Positions 1 to 41,651 of a stretch of 41,651 nucleotides of DNA are shown piece after piece. Under the pieces are notes generated by a model. That model was given only the letters and a program-made list of their open reading frames with translations. It had not been told where the DNA came from and did no database searches. The DNA comes from a virus, in IMG/VR virus record IMGVR_UViG_3300046009_001904, positions 1-41,651 of that record; one strand, 5' to 3'. How positions within the stretch are numbered: position 1 is the first letter of the stretch; each line of letters starts with the position of its first letter. Position numbers and translations under genes: made by a program.

Positions 1-472
1 CACCGTTAGCAGGGATCACGCATGATGATTGTGCATTACCTGTTGTTGCTGAGCCAGTACCGTTTTGAATTTCAGCTAAGTTTGTACCAACAATAGTTGC
101 ATTAGCACCAACTACTACTGTAGGAGCGCCTGAAACTGTTAGTGTTACTTTGAATTCAGCTGATGCATCAACAACTACGTAAGCAATAGCGTTAGTAACG
201 CTAGTACCTGGATAGTATTGAGCTTGAACTGTTTGACCTGATGAATTGGTATATTGAAAACCAGTTGCAACACCGATAATAGTACCGGAAGTTGTAGCGC
301 CTGATAATTCAATTGTGCCGTTCTGTACGATTTTAACTGAAGAACCGTTGTAGATTGGAGTATTGTACGAAGCGCCGATTGGGATCTGTAAAGTTGCCCC
401 GGCGTACGGAATACCGTCATAACGATTAACTGGTTGAAAACCGTAAGGACTGTTAATGGTTGGATATGCCAT
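1..472 (-). CDS. Capsid or head-decoration type structural protein (C-terminus off the window)
   Basis: The ORF begins with ATG at 472, about 7 bases after an AAGGAG site, and stays open to the left edge, so 157 codons are visible and the 3' end is missing. The product starts MAYPTINSPYGFQPVN and is rich in Thr, Ser, Gly, Val and Asn with few charged residues, a beta-rich look typical of capsid, decoration or fibre proteins. It lies last in the visible head module, downstream of portal, co-chaperonin and scaffold-like genes, the place where a major capsid or decoration gene is expected. I recall similar PYGFxPV N-termini in uncultured aquatic phages, but cannot tell capsid from decoration protein. 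Confidence 0.6.
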   Translation of the reverse strand, partial: MAYPTINSPYGFQPVNRYDGIPYAGATLQIPIGASYNTPIYNGSSVKIVQNGTIELSGATTSGTIIGVATGFQYTNSSGQTVQAQYYPGTSVTNAIAYVVVDASAEFKVTLTVSGAPTVVVGANATIVGTNLAEIQNGTGSATTGNAQSSCVIPANG

Positions 473-495
473 TTTATTCTCCTTATAAGTTTATA

Positions 496-945
496 TTATT
501 TACCTTTACCGAATGAAGTCGTTGCTTTTGACTCTGCAAAGAGAGGCATACGAGGATCATTCTGTTTCATAAAGCTGTTGTCAACTGCATCGGCTTGCTG
601 TTTTGATTTATTCTCATAGTAAGCTTTACGTTGTGCAACGAACTCTTCTGGAATCTTGCATAATAATAGTCCACCAATTTCAACGCCTTCTTTAAAGCGA
701 GAGTTTTGGTCAACCATTATTCTCATTTCAGGGTGGTCCGCTAATTTAACGGGTTCCCATCCTTCACGCATCTTAGAAGAAACATTTAGATTATCAGCGT
801 CGTTAAGAAGACTTGTTCTAATCCATCGATAAGCCCAACCAGGTACCTTTTTAAACTCAGGTAGTAATGATGCAGGTTTCCAGCTATCAGGTCTTTGAAA
901 TTCTTCTCTTGTTTGTAATTCACGATCTTGTCTGTTGTTATCCAT
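496..945 (-). CDS. Conserved head-module protein of unknown function
   Basis: A 149-aa soluble, charged protein without membrane segments or a catalytic motif I know. It is rich in Arg, Trp and Pro at the N-terminus, has a hydrophobic GGLLLCKIP patch near residue 95, and ends in a Lys/Ser/Gly-rich tail. Its start overlaps the end of the scaffold-like gene by 8 bases, suggesting translational coupling, and a 23-base gap with an RBS separates it from the next gene. Position between scaffold and capsid-like genes suggests a role in head assembly; this is inference only. I recall relatives in uncultured marine phages at the same locus. Confidence 0.7.
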   Translation of the reverse strand: MDNNRQDRELQTREEFQRPDSWKPASLLPEFKKVPGWAYRWIRTSLLNDADNLNVSSKMREGWEPVKLADHPEMRIMVDQNSRFKEGVEIGGLLLCKIPEEFVAQRKAYYENKSKQQADAVDNSFMKQNDPRMPLFAESKATTSFGKGK

Positions 946-1963
946 TTGCGTTCTCCAATTTTAAAGTTTCTCTTGCATATTGCTCCGGTGTTAGACCAAA
1001 TTTCTTGGCTAACGCTACTTGTGTCTTCGTCAATCGTACTTTTTTAGGCGCGGTACTACGCGTTGCCGGGGCAACTACAGTCGAAGGTTTTGTGCGCTCG
1101 GCGGGTTTTTCCTCGTCTAGCGTTGCATCCCCAAAGTATTCTGGGAATCGTTTCTGCATCGTACCATCGATACGACGATAATATTCGTCAGAGGTAGGAC
1201 TGATCCCGCTTCTAACTAATTTCTCATGTAAGCCTAATGCAAGGCTTGTCATTTCTTCATCTTGTCCAAACCATTCATTCTTTTCTTGCCAAGCAAGAGC
1301 TTTATTATCTGGTTTAAACGGTTGATTTTGATTTTGTTGTATATATACAGGATTTTCTGGCTCTTGTAAAGTATTTTTAAATCTAGGCTCATATTGTTGA
1401 GCTTGAGATAGGCGCATTTGCGCGTCATTCATACGTTGTTGAGCATCGATAATTCGATCAGTTTCACCTGCATTATACGCCTCACGATAATCTCGTTTAG
1501 CTGAATCTAATTGCTGTTCTAGCGAATTTTTAAGCGTCTGAATATAAGTTTCTTCACCACTTGTTAAAGTAGTTTTTAACCTTTTATTTTCTTCCGCAAT
1601 TTGCTGGGCAAATCTAATTGCTTCTTGTCTTTCACGGTCAGCAGATTCTTTAGCACGTCTTTCGTCATGCCAAACTTTTTTAAGCTGAGCCATACGTTGT
1701 TTAACACGTTCAGAATAATCTTCTAGTGTGTCATTTTCTAGTTCTTCGACTTTTTCTTTAGGTAAAGGTTCTTTACCTCTATCGGCAACAGGAATGTCAT
1801 CGTCTGTAATTTCAAGATCAATGTCGTCTGCTTTTGTTTCTATTTTAACTTCGTTTTTCTCACTTTGAGTGAAAACTTCTTTTTCTTCAGCAGGTTTAGC
1901 CGCTGGTATTTCGTCATCATCTGGATATTCAAAAACAATATCTCCATCTTTTACGTCAGCCAT
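938..1963 (-). CDS. Scaffold-like coiled-coil head assembly protein
   Basis: A 341-aa protein with a strongly acidic N-terminal third (residues about 1-85, many Asp/Glu and DDD/DDE runs), a long Glu/Lys/Arg/Gln-rich helical and probably coiled-coil stretch (about 85-195), and a basic C-terminal segment (about 290-341) with VRLTKTQVALAKKFGLTPEQ that could be a small helix-turn-helix or capsid-binding tail. Acidic, helical, low in hydrophobics and with a basic C-terminus is the usual make-up of phage scaffolding proteins. The position after the portal and before the capsid-like gene agrees. No sequence signature proves it. Confidence 0.65.
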   Translation of the reverse strand: MADVKDGDIVFEYPDDDEIPAAKPAEEKEVFTQSEKNEVKIETKADDIDLEITDDDIPVADRGKEPLPKEKVEELENDTLEDYSERVKQRMAQLKKVWHDERRAKESADRERQEAIRFAQQIAEENKRLKTTLTSGEETYIQTLKNSLEQQLDSAKRDYREAYNAGETDRIIDAQQRMNDAQMRLSQAQQYEPRFKNTLQEPENPVYIQQNQNQPFKPDNKALAWQEKNEWFGQDEEMTSLALGLHEKLVRSGISPTSDEYYRRIDGTMQKRFPEYFGDATLDEEKPAERTKPSTVVAPATRSTAPKKVRLTKTQVALAKKFGLTPEQYARETLKLENANG

Positions 1964-1973
1964 ATATTACTCC

Positions 1974-2420
1974 TTATGCGCGAGTGTAGCCGCGAGGATC
2001 TTCAACAACCCCCTCAACCGTATCGTCGTTAATAATGCGGAATTCTCTTCCGTGGATTTTAAATCTTGTACCTGCGTATGCACGTGTCAAAACAAAATCA
2101 CCCTCTTTACACCATGGACCTGTAGGAAATCTAACTTCATCTTTATAAGCTAAGTCACCTACTTTTACTACAAATAAAACTACAGTCGAATGTTCCTCTA
2201 TAGATTTAGCACCTGCTGCTTTAACAATGCCGCCTTTATATGTTTCCTCTGCTTCTGGAATTGCACATAAAATTCTATAGCCTTTTGGTTCTGGAAGCTG
2301 TAAGCCTCTTTCTTCAATCGGTATATCTTCTGCATCTACTTCATTTACTGTTGGAATAATAATCGGTCGGCCATTAGCATCAACCAAGTTCTTATTCATC
2401 GTAAGGATTTGTTCACTCAT
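1974..2420 (-). CDS. GroES-like co-chaperonin
   Basis: A 148-aa protein starting at the ATG at 2420, 10 bases after GGAG and overlapping the upstream stop. Residues about 45-140 follow the GroES pattern: a GYRILCAIPEAEE strand, a GGIVK segment in the place of the mobile loop, a VKVGDLAYKDEVRFP stretch matching the VKVGDxVxF region of GroES, and a C-terminal end like GroES's EEVLIMxESDILAIVE. The N-terminal 45 residues are an extra extension. Phage GroES analogues such as T4 gp31 replace or modify host GroES so that GroEL folds the capsid protein. Its place among head genes supports that role. Confidence 0.75.
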   Translation of the reverse strand: MSEQILTMNKNLVDANGRPIIIPTVNEVDAEDIPIEERGLQLPEPKGYRILCAIPEAEETYKGGIVKAAGAKSIEEHSTVVLFVVKVGDLAYKDEVRFPTGPWCKEGDFVLTRAYAGTRFKIHGREFRIINDDTVEGVVEDPRGYTRA

Positions 2421-2607
2421 CTTCAAACGTCTCCATTCTTTGTGCGAGGTCTTTAATCAAACTTTCTGCTACGGATAAACCTCGAATATATCCGGTCATA
2501 TTTTGGTACGAAGCAAAATCTTTTGCCGCTCCGTCTCCTAAATTACTTAAAACTGTTTTGCGCTGATCATCTATTCGAGACAATAATAGTTCTAGCGTTG
2601 AGTCCAT
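2413..2607 (-). CDS. Small conserved protein between portal and co-chaperonin
   Basis: A 64-aa, mostly helical acidic protein (MDSTLELLLSRIDDQ at the start) with no Cys and no membrane segment. Its stop overlaps the start of the GroES-like gene by 8 bases and it starts 4 bases after the portal stop, so the three are co-translated. I recall similar short proteins beside portal genes in uncultured T7-like phages; the function is unknown. It could be a head-assembly cofactor. Confidence 0.65.
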   Translation of the reverse strand: MDSTLELLLSRIDDQRKTVLSNLGDGAAKDFASYQNMTGYIRGLSVAESLIKDLAQRMETFEDE

Positions 2608-2610
2608 GTG

Positions 2611-5079
2611 TTACTCCTTAGGTTGTTGATTCCTTTGTTGCATCATTTGTTTTTCTCTAATTGAACGTTCTTGTTGTTGACTTACTGCTTCAACCCCAAT
2701 TTTTGTACCTTCTAACAACTGTTTAGCTTCCAACTGTTTATTTTCCATCATTGCATTAGCGCCTAACTGAGCACCAGCAATACGTTCTTGTGATTCAATT
2801 CGCATCTTATCAAGTTCAAGTCTAGCTTGTTCTACTTGAATATCTGCTTGAGTTTTTTGCTGTTTGATTTGTAGATCCTGTGCTTTAAGTTGTAACTCTT
2901 GTTGTTGCATTTGAATAATTGGATCTTGTTGCTGTTGTTGAGCTTGCTGTTGTTGCATTTCAGAAGCAGATTTAGCCGAAAGTTTCTTAGCCGCTTCAGC
3001 CATAACTTTAGATAATTCAAACTCTATGTCTTCTGGTAATGTTTCATCAGGTTTAGGTAGTGGAACCCCTAATTGTTCTTCAAGTTGTTTTCTATATTCA
3101 AATGCTACGTGCTCATTAATATGTGCCATAGCTGCTGCTTGAATAGCTTGTGCTTGAGGGTTCTGTCCCACCATTTGTAGTATTTTAGGATCTTGCATAG
3201 CTGCCATATGAACCGCAATATGTGCTTGATGGTCTTGATAAATAAATGCTTTAACAGGTTTACCATTAATAATATTCATATTTTCAGATACAGGATCTTT
3301 TGGTTTTTGATCATCCGCACTAGGAATAAGTTTACCGATATTCTTAATACCTAATACTTCTAACATCTGTTTATTAAGTTCTGGTAAATCGTAAATCTGT
3401 GGATATTGTTGTGCCATTTGCATAACAGCTTGATACTGTACAACTTTTTGTGACATTGTAGCAGCGTTTGGATCACTGACTGGAATGACATCTACGTTAT
3501 CGTAATCAGATTGTTTAGCACGTCTATCACCTACTTCAGGATCATATGAATACTCTGTTGGTGTGTAATCACGAATAATACCTTTAAGTAATTTAAACTC
3601 TTGTTTCATTGCATAGTAAATACGCGCTTGTACTGCACTCATTACTTTGAGAGTTCTTTCTAAGATAGCTAATGTAGTACCCACTGGGCTGTTAGCAGAC
3701 ATATCTGATACTTTCATATCAGCCGCTGATGCAAAACGTCGTCCTTCTTCAATGATTTGATTCATTAATTGGTTTAGAACTTGGCTTGGCTCTTTATATG
3801 GAAGCGGTAAGATGTTGTCACGCACTGCACCACTTGGTACATCTACGTCACGCCATTCACCTGGTGCAATCGGTGTATCATCGCCTTTAATTCGTAGACC
3901 ACGAGACTTAAGACCGCCTGGTAGATTTGCTAGTGTACCTGCATCAACTAACTGACGAAGTATCATTGTGCCTGACTTAGCAAACGCACCTATTAAATGA
4001 ATTAAACCGAAACAGTAGAAACCAAATCCTGGAATATATCCGTAGTGAACAAAGTGTTGGCGTTTAGCTTTTAATTTATCATCAGGATTCCAATTACGAC
4101 GAATAGCTAAAATTGTACCTGTGCCTTTTTCAATCGTTATTACATAAGGTAGTGCAATGCCGTCTTCACTATCACCATTTTCTAAATCAAGATTAACATG
4201 CATCTCTAAGATTTTATATCTGTCATCTTCTGTTGGATTGAAGCCTAACTTTTCTGCAATTTTCTTTTCAGCTTCATCGATGTCTAAGTATGGCTCACCT
4301 AAATCCACATCACGATAAAAACCCGCAACTTGTAATTTATGTAATTCATTTTTTGTTTTGCGCATCACATGAGTAACACGTTCTGCTGTTTCTAAATTAG
4401 ACGCGCCGTATGGAACTACGATATCCTCTGCAGGAACATACATCGATACTTGGCGTTCAATGTTAGGATCGTAATAAACTTTTTTAAATGAGTTACCAGA
4501 TAAACCTAGTCCCCATAACATGCGTTCATGTTCAGGTCTATACTCAGGCATCATATCCGTGAGTTGATAATTCATATCATCTTTTACACGCTCGGCAGCG
4601 TCTTCTTTTTCTTTTGTTTGCTTGCCAACAATTACTGTTTTAACTGGGCCTGCCGCTGGAAATGTCTCCATCATAGTTTCAGCTTGGAATTTAACCAGCG
4701 CTTCTGTCATCAAGGGGTGGTATACATTGCATGCCCCAGGCCACGGTTCTGTTCTGTCTTCTACTTTTAAGCCTAGTAACTCTAAGCCATCAACATATGT
4801 AGTTAACCAATCTTTTCTAGAATTAATATCGGCATCGTATTCACCAATTAAATCGCCTGACAACTCAGTCAACTGACCTTCGTCCATATCGTCTGCTAAG
4901 TTTGCATTGAATTCATCATCTTCTTCTTTACCAGGCACAATAGTAATTTCCATGCTACCGTCATCAAGCGTTACACTCTCTGGGTTTTCAATTTCAATAC
5001 TTAAATCAGGTTGACCCATTGCTAATTCTTCTAGGCCTTGAGGCGCTTGTGCTAAACTTTTATCTATATTGTCTGCCAT
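2611..5079 (-). CDS. Portal protein
   Basis: An 822-aa protein directly downstream of TerL. The central part (about 95-560) has features I associate with podovirus-type portals: PWPGACNVYHPLMTEA, then a stretch about recruiting FQAETMMETF, a WGLGLSGNSFKKVYYD segment and a VVPYGASNLETA segment. The N-terminus is acidic; the C-terminal region (about 690-822) is a long Gln-rich, coiled-coil-like tail with runs such as QQQQAQQQQQ, comparable to the barrel or crown region of large portals. It forms the dodecameric DNA gateway at the capsid vertex and binds the terminase. The family call is strong from size, position and motifs together. Confidence 0.88.
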   Translation of the reverse strand: MADNIDKSLAQAPQGLEELAMGQPDLSIEIENPESVTLDDGSMEITIVPGKEEDDEFNANLADDMDEGQLTELSGDLIGEYDADINSRKDWLTTYVDGLELLGLKVEDRTEPWPGACNVYHPLMTEALVKFQAETMMETFPAAGPVKTVIVGKQTKEKEDAAERVKDDMNYQLTDMMPEYRPEHERMLWGLGLSGNSFKKVYYDPNIERQVSMYVPAEDIVVPYGASNLETAERVTHVMRKTKNELHKLQVAGFYRDVDLGEPYLDIDEAEKKIAEKLGFNPTEDDRYKILEMHVNLDLENGDSEDGIALPYVITIEKGTGTILAIRRNWNPDDKLKAKRQHFVHYGYIPGFGFYCFGLIHLIGAFAKSGTMILRQLVDAGTLANLPGGLKSRGLRIKGDDTPIAPGEWRDVDVPSGAVRDNILPLPYKEPSQVLNQLMNQIIEEGRRFASAADMKVSDMSANSPVGTTLAILERTLKVMSAVQARIYYAMKQEFKLLKGIIRDYTPTEYSYDPEVGDRRAKQSDYDNVDVIPVSDPNAATMSQKVVQYQAVMQMAQQYPQIYDLPELNKQMLEVLGIKNIGKLIPSADDQKPKDPVSENMNIINGKPVKAFIYQDHQAHIAVHMAAMQDPKILQMVGQNPQAQAIQAAAMAHINEHVAFEYRKQLEEQLGVPLPKPDETLPEDIEFELSKVMAEAAKKLSAKSASEMQQQQAQQQQQDPIIQMQQQELQLKAQDLQIKQQKTQADIQVEQARLELDKMRIESQERIAGAQLGANAMMENKQLEAKQLLEGTKIGVEAVSQQQERSIREKQMMQQRNQQPKE

Positions 5080-5088
5080 ATTATTTCC

Positions 5089-6636
5089 TTATATTGCGTA
5101 TAATCTGTTTCGAGAACTTCTAAACCCTGGTATATCTTCAGGCTCGTCACTAGGTAATCTAATAAACCCACCTTGTCTGAACCGCATCAATGCTAGTGTT
5201 GTGCTATCCACCAAGTCATCATTAGCACCACTAGGAAAATCATTACACTCTTCAATAACTTCTTTAGCCCATCGTCTATCAGGCGCCCATACTATACCAC
5301 TTCTAAACAAATCTGAAATTGCGTTGACTCGACTAATCTTATCTTGTCCTTTACCAGGTGTGAATTCACCAATAGGCAAACCCATCCTACGCATTTCTTG
5401 ATAAAGTGCGGCACCGTTAGATTTCTTTTCGACCATGAATGCATCTGGCTCCCAGTCTTTGTACTCACGGAGTACCATCTCTTTGAGCTCTGGAAACTCA
5501 AGTCGTTCTTTGATTGAATTTAATAGTATTATATTATAGTTATTGGTTTCTTCGTTAAAAAAGACGCCCCAAGTGGTGAGCGCATTGTAGTCCGCTCTAT
5601 TATTTGCCTCCTGGGCAGCATCTAAACTCATAATAGTGAACTCACACTGAGGAGGATCTTCCTCTTCCCATATCTTCCACCATTCTCTTTTAATTAACGC
5701 ACCTTCTTCTGATACTGGATTTTGTAAATACTGTGAGTTCCAATACCTTACATCTAACGCAGCTTTCTTAGCTAATAACTCTTTTAACGGCCAGAACTCA
5801 GGCCATAATGACGCTTCGTTGCCGTCTTTGTCTTCAATAATTGCTGGAAATTCAACCACTTCCCACTCATCTACACCTTCTTGTTTGATCATTTGATTCA
5901 CTATCTGACCCGTCAAGTCAAGCTTAGACCACCTCGTCATCACTACAATAATCGCACCACCCGGCATAAGACGTTGTAATGGACCAGACTGAAACCACTC
6001 CCAAGCAGGCAGAAAAACATCCGATCTACCCAACTTGGCGTCTTGCTCGGAGTGTGGATCATCAATGATAAACAAATCAGCCCCGCGACCAGCGAGGGCA
6101 CCACCAACACCAATTGCGAAATATTCCCCATTAAAATTTGTCCCCCATCGTGACGCCGACTTACTGTCAGCTTGTAGTTCTACCTGTGGGAAGATATCTT
6201 TGTAAGCATCACTACCCACCAAATTTCTAACCCGACGACCAAAATTAACAGCAAGGTCAGCCGTATGCGACGCCATAATAACTTTCTTATGAGGGTATTT
6301 GCCAAGAAACCAGGCTGGAGCAAGATAAGAGATAAGCTCACTCTTCCCGTGCCTCGGAGCAATATTAACAATAACTCGTTTCTTCTCGCCTTTCGCAATT
6401 GCTTCAAATATGTTAGCAAGTTTCTGATGATGCGCCCCTATCATGTACCCTGGGTATACATGTTGTATAAAATCTAAAAATGTTTCTTTGCCCGACTTCT
6501 CGACGACCTTACCTTTATACACTTTAAGAAGTTTTTGAAGTCTAATTTTTTGCTCTTCATCCGCGTTGGGAAAAAGGGCTTCTAGTTCTTCAATTTCTTT
6601 TTTAGTGATCGTGTATTTTGGTTTCGCTTGTGCCAT
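5089..6636 (-). CDS. terL: Terminase large subunit (packaging ATPase/nuclease)
   Basis: A 515-aa protein with both TerL domains. ATPase: Walker A PRHGKS at residues 94-99, Walker B FIIDDP at about 189-194, and a motif III-like VVMTRW near 231-236. Nuclease (RNase H fold): SLDAAQ with D339, MVEKKSNG with E403, and NDDLVDS with D473/D474. It cuts the concatemer and pumps DNA through the portal. The start is the ATG at 6636, inside the end of the small terminase candidate (35-base overlap), and the stop is 10 bases before the portal ATG. Length and motif order are normal for the family. Confidence 0.95.
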   Translation of the reverse strand: MAQAKPKYTITKKEIEELEALFPNADEEQKIRLQKLLKVYKGKVVEKSGKETFLDFIQHVYPGYMIGAHHQKLANIFEAIAKGEKKRVIVNIAPRHGKSELISYLAPAWFLGKYPHKKVIMASHTADLAVNFGRRVRNLVGSDAYKDIFPQVELQADSKSASRWGTNFNGEYFAIGVGGALAGRGADLFIIDDPHSEQDAKLGRSDVFLPAWEWFQSGPLQRLMPGGAIIVVMTRWSKLDLTGQIVNQMIKQEGVDEWEVVEFPAIIEDKDGNEASLWPEFWPLKELLAKKAALDVRYWNSQYLQNPVSEEGALIKREWWKIWEEEDPPQCEFTIMSLDAAQEANNRADYNALTTWGVFFNEETNNYNIILLNSIKERLEFPELKEMVLREYKDWEPDAFMVEKKSNGAALYQEMRRMGLPIGEFTPGKGQDKISRVNAISDLFRSGIVWAPDRRWAKEVIEECNDFPSGANDDLVDSTTLALMRFRQGGFIRLPSDEPEDIPGFRSSRNRLYAI

Positions 6637-7249
6637 CTTCTATAATTTCTGCGTCTATAATTTCAGATTTTGCTTTTATCAATGCTTTTTGTTTTAGTTC
6701 GCTTAACATGGCTAGAAGCTCGGTCTCAACTTCTTCCATCGTCTCGTGTTTGTGTGTAATTTCTGTCTTCTTCTTGAATGCGTCTACACCGTCTATCTCG
6801 CCTATACTCCTTAGCGCCGCAATTTTCTCTTTTGCATTATCAGTAGACTCAACGACCTTAACGAGGTTATTTAAAACGTATAATTTGTAGTCAGCGAGTT
6901 GTTTTGTAAGCATGCAGTTTGTTTGTGCGACCATGCCTGCCAACACGGCCATCGTTTCATTAGGATAAATACCAAATTCAGGTTTTAAGTCTGGGTTCTG
7001 CATCATTTCTTTCGCTAACTCTTCTGCGTCTTCTACATCGCTATAACCGGGTTCTATATTTTCATTCTTAATGTCCGCAATTTCCTTGATTGTCTTAGCC
7101 CGCATATTTAATTCGTCAGCCACACTCATGTCAGGCATAGCATCTTTAGAGTCTTTGGGCAAGGGCACATCGTCTTCGATGTTAGGTACGATAATAACGT
7201 GGGAACTACCGCTATCTTGTTGATTTTTATCAGTATTTGGCATTTGCAT
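6602..7249 (-). CDS. Putative terminase small subunit
   Basis: A 215-aa acidic protein immediately upstream of and overlapping terL. I chose ATG 7249 because AAGGTG lies 12 bases upstream; a GTG at 7264 and an ATG at 7243 are possible too. The N-terminal 80 residues are acidic and probably disordered, the middle (about 95-175) is helical, with NETMAVLAGMVAQTNCML, and the C-terminus has a Glu/Lys coiled-coil stretch ending in an acidic tail. Small terminases are helical oligomers that recognise the packaging site. No sequence motif confirms this; the call rests on position and size. Confidence 0.6.
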   Translation of the reverse strand: MQMPNTDKNQQDSGSSHVIIVPNIEDDVPLPKDSKDAMPDMSVADELNMRAKTIKEIADIKNENIEPGYSDVEDAEELAKEMMQNPDLKPEFGIYPNETMAVLAGMVAQTNCMLTKQLADYKLYVLNNLVKVVESTDNAKEKIAALRSIGEIDGVDAFKKKTEITHKHETMEEVETELLAMLSELKQKALIKAKSEIIDAEIIEDGTSETKIHDH

Positions 7250-7331
7250 GTGTCGCTGATACACCTTTTGGAAATTATTTGCAGCTAATTTTTTTATTTT
7301 AACCTAGTTTCATCTTATTTGCATAGTCTTT

Positions 7332-7340
7332 TGGTAGAAT
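7332..7340 (+). promoter_or_regulatory. Candidate extended -10 promoter, SprT-like gene
   Basis: TGG-TAGAAT forms an extended -10 element (TGn plus a hexamer with one mismatch). No good -35 is visible 16-18 bases upstream. The ATG at 7347 lies 7 bases after the hexamer and has no Shine-Dalgarno site, so the transcript would be leaderless. Confidence 0.4.
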
Positions 7341-7346
7341 AACTAT

Positions 7347-7691
7347 ATGAAAACCACGTTAACTAAGAAGAATTTAGAAATTTTGTACAACATGGCGTGT
7401 AAAATGCCACCTTTTAATAGACTTCCTATGCCTAAGTCAGACAAAGTTAAGTTCCGTGTCATCAAAAACCCTACTATATATGGCTGTTTTGACGAAGTAG
7501 ACATGGCAATTGAGATAAGTTCTGGTTCTTGTGGTCACTTCATTACTATTTTCCAAACCCTCCTCCATGAAATGGTTCACTTAGCTCTCTACGTTCGAGG
7601 CGATGATGACTTCGATCAACACGGGGCTAAATTCATGCGTATTAAAGACGTCTACTCCGAGTTATACAACTTCGATCCCAAAGCAATTTAG
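7347..7691 (+). CDS. SprT-like zinc metalloprotease-fold protein
   Basis: A 114-aa protein with HEMVH at residues 74-78 (two zinc ligands and the catalytic Glu) and a third candidate ligand at H92 in DQHGAKF, the spacing seen in short phage SprT-like proteins. SprT/Spartan domains cleave or bind proteins on DNA; the phage versions are uncharacterised. It is a rightward gene alone between two leftward genes. Its stop overlaps the stop of the convergent HNH gene in a shared TTAG at 7688-7691. It lacks a Shine-Dalgarno site. Confidence 0.75.
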   Translation: MKTTLTKKNLEILYNMACKMPPFNRLPMPKSDKVKFRVIKNPTIYGCFDEVDMAIEISSGSCGHFITIFQTLLHEMVHLALYVRGDDDFDQHGAKFMRIKDVYSELYNFDPKAI

Positions 7692-8212
7692 ATTTTATTT
7701 CCTTTTTTTAGGTTTTCTACTGCTGTTACTATTTGTAGATTAGATGGTGTATGCAGCCCTGATACTATTTCGCCTTGTAGTGGGTAGATATGATCTACAT
7801 GCCATTTAATTCCTGTATCAATTGTTCTTTGTATAGCTTCAGTATATATTTGTTTTATTTTATTTATGTCTTTTTTAGTAATCCATTTAGGAGTGCGTTG
7901 CAATTTACTTGCTCTATACTTAACTCTTTTAGCAGCTCTTTTTCCGGCATTCTCAGGTTTATTCCAATATTTTTTAGTTGCTTGTCTTATAGATTCTTTT
8001 ATTTCCTCTACAGTTCTAGTTGATTTTGGTCTGCCTCGTTTGCCATATTTCTGGGTTTTCTTACGGGCTTCGTTTTTCCTTAGCCTGCGACATTCAACAC
8101 AATCTTGGCTGCCTACATACCTAGTATTACCATGACCATATTTACAGGGTAACCCCTCATATCGTGGTTTGCCTTCTGCTTTAGCTCTAAGTCTAGGGGT
8201 ATCGTATTTCAT
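7688..8212 (-). CDS. HNH endonuclease with N-terminal zinc-binding motif
   Basis: A 174-aa protein from the ATG at 8212. An N-terminal Cys/His cluster (C23, H27, C38, C41) resembles the zinc ribbon of phage HNH enzymes, followed by a very basic middle (about 45-125) likely to bind DNA. The C-terminal HNH nuclease has HVDH (H138, D140, H141), a SGLH...SNLQ segment with N158, and a closing N167. An upstream in-frame extension to 8347 exists but runs through low-complexity sequence and is unlikely. Stand-alone HNH genes in phages are often homing endonucleases; this one sits alone on the minus strand in a strand-switch zone. Confidence 0.85.
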   Translation of the reverse strand: MKYDTPRLRAKAEGKPRYEGLPCKYGHGNTRYVGSQDCVECRRLRKNEARKKTQKYGKRGRPKSTRTVEEIKESIRQATKKYWNKPENAGKRAAKRVKYRASKLQRTPKWITKKDINKIKQIYTEAIQRTIDTGIKWHVDHIYPLQGEIVSGLHTPSNLQIVTAVENLKKGNKI

Positions 8213-8219
8213 GTTTTGT

Positions 8220-8248
8220 ATAATATCATAATGTGGGGGGTGGGGCAA
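8220..8248 (-). promoter_or_regulatory. Candidate promoter of the HNH gene
   Basis: On the minus strand TTGCCC (8243-8248) and TATTAT (8220-8225) are 17 bases apart, matching 4/6 and 5/6 of the sigma70 hexamers. The -10 ends 7 bases before the ATG at 8212, and no Shine-Dalgarno site is present, so this transcript too would be leaderless. Confidence 0.4.
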
Positions 8249-8389
8249 GTTTTTTACATTTTTTTGTAGAAATTTTTTTTGATGACCCTGTTTATTTGAT
8301 AGGGGGTAGGTTCCCATATTTGACTTTTTGTAGGATCGTTCGTGCAAGTTTAAGTATAAGAAAGAAAAAAGAATTATTACTTAGTTTTT
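8249..8389. other. Non-coding part of the 8213-8557 intergenic region
   Basis: This stretch holds T-rich and G-rich patches (a five-G run near 8302) and no gene I can support. An in-frame N-terminal extension of the HNH gene passes through it but has no start signal. The rest of the gap carries the G-run, palindromes and promoter described separately. Confidence 0.5.
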
Positions 8390-8411
8390 GGGGGGTCGGG
8401 GCTGGGTAGGG
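8390..8411 (+). other. G-quadruplex type G-run
   Basis: Four runs of 6, 4, 3 and 3 G's are separated by 2-base linkers (TC, CT, TA). This fits the strict G3+N1-7 quadruplex pattern and is striking in an A/T-rich genome. It lies about 75 bases upstream of the antirestriction promoter and is followed directly by three palindromes. Confidence 0.7.
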
Positions 8412-8456
8412 TCCGGCCGGATAGGGTTTACCAGGTAACCTGGATCGAGGCCCGAT
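8412..8456. repeat. Three consecutive palindromes, operator-like
   Basis: TCCGGCCGGA (8412-8421, perfect), CCAGGT-A-ACCTGG (8431-8443, perfect 6-bp arms) and ATCG-AGGCC-CGAT (8444-8456) follow each other. They lie just upstream of the TTGACA promoter at 8487 and may be protein-binding sites or structured DNA. No binding protein can be named. Confidence 0.55.
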
Positions 8457-8486
8457 AAAATAATTAATTAAATAGTAAAATAATAC

Positions 8487-8515
8487 TTGACAAATAAAAT
8501 AATAATATGTATCCT
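8487..8515 (+). promoter_or_regulatory. Sigma70-like promoter of the ArdC operon
   Basis: TTGACA (8487-8492), 17-base spacer, TATCCT (8510-8515). The -35 is perfect and the -10 matches 4/6. The 14 bases TTGACAAATAAAAT are identical to those at the promoter at 10124. TTTAATTAAT-type A/T palindromes lie on both sides (about 8461-8475 and 8526-8540). Confidence 0.7.
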
Positions 8516-8557
8516 TGATCCTGCAGTATTTAATTAATTCTAAAAAGGGTCATCAAT

Positions 8558-9400
8558 ATGAATAATCATTCAATAGCACAATCGATAACCGATAACGTTA
8601 TCAAGGCACTCGAAGCAGGCACAGCACCATGGGTAAAGCCCTGGAATAGTAACGGCATCGATGCACCATTCAATCCAATATCTAAAAGATATTACAACGG
8701 CATCAACTTCATTCAGCTATCAATGATGCCTGGATCTACTCACAACTGGGTTACATATAAGCAAGCGCAGAGCGTTGGAGCTCAGGTGCGCAAGGGTTCG
8801 AAGGGAGTGCATGTGATCTACTTCAGTCCGCTCGAAGTCCAGGATCGAGTTACCAATGAAGTAAAAAAGATTCCAATGCTTAAGACCTACACTGTATTTA
8901 ATGCGGATCAAGTCGACGGCCTGGAGTTACCTGCACCGACTGAGCGCACCATGAATGAATCAATTGCATCATGCGAGGCATTCATTAAAGCGCAACGCGC
9001 AGAGATTAAGCATGGAGGCAACCGCGCATTTTATGTACCTTCAGCTGACTATATTCAGTTACCGGAGCTCGATCAATTTAAATCAAGCGCGGATTATTAT
9101 GCGACTTCATTGCATGAGTTATCACACTGGACTGGACACGAGTCACGATTGAATCGAGATTTCTCAGGCCGTTTTGGTAACGAGGCTTATGCCTTCGAGG
9201 AGCTAGTCGCAGAGCTCGGATCAGCAATGTTATGCGCTCACAATAAGATCGATGGCCAGTTACAGCATGCATCATATATAGCTAGCTGGCTCAAGGTGCT
9301 TAACGATGATCCCAAGAATATACTCAAGGCTTCAGCACTAGCACAAAAGATCCTGGACTATACAACTAAATCAACTATCGAGGAGGCAGAGGAGGCGTAA
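8558..9400 (+). CDS. ArdC-like antirestriction protein with zincin domain
   Basis: A 280-aa protein with the two-part ArdC layout: an N-terminal ssDNA-binding-type domain (about 1-125) with the AGTAPWVKPW, YYNGIN and GxKGVHVIYFSP signatures, and a C-terminal metallopeptidase-like domain with HELSHWTGH (H186, E187, H190) and AFEELVAELGSA (about 212-223) supplying the likely third ligand. Plasmid ArdC proteins protect incoming DNA from restriction. It is the first gene of an operon with its own promoter (8487) and terminator (10010). AAAGGG 7 bases upstream supports the ATG at 8558. The cassette looks like an imported host-defence counter-measure. Confidence 0.85.
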   Translation: MNNHSIAQSITDNVIKALEAGTAPWVKPWNSNGIDAPFNPISKRYYNGINFIQLSMMPGSTHNWVTYKQAQSVGAQVRKGSKGVHVIYFSPLEVQDRVTNEVKKIPMLKTYTVFNADQVDGLELPAPTERTMNESIASCEAFIKAQRAEIKHGGNRAFYVPSADYIQLPELDQFKSSADYYATSLHELSHWTGHESRLNRDFSGRFGNEAYAFEELVAELGSAMLCAHNKIDGQLQHASYIASWLKVLNDDPKNILKASALAQKILDYTTKSTIEEAEEA

Positions 9401-9406
9401 GCCTCC
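9391..9406 (+). other. GC-rich hairpin over the ArdC stop codon
   Basis: GGAGGC-GTAA-GCCTCC is a perfect 6-bp stem with a GTAA tetraloop (a GNRA type) that contains the TAA stop. No U-run follows, so it is not an intrinsic terminator. It may protect the mRNA 3' side or tune translation of the next gene, whose GGAG site lies 2 bases after the stem. Confidence 0.55.
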
Positions 9407-9417
9407 CTGGAGTTATT

Positions 9418-9576
9418 ATGCAATTTTTTCAAGGCGATGAAGTTTTTTATAAAGATATCGATGATGACATATCAACCGGCTATTATGTAATACGAGAATT
9501 TATAACCGATGAAATAGTTTTATTGTGTGATAACCACGGGCGCGAACTCGAGGCTTTTTTAACTGAGCTATCTTAA
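9418..9576 (+). CDS. Small hypothetical protein of the ArdC operon
   Basis: A 52-aa ORF (MQFFQGDEVFYKDID at the start) with GGAG 8 bases before the ATG. It is acidic and aromatic-rich with one Cys and no membrane segment. The pattern GDEVFYKD...TGYYVIREF suggests a small beta-barrel (a short SH3-like fold), which is only an impression. It lies between ArdC and two other small genes in the same transcription unit. Confidence 0.6.
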   Translation: MQFFQGDEVFYKDIDDDISTGYYVIREFITDEIVLLCDNHGRELEAFLTELS

Positions 9577-9593
9577 TTAAAAGGAAATCAATC

Positions 9594-9827
9594 ATGAGTA
9601 TCTATGAACAATATTTTGACGGTAGAAAACCAAGCGAGAATCAAGTGATCGAGGCCATTAAACGTGGCCTCTCACGTGGTCATTATCAATTCGAGATAGC
9701 CTGGGGAGAGAACATGGTCACACTTGAGAAGGGTAGATCCGGAGTCAACCAATGGATCGGCTGGGGCTGGATCAAGAATATATCCGGCTCGGACTTAGCG
9801 GATCAATTTAACCGGGAGGGTATATGA
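9594..9827 (+). CDS. Hypothetical protein of the ArdC operon
   Basis: A 77-aa soluble protein with a clear AAAGGA site 8 bases upstream. A Trp/Gly-rich stretch NQWIGWGWIKNISG lies near residues 52-65. It overlaps the next gene by 4 bases (ATGA). I do not recognise a family. Its operon position suggests that it assists or accompanies the antirestriction function. Confidence 0.65.
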   Translation: MSIYEQYFDGRKPSENQVIEAIKRGLSRGHYQFEIAWGENMVTLEKGRSGVNQWIGWGWIKNISGSDLADQFNREGI

Positions 9828-10021
9828 ATTACTATGCAATCACTGAGTCAATGGTATGGGATCTAGATCAACGGGCGTCCAGGGAGGACGCTCAAGATTA
9901 TGCCGTGGATCAATTCAATATACACCAGGCTCCATTCGGTTATCTTATTCTTAACGAGGCAGAACTCAGGGAACTCATCCGGCTGGGTTCCAAAAGGTTA
10001 GAAGCTCAGGGCGTCTTTTGA
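9824..10021 (+). CDS. Hypothetical protein, last gene of the ArdC operon
   Basis: A 65-aa acidic helical protein (MNYYAITESMVWDLDQ) coupled by ATGA to the preceding gene. No motif or membrane segment is visible. Its last codons form the left arm of the intrinsic terminator at 10010, so gene end and terminator overlap. Confidence 0.65.
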   Translation: MNYYAITESMVWDLDQRASREDAQDYAVDQFNIHQAPFGYLILNEAELRELIRLGSKRLEAQGVF

Positions 10022-10034
10022 CGCCTTTTCTTTT
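10010..10034 (+). terminator. Intrinsic terminator of the ArdC operon
   Basis: GGCGTC-TTTT-GACGCC is a perfect 6-bp stem with a 4-base loop followed by TTTTCTTTT. It overlaps the stop codon of the last gene and closes the cassette that opens at the promoter at 8487. Confidence 0.9.
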
Positions 10035-10042
10035 ATGGGGTA

Positions 10043-10070
10043 GAGAACTGGTCTCAAAGCTAATCGCTCA
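10043..10070 (+). repeat. Dispersed 28-bp element, copy 1
   Basis: GAGAACTGGTCTC followed by AAAGCTAATCGCTCA. It differs from copy 2 (10958-10985) at one base and is related to copy 3 (17878-17903). It lies just after the terminator at 10010. The first half is an interrupted inverted repeat (GAGA...TCTC). Confidence 0.85.
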
Positions 10071-10123
10071 GTCCAATTTTATTATGCGTGGCTTTCCCGC
10101 GTGGTCATGACTTTATTTATAAC

Positions 10124-10152
10124 TTGACAAATAAAATTAAACAGTGTATTTT
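10124..10152 (+). promoter_or_regulatory. Sigma70-like promoter of the GP88-like gene
   Basis: TTGACA (10124-10129), 17-base spacer, TATTTT (10147-10152). It has the same 14-base start, TTGACAAATAAAAT, as the ArdC promoter. The predicted transcript starts about 25 bases before the ATG at 10184 and carries a GAGAGGA ribosome site. Confidence 0.75.
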
Positions 10153-10183
10153 AACTATGTAACTTTACTAATGAGAGGATATT

Positions 10184-10846
10184 ATGCAAACCATGCCTAT
10201 TAAGTTTTTTATAAAAGACGCGATCAACATCGCGGGATCATGTACCAAAACTAAGAAAATGCCTAGCCTATCTTATTCACTACCCGCTAAAGAATGCATT
10301 ACAGGGTCAAAACTTGTGAATGTCAAGGGTTCAGTATGCGAAGGATGCTATGCATTAAAAGGTAATTATCACAGGTTCAAAAGCAACATAGAACCCGCTC
10401 AATATAAAAGGCTTGAATCAATAACAAAACCTGACTGGGTTAAAGCTATGGTTAAGTTAATAGGTAATAAACCCTATTTTCGATGGCATGACTCAGGGGA
10501 TCTTCAGAGCGTGGATCATCTTTACAAAATAGCTACCGTAGCAAGACAAACCCCTAAAACTTTACACTGGCTACCTACCCGCGAATATGACATTGTAAAG
10601 AATTTTGTCAAGAACCATGAAGTACCTAGTAACCTAGTCATAAGAATGTCAACGATGATGATCGACCAACCCGCCAAGTTGCCTAAATCATTACAAGGCT
10701 TTACTAACATCCTGACCTCTACCGTACATAGTAAACAAGAACTCACTGGGTTTAAATGCGTAGCACCTAGTCAAGAGGGTAAATGTGGAACTTGTCGTTC
10801 ATGCTGGGATAACAAAGTTGACAATGTAAGCTACCATGTTCATTAA
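10184..10846 (+). CDS. GP88-like Cys-rich protein
   Basis: A 220-aa protein with a CEGCY centre (C52, C55), earlier Cys at 20 and 38, a FRWHDSGDLQS segment (H102, D103, D106), a LHWLPTREYD segment near 128-136, and a C-terminal CxxCxxC cluster (C201, C204, C207, with C192). I match this from memory to the phage Gene product 88 family first seen in mycobacteriophages. The Cys arrangement suggests a metal or Fe-S centre; no activity is established that I know of. It is a single-gene unit with its own promoter and terminator. Confidence 0.7.
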   Translation: MQTMPIKFFIKDAINIAGSCTKTKKMPSLSYSLPAKECITGSKLVNVKGSVCEGCYALKGNYHRFKSNIEPAQYKRLESITKPDWVKAMVKLIGNKPYFRWHDSGDLQSVDHLYKIATVARQTPKTLHWLPTREYDIVKNFVKNHEVPSNLVIRMSTMMIDQPAKLPKSLQGFTNILTSTVHSKQELTGFKCVAPSQEGKCGTCRSCWDNKVDNVSYHVH

Positions 10847-10868
10847 GTCTTTTAACCTAGTTTTATCT

Positions 10869-10896
10869 AGCCCTCAAGAGAGGGCTTTTTTATTTT
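10869..10896 (+). terminator. Intrinsic terminator after the GP88-like gene
   Basis: AGCCCTC-AAGA-GAGGGCT is a perfect 7-bp stem followed by TTTTTATTTT. It lies 23 bases after the stop codon. Confidence 0.92.
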
Positions 10897-10957
10897 CTAT
10901 GCCTGACTATTTTACTCAAGTATTTTACATTGTAGGGACTATGTCCTGACAAGGAGG

Positions 10958-10985
10958 GAGAACTGGTTTCAAAGCTAATCGCTCA
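10958..10985 (+). repeat. Dispersed 28-bp element, copy 2
   Basis: The same element as 10043-10070 with C changed to T at one position (GAGAACTGGTTTC, then AAAGCTAATCGCTCA). A short inverted repeat GGGAC-TAT-GTCC lies about 12 bases upstream. It marks the left border of the large non-coding region. Confidence 0.85.
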
Positions 10986-10997
10986 CTTGGTCAACCT

Positions 10998-11340
10998 TGT
11001 TCCAACGATGTTCCCAAAATTGTTCCTGTTTTTTATCTCGTAAGTGCTTGATTTTATTCATTTGTTCCATGTTCCACCTCGTGCAAATAGGGGGGTGTCC
11101 GAAGTCGACGAAGTTAGGAATCAAGAGACCATGTAATGCAGTGAGCAACATCGTTGACCTTGCCAATCACTCGTTTTTTAGGGCAGGAACATGGAACATT
11201 GCTTAAAAAATAACCACTTGTTAAGTAATAATAATAATATAATATATAATATAATCAAAGACTTACAACACTTTTTCCCATCTTAAAAACCCTCGTTCTT
11301 GTTCTATTAGTAAACTTAACCCATTTTAGAACATGGAACA
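10998..11340. other. Candidate replication origin: iteron-like repeats and AT-rich tract
   Basis: TGTTCC occurs at 10998, 11009 and 11021 (11-12 bases apart, one helical turn) and again at 11063 and 11070. The complement GGAACA occurs at 11186, 11193 and 11335, with AGAACA at 11328. The paired form GGAACATGGAACA is thus seen at 11186-11198, in reverse at 11063-11075, and with one change at 11328-11340. Between the last two pairs is a run of almost pure A/T (about 11219-11260). Repeated short motifs in phase beside an AT-rich tract in the largest gene-free region is the layout of an iteron-type origin. No initiator can be named. Confidence 0.5.
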
Positions 11341-11534
11341 TTTAAAACGAGGTCAAACTTGGCAAATAACAGGGTCAATCACACACAAAAAGAGAACAGA
11401 ATCCAAAACAAAACCCAAACTAAAACCTAACTTATTCGCCAAGCGACCCTAACTAAAATAAATCCACCAAGCAAGAACCATGCCAAGTTAGTAAAGTAAA
11501 CAAAAATAAATATGAAGAAATAGTAAACAAATAC
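11341..11534. other. Non-coding region, A/C-rich with an inverted repeat
   Basis: No gene is supported here. The + strand is strongly A- and C-rich and poor in G (about 11380-11480). AACTTGGCA (11356-11364) and TGCCAAGTT (11481-11489) form a perfect 9-bp inverted repeat 116 bases apart. The stretch continues the origin candidate and leads to the promoter of the small-gene cluster. Confidence 0.5.
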
Positions 11535-11563
11535 TTTACAAACATAAAAAAGGCGAGTATCGT
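11535..11563 (+). promoter_or_regulatory. Candidate promoter of the small-gene cluster
   Basis: TTTACA (11535-11540), 17-base spacer, TATCGT (11558-11563), matching 5/6 and 4/6 of the sigma70 hexamers. It is the best candidate I see upstream of 11636; the predicted leader would be about 65 bases long. Confidence 0.35.
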
Positions 11564-11635
11564 TTTCTACATGGCAACGAACAAAGCAATACCGAAAGCC
11601 ATACTAAATTAGTCAACATTAACGAGGAGAGCAAT

Positions 11636-11836
11636 ATGTTAGATGTCAAAGTAAAAGGTTTATTCGATGTGTTAAATGTATGTGTAGGGATAAATGGCAA
11701 TGACTTGGAAACAACCATGCAAATAGAAGTATTTGATTTAGACCAAGAAGACCAAGACAAGATGACAAAGATTATCACCAAGCACCTAGAAAAGATGTCA
11801 GCAGGTGATCTACTTCGTAAACTAACTAAAGCATAG
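11636..11836 (+). CDS. Small acidic protein, first gene of the cluster
   Basis: A 66-aa protein (MLDVKVKGLFDVLNVC at the start) with GAGGAGAG upstream of the ATG. The N-terminal half is hydrophobic/neutral, the second half charged, ending in the helical DLLRKLTKA. No family recognised. It opens the long run of tightly packed rightward small genes. Confidence 0.65.
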   Translation: MLDVKVKGLFDVLNVCVGINGNDLETTMQIEVFDLDQEDQDKMTKIITKHLEKMSAGDLLRKLTKA

Positions 11837-11844
11837 GAGGCAGT

Positions 11845-12042
11845 ATGAAAAAGTTTGAAGTCACAATCCCAAAGAGAATTACCTTTTCAGAACTACATAT
11901 CCACACCATAGAGGCAGAGTCGGAAGAGGAGGCTCTGTCTTTAGCCAAACAAGGTATGGGCGATGTTGAATATGACAACATGGGTGATTACGCAGTTGAC
12001 TATGAATACGAAGACGAGATTGAAATCAAGGAGGTTGTATGA
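11845..12042 (+). CDS. Small acidic protein, MKKFEV family member 1
   Basis: A 65-aa protein beginning MKKFEVTIPKR with the centre IEAESEEEALSLA and a Glu/Asp-rich C-terminus ending EIKEVV. It aligns by eye with the product of 12227-12445 (MKKFEVWIPEKR, YTIEAESEEQV, EIKEV) and more weakly with 16508-16789. The EAESEEEA pattern after a beta strand is common in small phage proteins of unknown role. AGGAGG precedes the ATG and the stop overlaps the next ATG. Confidence 0.7.
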   Translation: MKKFEVTIPKRITFSELHIHTIEAESEEEALSLAKQGMGDVEYDNMGDYAVDYEYEDEIEIKEVV

Positions 12043-12230
12043 AAACAGAACAAATTTTAAAAGACGTGAATAGATTAATTAATGGCAATGTAAGTGATAA
12101 AGACAAGATCGAAATCATCGAGAGGCATTTTATTGATTGGGATATTTATGATGGTTTTTTAGAAGAACTAACCGATGGTGAGATGTTAGACATGATTTAC
12201 CAAATGACATATAAGGAGGAAACACTATGA
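12039..12230 (+). CDS. Small hypothetical protein ending KEETL
   Basis: A 63-aa acidic helical protein with FIDWDIYDGFLEELTDGEML in the middle. Both ends overlap neighbours by 4 bases (ATGA). The C-terminal residues KEETL are encoded by the ribosome-binding region of the next gene, AAGGAGGAAACACTATGA. No family recognised. Confidence 0.65.
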   Translation: MKTEQILKDVNRLINGNVSDKDKIEIIERHFIDWDIYDGFLEELTDGEMLDMIYQMTYKEETL

Positions 12231-12445
12231 AAAAGTTTGAAGTATGGATACCTGAAAAAAGGGTAGAAGTAGTTAAAGTTTTATACACGATTGAGGCAGA
12301 GTCGGAAGAACAAGTTAGAGATTTAATGAAAGAGTATGAGTTTATGGATAAGGCAGAATTTGTAGAAACTAGAGAGAGCCAGTGGGGTGTTGATGTGGAC
12401 GATGTTCACTACGATGACGCAGAGATTAAAGAGGTGACAGAATGA
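12227..12445 (+). CDS. Small acidic protein, MKKFEV family member 2
   Basis: A 72-aa paralogue of 11845-12042, with the same start MKKFEV, the same IEAESEE centre and the same EIKEV end. Between the two copies lies a single unrelated gene, so the block looks like an old local duplication. Function unknown. Confidence 0.7.
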   Translation: MKKFEVWIPEKRVEVVKVLYTIEAESEEQVRDLMKEYEFMDKAEFVETRESQWGVDVDDVHYDDAEIKEVTE

Positions 12446-12552
12446 ACTACACCATAAGCCCGATCATATACAAACTCTTTTTAAGACTGACACCACAACA
12501 ACGAGCAGACTTTATAAAAGACTTAATCAAAATCAAGGAGGAAACACTATGA
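12442..12552 (+). CDS. Very small protein ending KEETL
   Basis: A 36-aa ORF (MNYTISPIIYKLFLRL at the start) linked to both neighbours by ATGA overlaps. It is basic and partly hydrophobic at the N-terminus. Like the product of 12039-12230, it ends KEETL because its last codons are the next gene's ribosome-binding site. Coding is supported by the exact fit between flanking genes rather than by homology. Confidence 0.5.
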   Translation: MNYTISPIIYKLFLRLTPQQRADFIKDLIKIKEETL

Positions 12553-12767
12553 ACTTATTTAACGAGATAGACCGAGTCACACGAGAGATATACACCGAAC
12601 ACAAAGACGACCATAAAGTATTGCCACTAGGTAATTACTCGGTATGGGTGGGTGGTTGCGAGGAACATACACACCTAACCTATCAACACGCAGTCGCAAT
12701 CAAGAATGAATACATAGAGGACGGATATGACGATGTTGAGATTGATACTTACGAGGAGGACAAATGA
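12549..12767 (+). CDS. Small acidic hypothetical protein
   Basis: A 72-aa protein with GNYSVWVGGCEEHTHL in the middle and GYDDVEIDTYEEDK at the end. The pattern of an internal VWVGG strand, a helix and a final DDVEI strand suggests a compact alpha/beta fold. The ATG follows AAGGAGG, and the stop overlaps the next start. No known family. Confidence 0.65.
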   Translation: MNLFNEIDRVTREIYTEHKDDHKVLPLGNYSVWVGGCEEHTHLTYQHAVAIKNEYIEDGYDDVEIDTYEEDK

Positions 12768-12979
12768 TGGGAATGTGGGCGAGACTACCTTTACGCGAAG
12801 TTTATTGGATATTTATGGTTAAAGAATCCAATGGGTTTTATCGTATGAGTGCTAATTGGTGTAAGAAAGAAGCTGAAACATGGGGTATTTATGGTCAGCA
12901 AAGTTATGAACGAGCCACAAGTAATTTAATTGCAACAATTAAACAAGCAAACAAAGCACACGCAAAAACATATTATTAA
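12764..12979 (+). CDS. Small basic protein
   Basis: A 71-aa protein rich in Trp, Tyr, Lys and Ala (MMGMWARLPLREVYWIF at the start), unlike the acidic products around it. The first 20 residues are hydrophobic but interrupted by Arg, so a membrane segment is doubtful. It overlaps the preceding gene by 4 bases. No family recognised. Confidence 0.55.
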   Translation: MMGMWARLPLREVYWIFMVKESNGFYRMSANWCKKEAETWGIYGQQSYERATSNLIATIKQANKAHAKTYY

Positions 12980-12997
12980 TAACAAAGGAAAAACAAA

Positions 12998-13228
12998 ATG
13001 GAAAACAAATTAGATTTTGATGAAGTATGTGACCTAGCTAGTAAAATTTATTGGGAGGTAGTAAATAAGTTTGACGCAGAAGACAAGTGTGTTATGGACG
13101 ACCCCGATAACAAAGGAGGAACACGCAACACAGAGTTTGGACAAGAACTATATTACTTGATTGAAGACACGATCAAAGAATCAATTAACTACAAGGAGGA
13201 AGATGATGACGACAACAACGATAACTAG
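12998..13228 (+). CDS. Small acidic protein, NTExGQ family member 1
   Basis: A 76-aa protein with a KCVMDDPDNKGG turn and NTEFGQELYYLIED in the second half, ending in an Asp/Glu/Asn run. It aligns by eye with the product of 14781-15005 (KCITEDEDGNSCNTELGQDL), so the two are paralogues. The final acidic run is encoded by the RBS region of the next gene (AAGGAGG at about 13192). Confidence 0.65.
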   Translation: MENKLDFDEVCDLASKIYWEVVNKFDAEDKCVMDDPDNKGGTRNTEFGQELYYLIEDTIKESINYKEEDDDDNNDN

Positions 13229-13394
13229 AGAAGAAATGATAGATAAATTATTAGAATATGATGTTGATAATTTTGATATTCGTGACCTTGCTGATTTATT
13301 TAGATATGGCAGGACAGGGTATGAGGATATGTCAGACGAAGAATTAAAAGATCAATCTGCACTTTTATTTGAGGAGGACGAAGATGATGAGTAA
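13203..13394 (+). CDS. Small acidic protein, MSDE family member 1
   Basis: A 63-aa protein starting at tandem ATGs 13203/13206; the second has the better distance to AAGGAGG. The layout REEMIDKLLEYD, DLADLFRYGRTGYEDMSDEE matches the product of 13574-13756 (REKMIEACVKHD, DLMRNGWEGWVNMSDEA), so these are paralogues. It overlaps both neighbours. Function unknown. Confidence 0.6.
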   Translation: MMTTTTITREEMIDKLLEYDVDNFDIRDLADLFRYGRTGYEDMSDEELKDQSALLFEEDEDDE

Positions 13395-13584
13395 ATTATA
13401 TGGTGACGAGTATGCAAAGGTAGTATGGAGGGCAGAAGATGTTCAAGCATTAAAAAAAGATTGGTCACTACCAAGATGTGAAGAGTGGTTAGAAGGTAAT
13501 GAAAGACATATATCCGACAGACTTATAGAGTTAGGTTGGGAAGTCATGGATACTTTATTACAAATGGAGGACGATGATGAATAG
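13384..13584 (+). CDS. Small conserved phage protein
   Basis: A 66-aa protein from tandem ATGs at 13384/13387 (GGAGG just upstream). It contains WRAEDVQALKKDWSLPRCEE and a helical DRLIELGWEVMDTLL. I recall similar W-x-x-EDV...DRLxxxGWEV proteins in other phages, without a known role. Confidence 0.6.
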   Translation: MMSKLYGDEYAKVVWRAEDVQALKKDWSLPRCEEWLEGNERHISDRLIELGWEVMDTLLQMEDDDE

Positions 13585-13756
13585 GGAAAAGATGATTGAG
13601 GCTTGTGTTAAACACGATACAGATTGGTTGCAAGATGGCGCAAGTAGGGCAGACATGGAAGACCTTATGAGAAATGGTTGGGAGGGTTGGGTAAATATGT
13701 CAGACGAGGCAATAAAGAGTCAATACGAAGACATCATGGGGGGTAGTTATGAGTAA
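13574..13756 (+). CDS. Small acidic protein, MSDE family member 2
   Basis: A 60-aa protein, paralogue of 13203-13394, sharing a MIExx...D helix, a DLMRNG(W)xGW segment and MSDEAIKSQYEDI. The two copies flank one unrelated gene, the same spacing pattern as the MKKFEV pair. The start lies within the end of the preceding gene. Confidence 0.6.
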   Translation: MMNREKMIEACVKHDTDWLQDGASRADMEDLMRNGWEGWVNMSDEAIKSQYEDIMGGSYE

Positions 13757-13949
13757 AGCTAATCAGATATATAAGAATGTAATAGAGGCAATGCAAGAAG
13801 CTGATGAGATCGAGGGAGTGGAAGACCCACAAGAATATTTAAATCTCATGGAGGCAATACGATACGAGGTAGTTAAACGCTATAACAATTGTGCTGACCA
13901 TATAGCATGGACGGCAGAAAGATTTGAACCCGCAAAGGAGGAGGTATGA
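13749..13949 (+). CDS. Small helical hypothetical protein
   Basis: A 66-aa helical acidic protein (MSKANQIYKNVIEAMQ at the start) with VVKRYNNCADHIAWTAERF near the C-terminus. Overlaps both neighbours. No family recognised. Confidence 0.6.
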   Translation: MSKANQIYKNVIEAMQEADEIEGVEDPQEYLNLMEAIRYEVVKRYNNCADHIAWTAERFEPAKEEV

Positions 13950-14365
13950 TGAGTGACATCTATATAAATGAAGCAACAGGAAAAAAGATTAAGGTTTATC
14001 AAGAGACATGGGTTCATGTATGGGACGATGCCGATGACAATTTAAACTTTTGGGATACGGCAAAAGGTGTCGCTGATTGGTGCATGGAAAGTGTAGAAGA
14101 TGACTACACAGAATCAGGGGAACATGAGAAGTGTGAGTATTGTGGGGGTAATTGTTTCCACGAAGACGCTGAAGAGATTTGTGATGAATACGATGAAGAC
14201 TCAATGGGATATTACTACGACTATAAAAAATATAAAAAATGCAAGGAAGCATACGACGATGAGGATTGGCTAGAAGTAATTGATGCGTCTGATTGTAGGT
14301 ATTGTGATCATGAAACAGAAGAAAGATGGGTAGTTGAGGAGGTGAATGATGAAGCCAAAGTTTAG
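13946..14365 (+). CDS. Acidic protein with Cys pairs, possible zinc-binding
   Basis: A 139-aa protein, the largest of this part of the cluster. It has CEYCGGNC near residue 63-70 and CRYC near 117-120, two CxxC pairs that could bind one zinc, embedded in Asp/Glu/Tyr-rich sequence (DEYDEDSMGYYYDYKKYKK). The N-terminus has a beta-like KKIKVYQETWVHVWDDAD segment. Function unknown; zinc binding is inference. Confidence 0.65.
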   Translation: MMSDIYINEATGKKIKVYQETWVHVWDDADDNLNFWDTAKGVADWCMESVEDDYTESGEHEKCEYCGGNCFHEDAEEICDEYDEDSMGYYYDYKKYKKCKEAYDDEDWLEVIDASDCRYCDHETEERWVVEEVNDEAKV

Positions 14366-14606
14366 GGCGGGTATCGATGACCCACAGATATTTTTTGAGG
14401 AAGAGTTTATGGCACATCTATATGATCATTACCCGATCAATAACAACGATGTCTTACTTCACTACATGGAAGACGGAACATACTTTGAAAACTGGTTTCA
14501 AGATAAATACCCAGACGAGTGGGAAGCTGACAACAAAGCATGGGAAGAACATCAAGCAAGAGTTAGAAAAAACAGAGAAGAAGCGAAAGCGAGGGTATCA
14601 AAATGA
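14346..14606 (+). CDS. Small acidic hypothetical protein
   Basis: An 86-aa protein from tandem ATGs at 14346/14349 after GAGGTG. It is Asp/Glu/Tyr/Trp-rich in the middle (YFENWFQDKYPDEWEAD) and has a basic helical C-terminus. It overlaps the previous gene by 20 bases and the next by 4. No family recognised. Confidence 0.6.
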   Translation: MMKPKFRAGIDDPQIFFEEEFMAHLYDHYPINNNDVLLHYMEDGTYFENWFQDKYPDEWEADNKAWEEHQARVRKNREEAKARVSK

Positions 14607-14824
14607 GACTCGTGGCAGTAAATTGGTATGACGAAAGATTAGATGAATACTACGGACATGATAATCAAGGGTTTGTATATGGCATCTATCGATACGATAC
14701 AGGGGAAGACTTCGCCACCGATGTGTCATGGTATAAGTCTGAAGAAGAACGAGATAAACACATAGGAAAAGGAAAACGATATGAAGCTAATTACAGGCAC
14801 AGACATGATAGACAATTCACCTAA
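14603..14824 (+). CDS. Small hypothetical protein
   Basis: A 73-aa Tyr/Asp/Arg-rich protein (MRLVAVNWYDERLDEYY) with a likely beta-rich first half and a basic HRHDRQ tail. Its 3' part overlaps the next gene's upstream start by 44 bases. No family recognised. Confidence 0.6.
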   Translation: MRLVAVNWYDERLDEYYGHDNQGFVYGIYRYDTGEDFATDVSWYKSEEERDKHIGKGKRYEANYRHRHDRQFT

Positions 14825-15005
14825 TGAAAAAGCGGGGGAGTTGGCAGAGGCAATCTTTGACGATGTAGTATTTTTGTTAGACCTAGAAAGCAAATGCATT
14901 ACAGAAGACGAAGATGGGAACTCATGCAACACAGAGTTAGGACAAGACTTATTTAATGGTATCTATGAACAATGTATGAACTACTTTGAAAAGGAGGCAG
15001 TATGA
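14781..15005 (+). CDS. Small acidic protein, NTExGQ family member 2
   Basis: A 74-aa paralogue of 12998-13228 (shared KC-ED-NTE-GQ pattern). The ATG at 14781 gives a long 44-base overlap with the preceding gene; an ATG at 14805 is an alternative. The stop overlaps the next ATG. Confidence 0.6.
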   Translation: MKLITGTDMIDNSPNEKAGELAEAIFDDVVFLLDLESKCITEDEDGNSCNTELGQDLFNGIYEQCMNYFEKEAV

Positions 15006-15172
15006 GTAAAGCAAAAAGTATAGTGTCATGGAAATTAAAAATGGATATAGAGTGGGACGATGGTGAGATTGAAGAGATTGATTTCCCCGAATACCTAGCA
15101 GACTATGTCGATGCGTATCTTACAGAGATAGAAGAAGAAAGAGCAAGAGAACAAGAAGAGGAGGAAGACTAA
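15002..15172 (+). CDS. Small acidic protein, KWDDG family member 1
   Basis: A 56-aa ORF (MSKAKSIVSWKLKMDI at the start) containing IEWDDGEIEEIDFPE and ending in a Glu/Asp run. It is a paralogue of 15466-15711, which has IKWDDGRIEDLALPE in the same place. AAGGAGG precedes the ATG; the stop is adjacent to the next ATG (taaATG). Confidence 0.6.
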   Translation: MSKAKSIVSWKLKMDIEWDDGEIEEIDFPEYLADYVDAYLTEIEEERAREQEEEED

Positions 15173-15469
15173 ATGCAATTCTTAAAAGAACAAGACATAG
15201 ATGAGTTTGCAAAATGTATGGGTGTAAATGTAGGGCAGTATTTTTTTGGACACCATGATTTTGGGGTAGATAAGGCAGAAGTAGAAGAGTATGAAACAGA
15301 GGCAGATGAGGTAGATGATGGCGATGAATCATTACTTACTTCTATCACAATAGAGTTTGCTATCACTCGTAATGATTACGATGAAGATGGGTGGCTTCGA
15401 GTTTCAAGAGGTTGCACTAGAACTTTTTATGAAGAAGACTTTGAAGAATTTTATGGGAGAACAGCATGA
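15173..15469 (+). CDS. Acidic hypothetical protein
   Basis: A 98-aa protein with a very acidic centre (EVEEYETEADEVDDGDE) followed by a beta-like ITIEFAITRNDYDEDGW segment. No known family. The gene is packed between the two KWDDG paralogues, again one unrelated gene between two copies. Confidence 0.6.
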   Translation: MQFLKEQDIDEFAKCMGVNVGQYFFGHHDFGVDKAEVEEYETEADEVDDGDESLLTSITIEFAITRNDYDEDGWLRVSRGCTRTFYEEDFEEFYGRTA

Positions 15470-15711
15470 ACGAAGAACTAGAAAGAGACCTAGACCCGCC
15501 GTTAGAAGACCCAAGAAATGTAAAAATAAAATCTTGGTGGATTACAATTAAATGGGACGATGGTAGAATAGAAGACCTAGCATTACCGGAAGCATTTAGA
15601 CAAGCGGGTAAAGACATCGAGGGATACTTAGATGAAGTTGAATACGAAGCTAATTGCGAGATTAATCAAGAGATGGCACAAAAGTATGGTGAACCACAAG
15701 AGGAATATTAA
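15466..15711 (+). CDS. Small acidic protein, KWDDG family member 2
   Basis: An 81-aa paralogue of 15002-15172 with an added acidic N-terminus. Shared features are a WWITIKWDDG strand, a LPEAFRQAG helix and a DEVEYEA region. Function unknown. Confidence 0.6.
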   Translation: MNEELERDLDPPLEDPRNVKIKSWWITIKWDDGRIEDLALPEAFRQAGKDIEGYLDEVEYEANCEINQEMAQKYGEPQEEY

Positions 15712-15876
15712 ATGACGGACAAGAAACAAAAACAAATCATAGTCGAACAGATTATGGTGACAGGCTATGTCAAACATGGTAATGGTAGAAAAACAAAGTT
15801 TGAATTTGATAAGAAAGCGTTTGAACCTAAAGATTTGGAAAGTATTTTTTCGGGACTAGGGAGGATATACAAGTGA
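15712..15876 (+). CDS. Small basic protein
   Basis: A 54-aa Lys-rich ORF (MTDKKQKQIIVEQIM) with IMVTGYVKHGNGRKTKFEF, probably a small beta sheet. It fits exactly between its neighbours: taATG at the start and a GTG start of the next gene inside its last codons. Coding is supported by position, not homology. Confidence 0.5.
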   Translation: MTDKKQKQIIVEQIMVTGYVKHGNGRKTKFEFDKKAFEPKDLESIFSGLGRIYK

Positions 15877-16121
15877 CACAACATCAGAAGAACGAAGAAA
15901 AGAAACGCAAGTTTGAAGAAGACATTATTGAAGTAGCAGTAGCAGAGTATTACGAGTATGTCGATGTGCATAAGAGAACAAGGTCAGAGAAAGATGCAAA
16001 GATGTTCTATGATGCAATGCGACTAGGTATTGTAAGAGGTATTAACTACGCAACAAATCAGTATATGCAATCAATAAAAAACTTTGAGGAGGGTAAGCAT
16101 GAAAACAAAACCGATATTTAA
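15873..16121 (+). CDS. Small helical protein with GTG start
   Basis: An 82-aa helical protein starting at GTG 15873 after GGGAGGA. It has a basic N-terminus and a long helix rich in Tyr/Ala (EDIIEVAVAEYYEYVDVH). No motif recognised. Overlaps the next gene by 23 bases. Confidence 0.6.
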   Translation: MTQHQKNEEKKRKFEEDIIEVAVAEYYEYVDVHKRTRSEKDAKMFYDAMRLGIVRGINYATNQYMQSIKNFEEGKHENKTDI

Positions 16122-16278
16122 AACACCATCATCGCCAAGTTATAAAGGCTATGACAGAGAAGTATATTTAAGTGAATACACACCGATCAACAAAGAACAC
16201 TACAGACGATTAAGATTTTGTGCAGTGGTATCGGTAGGGATTAATGTGTTTCTTTTACTTGTAATGGTGATGAGATGA
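16099..16278 (+). CDS. Small membrane protein with C-terminal anchor
   Basis: A 59-aa protein from the ATG at 16099 (GGAGGG upstream). The first 40 residues are polar; residues about 41-58 (CAVVSVGINVFLLLVMVM) form one membrane segment at the extreme C-terminus, so the N-terminus probably stays in the cytoplasm. Could act on the host membrane or in lysis; undecided. Confidence 0.6.
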   Translation: MKTKPIFKTPSSPSYKGYDREVYLSEYTPINKEHYRRLRFCAVVSVGINVFLLLVMVMR

Positions 16279-16499
16279 TGACTAAAGAAGATGCATTAGT
16301 AGAGGCAATGGTAAGAGCAGTTGTAGCACCAAGTGATACCGAGTCAGACCAAGCGACAGAGTTAGCACTAGAGATATCAAGGAATATGTCGATAGGCGAG
16401 GTGCAAGAATGTCAGCAAATAGCAATTAGAATTATCGAAAAGAAAAAAGAGTTAGATCAGATTTTAGATAAGCATATGAACAAAGAGAAAATACATTAG
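16275..16499 (+). CDS. Small helical hypothetical protein
   Basis: A 74-aa helical protein (MMTKEDALVEAMVRAV) with an acidic middle (SDTESDQATELALEIS) and a Lys-rich end. No family recognised. ATGA-type overlap with the preceding gene. Confidence 0.6.
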   Translation: MMTKEDALVEAMVRAVVAPSDTESDQATELALEISRNMSIGEVQECQQIAIRIIEKKKELDQILDKHMNKEKIH

Positions 16500-16507
16500 G
16501 AGAATAT

Positions 16508-16789
16508 ATGAAAAAGTTTAGCGTGGTAGTCGAGGTAAGCATGGAAGAAAGTAAGTATGAAGAGGTAAAGACATGGGATGTAGAACCGAGTGACCATGTC
16601 GCTACATTGTTAACAGAACCATTACGAGAGACAGGCATGGTTGTCAAGGCATACGCGGTCGAGACGGATCATAGTTTATATGATCGACAAAAGAAACATC
16701 AAGATCACCTCTTACAAGCAGACGCATACAACGATTTAGAAGAAGAAATTATTAGTCGTTCTTGTGTTGGCGGAGTGTGTGAGGACTGA
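16508..16789 (+). CDS. Small protein, distant MKKFEV family member 3
   Basis: A 93-aa protein starting MKKFSVVVEVSMEESKYEE. The first strand resembles the MKKFEV proteins at 11845 and 12227, but the rest is different: VKAYAVETDHSLYD in the middle and a C-terminal CVGGVCED with two Cys. Membership is tentative. AGGAG precedes the ATG. Confidence 0.6.
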   Translation: MKKFSVVVEVSMEESKYEEVKTWDVEPSDHVATLLTEPLRETGMVVKAYAVETDHSLYDRQKKHQDHLLQADAYNDLEEEIISRSCVGGVCED

Positions 16790-16869
16790 TGATTGATACG
16801 ATAAGGTTTATAGGACTAGTATGGTTAATTTATATTTTATTTAAAACATGGATGAAAGAGGGAGAGTAA
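16789..16869 (+). CDS. Tiny single-span membrane peptide
   Basis: A 26-aa ORF with one hydrophobic helix (FIGLVWLIYILF) and a charged end KTWMKEGE. It is linked to the previous gene by tgATG and to the next by taATG. Too short for homology; the hydrophobic pattern and exact packing argue that it is real. Such peptides can be toxins, lysis or host-membrane modulators. Confidence 0.45.
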   Translation: MIDTIRFIGLVWLIYILFKTWMKEGE

Positions 16870-17039
16870 TGGAGAGAGACTACGAGGAGTATGTTGACGA
16901 AGAAGTATCAAGCATTGAGTGGGAGGAAACAATTAAGCTACAAGCAATGTTTGAAGATAGTGCATTACAAGACGCGAGTGCTTATGCTCGTATGATACAT
17001 AAAAGTGTAGATCGATTTAAAAACAAAGGAGATAGATAA
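16869..17039 (+). CDS. Small acidic helical protein
   Basis: A 56-aa protein starting at the ATG at 16869 (GGGAG upstream), acidic first half (MERDYEEYVDEEVSS), then a helix. No family recognised. Its stop overlaps the next ATG (taATG). Confidence 0.55.
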   Translation: MERDYEEYVDEEVSSIEWEETIKLQAMFEDSALQDASAYARMIHKSVDRFKNKGDR

Positions 17040-17311
17040 TGGAACAGATGGAATTATTTGAACAGAACGATGCAGACATCAGAGAACATTGGGGAAACCT
17101 AGCTAGTAATTTCTTGGTAGGTAAAACAATTAGACGCGTAAGATATTTAAATGACCAAGAGCGTGAAGATATTGCGTGGAATAAATCAGCATTGATTATC
17201 GAGTTTACTGATGGTCATTGGATAATCCCGATGCGTGATGATGAGGGCAACGATGCGGGTAGTCTATGGACATCAAGCCAATCAAAACTAAATGTGATAC
17301 CCACCATATGA
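17039..17311 (+). CDS. Conserved phage protein of unknown function
   Basis: A 90-aa protein with LVGKTIRRVRYLNDQE, then ALIIEFTDGHWIIPMRDDEGNDAG. I recall this LVGKxI...RYM...DGxxxxPxRDDEGNDAG pattern as a widespread short phage protein family without known role. It is coupled by ATGA to the VRR-NUC gene, which hints at a link with DNA processing. Confidence 0.7.
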   Translation: MEQMELFEQNDADIREHWGNLASNFLVGKTIRRVRYLNDQEREDIAWNKSALIIEFTDGHWIIPMRDDEGNDAGSLWTSSQSKLNVIPTI

Positions 17312-17595
17312 CACCGGAAGCAAAGGTAAAGAAACAAGTCAAGAAAATATTAGATGATTTTGGTGCATATCATTTCTCACCATTGACTGCGGGATATGGT
17401 AGGAGTGGTGTGCCTGACATCATTGTTTGCTACAAGGGAAAGTTTATTGGCATCGAGTGTAAGGCCGGTAAAGGTAAACTTACTGCGTTGCAAGAATACA
17501 ACATCGAGCAGATAAAACGCAATCAAGGCTTGGCAATTGTGATAAACGAGGGTAATATAGAGTCACTATTGACTCTAGTAAAGGAGATTGAATGA
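17308..17595 (+). CDS. VRR-NUC domain nuclease
   Basis: A 95-aa stand-alone PD-(D/E)XK nuclease. Catalytic pattern: GVPDIIV with D37, GIECKAG with E50 and K52, and a helix QEYNIEQI after it with Q62. This is the minimal VRR-NUC fold seen in many phages and thought to cut branched DNA such as Holliday junctions. I use the ATG at 17308, which overlaps the preceding stop (ATGA); an ATG at 17266 would add 14 residues. Confidence 0.85.
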   Translation: MTPEAKVKKQVKKILDDFGAYHFSPLTAGYGRSGVPDIIVCYKGKFIGIECKAGKGKLTALQEYNIEQIKRNQGLAIVINEGNIESLLTLVKEIE

Positions 17596-17873
17596 CTAGG
17601 TTAACAGAAATATTAAAAAGTTATAGAAGTAAAATAAAAAAAGTAATCAAAGATAATGTGAATCACCCATCACATTACACACAAGGCGCGATCGAATGTA
17701 TTGACGCTATCAAGGAAGCCACCAAAGGACTATTTGGAATCGAGGCAGTATGCACTGCTAACATTATCAAATATGTTTGGCGATGGAAATTCAAAAACGG
17801 ACTAGAGGATTTAGACAAGGCCTCATGGTATCTAGAAAGATTAAAACAAGAAGTTCGGAATAATAAAAAATAA
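17592..17873 (+). CDS. DUF3310 / SaV-like phage protein
   Basis: A 93-aa protein with the family signatures NHPSHYTQGAIECIDAI (about 24-40) and NIIKYVWRWKFKNGLEDLDKA (about 57-77). The family is common in phages; from memory, T7 gp1.7, a nucleotide kinase, is related, so a role in nucleotide metabolism is possible but not shown here. It ends the dense cluster and is followed by copy 3 of the dispersed element. Confidence 0.8.
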   Translation: MTRLTEILKSYRSKIKKVIKDNVNHPSHYTQGAIECIDAIKEATKGLFGIEAVCTANIIKYVWRWKFKNGLEDLDKASWYLERLKQEVRNNKK

Positions 17874-17877
17874 CAAG

Positions 17878-17903
17878 GAACTGGCTTCAAAGCTAAGTGC
17901 TGA
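17878..17903 (+). repeat. Dispersed element, copy 3 (diverged)
   Basis: GAACTGGCTTC followed by AAAGCTAAGTGCTGA. It matches copies 1 and 2 at most positions over 26 bases. It lies between the DUF3310 gene and the lysin gene, 18 bases before the lysin ATG. Confidence 0.7.
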
Positions 17904-17921
17904 TGTTATAAGGAGACTGCT

Positions 17922-18308
17922 ATGTTAGATCAAGCATTGATGTGCCTCGCCACGACCATTTACATGGAGTCGGCGCAAGAACCGAAACAAGCGCAAATCG
18001 CAGTGGGATATGTATTGATGCGAAGGGCTGAGTTTAATCATAAAAATGTATGCAGTGAAATGAAACGGCCGGCGCAATTTAGTTGGTATGGACTAGTTAA
18101 ACCGCCATCGGTAATCCAACAACAATATAAAGACATAGCATACAAAGTATTACATAGATTAGAAGTAGATTATAGTTATGGTGCGACCCACTTTCATGAC
18201 ACAACAATAAAGAAACCAAGATCATGGACAGGATTGCAACCTGTAGTAAAATGGTCGAACCTAATATTTTATAAACAAGGTGGAAGTAAATATGCAAGAA
18301 ACCCTTAA
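17922..18308 (+). CDS. SleB-like cell wall hydrolase, probable endolysin
   Basis: A 128-aa protein of the Hydrolase_2/SleB family: CLATTIYMESAQEP with catalytic Glu candidate E16, a helix QAQIAVGYVLMRRAE, CSEMKRPAQFSWYGL, and GATHFH at about 87-92. These enzymes cut peptidoglycan glycan strands. It has no signal peptide, so it would need a holin, and it is short because it is just the catalytic domain. An RBS (AAGGAG) lies 10 bases upstream. It opens a block of small membrane-associated genes. Confidence 0.85.
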   Translation: MLDQALMCLATTIYMESAQEPKQAQIAVGYVLMRRAEFNHKNVCSEMKRPAQFSWYGLVKPPSVIQQQYKDIAYKVLHRLEVDYSYGATHFHDTTIKKPRSWTGLQPVVKWSNLIFYKQGGSKYARNP

Positions 18309-18543
18309 ACAACCATACGCATGGTCAACGGAAGAATTCAATGTCAATGGTGAATTAGTATGGTCATCGATAACACAATTTCGCCCGAAAGAATTGTCGT
18401 GGATACGAGACCTTCCTAATAAGAAACATTACATTACGATCACCCCCCTCTACAAAGATGAAGCAAATGCTGAAAAAATTACAGGAATTAAAAGCTATCG
18501 TGAATCTACGCAACGTCTTACTGATGCTTATAGTGGCCTTTAA
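18292..18543 (+). CDS. Hypothetical protein next to the lysin
   Basis: An 83-aa soluble protein from the ATG at 18292, which overlaps the lysin end by 17 bases; a GTG at 18280 is an alternative. It contains VWSSITQFRPKELSWI and a basic YRESTQRLTDAYSGL end. No family recognised. Its last 86 bases are overlapped by the next gene in another frame. Confidence 0.55.
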   Translation: MQETLKQPYAWSTEEFNVNGELVWSSITQFRPKELSWIRDLPNKKHYITITPLYKDEANAEKITGIKSYRESTQRLTDAYSGL

Positions 18544-18712
18544 TATGGGATGTGTTTCTCTTGCCACAAGTGTTGCTACACAGGCGGGGGTGCAAGTAGT
18601 AGGGGAACAATATTTGATTGCACAAAACAAACCTATCATAAGGTGTAATTTATATAATGTAATGAAGGGAAACAAAATGTGCAGAGTTTATAGACAATAC
18701 AGGAGAGTATGA
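18458..18712 (+). CDS. Probable lipoprotein or membrane protein of the lysis block
   Basis: An 84-aa protein with a Lys-rich N-terminus, a hydrophobic segment about 19-31 (NVLLMLIVAFNMG) and Cys32 directly after it, which resembles a lipoprotein signal, though Asn at -3 is not ideal. Two more Cys (63 and 74) lie in the mature part. A small lipoprotein after a lysin gene suggests an outer-membrane spanin, but there is no proof. It overlaps the preceding gene by 86 bases. Confidence 0.5.
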   Translation: MKQMLKKLQELKAIVNLRNVLLMLIVAFNMGCVSLATSVATQAGVQVVGEQYLIAQNKPIIRCNLYNVMKGNKMCRVYRQYRRV

Positions 18713-18918
18713 TGGATAAAAAATATGATGGCACAGGATTTATATTAGTAGGACTTATTGTAGGATGTTGTATCACTTGGGGAATTATGAAGTATAATAA
18801 TACACAGACTAAATATAAGAAGGATCTTAAATGTATACAAGGCGAACTCTATGAAGAAATTAAACCTAACTTCTATGTTAAGTCACACCTTGAATGTTTT
18901 GAACAAAGGAGTTTTTAA
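18709..18918 (+). CDS. Small single-span membrane protein
   Basis: A 69-aa protein with one membrane helix at about 10-27 (GFILVGLIVGCCITWGIM) and a basic, Cys-containing tail (C42, C63). N-terminal single-span proteins beside lysins can be holins or inner-membrane spanins; the class cannot be decided. Linked by ATGA to the preceding gene. Confidence 0.6.
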   Translation: MMDKKYDGTGFILVGLIVGCCITWGIMKYNNTQTKYKKDLKCIQGELYEEIKPNFYVKSHLECFEQRSF

Positions 18919-19100
18919 TGGCAACACAACAGATACACAAAAGTAAACGACACGCTAACCCTCTTAAAACAAAGACGGGTAAAGATAGATTAAAAGCATT
19001 AGCATTAAAAGTATTATATGACATGCTTGACAAGGTTCAAGAGCCGGGCAAGAAGCGTGCTAAGATTGCTAAAGAGATTGCGAGACGAGAAGTTAAATGA
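18918..19100 (+). CDS. Small basic protein
   Basis: A 60-aa Lys/Arg/Ala-rich protein with a long basic helix (KRAKIAKEIARREVK), no Cys. It may bind nucleic acid. AAAGGAG lies before the ATG. No family recognised. Confidence 0.6.
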   Translation: MATQQIHKSKRHANPLKTKTGKDRLKALALKVLYDMLDKVQEPGKKRAKIAKEIARREVK

Positions 19101-19273
19101 TTCCGTTTAGTTACGCAGTAGTAGATAGTGATGGCGAAGTCATACGTCAATACAGATGGTCAGCCAAAGAAGCTAAGTGGCACAAAGATCAAGGCAAGAA
19201 CGTAGTCAAACTAGATAAACCAATTGAAGTCAAGGAAGATTTATTTAAATTAGTAGGGGAGTGTTTGTTTTAA
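19097..19273 (+). CDS. Small hypothetical protein
   Basis: A 58-aa ORF (MIPFSYAVVDSDGEVIRQY) with a beta-hairpin-like start followed by a WSAKEAKWHKD helix. The start overlaps the preceding stop (ATGA) and the stop overlaps the next ATG (taATG). It resembles small proteins of the type YxVVDxxGxxxxxF...KxEAxxxxxxxxxxxV, of unknown role. Confidence 0.6.
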   Translation: MIPFSYAVVDSDGEVIRQYRWSAKEAKWHKDQGKNVVKLDKPIEVKEDLFKLVGECLF

Positions 19274-19527
19274 TGATTAACAAAAAAACAGATGAGCAAC
19301 TGATCGAAGCAGTAAATCAATACATGGAAAAGTATCCAAACGCATCTCGTAATCATATTATATTACATGCAACAGGAAGCGCTGCAAGAGTAAGAGAACT
19401 AGCCAAACAAGGCAAAATTAAATTACCTAAAGCATTACCTAAAGGAGCAAATACAAATTGGAATGGGTATTTTAGTAAGACCTCAGAAAGAAATTCATCA
19501 AGGAAAGGCATGAAGTATTCGGTATGA
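19273..19527 (+). CDS. Small HTH-like protein
   Basis: An 84-aa basic protein with TDEQLIEAVNQYMEKYPNAS, then RNHIILHATGSAARVRELAK, a spacing that resembles a helix-turn-helix of small phage regulators. The C-terminus is Gly/Asn/Lys-rich. The start ATG at 19273 overlaps the preceding stop. DNA binding is inference. Confidence 0.55.
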   Translation: MINKKTDEQLIEAVNQYMEKYPNASRNHIILHATGSAARVRELAKQGKIKLPKALPKGANTNWNGYFSKTSERNSSRKGMKYSV

Positions 19528-19718
19528 ATGATGATGTTGATAACGCCAATGATTTCATGCAACACATGATAGATGTAGGAGTAAAAAATGCGCACGGTAA
19601 AATCAAAAAACCTTCTAATCAAACAGGGAACTGTATATGGTGTGAAGAGCCGGTCAAAGATGACAGACGTTGGTGTTCAATTGAATGTCGTAACGAGTTT
19701 GAAAAATACACAAAATAA
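19524..19718 (+). CDS. Small zinc-finger protein
   Basis: A 64-aa protein with four Cys as CIWCEEP...RRWCSIECRNEFEK (CxxC, then CxxxC), the pattern of a compact treble-clef zinc finger. Acidic N-terminus. ATGA overlap with the previous gene. Function unknown. Confidence 0.7.
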   Translation: MNDDVDNANDFMQHMIDVGVKNAHGKIKKPSNQTGNCIWCEEPVKDDRRWCSIECRNEFEKYTK

Positions 19719-19731
19719 GAGGAGAAAAATT

Positions 19732-20007
19732 GTGGCAGACGCAAAATTAAATAACTTTAATCCAAGTGCAAGACAAGCAATATTAGAATTTGAAGATTGG
19801 CAACGTAGAGTATTTGCGAAGAACGCAAAAAAAGGATGGCGATTCTTTCAACCTGATACTGTTGATAAACCTACACCTCGTTCAGCTAAAGAGGCATGGG
19901 GCGCGCCATATGAAAGCGAAGATAGAATAGTAAAAGATGAGAAGATAACCAACAGAATTATGATTGGATTATTCTTAGCGTTTGTGGTAGTATTATCGAT
20001 ACTATAA
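19732..20007 (+). CDS. Small membrane-anchored protein with GTG start
   Basis: A 91-aa protein starting at GTG 19732 (GAGGAG upstream). Residues 1-65 are polar with FEDWQRRVFAKNAKKGWRFF; residues about 72-91 (IMIGLFLAFVVVLSIL) form one C-terminal membrane helix. The open frame runs further upstream but has no ribosome site there. Tail-anchored topology; function unknown. Confidence 0.6.
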   Translation: MADAKLNNFNPSARQAILEFEDWQRRVFAKNAKKGWRFFQPDTVDKPTPRSAKEAWGAPYESEDRIVKDEKITNRIMIGLFLAFVVVLSIL

Positions 20008-20104
20008 AGTCAATGGGCGAAAGCACTTTATTTATATGAAAATTCGTGATGGTATTTTTGCTATATATTAATCGCGAGTAGCCCACCATTTTTAAAAGGC
20101 ATAC
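20008..20104 (+). promoter_or_regulatory. Structured leader of the DNA polymerase gene
   Basis: The 97-base gap can fold as ATGGT (20049-20053) with ACCAT (20085-20089) enclosing GCTA (20060-20063) with TAGC (20079-20082); a T-run (20089-20093) follows. It could be a weak terminator of the upstream genes or a leader that controls the polymerase. TATAAA at 20003-20008 is a possible -10 without a good -35. AAAAGG precedes the ATG at 20105. Confidence 0.4.
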
Positions 20105-21964
20105 ATGCAACTAGTCACACTAGACTTCGAGACCTACTACGACGTAGGTTTTTCTCTTTCAGGGTTAACTACAGAGGAATACATAAAGGATGAGAGATTC
20201 CAAGTCATCGGCGTCAGTATTAAGATTGATCAGAGTGAAGCTAAGTGGTATACAGGTGATCAAGTTAAAGAAGCACTTGATAATATTGATTGGAAAAACT
20301 CTGCCCTTCTTTGCCACAACACGCAGTTCGATGGGGCTATTCTTTCATTCCGTTATAACATCATTCCTGGTCTTTACTTGGATACGCTTTGTATGGCACG
20401 GGCTATACATGGTGTGGACGTGGGCGGAAGTCTCGCTTTTCTTGTGGAGAAATACAATCTAGGTCGTAAAGGCACAGAGGTTGTTGATGCAAAAGGTAAA
20501 CGTTTAGAAGACTTTACATCGCAAGACCTTGCTCAATATGGTGAGTATTGTAAGAACGATACAGAACTTACCCATAAATTATTCCAGATACTAGCACCTG
20601 ATTTCCCAGAGAACGAAGTTAAACTCATCGATTTAACATTACGCATGTATACCGAGCCTGTCTTGGAAGTCGACGATGCGTTACTACAAGATAGACTAGA
20701 TGACATTCAAGCAGAGAAGTCTCAGCTATTACAAGGTCTCATGAAAAGATTAGAGTGTGATACCGAAGAGTGTGTCCGTGCTAAGTTAGCATCTAATAAA
20801 CAATTCGCTGAGCTATTGATAGAGCTTGGTATTACACCGCCTACAAAGATTAGTCCAACGACCGATAAAGAAACGTATGCATTAGCAAAAGGCGACACAG
20901 GGTTTTTAGAATTAACTGAACACGAAGACCCATTCATTCAAGAACTATGTCGTGTTAGATTAGGAACTAAGTCAACGATAGAAGAATCCCGTATTGAAAG
21001 ATTCATCGGTATCGGTGCTAGGAATAAAGGCAAACTACCTATCCCACTTAAATACTATGGCGCGCACACAGGACGATGGGCAGGATCAGACAAGGTCAAC
21101 TTCCAAAACTTACCCGCTAGGGACAAGAAAAAGAAAGCATTAAAGAACGCAGTCATCGCACCGGAAGATCACGTTGTTATTAATTCTGACTCATCGCAAA
21201 TTGAAGCAAGAGTATTGGTATGGCTTGCAGGACAGGATGACGTAGTCGAGTGGTATAGAGAAGGTCGTGATGTTTATTCAGAGTTTGCATCCAAAGTTTA
21301 TGGTAGACCTATCACTAAGAAAGATACCACAGAACGCGCAGTGGGTAAGACTTGTATTCTAGGTCTAGGATATGGCACAGGGTGGAGCAAGCTACAACAA
21401 ACACTAAAGATTGCAACAGGATTAAACCTTGATGAAAGTGAATGCCAACGGCTCGTTAAAGTTTATAGAGAAGTTAATGACAAAGTAATTCAATTATGGA
21501 AGACGTGTGATGAGGCATTAAGGGATATGTCCGCATGGCCTAATGGTAAAGAACCTTATTATCTAGACGCACGCAATGCTTTACTTGTCACACCAAAAGG
21601 CATACGATTACCGAACGGACTTTATATATACTATCCAGGTCTTACATGGGATATTTCAGAATCTAAATCTAAATATATTTATAAGTCTAGACGCGGTATG
21701 ATTTCCATTTGGGGTGGATCAGTCGTTGAGAATGTGATTCAAGCTTTGGCGCGCATCATTGTCGGCGAACAGATGCTAGAAATTAATAAAAAATACAGAC
21801 CCGTGCTTACTGTTCACGATGCGGTAGTCTGCGTTGTCCCTGAGACAGAAGTGGATGAAGCTCTCTCCTTCATAATGTCCACTATGTCTTCTCCTCCTTT
21901 GTGGGCAACCGGGCTACCTGTAGCGTGTGAAGCACATCATGGCGCAAGTTATGGCGATTGCTAG
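20105..21964 (+). CDS. Family A DNA polymerase with 3'-5' exonuclease
   Basis: A 619-aa replicative polymerase. Exonuclease: DFET (D7, E9), HNTQFDGAIL (D76), YCKNDTE (Y148, D152). Polymerase: GRWAGSDKVNFQNLPAR (about 323-339), motif A NSDSSQIEARV (D362), motif B RAVGKTCILGLGYG (R411, K415, Y423), motif C VHDAVV (H571, D572). All catalytic residues are present and no 5'-3' exonuclease domain is attached, as in T7 gp5-type enzymes. It is the first gene of the replication module and overlaps the following nuclease gene. Confidence 0.96.
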   Translation: MQLVTLDFETYYDVGFSLSGLTTEEYIKDERFQVIGVSIKIDQSEAKWYTGDQVKEALDNIDWKNSALLCHNTQFDGAILSFRYNIIPGLYLDTLCMARAIHGVDVGGSLAFLVEKYNLGRKGTEVVDAKGKRLEDFTSQDLAQYGEYCKNDTELTHKLFQILAPDFPENEVKLIDLTLRMYTEPVLEVDDALLQDRLDDIQAEKSQLLQGLMKRLECDTEECVRAKLASNKQFAELLIELGITPPTKISPTTDKETYALAKGDTGFLELTEHEDPFIQELCRVRLGTKSTIEESRIERFIGIGARNKGKLPIPLKYYGAHTGRWAGSDKVNFQNLPARDKKKKALKNAVIAPEDHVVINSDSSQIEARVLVWLAGQDDVVEWYREGRDVYSEFASKVYGRPITKKDTTERAVGKTCILGLGYGTGWSKLQQTLKIATGLNLDESECQRLVKVYREVNDKVIQLWKTCDEALRDMSAWPNGKEPYYLDARNALLVTPKGIRLPNGLYIYYPGLTWDISESKSKYIYKSRRGMISIWGGSVVENVIQALARIIVGEQMLEINKKYRPVLTVHDAVVCVVPETEVDEALSFIMSTMSSPPLWATGLPVACEAHHGASYGDC

Positions 21965-22577
21965 AGACCCCCGTTTACAATGGTGTAGATCCTGGGCGGA
22001 TAGTATAACCGAGACAGAAATCGATGCTACAAAAGTTATATTAATTTTTTTAAGGGAAGTAGGTTGGGATTACGTACAAGAGTATGAAATAAAAAGCATA
22101 GGAAAGTATATTGACTTCTATGTTAAAGCGCCATATGAAGACGGGTTTATCTTCTTTGGGATTGAATGTAAAAAACAATTAAGTTATGACACAAATGCTA
22201 CTGAGTTTGCAGGCTATGTAGAACAAGCAGGTGCATATGCAAGGGAATTAAAAGCGCCAGTATTTATAGGGCCACTCGTAGATAATTTTAATTTGTCAGA
22301 TATGTATCAAGGTGGACCACGTCTTACATCGGTAGCGGCCGCTAGTATTTTTGGGGGCAGATTTAACGTAGGTATTATGGGATTTAGTTATAGTTACTCA
22401 CGTCTAGGAATAGGAACCTCGACTGCTATATTTGCGTTAAGGGGCAGTGCGTTTTGGAAGGACGGAAAATTTAATCCTAAACGTGTTAACATAGTCACCA
22501 CAACTGGATCTAAAAAGACTCGCACACCATTAAGAATATATAGAAGGAAAAATGAAACCGTATTACGAGATCGGTAG
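21939..22577 (+). CDS. Putative PD-(D/E)XK-type nuclease
   Basis: A 212-aa protein if started at ATG 21939 (within the end of the polymerase gene; GTG 21927 and ATG 21951 are alternatives). The core KYIDFYVKAP...FFGIECKKQ gives D59, E76 and K78, the D-x(n)-E-x-K pattern of restriction-endonuclease-like nucleases. The remainder includes an aromatic/Gly-rich segment (GIMGFSYSYSRLGIG) I do not recognise. The overlap with polymerase suggests a replication or recombination nuclease; a restriction-like or homing function is also possible. Confidence 0.6.
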   Translation: MAQVMAIARDPRLQWCRSWADSITETEIDATKVILIFLREVGWDYVQEYEIKSIGKYIDFYVKAPYEDGFIFFGIECKKQLSYDTNATEFAGYVEQAGAYARELKAPVFIGPLVDNFNLSDMYQGGPRLTSVAAASIFGGRFNVGIMGFSYSYSRLGIGTSTAIFALRGSAFWKDGKFNPKRVNIVTTTGSKKTRTPLRIYRRKNETVLRDR

Positions 22578-23046
22578 TAAGTCTACTATATATAAAAACT
22601 TACAAGACTTTGCATTTAGCCCATCAGAGTGGATGCCGTACTATAACTTTAATGCAAAGCGTGTCCCGCCTGAAATTATATTCCAAGACGAATTCTTTAT
22701 ATGGTTATCTCATCGATTTAGTTTTGTAGCGGGTATTCTTAAACTGGACCCATACATCTGTTATGATTGGCATACAGATACTAGACGCGGCGTTGGCATT
22801 AATATGTTATTGACCCCTGAGGCGCGAAGTATTTGTGCGTTTGCTCCCAACAAAGAGGGGGCGGTATTTAAAATAGAAGAATTAAAATATAAGCCTTCAA
22901 CATACTATTTATTTAATACGCAGGTGCCACACACAGTGTATAATTTTGAAACTACAAGATACTTGTTAAGCATTGAGTTTGCTAAAGATAAAGAACAATT
23001 AACGTATGAAAAACTACTTAAGGAAGTGATGGTTGATTATGAGTAA
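22552..23046 (+). CDS. 2OG-Fe(II) oxygenase-like protein
   Basis: A 164-aa protein with DWHTDTRRGVGINMLL (H74, D76), PHTVYNFETTRYLLSIEF (H127, R136) in the HxD...H...R order of 2-oxoglutarate/Fe(II) dioxygenases, within a double-stranded beta-helix of the right length. Phage members hydroxylate nucleotides, proteins or small molecules; the substrate is unknown here. It overlaps the nuclease gene by 26 bases and has AAGGAA before its ATG. Lying between polymerase and nucleases, DNA or DNA-protein modification is an attractive but untested idea. Confidence 0.7.
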   Translation: MKPYYEIGSKSTIYKNLQDFAFSPSEWMPYYNFNAKRVPPEIIFQDEFFIWLSHRFSFVAGILKLDPYICYDWHTDTRRGVGINMLLTPEARSICAFAPNKEGAVFKIEELKYKPSTYYLFNTQVPHTVYNFETTRYLLSIEFAKDKEQLTYEKLLKEVMVDYE

Positions 23047-23215
23047 GAATACTTCAAGAAATGACGTGACAGGTGATTGGTTACATAGCAAACCTAATAA
23101 TGAAATGTTTGAAAAGAATTTTGATTTGATCTTTCGTAAAAAGAAACCCGAAGTATTAGCCGAGTATGAACTTAATAAATCGACGGGGAACGTTCAGAAA
23201 GTAGATAAAAAATAA
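23039..23215 (+). CDS. Small basic hypothetical protein
   Basis: A 58-aa Lys/Asn-rich protein from the ATG at 23039, overlapping the oxygenase stop. It contains DVTGDWLHSKPNNEMFEKNF. I recall similar short TGDxLxSKxxNxxY-type proteins in phage replication modules, with no known role. taATG joins it to the next gene. Confidence 0.65.
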   Translation: MSKNTSRNDVTGDWLHSKPNNEMFEKNFDLIFRKKKPEVLAEYELNKSTGNVQKVDKK

Positions 23216-23871
23216 TGGCTCAATACACATGGTCTTACTCGGCATTAAAAGAATACGAGAACTGCCCTAAGAAGTATTATGAAATAAGAGTTGCTCAGAA
23301 CTATACGGTCATTCCTTCGGAACAAATGATCTATGGAACAGAAGTTCATAAAGCTTTAGAAGACTATGTTAAAGATGGTAAAGAACTTGCACTTAATTAT
23401 CTTAGATTCAAACCCGCAGCAGACGCACTTATAGATATCCCTGGCGAAAAATATCCTGAATATGAGATGGCTTTGTTTAGAGATAAAACTCCGTGTGATT
23501 TTGCAGATTCAAATCGTTGGGTGCGGGGTATTGTTGACTTACTTATTGTAGATGGCGACTATGCTTTTATTGTTGATTATAAAACAGGCAGTAGTAAGTA
23601 TCCCGATCCTAAACAGTTAAGACTGATGTCACTTATGACGTTTGCACATTTTCCAAATGTCAACAAGATTAAAGCAGGGTTATTATTTGTGATGCACGGT
23701 TCTTTTGTCACAGAAGAATACACAAGAGAGGAACTAGATAAATCTTGGGCTAAGTTTGATGGCCCACTAGGTAGACTAGATAACTCATATGACAATAATG
23801 TATGGCCGCCAAACCCTACACCTCTTTGTAAATATTGTCCAGTAAAGAGTTGTGACTTCAATAGAGGATGA
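23215..23871 (+). CDS. Cas4/RecB-like PD-(D/E)XK exonuclease with Fe-S cysteines
   Basis: A 218-aa protein with SYSALKEYENCPKKYY at the N-terminus (C17), GTEVHKALE (H45), GIVDLLIV (D108), FIVDYKTG (D121, K123), QLRLMSLM (Q134) and a C-terminal CKYCPVKSC (C205, C208, C213). The nuclease motifs I-III plus one N-terminal and three C-terminal Cys is the layout of Cas4 and AddB-type nucleases that hold a 4Fe-4S cluster. Probable role: processing DNA ends in replication or recombination. There are no Cas1 or CRISPR elements nearby, so this is a phage recombination enzyme rather than an adaptation protein. Confidence 0.88.
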   Translation: MAQYTWSYSALKEYENCPKKYYEIRVAQNYTVIPSEQMIYGTEVHKALEDYVKDGKELALNYLRFKPAADALIDIPGEKYPEYEMALFRDKTPCDFADSNRWVRGIVDLLIVDGDYAFIVDYKTGSSKYPDPKQLRLMSLMTFAHFPNVNKIKAGLLFVMHGSFVTEEYTREELDKSWAKFDGPLGRLDNSYDNNVWPPNPTPLCKYCPVKSCDFNRG

Positions 23872-23883
23872 TATAATACGCCT

Positions 23884-24198
23884 ATGCCTTATACTACAAA
23901 ACCTAGACCCTACAAACACGAATACGACATGGAGAAGAAACGTGGTGAACACGATCGTCGCATGGAAAGACAACGTGCTCGTCGTACGCTAGATAAAAAA
24001 GGTAAGGACACTAATGGCAACGGTAAAGCCGATGCTAGAGAAGGTAAAGATGTAGCTCATGTAAGAGCTCTTGACAAAGGTGGATCTAATAAGGACGGCG
24101 TCCGTATTCAGTCTGCTTCAAAAAACCGTTCATTCAAACGGGACTCAAAAGGTAATTTAGTTTCAGAAGTAAGTAAGAAAGAACGTAAGAAAAGATAG
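23884..24198 (+). CDS. Basic HNH-like protein
   Basis: A 104-aa very basic protein. The first half is Arg/Lys/Glu-rich helix, then GKDTNGNGKADAREGKD, and a C-terminal DVAHVRALDKGGSNKDG...SASKNRS segment that resembles the D-H-x-x-PLSKGGxN...N core of HNH nucleases with the first His of the pair replaced (AHV instead of DHK). It may be an inactive or altered HNH domain. It is followed by a strong promoter for the helicase gene. Confidence 0.6.
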   Translation: MPYTTKPRPYKHEYDMEKKRGEHDRRMERQRARRTLDKKGKDTNGNGKADAREGKDVAHVRALDKGGSNKDGVRIQSASKNRSFKRDSKGNLVSEVSKKERKKR

Positions 24199-24209
24199 TT
24201 AAGTTTTAC

Positions 24210-24238
24210 TTGACATCAGTCAAGACCTAGTTTATAGT
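24210..24238 (+). promoter_or_regulatory. Strong sigma70-like promoter of the helicase operon
   Basis: TTGACA (24210-24215), exactly 17 bases, TATAGT (24233-24238): a perfect -35 and 5/6 at -10. The start point would be near 24245, just where a perfect hairpin begins. Confidence 0.8.
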
Positions 24239-24244
24239 TATCGA

Positions 24245-24266
24245 AAGTCTCGGTGAGACTTAGTCT
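24245..24266 (+). promoter_or_regulatory. 5'-terminal hairpin and palindrome in the helicase leader
   Basis: AAGTCTC-GGT-GAGACTT (24245-24261) is a perfect 7-bp stem located at the predicted 5' end of the transcript. It overlaps AGACT-T-AGTCT (24256-24266), a second perfect palindrome. AAGGA follows before the ATG at 24276. It could stabilise the mRNA 5' end or be an operator. Confidence 0.6.
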
Positions 24267-24275
24267 AAGGATAGT

Positions 24276-25841
24276 ATGCAAATTATTGACAATACCGCAA
24301 TACAACTCACTGTGCCAGAACACATCGTTCCGCATATCACAAGCAGTATAGAAAAATCCGAAATTATAAGTAGACAAGGTAACCTCGCTGAGATGGTTAT
24401 ATATTGGGGCGTTGAAGAGATGACCCAGTTAAATCGTCTTGCATCGTTTAGAAACAATCTACCTTCACCTATGTCACGTGATTATAAATGGTCAGGATTG
24501 TATACACCGTTCGACCACCAAAAAGTTACCGCAGAATTTTTAAGTATCAACCACAGAGCATTTTGTTTTAACGAGGCCGGCACTGGAAAAACATCGTCAG
24601 TACTTTGGGCAGCTGATTATCTAATGACGCTAGGTAAAGTCAAACGTGTTCTTATTATATGTCCTTTATCTATTATGTATTCTGCGTGGCAAGGCGACGT
24701 ATACAACACGTGCATGCATCGTTCGGTTAGTGTTGCACATGGTACTGCCGAGAAACGTAAAAAAATTATTAACAACTCATATGAATTTATCATCATTAAC
24801 TACGATGGTGTAGGCGTAATAAGAGAAGATATAGAAAAAGGTGGATTTGATTTGATCGTGATTGACGAAGCGAATGCATACAAGAGTCCTTCTACAACTC
24901 GCTGGAAGACGCTAGCTAAAATATTAAAACCTGAAACAAGACTATGGATGTTAACAGGTACACCGGCATCTCAATCACCCGTCGATGCATTCGGTCTAGC
25001 TAGATTAGTATGTCCACAACGTGTGCCTAAATTTTCAGCAGCGTGGCGTGACAAGGTTATGTATCAGAAGTCAAGATTTAAATGGTTACCAAAAGCTAAT
25101 GCTAAAGATGAAGTATTTAAAGCATTGAAACCTGCGATACGATTCGCCAAGAATGATTGCTTAGATTTACCTGATGTCATGTATCAAACACGAGACATAC
25201 CTTTAACGGCACAGGTACAAAAATATTATAAGTTACTTAAAGATGAAATGCTTATTCAAGCTGCAGGAGAACAGATCAGCACGGTCAATGCTGCGGCCAA
25301 CCTTAACAAGCTATTACAAATATCAGGAGGCGCAGTCTACACAGATAAAAAAGAAGTTGTTGAGTTTGATATATCACCGCGTCTATCTGCATTGATGGAA
25401 GTAATTGATGAGACAGAACATAAAATAATTGTGTTTGTACCTTATAGACATACGATTGAAGTGCTAGCTAGGTTCTTACATGATAAAGGGATTATGGCCG
25501 AGGTTATTAACGGAGCTGTAACAGCAACCCATCGAGCTAATATTATTAATAGGTTTCAAACAGTTGAAGATCCAAGAGTATTAATCATACAACCCCAAGC
25601 CGCTTCTCACGGAGTGACGCTAACTGCAGCAAACACGGTTGTATTTTGGTCTCCGGTATTAAGCGTTGAAACTTACTTACAATGTATTGCCCGTATGGAT
25701 CGGGTAGGACAACAGAATAAGATGACTGTAGTTCATTTACAGGGGTCTGAAGTAGAGAAGAGGATGTATAAGATGTTGCAAGGCAAAGTAGATTTACATA
25801 GTAAATTAGTTGATTTATATCGAGAGGAGTTAGAAGAATGA
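24276..25841 (+). CDS. SNF2-type (SF2) helicase
   Basis: A 521-aa protein with NEAGTGKTSS (Walker A, GTGKT 102-106), VIDEANAYKS (motif II as DEAN, 197-200), MLTGTPASQ (motif III, 226-230) and QCIARMDRVGQQ (469-480, motif VI in the Q..RxxRxGQ form of SNF2 proteins). Such phage helicases may open the replication bubble, remodel branches or drive strand exchange. It starts its own transcription unit (promoter 24210) and overlaps the next gene by 4 bases. Motif II DEAN in place of DEAH is a permitted variant. Confidence 0.92.
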   Translation: MQIIDNTAIQLTVPEHIVPHITSSIEKSEIISRQGNLAEMVIYWGVEEMTQLNRLASFRNNLPSPMSRDYKWSGLYTPFDHQKVTAEFLSINHRAFCFNEAGTGKTSSVLWAADYLMTLGKVKRVLIICPLSIMYSAWQGDVYNTCMHRSVSVAHGTAEKRKKIINNSYEFIIINYDGVGVIREDIEKGGFDLIVIDEANAYKSPSTTRWKTLAKILKPETRLWMLTGTPASQSPVDAFGLARLVCPQRVPKFSAAWRDKVMYQKSRFKWLPKANAKDEVFKALKPAIRFAKNDCLDLPDVMYQTRDIPLTAQVQKYYKLLKDEMLIQAAGEQISTVNAAANLNKLLQISGGAVYTDKKEVVEFDISPRLSALMEVIDETEHKIIVFVPYRHTIEVLARFLHDKGIMAEVINGAVTATHRANIINRFQTVEDPRVLIIQPQAASHGVTLTAANTVVFWSPVLSVETYLQCIARMDRVGQQNKMTVVHLQGSEVEKRMYKMLQGKVDLHSKLVDLYREELEE

Positions 25842-26263
25842 GTGAAGAAATAGTAGAGAAGCAAGATTATAAACTTGATGAATTAGTCAAAACTTATTTG
25901 ACAATCAGATTAGCACGTGATAATCTAGCTAGGCAATTTGAATTAAAGGACGCTGAATTAAAGGCGGAAATGATTCAATTAGAACAAGTAATGCTAGTCG
26001 CCTGCAATGATATTAATGCTGACAGTATACGTACAGGGAATGGAACTATTATTAAAACTACTAGGGAAAACTTTGTATGTAATGATTGGGATAACTTTAA
26101 AGATTACATCAAGCAACACGATGCCTTGGAGTTATTACAACAACGGATACATCAAGCTAATTTTAAAGAGTTCATTGCAAACAAAACTGAAGAAGGATTA
26201 CCTCCGGGCATCAGCGCGTTGCGTGAGTTAAGTGTAGTAGTTAGAAAACCAAGTAAACAATAG
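25838..26263 (+). CDS. Conserved replication-module protein, Gam-like helical
   Basis: A 141-aa protein with a long N-terminal helix pair (about 12-60, RLARDNLARQFELKDAELKA), then ADSIRTGNGTIIKTTRENFV and HDALELLQQRIHQANFKEF, and a GLPPGISALRELSVVVRKP end. I recall this pattern, AESIRTxxGTxxxTTR...HDALELLxxRV, from many phages, always near helicases and ssDNA-binding proteins, without known function. Co-translated with the helicase (ATGA overlap). Confidence 0.7.
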   Translation: MSEEIVEKQDYKLDELVKTYLTIRLARDNLARQFELKDAELKAEMIQLEQVMLVACNDINADSIRTGNGTIIKTTRENFVCNDWDNFKDYIKQHDALELLQQRIHQANFKEFIANKTEEGLPPGISALRELSVVVRKPSKQ

Positions 26264-26271
26264 GAGCACAT

Positions 26272-27243
26272 ATGAGTACCGATTTAATTAGTATATTGCA
26301 ACAGAACACAGCACTTGTTCAAACAGGTGTTGACGAAGATACCCTTGCGGTTGCAGGGGGTAGTGGTAATCAATCAAAAAGAATTTCTATCAAAGGTGGT
26401 GTATTCCGTAAAGTTGTCGGTGGAAAAGAAGTAGCACTCATCGAAGACAGGCATATGGATGTTATCTTTGTTAAGATGGCACACGACCCTTCGAGAATGT
26501 TTTATTCATCAGGATATAAAGAAGGTGAAAAGGTTAGTCCTGTATGTTGGTCTAGTAATTCTAAGACGCCTGATAAAGAAGTTAAAACACCTCAAGCACC
26601 TACATGTGACTCATGTAAACATAGCGTAAAAGGTTCAGGTCCTAATGGTACAGGTACAGCATGTCGTATTTCTTGGAGAACCGCAGTTGTATTACCAAGC
26701 GATCCTGCTGGCGACGTACTTCAATTAGTTATTCCAGGCAAATCATGTTGGGGTGAAGGCGATGCAAACAGACGTCCGTTCCAACCTTACATTAGAAACT
26801 TAAAAGATTTAAATATCAGTAAAGACGTTCTTGTAACTAAGATGTCGTTTGATACCCGATCAGAAGCACCACGATTATTATTCTCTATGCATGCTCCAGT
26901 ACCACCAGAGTTAAGAGACGCTATCGTAAAACAATCCCAATCTCTTGCGGCTGAGCAAGCAGTTAAGTTAACTGTATATCAAGCACCAGAGAATTTGTTA
27001 GACGATGGAGCTCCATCAGCACCTGCGATTGCACCGACAGTGGTAGCTAGTACGACTACAGCGCCTCCTGTTCAAGCTGCACCGCAACCTACTCCGGCAG
27101 TACAACCTACTCCGGCAGTACAACCTGTAGTGCAAGGCGATGTCATTGTAGAAGAGCCAGTATTAAGACCTTCAGAAACACCGCCACAACCACAAGTAAA
27201 AGATGTTAGTAGTATCTTAAGCAAATGGGGGGCGAAGAGTTAA
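26272..27243 (+). CDS. Candidate ssDNA-binding protein with zinc motif
   Basis: A 323-aa protein: residues 30-90 beta-rich (KRISIKGGVFRKVVGGKEVALI), a Cys cluster CDSCKHSVKG...C (CxxC plus later Cys), a second beta-rich part, and a long Pro/Ala/Thr/Val linker (about 245-305) ending in a short SSILSKWGAKS tail. The linker holds an 18-base tandem duplication. The layout, a beta-rich core with zinc and a flexible tail, is reminiscent of ssDNA-binding proteins, and its position after the helicase fits. I recall relatives in uncultured aquatic phages. The function is inferred. Confidence 0.6.
   Translation: MSTDLISILQQNTALVQTGVDEDTLAVAGGSGNQSKRISIKGGVFRKVVGGKEVALIEDRHMDVIFVKMAHDPSRMFYSSGYKEGEKVSPVCWSSNSKTPDKEVKTPQAPTCDSCKHSVKGSGPNGTGTACRISWRTAVVLPSDPAGDVLQLVIPGKSCWGEGDANRRPFQPYIRNLKDLNISKDVLVTKMSFDTRSEAPRLLFSMHAPVPPELRDAIVKQSQSLAAEQAVKLTVYQAPENLLDDGAPSAPAIAPTVVASTTTAPPVQAAPQPTPAVQPTPAVQPVVQGDVIVEEPVLRPSETPPQPQVKDVSSILSKWGAKS
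27085..27126 (+). repeat. 18-bp tandem repeat in the Pro/Ala linker
   Basis: Two exact copies of an 18-base unit (27085-27102 and 27103-27120; starts CAACCTACTCCGG) plus the first 6 bases of a third. Encodes QPTPAV twice in the candidate ssDNA-binding protein. Confidence 0.9.
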
Positions 27244-27245
27244 TC

Positions 27246-27557
27246 ATGGCTAGACCTTACAGCGAGAAATATTTATTAAGTATTGATAAGTTAGATCCAA
27301 CTAGAGCGGGTGTTCAGCTAGGTAAACTTTGTGTGCAGGCTAATCTGCCTATAACATATATTGCCAAAGCTTTTAATGTATCAAGAATGTCTATACATAG
27401 TTGGTTCAGAGGTCAGTACATAAGAGAAAAAAATTATTTTAAGATTGATAACTTCTTAAAAATAGTGCAGACAGAATTAGATAAAGGCTCACTGCCTGCG
27501 CCTAGTTTAGAAGAAGCTAAAAAATTTATTGATAAGAAGATTATCGACAAGATATAA
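27246..27557 (+). CDS. HTH DNA-binding protein
   Basis: A 103-aa basic protein with ITYIAKAFNVSRMSIHSWFRG (about 36-56), a typical helix-turn-helix of the Cro/XRE type in which IAKAFNVS is helix 2 and RMSIHSWFRG the recognition helix. The C-terminal part is helical and Lys-rich. The start is the ATG at 27246, 3 bases after the preceding stop. It lies directly before a promoter and a regulated leader, so it could control the primase gene; this is inference. Confidence 0.75.
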   Translation: MARPYSEKYLLSIDKLDPTRAGVQLGKLCVQANLPITYIAKAFNVSRMSIHSWFRGQYIREKNYFKIDNFLKIVQTELDKGSLPAPSLEEAKKFIDKKIIDKI

Positions 27558-27571
27558 AAAAGTAGTAAAAT
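27544..27571 (+). promoter_or_regulatory. Candidate promoter of the primase gene
   Basis: TCGACA (27544-27549), 16-base spacer, TAAAAT (27566-27571), 5/6 for both hexamers. It overlaps the end of the HTH gene. The predicted start, near 27577, coincides with the first base of the hairpin at 27576. Confidence 0.5.
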
Positions 27572-27575
27572 AGAG

Positions 27576-27620
27576 ATTCCTCCGTGGTATTTGAAAAAAC
27601 GCAATTTATTGCGGAGGAGT
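27576..27620 (+). promoter_or_regulatory. Hairpin that hides the primase ribosome-binding site
   Basis: ATTCCTCCG (27576-27584) pairs with CGGAGGAGT (27612-27620) as a 9-bp stem with one G-T pair and covers the whole GGAGGAG site. Inside the loop CGCAAT-TT-ATTGCG (ending about 27613) can form another hairpin that shares bases with the first. The two forms exclude one another, as in a translational switch. Confidence 0.6.
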
Positions 27621-27624
27621 ACTG

Positions 27625-27657
27625 TTGACTAAAAAAATAGAAAGTCACTGCAAATGA
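27625..27657 (+). CDS. Ten-codon leader ORF before the primase
   Basis: TTG start at 27625, 5 bases after GGAGGAG, then nine codons (TKKIESHCK) and TGA whose first two bases overlap the ATG of the primase gene (ATGA). The strong ribosome site is spaced for this TTG, not for the ATG at 27654. It may be a leader peptide that couples translation to the primase; it is too short for homology support. Confidence 0.4.
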   Translation: MTKKIESHCK

Positions 27658-30620
27658 TTAAAGAATTTTATAAAAAGATATTACCAAGCAAAGGCATCTA
27701 CTGCATTGCAGACATCAATCCCGCAACTGGGAAGACTACACATAAGTTCGTAGAATCTGTTGACGAGATAGAACCTATTGTCAATAAACTCATATCTAAA
27801 AATACAAATATATTTGTTGCATTGGCTGCATTTAAAGGATATAGCCGTAAGGCAGATAGCGCGGAGTTCCTTAGATCATTCTTCGTGGATCTTGATGTTG
27901 GAGAAAATAAAGAATATAAATCTAAAGAAGAGGCACTTGCAGACCTTAGTAAATTTGTAATAGATAATGAGTTACCTCCTCCAACTAGAGTAGATTCAGG
28001 TGGTGGAGTTCATGCTTACTGGCCAGTTGATGTAGATATTCCGTTAGATGAATGGAAACATTATGCTGATGCATTCAAACAATTCTGTATAAATAAGGGA
28101 TTAAAAATTGATCCTGTAGTTACCGCAGACCCCGCACGTATTTTACGTTGCCCTGATACCTTCAATCAAAAGTCTAATCCGCCTATGCCAACAAGTGTTA
28201 TGGATAAAGAGATTAATGTATATTCGTTTGAAATGTTTAAAGAGTTTTTAGGTGTTGCAACATACGAGAATAATTCTCTAGAAGAACTCATTAGGGCTTT
28301 ACCAAAAGGTGGATTATCTGAAGATCAGAAGCTAGCAAGTGGGCATTATAATTTTGAAGCGAGCTTTGAAGAGCTAGCTAAATTAAGTTTAGAAGGCGCA
28401 GGATGCGATCAGATTAAATACATTCTTATGAATGCTACTACCTTAACTGAACCTATATGGAGGGCAGGATTAAGTGTGGCACACAATTGTTCAGATGGCG
28501 CTACAGCTATACATAAAATGTCAGAAGGTCATCCTGGTTACACTAGAGAAGCCACAGAAAGAAAAGTTATACCGTTAAAAGATAGTTCATATACATGCAA
28601 AAAGTTTGACGAAGTTAATTCTAATATTTGTGCAGGATGTCCTAACTTTAACAAGGTTAGAAAACCAATTGAAATTACAAAAGAGTTTAAGTCATCACGT
28701 AGTCAACCAGTAGAACAAGTAGTAGAACAAGTAGTAGAACAAGTAGTAGAACAAACAGTAAAAGAAGTTCCACAAGTAAATATTAATATACCTTTGGCAG
28801 ATCCTTTCAAGCCTATAGTACAGGTAGATAATAACAATCAATTAGTTAATACAAGTACAAGTAAAGTTATACAGTTACCACCTGAGTTGTTTCCATATGA
28901 ATATGGCCGTACGGGAGGACTTTATGTTCACTCAACTAAACCTTTGAAAGAAGGCGATAAACCTGAGAGACCTAAGTTACTTACTCCCTATGAAGTTTAT
29001 CCTTTAAAACGTATTGATAGTACGGCTGATGGGGAATGCCTATTAATACGCGTTATAACACCGCATGACCCACCAAATGAATTTTTATTTCCAATAAAAT
29101 ATGCGTACGCACAAGATAAGTTTAAAGAAATTATGTCTAGCAAACGCGTATTATTTGATCCGAATGGAGTACTTTTATTTATGGTATATTTTATTAAATG
29201 GGGACAATATCTTATGAACAAACAATCCGCAGAAATTATGCGCATGCAAATGGGCTGGACGCCCGGCAGAGAATCCTTTGTAGTAGGCAATAGAGAATTA
29301 ACTAGATCAGGTGATACAATATCTTCACCTACATCACCGCTATGTCAAGGGATTGCTAAACATCTAACACAAGTTGGTAGCTATGAAACATGGAAAGAAG
29401 CTGCTAACAAATTAAACAAACCAAGTTTAGAGCTTCATGCTTTTACTTTGTTGACTGGATTTGGTTCAGTACTTATGGACTATACATCGACATCAGGTGT
29501 AACTATCTGTTTGACAGGTGAATCAGGTGCAGCTAAGACAGGTGCTCTATATGCTAACTTAAGCGTATGGGGTAACCCTAAAGATCTATCAGTCTTAGAC
29601 GCAACAGAGAATGGTATGACAGGTCGATATCTTGGTCTACACAATATTACTTTCGGTCTAGACGAGGTAGGTAACATCTTACCTAAAACATTGTCACAAC
29701 TGATCCACAAGATTTCACAAGGTAAATCAAAGATTAGAATGCAAGCATCAGTGAACGCAGAACGTGAACACGAAATGTCAGCATCTATGATCGCTGTGTT
29801 TACATCTAATCATTCTTTATACGACAAACTAACTACGCTGAAGAAAGATCCTAACGGGGAAGTAGCTAGGTTGATTGAGTTTTCAGTACACAAACCTGAA
29901 GCTTTTGCAGTAGACGCTAACTTAGGACGTGAGATATTTGATAAGTTTAGATTTAATTATGGTTGGGCAGGGCAAGAATTTATATTTGCTTTGTATAAAA
30001 AAGATAACTCAATCATACAAGGTATGGTCGACAAATGGTGCCTACAATTTAAATCAGACTTTGGTGAAGATACAGCATATCGATTCTATGAAAACTTAAT
30101 TGCAGCGACAATGACTGCAGGTGAGATAGCAGTAGAAGCAGGTATTGTGAAGTATGATATTGATCGAGTCTATAGACGTATCGTTGGTGAAATGATTGCA
30201 ATCCGTGACAACGTAGTTAGAATTAATAAGATTGACTACGAGTCAGTGCTCAGTGATTACATCAACAAGAACCAAGGTGGTATCTTAGCATTTAAAGATA
30301 ATAAGATTATTATGGAGCCTAGGTTCTCTGCGTTTGTAATTCGAGTAGAGAACGACGCACAGATGATGTGGATTTCTAAAGCAGAGTTTGATAAGTATCT
30401 ATTAGAGATTGGTGTAAGTCGTAAACAATTTATCTATGAAACTAAACAAGCTGGCTTAGATATTAAAGTAGGAAGCAATATTAAGAAGCGTATGAATGCA
30501 GGTTGGAAAGATTTAGGTAAGAGTCCAACAAGTGTATATGCAGTTAATATGGCATCTTTATCTGATGATATTGTTAAGAATGTAAAAGCAGACGAGGAGA
30601 TTCAAGCTGAAGCTGCATGA
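27654..30620 (+). CDS. Primase-ATPase fusion (AEP-like primase plus DUF927-type ATPase)
   Basis: A 988-aa protein. N-terminal domain: FFVDLDVG (D79, D81), DSGGGVHAYW (H120) and ADPARILRCPDTFNQK (D159), the hhDxD, sxH and third motif of archaeo-eukaryotic-type primases. A Cys set C315, C326, C329 (YTCKKF...CAGCP) may bind zinc. A VEQ-rich linker follows, then the ATPase: GESGAAKTG (Walker A, 622-630) and FGLDEVGN (Walker B, D670, E671) with a DUF927-like surround (VFTSNHSLY). Such fusions make primers and unwind DNA. No other primase or DnaB-type helicase is seen, so it is probably the main primase-helicase. Confidence 0.85.
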   Translation: MIKEFYKKILPSKGIYCIADINPATGKTTHKFVESVDEIEPIVNKLISKNTNIFVALAAFKGYSRKADSAEFLRSFFVDLDVGENKEYKSKEEALADLSKFVIDNELPPPTRVDSGGGVHAYWPVDVDIPLDEWKHYADAFKQFCINKGLKIDPVVTADPARILRCPDTFNQKSNPPMPTSVMDKEINVYSFEMFKEFLGVATYENNSLEELIRALPKGGLSEDQKLASGHYNFEASFEELAKLSLEGAGCDQIKYILMNATTLTEPIWRAGLSVAHNCSDGATAIHKMSEGHPGYTREATERKVIPLKDSSYTCKKFDEVNSNICAGCPNFNKVRKPIEITKEFKSSRSQPVEQVVEQVVEQVVEQTVKEVPQVNINIPLADPFKPIVQVDNNNQLVNTSTSKVIQLPPELFPYEYGRTGGLYVHSTKPLKEGDKPERPKLLTPYEVYPLKRIDSTADGECLLIRVITPHDPPNEFLFPIKYAYAQDKFKEIMSSKRVLFDPNGVLLFMVYFIKWGQYLMNKQSAEIMRMQMGWTPGRESFVVGNRELTRSGDTISSPTSPLCQGIAKHLTQVGSYETWKEAANKLNKPSLELHAFTLLTGFGSVLMDYTSTSGVTICLTGESGAAKTGALYANLSVWGNPKDLSVLDATENGMTGRYLGLHNITFGLDEVGNILPKTLSQLIHKISQGKSKIRMQASVNAEREHEMSASMIAVFTSNHSLYDKLTTLKKDPNGEVARLIEFSVHKPEAFAVDANLGREIFDKFRFNYGWAGQEFIFALYKKDNSIIQGMVDKWCLQFKSDFGEDTAYRFYENLIAATMTAGEIAVEAGIVKYDIDRVYRRIVGEMIAIRDNVVRINKIDYESVLSDYINKNQGGILAFKDNKIIMEPRFSAFVIRVENDAQMMWISKAEFDKYLLEIGVSRKQFIYETKQAGLDIKVGSNIKKRMNAGWKDLGKSPTSVYAVNMASLSDDIVKNVKADEEIQAEAA
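28710..28754 (+). repeat. 12-bp tandem repeat in the primase linker
   Basis: GTAGAACAA occurs four times at 12-base intervals (28710, 28722, 28734, 28746), encoding VEQ units separated by V. It forms a flexible or coiled linker between the primase and ATPase halves and is a likely slippage hot spot. Confidence 0.92.
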
Positions 30621-30807
30621 TGAACCAGAATGGATTTTTCCATTTGAAGCTATGGAGGTAGGGCAGAGTTTCTTTGTTCCTACCCTCAAGCCTTCGCCTA
30701 TGCTTTATGCAATTGAGTCAGGTGGTAAACGAGCAGGCGTTAAAATGAGAGCGTTTGTAACGATGAAAGACGGATGTCTAGGGGTAAGAGCTTGGCGTAT
30801 TAATTAG
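30607..30807 (+). CDS. Small conserved protein, probable non-ATG start
   Basis: A 66-aa protein reading LKLHDEPEWIFPFEAMEVGQ at its start and ending KDGCLGVRAWRIN. I recall the pattern PFxxMxVGxSFxVP...VRxWRI from many phages. ATG 30655 would lose the conserved PFE part, and the only starts before it are CTG codons; CTG 30607 has GAGGAGA 7 bases upstream. It overlaps the primase stop. It ends in a TTAG overlap with the convergent virion gene. Confidence 0.6.
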   Translation: MKLHDEPEWIFPFEAMEVGQSFFVPTLKPSPMLYAIESGGKRAGVKMRAFVTMKDGCLGVRAWRIN

Positions 30808-33800
30808 TCGCTGTAGTTTTCTTCGATGTATTGTCTTACGTTTTTATTAATGTAAACACCATCTATTGAGTCTTTACCTCGTTGTACGTGCTGTCTATAA
30901 GATCTAGCTTTAGTATCTTCGGTGATTCTAAAAGGACCAGGTACTACTTCATTAAACTTATTAATCTTTTCATTGACTTCAGCCATACCCTCAACGTCAT
31001 TACTCATTCTAGCTAAGTATAACAAGTCAAGAAGCGAAGTCTTTTTAGATGTAAGCTTTTGTTCTGCTTTCTTCATTGAGTTTGCACGGGCATATGTTTC
31101 GGCAAGTTCTGCATTTGTAAATCCAAGTATTTGCGAGAATGATTCATAAGCATTAAAGTCTTCTTTAAGTGGCACACCATTAGTAGTTAATGCACCCTCA
31201 GTTGCAAATCGGAATCCTTTAAGTGGGTTCTTCACAAAGGAAGGTAACATAGTCTCTACCGCTCTATAAGATTGTCCTTGACTAAATAGATCAGCCGCAC
31301 GTGTAGGATTAATAAAGACTGCTTGATATGCTGGACCAAAGAAATGTTCTGCAATGTATGGACCCATGCCAACTTCTGATAAACGACGTTCATCGCTACG
31401 CCAGATCATGCCGTTGAAACCAGTTCTTGATGCAATGTCTATAGCAAGTAATTTATTTAACGCGCCTTTGTAGCCAAGGTCACCAACCGCTGTGCGAACT
31501 TCTTCATCAAAGTCATAAGGCTCATCATCGCCCATCGCTGCAATTGCAGAGGCTAGCATATTAATTGCGCCGTAAAGAGGTAGTCCTTGTAAGCCTGCTA
31601 CAGCAAATGTCATACCATAAATACCTAATAATTGTTTACGTGCAGTATCTCTTTCATCTTTAGTCATACCTTTTGTAGATAGATAAAACAAACGAGCTAC
31701 GTTATAAATTTGAGCTTGAGCAAAACGTTTAAAGGTAAACGCAACCTTACCAAATCCTGTTTGGAAGTAACGTGGTCCAACTTCGGATAATGCATGAGAG
31801 TGAACTTTGCTTGTTAAGTCCATTGCCTTTTTAACTGCAGCATCATGGCTATCACCTTTTTCAATCGCTAAGTCATACGCAGCTAATAAAGTTATTTCTC
31901 TATTCATACGTTCTGAGTTTTGGAATACCCAACCTAATGCTGTATCTACTTTGCCTTTGATACCTGAAAAGTCAGCAGTGTCATTCTTACGCATATCAGT
32001 TAGTTCATAACCTACGCCACGTTTGATAATAGAATGTTTAAGCGCTTCTTCGTATAATAATTTGTGGCCTTTAGATAAATCTTTACTTACACCGAATGTA
32101 TAGTCAGGTAGGAATTCACGGTTCTTATCAATGCCGCCCTTCATGTAAATAGCACGTGCTCGGTTCATAGCTTCAGCAGCACGAAGATAACCATACTCAC
32201 CACCAAGCATAGGATAGACCATCATAGGTAGCTGAGTGATGTTGACTAGAGCAGATGACACATTACCCGCAATGTTCCAAGTATAGCTAACGTAGCTAGC
32301 GCGTGATGACCATGTATCTGCAACAGGGTTCTCTAAGAATGCTCTTTGTTTTAAGACATCGTTTACAACGTCAACAATAGGTTCTTCTTGATTTTTACCT
32401 TGTGCAACAAGATCAGCGATAGACTTATCAATCATCGGTCGATATTCTAGGTTAGCAAGTTGATGTGCCATCTTAGAACCTACGTCAGCAAAACCTGCTA
32501 CAACATCTTCAATATAACCTGGCACACCTTCACGTTCTTTTTGTAACTGACGTAATGATTCTGCAGGCATAAGGTCTAAGTAAACTCGGTATGCTTGATC
32601 AATAATAGAATCTTCTACCCCACCTTTTCTCATGAGGTCTACAATCTGGCCCATGAATCCTGTAGGAGGCGCATTCTTGTAATTAATAAATTCTAGTTTA
32701 GCGTAGCGTTCAAATTCAGTACCGCCTTTAGCTTTAGCTTCTTTAATCATGTCTTCACGTATTTTCGGATCGATGCTAGCTATAACAACTCGTTCACCAT
32801 CTTTGTCTTTATAAGTTAACCAGTAATCTCCACGACGTCTTAATGGATGGTAGAACGGTAATTTGTTTTTCTCAAACTGTGCACGTAATGCTTTAGCTGT
32901 AGTAGGCGACGCTTTAGCAATCATATTAATCATTTGCTGACTATATTTTTCATACTGCTCTGTATAATCAATTGCTAATTTTTGTAGCTCAGGAGGTAAT
33001 GTTTTAAAGTTAATGACTAGTTGATTAGTAGAGTTCACATCTTTTCTAGGATCTATATTTTGTACAGAGAGATCAAATGTAATCTTATTAAACTTCTTAA
33101 CAACTTGTTCTGGGAATTTATCAATAATCTTTTTACCACCTATGACAAGTGCTTCAACTTCACGTCTGAAACTATCAGCAACGTTTGCACGTTTCTCTAA
33201 TGCATCTAGTAAAGATTGCAACGCAGGAAGTTGTTGACCATATAGTTCGATCTTATTAGGTAATGATGTAAATGCTAGATAAGTTTTTCTTAGCCAACGA
33301 GGTGCATTAAATAAAATACCTGACGCTGCTTGACCTATCTGGGTATTGTAACCAGGAAGTGAAGAGATAACTTTGCCTACACTATTAGCTAAAGATACAG
33401 ATGCATTACTACTTACCATAGTTAATGGCAATTTTTCAGATTGTTCTTCTGTTTGTGCGGGATCATTAGGCGTTTTAACCATATCTGATTGAGGAACGTA
33501 CTCTACTTCTGACGCTGTAGTCTCATCTGTTTCAGTAGTTTCTGTTGTTGCAGCTACAGGGGCGCCTGCAGGTTGTTTAGTTGTGGTAGTAGTTGTACCA
33601 CCTAATGTAGTAGGTATGGTAGCCTGCGCTGGTGGAGTAATAGATGCGGCTGCAGTAGTTGCAGCTTTCTTAGCCGCTTTTGCTGCTTTTTCTTGTGCAA
33701 TAGGAAGTGGTTGTTGTAGTATACGTTGCCCTGTATCTTGTACAGGTTGACCAAACATATCTAGTTGTTGAGGCGCACCTAGTGTATCGGGCTGTCCCTC

Positions 33801-35663
33801 TGTTCCTCCTTCAACTGCTGCAACATCAACTGGAGCCCCAGTATCTCCAATTCCGACGCCTCCTTCAACTCCTCCGGAAACTCCTCCTCGAACGGGTTGT
33901 CCAGATACCTCAGCGCCTTCTCTATCTCCTGTTTCGACAGTTCCTTCATCAAATAATTCCCCTTGTCTTTTTATGTTGCCTTCTTTGCCAATAGACTCTA
34001 GTAAAGTAAGGGCTTTAGTGCCATGATCATTGTAAAATTTATTTTTGTCATTGCCCGCGATGTCCGCAACCATATTATATACCTCTTGGTTTGCAAGACT
34101 CTTGCCTTTTAACATTTCAAATAACTTACCAGACTTAATACCAACTTCTTTGAGTCGTTGACTTGTAAGCTCTGTCAACGGTGTAGGAGGCACATTAGCA
34201 AATACAGCTTCAAACTCTTTTTGTTTTTGCGCACGAGCGTCTTCATCTTTAATATCAAATGTAGCTTGATGTCTTTGGAGGTCTATGCGAATTTTATTTT
34301 GTTCTGTTTGATTGTAGCCTGAAAAATAATTTGCGAGATTATCAAGAACTGTTTGAGTGCCTTCTCTTGTAGTTAATAAATCATTAACCTCTCCTCTACG
34401 TTTCAAACCTTCACGTTCTTTTTGTTGGTTCTCTAGTAGGTCTAAAGTTTGTGTATTGAATACATCGCCCAACTCTTTAGCACGTTGTTGTTTCTCGTCT
34501 TCAGTCATACTAGACTGATTAATAATACCTAGTTGGGAATTAAAATTTGAATTGAGTTGGTCAAGGGCACTTTGATGTTCTTGTTGTTGTCTTTCAAGTT
34601 CTAACGTAGCCCCTTCTGATATGCGTCGTTCTTCACCACGTTCACGGATTCTAGCTGGTACTGCACCAACACCACCAAATACTCCGCCTGTAATAGCGCC
34701 TCGAACGGCGGATTCTGTAACACGTTCCCAATCTTTAGAACTAAATAACTGAGGATTGTTTTGAACAAACTTTTCTGCGGCAATATTAATTGCTTCTTGT
34801 GCGCCTTCAGTTAAGCCTTCCATAGTAGCGGCTTCTGTCAGACCAGATACAGCTTTACGGGCGATGCCAGGTTTCATGCCCGACTGTTTAAGAATATTTT
34901 CTACTACGCCTACCTTCATAGGACCTGTAATAGTATTAAGTAATTTAGAAGGTAAGTATGAATCTAATACAGATGATATAGAACTTGCGATTAAAGCTGC
35001 GCTGGGCTCTAGTTTACCTGTTTCATTGTAGATACTGCCGAATACTTCAGGAGCATTTAATGAGTAGGCGCCTAAATACACACCTAAGTTTTGACCAAAT
35101 TCTTTTCCCGCGCCAATACGTTGTGCAGCGTATCTTTCCGCAGCCCCTTTAGCAACTGCTTCTTCTGCTTCTCGTCCCGCTATTTTTTCTGCAGCAGCTT
35201 TGGCTGCCATGCGGCCACCTATAACTCTACCTGCAGCTCCAGGTCCTATCATCGTTGCAATGTTAGGTATTTGTTTACCTGTTTCCATCGCAGCAAACGT
35301 AGCAAAGTCACCGAGTCCTTGTACATCTTTATAGGATTCAAATGCTTCAGGATATTCAGCAGCTATTTCTCTTTGTGACTGTGCCGCCTCTTCCATCTGA
35401 CGTTTAGCATATTCATCAAAACCTAAAGCACTAGCTCCTATAGCAGGAATAACATCGCCAAACTCGGACACAAGTCGTTTAGCGCCGCTGCCTAAACCTG
35501 CTTTAAGTGCGCCTGTAAAACTATAGTCGGGACGAGCTTTAGAAGATAAGACTGCAGAATGATGTTCGGCCGCAGCTTGTAGAATACGATCTTGTGAAGT
35601 GCCTTCAGGCGCCTCGATTTTATACTCGTTGCCATCCGGAGCTTGTACGGTGAAGATAGGCAT
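30804..35663 (-). CDS. Giant virion protein, probable DNA-ejection (internal) protein
   Basis: A 1619-aa protein. N-terminus MPIFTVQAPDGNEYKIEAPE with a RILQAAAEHH helix; an Ala/Gly-rich region (about 95-210) with amphipathic helices; coiled-coil Glu/Gln/Lys stretches (about 330-430); a Thr/Pro/Gly/Glu low-complexity region (about 570-730); and a large helical C-terminal part (about 770-1619) that includes a hydrophobic patch near 1340-1370 (YGMTFAVAGLQGLPLYGAI). It resembles large phage polyvalent or internal virion proteins that are injected with DNA. No lytic transglycosylase motif was found. It is the last gene in the leftward virion module and its stop overlaps the convergent gene. Confidence 0.75.
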   Translation of the reverse strand: MPIFTVQAPDGNEYKIEAPEGTSQDRILQAAAEHHSAVLSSKARPDYSFTGALKAGLGSGAKRLVSEFGDVIPAIGASALGFDEYAKRQMEEAAQSQREIAAEYPEAFESYKDVQGLGDFATFAAMETGKQIPNIATMIGPGAAGRVIGGRMAAKAAAEKIAGREAEEAVAKGAAERYAAQRIGAGKEFGQNLGVYLGAYSLNAPEVFGSIYNETGKLEPSAALIASSISSVLDSYLPSKLLNTITGPMKVGVVENILKQSGMKPGIARKAVSGLTEAATMEGLTEGAQEAINIAAEKFVQNNPQLFSSKDWERVTESAVRGAITGGVFGGVGAVPARIRERGEERRISEGATLELERQQQEHQSALDQLNSNFNSQLGIINQSSMTEDEKQQRAKELGDVFNTQTLDLLENQQKEREGLKRRGEVNDLLTTREGTQTVLDNLANYFSGYNQTEQNKIRIDLQRHQATFDIKDEDARAQKQKEFEAVFANVPPTPLTELTSQRLKEVGIKSGKLFEMLKGKSLANQEVYNMVADIAGNDKNKFYNDHGTKALTLLESIGKEGNIKRQGELFDEGTVETGDREGAEVSGQPVRGGVSGGVEGGVGIGDTGAPVDVAAVEGGTEGQPDTLGAPQQLDMFGQPVQDTGQRILQQPLPIAQEKAAKAAKKAATTAAASITPPAQATIPTTLGGTTTTTTKQPAGAPVAATTETTETDETTASEVEYVPQSDMVKTPNDPAQTEEQSEKLPLTMVSSNASVSLANSVGKVISSLPGYNTQIGQAASGILFNAPRWLRKTYLAFTSLPNKIELYGQQLPALQSLLDALEKRANVADSFRREVEALVIGGKKIIDKFPEQVVKKFNKITFDLSVQNIDPRKDVNSTNQLVINFKTLPPELQKLAIDYTEQYEKYSQQMINMIAKASPTTAKALRAQFEKNKLPFYHPLRRRGDYWLTYKDKDGERVVIASIDPKIREDMIKEAKAKGGTEFERYAKLEFINYKNAPPTGFMGQIVDLMRKGGVEDSIIDQAYRVYLDLMPAESLRQLQKEREGVPGYIEDVVAGFADVGSKMAHQLANLEYRPMIDKSIADLVAQGKNQEEPIVDVVNDVLKQRAFLENPVADTWSSRASYVSYTWNIAGNVSSALVNITQLPMMVYPMLGGEYGYLRAAEAMNRARAIYMKGGIDKNREFLPDYTFGVSKDLSKGHKLLYEEALKHSIIKRGVGYELTDMRKNDTADFSGIKGKVDTALGWVFQNSERMNREITLLAAYDLAIEKGDSHDAAVKKAMDLTSKVHSHALSEVGPRYFQTGFGKVAFTFKRFAQAQIYNVARLFYLSTKGMTKDERDTARKQLLGIYGMTFAVAGLQGLPLYGAINMLASAIAAMGDDEPYDFDEEVRTAVGDLGYKGALNKLLAIDIASRTGFNGMIWRSDERRLSEVGMGPYIAEHFFGPAYQAVFINPTRAADLFSQGQSYRAVETMLPSFVKNPLKGFRFATEGALTTNGVPLKEDFNAYESFSQILGFTNAELAETYARANSMKKAEQKLTSKKTSLLDLLYLARMSNDVEGMAEVNEKINKFNEVVPGPFRITEDTKARSYRQHVQRGKDSIDGVYINKNVRQYIEENYSD

Positions 35664-37177
35664 TATTTTTTAATTTTAAAACCTTCGGTAGACGCCGTAG
35701 GTATATTAGATCCTATTGGTGAAAAGTAATTAGCTAAATATTGTTCTTCAGCTATTCTTAATCCATCTAAATACTCTTTATGTCTTGGGCTCGTGTCTTT
35801 ATCTGCATTGTCACCTAATTTTTTTAAGAGTGCTTTTTTAACTTCATTTTGTGCTTTACTGCCTTGATAAGCTGCACGTGCTTCAGCAACTTCTTTTATT
35901 TTAGGTGCGTTAGTTGCACCTGCTTTACTGACCGCAACATTAGCTTCTAAATTAGCAACATCACGAGTAAGTTTGTCTTTAGCTTTAGCAAGCATAACAG
36001 TTTTGTTCAGCTCATTTGTATGTTGTCTACTTCTATCACCAAAAGTTATAGCTGCCATCTGTTCAGCACGTTGTTGTTTAGCAAGTTCAGTATCAAGTGC
36101 AAAACGTTTTTCTTCTAAGTCTGCTAATTTGTTTTGAGCTTCACCATAAGATTTAACACCTGCCATAGCGCCTTTACCAATATTAGCTAAAGCAAACGGA
36201 GAAGTGCCCGCAGCAATACCAAGACCTGCTTCTAACATAGCCATACCTGGCGCCATATCTTCCATACGTTTAGCACGAGCTTCCATCTTAGCTAGTTTTT
36301 CTTGACGACCTGCAAGTGTAGGATCAGTACCTAAAACTGCTTTATATTCGTCTGATAATTCTTGTAATGTTTTTTCTTTGCCAAGCATCTTGTCGTAAAA
36401 ACTTCCATCAAAGCCTACACCTTGAAATGGTTGTTTAGCCGCGTTTTGAGCTGCGTCTCCCGTAAGTTTTACATCAGGTTCATTTGATGGTTTAGTAACA
36501 GGCGTTGTGGGCATAGTTCCTTGACTGGCTAGCCATTCATCTCTTGCAGCTTCTAATTTACGTACAGGCGTTGTATATGGCACTGCACTTATTTTACCTT
36601 TGTATCCTAAGCCTTGTTCTTCGTAATATCTAATAGCATCGTCATACGGTGTTTTAACAGATGATTGATATTGCTTAATTGCTTTTTTACGCACGTTACC
36701 ATACGGGTCAGTTGTTGAGTAAACTGGATATTTAGTATCTAGCCCAGCAAGACCTTCTCTATAGGATACGCCGTAAGCTTCAGGATCATAGTCACTAGAC
36801 AAAACGTAGTCACCTTTAGCGTAATGCTTTACATCACCACCATCTTCAAACGCTACAATACCGCCACCGGCAAAGTTTTGTTCTTGGAACATGTCACCTG
36901 TAGGTAACGCAGCAACACCTTGACCTTCCATTTGCATTTGTGGTTGACCAGCTAGCATAGCTTGCGGTGCAGGGGGTTTAGCTTGTTGTGTAATATCTTC
37001 TGCTACACTTGACTCTGGAGCTTGTTCGGATTCATATTTAGCACGTGTATCTTTTCGACGTTGTAATTCACTTAATGCTAAATAGCTAGGTACTTGGCCT
37101 TGAGGATTCTGAACATAACCAATCAGTGCATCGTCGGGCACACCACGTAACATATCTTGTAATTTAATAATGTTCAT
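35663..37177 (-). CDS. Virion structural protein, function unknown
   Basis: A 504-aa protein starting MNIIKLQDMLRGVPDDALIGY. It has a Pro/Gln/Met-rich segment (60-95), a FAGGGIVAFEDGGDV motif (about 104-118) of a type I remember in aquatic phage virion proteins, a Gly/Ala stretch (APGMAMLEAGLGIAAGTSPF, about 305-325), and Lys/Ala/Glu helices to the C-terminus. Its stop overlaps the giant protein's ATG by one base. It is possibly another ejection or tail protein. Confidence 0.65.
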   Translation of the reverse strand: MNIIKLQDMLRGVPDDALIGYVQNPQGQVPSYLALSELQRRKDTRAKYESEQAPESSVAEDITQQAKPPAPQAMLAGQPQMQMEGQGVAALPTGDMFQEQNFAGGGIVAFEDGGDVKHYAKGDYVLSSDYDPEAYGVSYREGLAGLDTKYPVYSTTDPYGNVRKKAIKQYQSSVKTPYDDAIRYYEEQGLGYKGKISAVPYTTPVRKLEAARDEWLASQGTMPTTPVTKPSNEPDVKLTGDAAQNAAKQPFQGVGFDGSFYDKMLGKEKTLQELSDEYKAVLGTDPTLAGRQEKLAKMEARAKRMEDMAPGMAMLEAGLGIAAGTSPFALANIGKGAMAGVKSYGEAQNKLADLEEKRFALDTELAKQQRAEQMAAITFGDRSRQHTNELNKTVMLAKAKDKLTRDVANLEANVAVSKAGATNAPKIKEVAEARAAYQGSKAQNEVKKALLKKLGDNADKDTSPRHKEYLDGLRIAEEQYLANYFSPIGSNIPTASTEGFKIKK

Positions 37178-38287
37178 CTATTTTTTCCCTAAGATATTAT
37201 AAAGACCTAGTCCTGCTAAACCTACACCACCTAATTGTGAAGCTAAACTTGGTGCTGGTGCATATTGCACTTGAGTTGAACCTAGTGCGCCAGCGTTACC
37301 GCGTAGAATATTACTGAGATAATCAAGCTGAGCTTTTTGATAATTTTGTTGATCCATGAATTGTTGATATTTAATGTTATCAATTTCTTGTTGTAGCGCT
37401 TGTTTTTCACCGGCAGATGCGGCTTGTGCTTTAAGTCTTTCAAGATCAGCTGTTTGTTGTGTGGCAGCCAATGCACCTGTTTTAGAAGCCCCTTCAAGAC
37501 CTGTTTGTAGACCCGCAACACCAAGTTCTTTACCAAGACCCGCAGCAAATTGTTGTCCTTGTTGACCTAGTTCAGCTGCTTTCATACGACGAGCCTGATC
37601 TCTTTCAAATTGTTGTTGTGCATTTTCAAATGCAGATTGTTGACCTTTAAATCTTATATCTGAAATACCCTGATTAGCCAGACGTTCTTGTTCTGTTTGC
37701 ATAAGAGCTTGACGAGCACCTCCAAAAGTACCCCGTCCAATAGCGCCTGTTGCCCCAGCTGCTTTAGCTAAATCTCTTTGTTTTTCAGCTTCTCTTACTG
37801 CAATATCAGTTACGTTAGACGCATAAGGAGACATATAAGCCGTAGCTTCAGGACCACCAAACGTACCGCCAGAAATAGCTGTAGGGCTATAACCAAAAGC
37901 TTGACTTAATCCTAACCCAGCCGTACCATAACCCATGGCAGTGCCGGTACCTAATCCTCTAGATGCCGCACCAAATTCGCCCGGTGTAGTCAAACCTGCT
38001 ACTTCTGCTTGAACTGCTTCTTGGCCTGGTGTAAATCCTGCTACACGTTCGCCTGTATAAGGTACATAAGGTTTAACGCCTGTAACATTACCTGAGGCAT
38101 CAGTAGAATATACTTGTTTACCACCTTGTTTTAAAAGCTCTTCATAGTAGGGTTTAGCATATTCAGGCAAGGTTGATTGATAAGAAGTTTGAGTTGTATT
38201 TGAAGGTTGACCTCCACCGCCACCGCCACCGAAATTAAAGGTGAAGTAGCCTATTAGCTTATCTACCCAGTTAAATAAATTCATCAT
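37178..38287 (-). CDS. Gly/Gln-rich virion structural protein
   Basis: A 369-aa protein. After MMNLFNWVDKLIGYFTFNF comes a run of seven Gly, then a Gly/Thr-rich part with YSTDASGNVTGVKPYVPYTGERVAGFTP and several GGTFGG repeats, then an Ala/Gln/Glu-rich helical part (about 185-335). The layout is similar to large fibrous or ejection proteins of podoviruses. It lies one base before the next gene. No enzyme motif is visible. Confidence 0.65.
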   Translation of the reverse strand: MMNLFNWVDKLIGYFTFNFGGGGGGGQPSNTTQTSYQSTLPEYAKPYYEELLKQGGKQVYSTDASGNVTGVKPYVPYTGERVAGFTPGQEAVQAEVAGLTTPGEFGAASRGLGTGTAMGYGTAGLGLSQAFGYSPTAISGGTFGGPEATAYMSPYASNVTDIAVREAEKQRDLAKAAGATGAIGRGTFGGARQALMQTEQERLANQGISDIRFKGQQSAFENAQQQFERDQARRMKAAELGQQGQQFAAGLGKELGVAGLQTGLEGASKTGALAATQQTADLERLKAQAASAGEKQALQQEIDNIKYQQFMDQQNYQKAQLDYLSNILRGNAGALGSTQVQYAPAPSLASQLGGVGLAGLGLYNILGKK

Positions 38288-38697
38288 AAAGTTTTCTCCA
38301 CTACGTGCGTTACAGGCTCTAGCCCCATTTTTAATTTAAATAATCTTGCTTGTGAATCTTTTGCAAATGCTCTTATTTTAGTAGCACCTTGTAACCTTGC
38401 CCAATCTTCACATTGACTAACTGTATCTTTATCAATCATAGCTTTACCACCAATAGAAGTAATATGAGCCACACGATGATTTGCATAGTTAATAATTTCT
38501 ATAGTATATGCACCCAATATATTTTCGTTTTCTACAACTAAAAACAAATGTTGAGTGCCATTAATTAAATCGACTTTTAAATGCTCTACATCATAATCAG
38601 CATTGTCAAAATTAATAAATGCTACATTTAGTAAAGGTTTAACTTTATCCCACACATGATATACATACGCAGGAGCTACAATTTGTACCGATTTCAT
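38284..38697 (-). CDS. GNAT-family acetyltransferase-like protein
   Basis: A 137-aa protein with the GNAT fold pattern: a DLINGTQHLFLVVENENILGAYTIE strand pair, an HRVAHITSIGGKAM strand and loop in the acetyl-CoA region, a helix QCEDWARLQGATKIRAF, then a Phe/Leu strand and EPVTHVVEKTL end. The R/Q-x-x-G-x-G/A signature is degenerate (SIGGKAM). It sits in the middle of virion genes, overlapping neighbours by 4 bases on both sides. It may modify a host or a virion protein; no substrate can be proposed. Confidence 0.7.
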   Translation of the reverse strand: MKSVQIVAPAYVYHVWDKVKPLLNVAFINFDNADYDVEHLKVDLINGTQHLFLVVENENILGAYTIEIINYANHRVAHITSIGGKAMIDKDTVSQCEDWARLQGATKIRAFAKDSQARLFKLKMGLEPVTHVVEKTL

Positions 38698-40058
38698 GCA
38701 GGCATGTATTTAGCAGGATTAATTTCTTTGCCTTGCTTTTTATTTCCTGTTCGAGCGTGTCTTACTTTATCTAACATCGCATATAATCTTTTTGATCCTG
38801 CTTTAGAAGAGCCATTACCTAAATGACTTACAACATCTGCAGGGACTACGAATTCACCATCTGCTAAACGAGCGGGTTGTTTACCTTCTATTGTAGCAGG
38901 GATTGAGTCAGACATACCGTCACCAGCGCCATCTAAATAACCGCCTGGTTGCCCGCCACTTTTTAATCCAGTTAAACCACCTGCAGCATAACCTAGGGTC
39001 TGTGCTTGGTTTAAAGCTTGTTCACCTGCAAGATTATTAAGACGACCTAAACCAAAACCTGAGAGTCCTGGAGATATTGTAGGTTGGTTGTCTGGTGTGC
39101 CATATAAATCTCTTATCCCACCTGATTGAATTGTACCACCTGTTGCATAGCCATCAATATAACCGCCTTCAGCTACTAAACGAAGACCTGTGTCAAATTT
39201 ATCACTTAAATTAAGTTGCCCTTGTGGACCTCTGTATTTACCTTTGTCAGGATCTTCGTAAAGATTGCCTGGACCATATCCTAAATCTGACGGTTCTAAT
39301 CCTGCTAATAATGGGCCGCCTGCTAACATGGCTGAACTACCGTATCCATAATCTCCCATAACATCCATCGGGTTTTTCATTAGAGTGCCTAAATTTTCTC
39401 CAGCAGTTTGTAGAGGTGTTGTTGCAGTTTGTAAAGGTTGTGTAGAAGACATTAATGATGAAGGAAAGGTGCCTTGTGCCGTCAAACCAGTATTAACTGC
39501 AGTATCAACCGCTGGTGCTATCTTTGGTGCCATCAATTGAGCATTAGAAGCTATGTCTGTTGCAGTAGTTCCTGCACTAAACCCACCACCTGTAGGAAGT
39601 CCTGATGTACCAATTCCTTGATTAATTAAATTTTGTTCAGCAGTAGTAGCCGCCTTTGCCCCCGCTCCTACTTTAGCGGCAGATCCAGCAAGTCCTGCAC
39701 CACCGTAACCACCTAGTCCACCTGTTAACGCTCCTAGAAAAGGATTTTCACCTGATAACGCCGCAATACCTGCACCTGTTAATGCACCTGCAGCAATACC
39801 TTTTCCGAGTATGCCCCCCATAAATGAAGTACCAAACCCAGGAAACATAAATCCTGCAGCTATTGGAAGTGCTGCTTTAAATACATTTTTAAGTTTAAAT
39901 GCTTCAGGTAACCCTGTTTCAGGATTAATAGTTAAAGAGCCACCTTGTGCCATAGCCAACCCTTGAAGTCCTTGAAGTTCTTCTGGGCTCATATGAACGA
40001 GCATTGAGTCGCCGTTACGACCTAGGGATGCTAAACCTTGTGCTGATTGATCCATCAT
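38694..40058 (-). CDS. Gly/Ala-rich virion structural protein
   Basis: A 454-aa protein with MLVHMSPEELQGLQGLAMAQ near the start, a hydrophobic Gly/Ala/Phe region at about 60-130 (ALPIAAGFMFPGFGTSFMGG) that could insert in membrane, and Gly/Thr/Gln-rich remainder with DGEFVVPADVV near the end. I recall the LVHMSPEE...GGSLTINPETGLPEA pattern from uncultured aquatic phages at this place. AAGGA lies before tandem ATGs. Possibly an injected membrane-active protein. Confidence 0.65.
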   Translation of the reverse strand: MMDQSAQGLASLGRNGDSMLVHMSPEELQGLQGLAMAQGGSLTINPETGLPEAFKLKNVFKAALPIAAGFMFPGFGTSFMGGILGKGIAAGALTGAGIAALSGENPFLGALTGGLGGYGGAGLAGSAAKVGAGAKAATTAEQNLINQGIGTSGLPTGGGFSAGTTATDIASNAQLMAPKIAPAVDTAVNTGLTAQGTFPSSLMSSTQPLQTATTPLQTAGENLGTLMKNPMDVMGDYGYGSSAMLAGGPLLAGLEPSDLGYGPGNLYEDPDKGKYRGPQGQLNLSDKFDTGLRLVAEGGYIDGYATGGTIQSGGIRDLYGTPDNQPTISPGLSGFGLGRLNNLAGEQALNQAQTLGYAAGGLTGLKSGGQPGGYLDGAGDGMSDSIPATIEGKQPARLADGEFVVPADVVSHLGNGSSKAGSKRLYAMLDKVRHARTGNKKQGKEINPAKYMPA

Positions 40059-40106
40059 AATTAAAAATCCTTAAATATATGCTAATAATATCATGTTTCT
40101 AATGCC

Positions 40107-40466
40107 TTATGCTACTGTAATTGTAGGTGCTACGCCTGTTATTGTTACTGTTCTAGTTGGCACAACGTTGCCATTAAATACTCTCGGTGCTGCTCCTACT
40201 AAGTTAACTGTGCCTATCACTCCGTTAACTGTATTTGCTAATACAATCTTTAAAACTCCGCCATCGTTGTATACTGTGCCTACTCTTTGACCTAGTGGAC
40301 TGGTGGGCAGTGCTAATAAAGTTAAACTATCAATAACTATAGGCGTTGTAGAGTCTAGCTGGCGAAAATAAGTATTAAGCGCCCGTATAACTTGGTTAAA
40401 GTATTCAGGATCATATGTACTTGGTGCTAACGGTAATGATGGTGATGAAAATAGCTTTAAGCTCAT
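40107..40466 (-). CDS. Small virion-associated protein
   Basis: A 119-aa protein with an N-terminal helix YFNQVIRALNTYFRQLDSTT and a Thr/Val/Asn-rich beta part that ends GVAPTITVA. Similar to short fibre- or tail-associated phage proteins. It is one base apart from the upstream tail gene (stop 40468). No function can be assigned. Confidence 0.6.
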   Translation of the reverse strand: MSLKLFSSPSLPLAPSTYDPEYFNQVIRALNTYFRQLDSTTPIVIDSLTLLALPTSPLGQRVGTVYNDGGVLKIVLANTVNGVIGTVNLVGAAPRVFNGNVVPTRTVTITGVAPTITVA

Positions 40467-40467
40467 C

Positions 40468-41651
40468 TTAGTTTCTTAGTCCATCAGGTCTTGCATCAAC
40501 ACGAGGCATACCTAGTTGCCATTGAACCCCTATACCGGTTGAACCAATTTTAAAATTCATTTGTCTACCACGAGCTCTTACAAATACTTGGTTTGTATAT
40601 TGATTAATTGTAGCGGTTGTAGTACCTGTTACAGTCACAGCCTCTGCTGTTGATTCACCTTCTGCATTAGTAGTCGATGATACTGCACCTGGGAAATTAC
40701 GTACACCTACCGTCAATATTACTTCTGGTACGAGTGGTGCGCCTGTTACGCTGTTAGTTAAATCAGAATTTGTAAAATTCACATCAGGAATGACACGACG
40801 TATTAACATGTATTTATCGCCGTCTTCAATATCAATGTCAGCAGATTGTATGTAGGAATTAATAGGTAATGGTGCCGCATTTAAAGGTTGACCATCATCA
40901 TGTCCTAATTCGTGTTGGTATACATAACCATGATCTGCAGCAAGAGGATAATCAACAACACCTGCATCAATCCACGCTGTTCTTTGTATGGTGCCAAAGT
41001 ACCAAATATTTTCACTATAATTATAGACAACGTAGCTATCAATTTCAGAAGCATTTAAAGAGCAATAGAACCAAATCACTTCGTTAAACTCAGCATTAGA
41101 TCCTGCAAAGAAAATTTGTTTTTGGTTTCTATTTAAATTATCAAACACGTATTGACGTAGTGTACAAGGTAAGGTATCTACTCGACCTGAATAAATATAG
41201 AACTTATCATTACCCATCCAGTAAACCACGTTGTTCGCAGATACTACAACATTAGGTCCTGCAATAGATAAGTTAGATGCAATAAGAGATTGTCCAAATA
41301 CTTCAGAAGTACCTAAAAATTGTAGTGACGTTAAAGATATATCAGTCCAAATTAAAACTTCTTGTTTTGTAGATAACCCAGCAACAATTTGTGAACCTGC
41401 TTGTAGTCTTAAGAACCCTGCTGTATTAGTTAGAGTAGGTTGCCAGTTTTCTGGTTCTGGACCAATATCAGGATCTACATTAGCCCAACGTACAAGTAGC
41501 GGATCAAAAGAACCTAAATAGTTGGGTGCCGCCGCCGCTGCATTATAGTTTGTACAACCTAGTGCTAATAGAAAACCTTGTGGTGAGAATAATATTTTAG
41601 TGACTTGTTGAGGGACTGCGACTGCACCTGGTATAGCACTTAGTAAAACTG
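40468..41651 (-). CDS. Tail structural protein (N-terminus off the window)
   Basis: The frame is open to the right edge (394 codons visible), so the 5' part is missing; a GTG at 41229 is internal. Visible: LIWTDISLTSLQFLG, VSANNVVYWMGNDKFYIYSG, TLPCTLRQYVFDNLNRNQKQ, FNEVIWFYCS and YNYSENIWYFG, the repeating beta-strand pattern I recall for podovirus tail-tube or head-completion proteins of uncultured phages. The C-terminal third is beta-rich and ends MPRVDARPDGLRN. It is followed directly by the 119-aa gene. Confidence 0.7.
   Translation of the reverse strand, partial: VLLSAIPGAVAVPQQVTKILFSPQGFLLALGCTNYNAAAAAPNYLGSFDPLLVRWANVDPDIGPEPENWQPTLTNTAGFLRLQAGSQIVAGLSTKQEVLIWTDISLTSLQFLGTSEVFGQSLIASNLSIAGPNVVVSANNVVYWMGNDKFYIYSGRVDTLPCTLRQYVFDNLNRNQKQIFFAGSNAEFNEVIWFYCSLNASEIDSYVVYNYSENIWYFGTIQRTAWIDAGVVDYPLAADHGYVYQHELGHDDGQPLNAAPLPINSYIQSADIDIEDGDKYMLIRRVIPDVNFTNSDLTNSVTGAPLVPEVILTVGVRNFPGAVSSTTNAEGESTAEAVTVTGTTTATINQYTNQVFVRARGRQMNFKIGSTGIGVQWQLGMPRVDARPDGLRN

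Follow-up and report, generated by a model that had tools for sequence, protein, structure and literature searches.

What function is served by a 789-bp gene-free region that carries a tight cluster of short repeated words in the genome of an uncultured phage is the question raised by this locus. The window, i.e., the whole stretch of DNA analysed, is a 41,651-bp IMG/VR virus record, and the region within it contains two ORFs, at 10975-11166 and 10997-11206, both with a TTG start. The region and its parts are as follows.

10847..11635, no strand: intergenic region with the candidate origin, gene-free, with a homologous region of conserved layout in relatives
10958..10985, plus strand: 28-bp element GAGAACTGGTTTCAAAGCTAATCGCTCA, with another copy at 10043-10070
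10998..11026, minus strand: three direct words (10998, 11009 and 11021; 11 and 12 bp apart); most relatives have three to five forward words here
11041..11053, minus strand: IHF-consensus site 1, TAAGTGCTTGATT, 22 bp before pair 1 and at about -22 in most genomes; putative IHF binding
11063..11075, minus strand: word pair 1, TGTTCCATGTTCC, with a 7-bp period (7-9 in relatives)
11076..11185, no strand: core that separates the pairs, in which the block GCAGTG at 11138-11143 is conserved (alignment of 25 regions)
11186..11198, plus strand: word pair 2, GGAACATGGAACA, inverted relative to pair 1
11226..11255, no strand: tract of A/T only, matched in position in relatives; proposed DNA unwinding element
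11253..11265, plus strand: IHF-consensus site 2, AATCAAAGACTTA, with a near-invariant ACTTA block
11300..11305, minus strand: degenerate forward word TGTTCT; most relatives have a single forward word here
11310..11316, plus strand: GTAAAGT-like conserved block (GTAAACT in the window; alignment of regions)
11328..11340, plus strand: word pair 3, AGAACATGGAACA, with one mismatch; relatives have two or three inverted words here

The initial annotation had reported nine copies of GGAACA/TGTTCC within 343 bp, and a recount gave eight exact copies (on the plus strand, TGTTCC at 10998, 11009, 11021, 11063 and 11070, and GGAACA at 11186, 11193 and 11335) and one with a single change (AGAACA at 11328), to which the one-mismatch TGTTCT at 11300-11305 is added as a tenth. 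The 11-12 bp gaps claimed for three of the words and the near-pure A/T tract claimed within the set were both found again. Three pairs of the form GGAACATGGAACA are also present as described, whereas the statement that they alternate between strands did not hold because their order is minus, plus, plus. When hexamers with at least two G/C and at least three different letters were counted on both strands, the maximum per 343 bp was 8 in the window versus no more than 6 in 60 dinucleotide shuffles of the genome; the presence of multiple short direct repeats in this 343-bp cluster is beyond chance. Across the whole window, the word occurred 22 times versus 18 expected, without enrichment, and, thus, only the cluster is special.

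Relatives were sought in IMG/VR through the upstream gene, the polymerase, the primase-helicase and the 28-bp element. The layout proved to be common to approximately 30 related phage contigs or regions, in which the words agree in number, orientation and spacing, and the region was found in nearly all contigs that include the upstream part (the contigs of G030, G034, G035 and G039 end early); G031 has a partial version only. Where both are present in a contig, the family A polymerase gene follows the region at a distance of approximately 8-13 kb downstream. In its 5' part, three to five direct words 8-12 bp apart are followed by TAAGTNNTTGATT approximately 22 bp before a direct pair with a period of 7-9; the middle consists of the core with its GCAGTG block, an inverted word pair, the A/T-rich tract at the same place as in the window, and usually an IHF-like block ending in ACTTA; in the 3' part, one forward word usually stands beside GTAAAGT, and then come inverted words, two or three in number, after which there is often a further IHF-consensus site. 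The initial annotation had proposed that conserved spacing amid changing sequence would support an origin, and this is strongly the case in the approximately 30 regions, among which polymerase identity ranges from 99% down to 63%. The distance between the pairs clusters at 110-121, 129 and 139-141 bp (a core of approximately 120 bp), which is compatible with steps of one helical turn, although a p-value for this periodicity is a weak argument because the main cluster of distances is tight.

Relatives that were found through the upstream GP88 gene alone were mostly other phages without the cluster. A DNA search among named phages gave no match. Of the named phages that are closest in polymerase, RHph_TM27A and Rollin encode a distantly related primase-helicase, and no cluster was recognised in them. 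In Pseudomonas phage KPP25 (L135, 1200-1920; record 26199-26919), a large intergenic gap contains TGTTACGA/TGTCACGA repeats next to an A/T tract, perhaps a similarly styled origin in a cultured phage; the primase-helicase profile did not match this piece of KPP25. A 17-kb record, G019 (L121, L022), shows the same origin layout together with a GP88-like gene; a primase-helicase was not found in these 17 kb, which are perhaps a fragment. In G013 (63,600 bp), the primase-helicase gene is present at both ends of the record, which suggests that the assembly is circular or terminally redundant. To our knowledge, there is no cultured member with this layout. Searches of the open literature, which leaves aside most subscription papers, revealed no description of this origin or layout, and this absence is weak evidence of novelty.

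Regarding the blocks that flank the words, TAAGTNNTTGATT and AATCAANNACTTA match the IHF consensus WATCAANNNNTTR, a string that was confirmed in the literature. There were 51 such matches in 30 regions versus a mean of 2.0 in shuffles, with at least one in 28 of the 30, usually 22 bp before pair 1. We infer from these matches that IHF of the host would bind these sites; a scan of genome contigs for a host matched only two MAG contigs. The GTAAAGT/GTCAAGT blocks, which may be the site of a separate protein, lie beside words and close to promoter-like sequences (e.g., TATGTAAAGT), at 11310-11316 in the window and downstream of the cluster in L116-L127. The two copies of the 28-bp direct repeat are identical at 27 of 28 positions, and the repeat follows two terminator-like hairpins; a degenerate form of the element matched in 12 viral contigs. 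This repeat is possibly a 5' RNA or promoter-associated element. A search of Rfam gave no match.

Two-sided arrays of short direct sites together with IHF-consensus sites also resemble lambda-type attP, in which arm-type integrase sites and IHF sites surround a core. However, no integrase match was found among the window proteins scanned, and the tyrosine recombinase family PF00589 was detected in none of 20 records of the group (possibly incomplete) versus 14 of 14 positive controls, on the basis of which attP was rejected as extremely unlikely.

The word itself differs between lineages (TGTTCC, TGTTCT, TGTTAC, TGTTCA, AGTTCC, AGTTCA, GGTTCA and TGTGTCC), and a change occurs at nearly all sites of a region together. 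The clearest example is L003: its neighbouring gene is 97% identical to that of the window, yet its words read TGTTCT at the sites that are TGTTCC in the window. A tree of 23 genomes, built from primase-helicases without their C-terminal domain, requires at least 12 word changes, and the words scatter approximately as shuffled labels do. Since a single protein reading all sites is expected to result in concerted change at approximately ten separated sites, this pattern suggests joint change of an initiator protein and of the word that would be its binding code.

A host factor as the reader, with the different words reflecting different hosts, has a probability that we regard as close to nil. 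The alphaproteobacterial LexA box is GTTC-N7-GTTC, and the word of the window has a GTTC core, with one spacing, 11 bp, that fits this box; however, the pair spacings are 7-9 bp and the others 8-12 bp, with no fixed 11, and the LexA box was rejected because of the conserved pair spacing. Moreover, the word differs even between the closely related phages G037 and G038, which argues against any host factor.

The initiator may instead be encoded in the same replicon, the replication genes of which include the following.

20105..21964, plus strand: family A DNA polymerase
24276..25841, plus strand: SNF2-type helicase
27225..27557, plus strand: HTH_3/XRE-like protein, candidate for reading the word or for an accessory role (Pfam HTH_3 at E 0.0011, which does not reach the curated cut-off)
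27654..30620, plus strand: 988-aa fusion of a RepB'-like primase and a SaPI-Rep/DUF927 helicase (Pfam DUF927), candidate initiator and replicative helicase

A PD-(D/E)XK exonuclease and a conserved 323-aa protein also belong to this set. The latter (26272-27243, plus strand) has invariant cysteines and profile matches to proteins of Rollin, RHph_TM27A and KPP25, and no sequence relative was found for it in the PDB. The HTH protein, the family start of which is at approximately 27246 and the model of which has a pLDDT of 89.5, is encoded directly upstream of the primase-helicase in 26 of 26 aligned sequences. The 988-aa fusion matched 5dgk and 8tch by profile and 3h20, 8tch, 6zp9 and 5dgk by Foldseek. 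Its N-terminal part resembles the RepB' primase and the S-2L PrimPol in fold. For the helicase part, profile and fold both give matches to SaPIbov1 Rep and SCCmec Cch, and the C-terminal part was modelled as a small alpha/beta domain with moderate confidence, as was the fusion overall (mean pLDDT 62.6). A candidate initiator with a SaPI-Rep-like helicase is, thus, present in the same replicon by profile and fold. SaPI Rep recognises the iterons of its origin with a C-terminal domain, and the C-terminal domain of SCCmec Cch2 binds direct repeats of the origin (PMC7581432). A protein of this type is therefore expected to be partnered by an iteron origin.

Which of the two proteins would read the word was assessed by partial Mantel tests against word distance (letters 1, 5 and 6) with the helicase domain controlled. 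The HTH protein correlated with the word at r 0.40 (p 0.0005) and the C-terminal domain at r 0.31 (p 0.0015), both values being uncorrected for phylogeny and the number of tests; the HTH signal came mainly from letter 1, and that of the C-terminal domain from both letter 1 and letters 5-6. The primase N-terminus also tracked letter 1 (r 0.38, p 0.001), indicating that these covariations are partly shared ancestry, and windows of the primase showed no correlation with the word when the whole primase was the control. The HTH residue after FRG follows letter 1 in 23 of 23 genomes, a pattern that represents just two to three independent events. There are counter-examples: G002 and G005 have different words and the same recognition helix, and in G037 (AGTTCC) and G038 (AGTTCA) the HTH proteins are identical and the C-terminal domains 98% identical. 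A comparison of the G037 and G038 proteomes revealed no clear swapped reader. Apart from a far-end protein of 2021/2068 aa, their most diverged homologue in the replication arm is a protein of 405/416 aa (47% identical); no gene of such a size was seen at the matching place of the window. With these counter-examples, the covariation is no more than suggestive of an initiator that may bind the repeats.

The tracking of letter 1 by an HTH_3/XRE-like protein would also be expected if the words were operators of a phage regulator, such as this protein, that controls the rightward early genes and loops the DNA with IHF, the A/T tract being a promoter. The region is directly upstream of a rightward cluster of small genes, promoter-like matches are present, and heteroimmune repressors likewise show concerted changes in their operators. 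However, these matches barely exceed shuffles (8 vs 5.1), the lack of word enrichment elsewhere in the window argues against a regulon, the HTH gene always adjoins the primase-helicase gene, and an operator set alone does not explain approximately ten words and a conserved A/T tract. We consider this reading unlikely, while operator and origin functions may coexist.

Direct repeat clusters are also carried by packaging (pac) and centromere (par) sites, either of which would be bound by a phage protein, and the terminase large subunit gene (5089-6636) is 4.4 kb from the cluster. However, no partition protein was found among the proteins scanned, and the A/T tract and the initiator helicase are better explained by an origin, such that a pac or par site appears very unlikely. 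In the window, the cumulative GC-skew, which had been proposed as a check, reaches its minimum at a distance of 2.8 kb from the cluster; in G003, G018, G037 and G038, this distance is approximately 1-2.5 kb. The minimum is, thus, near the cluster; since it coincides with the gene-strand switch in the window, it does not discriminate, and neither refutes nor independently supports an origin. The first gene of the rightward arm (8558-9400, plus strand) matches a PHROG annotated as anti-restriction. On the other strand, at 30804-35663, a 1619-aa protein is encoded, the C-terminal half of which matches DarB-like antirestriction families and the N-terminal part, weakly, virion families.

Among known systems, the rep-ori of Staphylococcus aureus pathogenicity islands (SaPI) is similar in its short origin iterons and in an initiator helicase of the same fold family (8tch). 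The window differs in having its helicase joined to a RepB'-like primase, in carrying IHF-consensus sites, and in being the genome of a tailed phage that encodes a family A polymerase of its own. In SaPI and SCCmec, the origin comes immediately after the helicase gene, whereas in the window the word cluster (11.0-11.3 kb) precedes the helicase gene (27.7-30.6 kb) by approximately 16 kb, and, thus, does not have the SaPI-type placement. The SCCmec Cch2/CCPol-MP module shares a SaPI-Rep-like helicase that binds direct repeats and a family A polymerase (PMC7581432). In SCCmec, a polymerase-MP complex performs priming, whereas the RepB'-like domain in the window is fused to the helicase, and the sequence and number of iterons differ. 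The closest primase structure to the fusion is RSF1010 RepB' (3h20). Iteron plasmids (R6K, RSF1010 and pSC101) possess iterons, an A/T unwinding element and sometimes an IHF site; plasmid iterons are usually longer, whereas the words in the window are 6-8 bp and form two opposed arrays. The alpha protein of satellite phage P4 similarly unites primase, helicase and origin binder in one protein that acts on short repeats, and P4 is set apart by its own primase type and ori/crr arrangement. Phage lambda uses the O initiator with iterons and an A/T-rich region, its origin is inside the O gene, and it loads host DnaB, whereas the origin proposed here lies between genes, in a phage that encodes a helicase and a polymerase of its own.

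Taken together, the layout kept in approximately 30 regions, the words rewritten in concert, the IHF-consensus sites and the SaPI-Rep-like helicase support the initial reading of the region, judged from sequence, as very probably an iteron-type replication origin of the phage. In the mechanism that we propose, the words would be bound cooperatively by an initiator of the phage, which may be the HTH protein, the C-terminal domain of the primase-helicase, or the two together, and host IHF would bend the DNA and thereby bring the two word arrays together. The A/T tract at 11226-11255 would then melt, the helicase would be loaded, the RepB'-like domain would prime, and the family A polymerase would extend. 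The word may change at all sites while the architecture stays because the word and its reader are proposed to change together. We offer tentatively, as an extension that we ourselves doubt, that a two-array complex is read jointly by the HTH protein, which would recognise the first letter, and by the primase-helicase, the C-terminal domain of which would recognise letters 5-6, and that the word is an identity code of the replicon, often switched on an invariant scaffold (at least 12 times in 23 genomes), perhaps to escape co-infecting phages or satellites with the same kind of initiator.

A rigid two-array layout marked by IHF-consensus sites, an often rewritten word and a primase-initiator fusion together form an unusual combination in a tailed-phage lineage. 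The present results provide a concrete candidate origin for a large group of uncultured phages that possess both a family A polymerase and a fusion of primase and initiator, for which there are 413 matching stretches in IMG/VR. The approximately 30 natural variants, which keep the layout and differ in the word, will be useful for mapping how initiator and iteron change together, and the layout may serve to locate the origins of further uncultured phages with no need to know the word.
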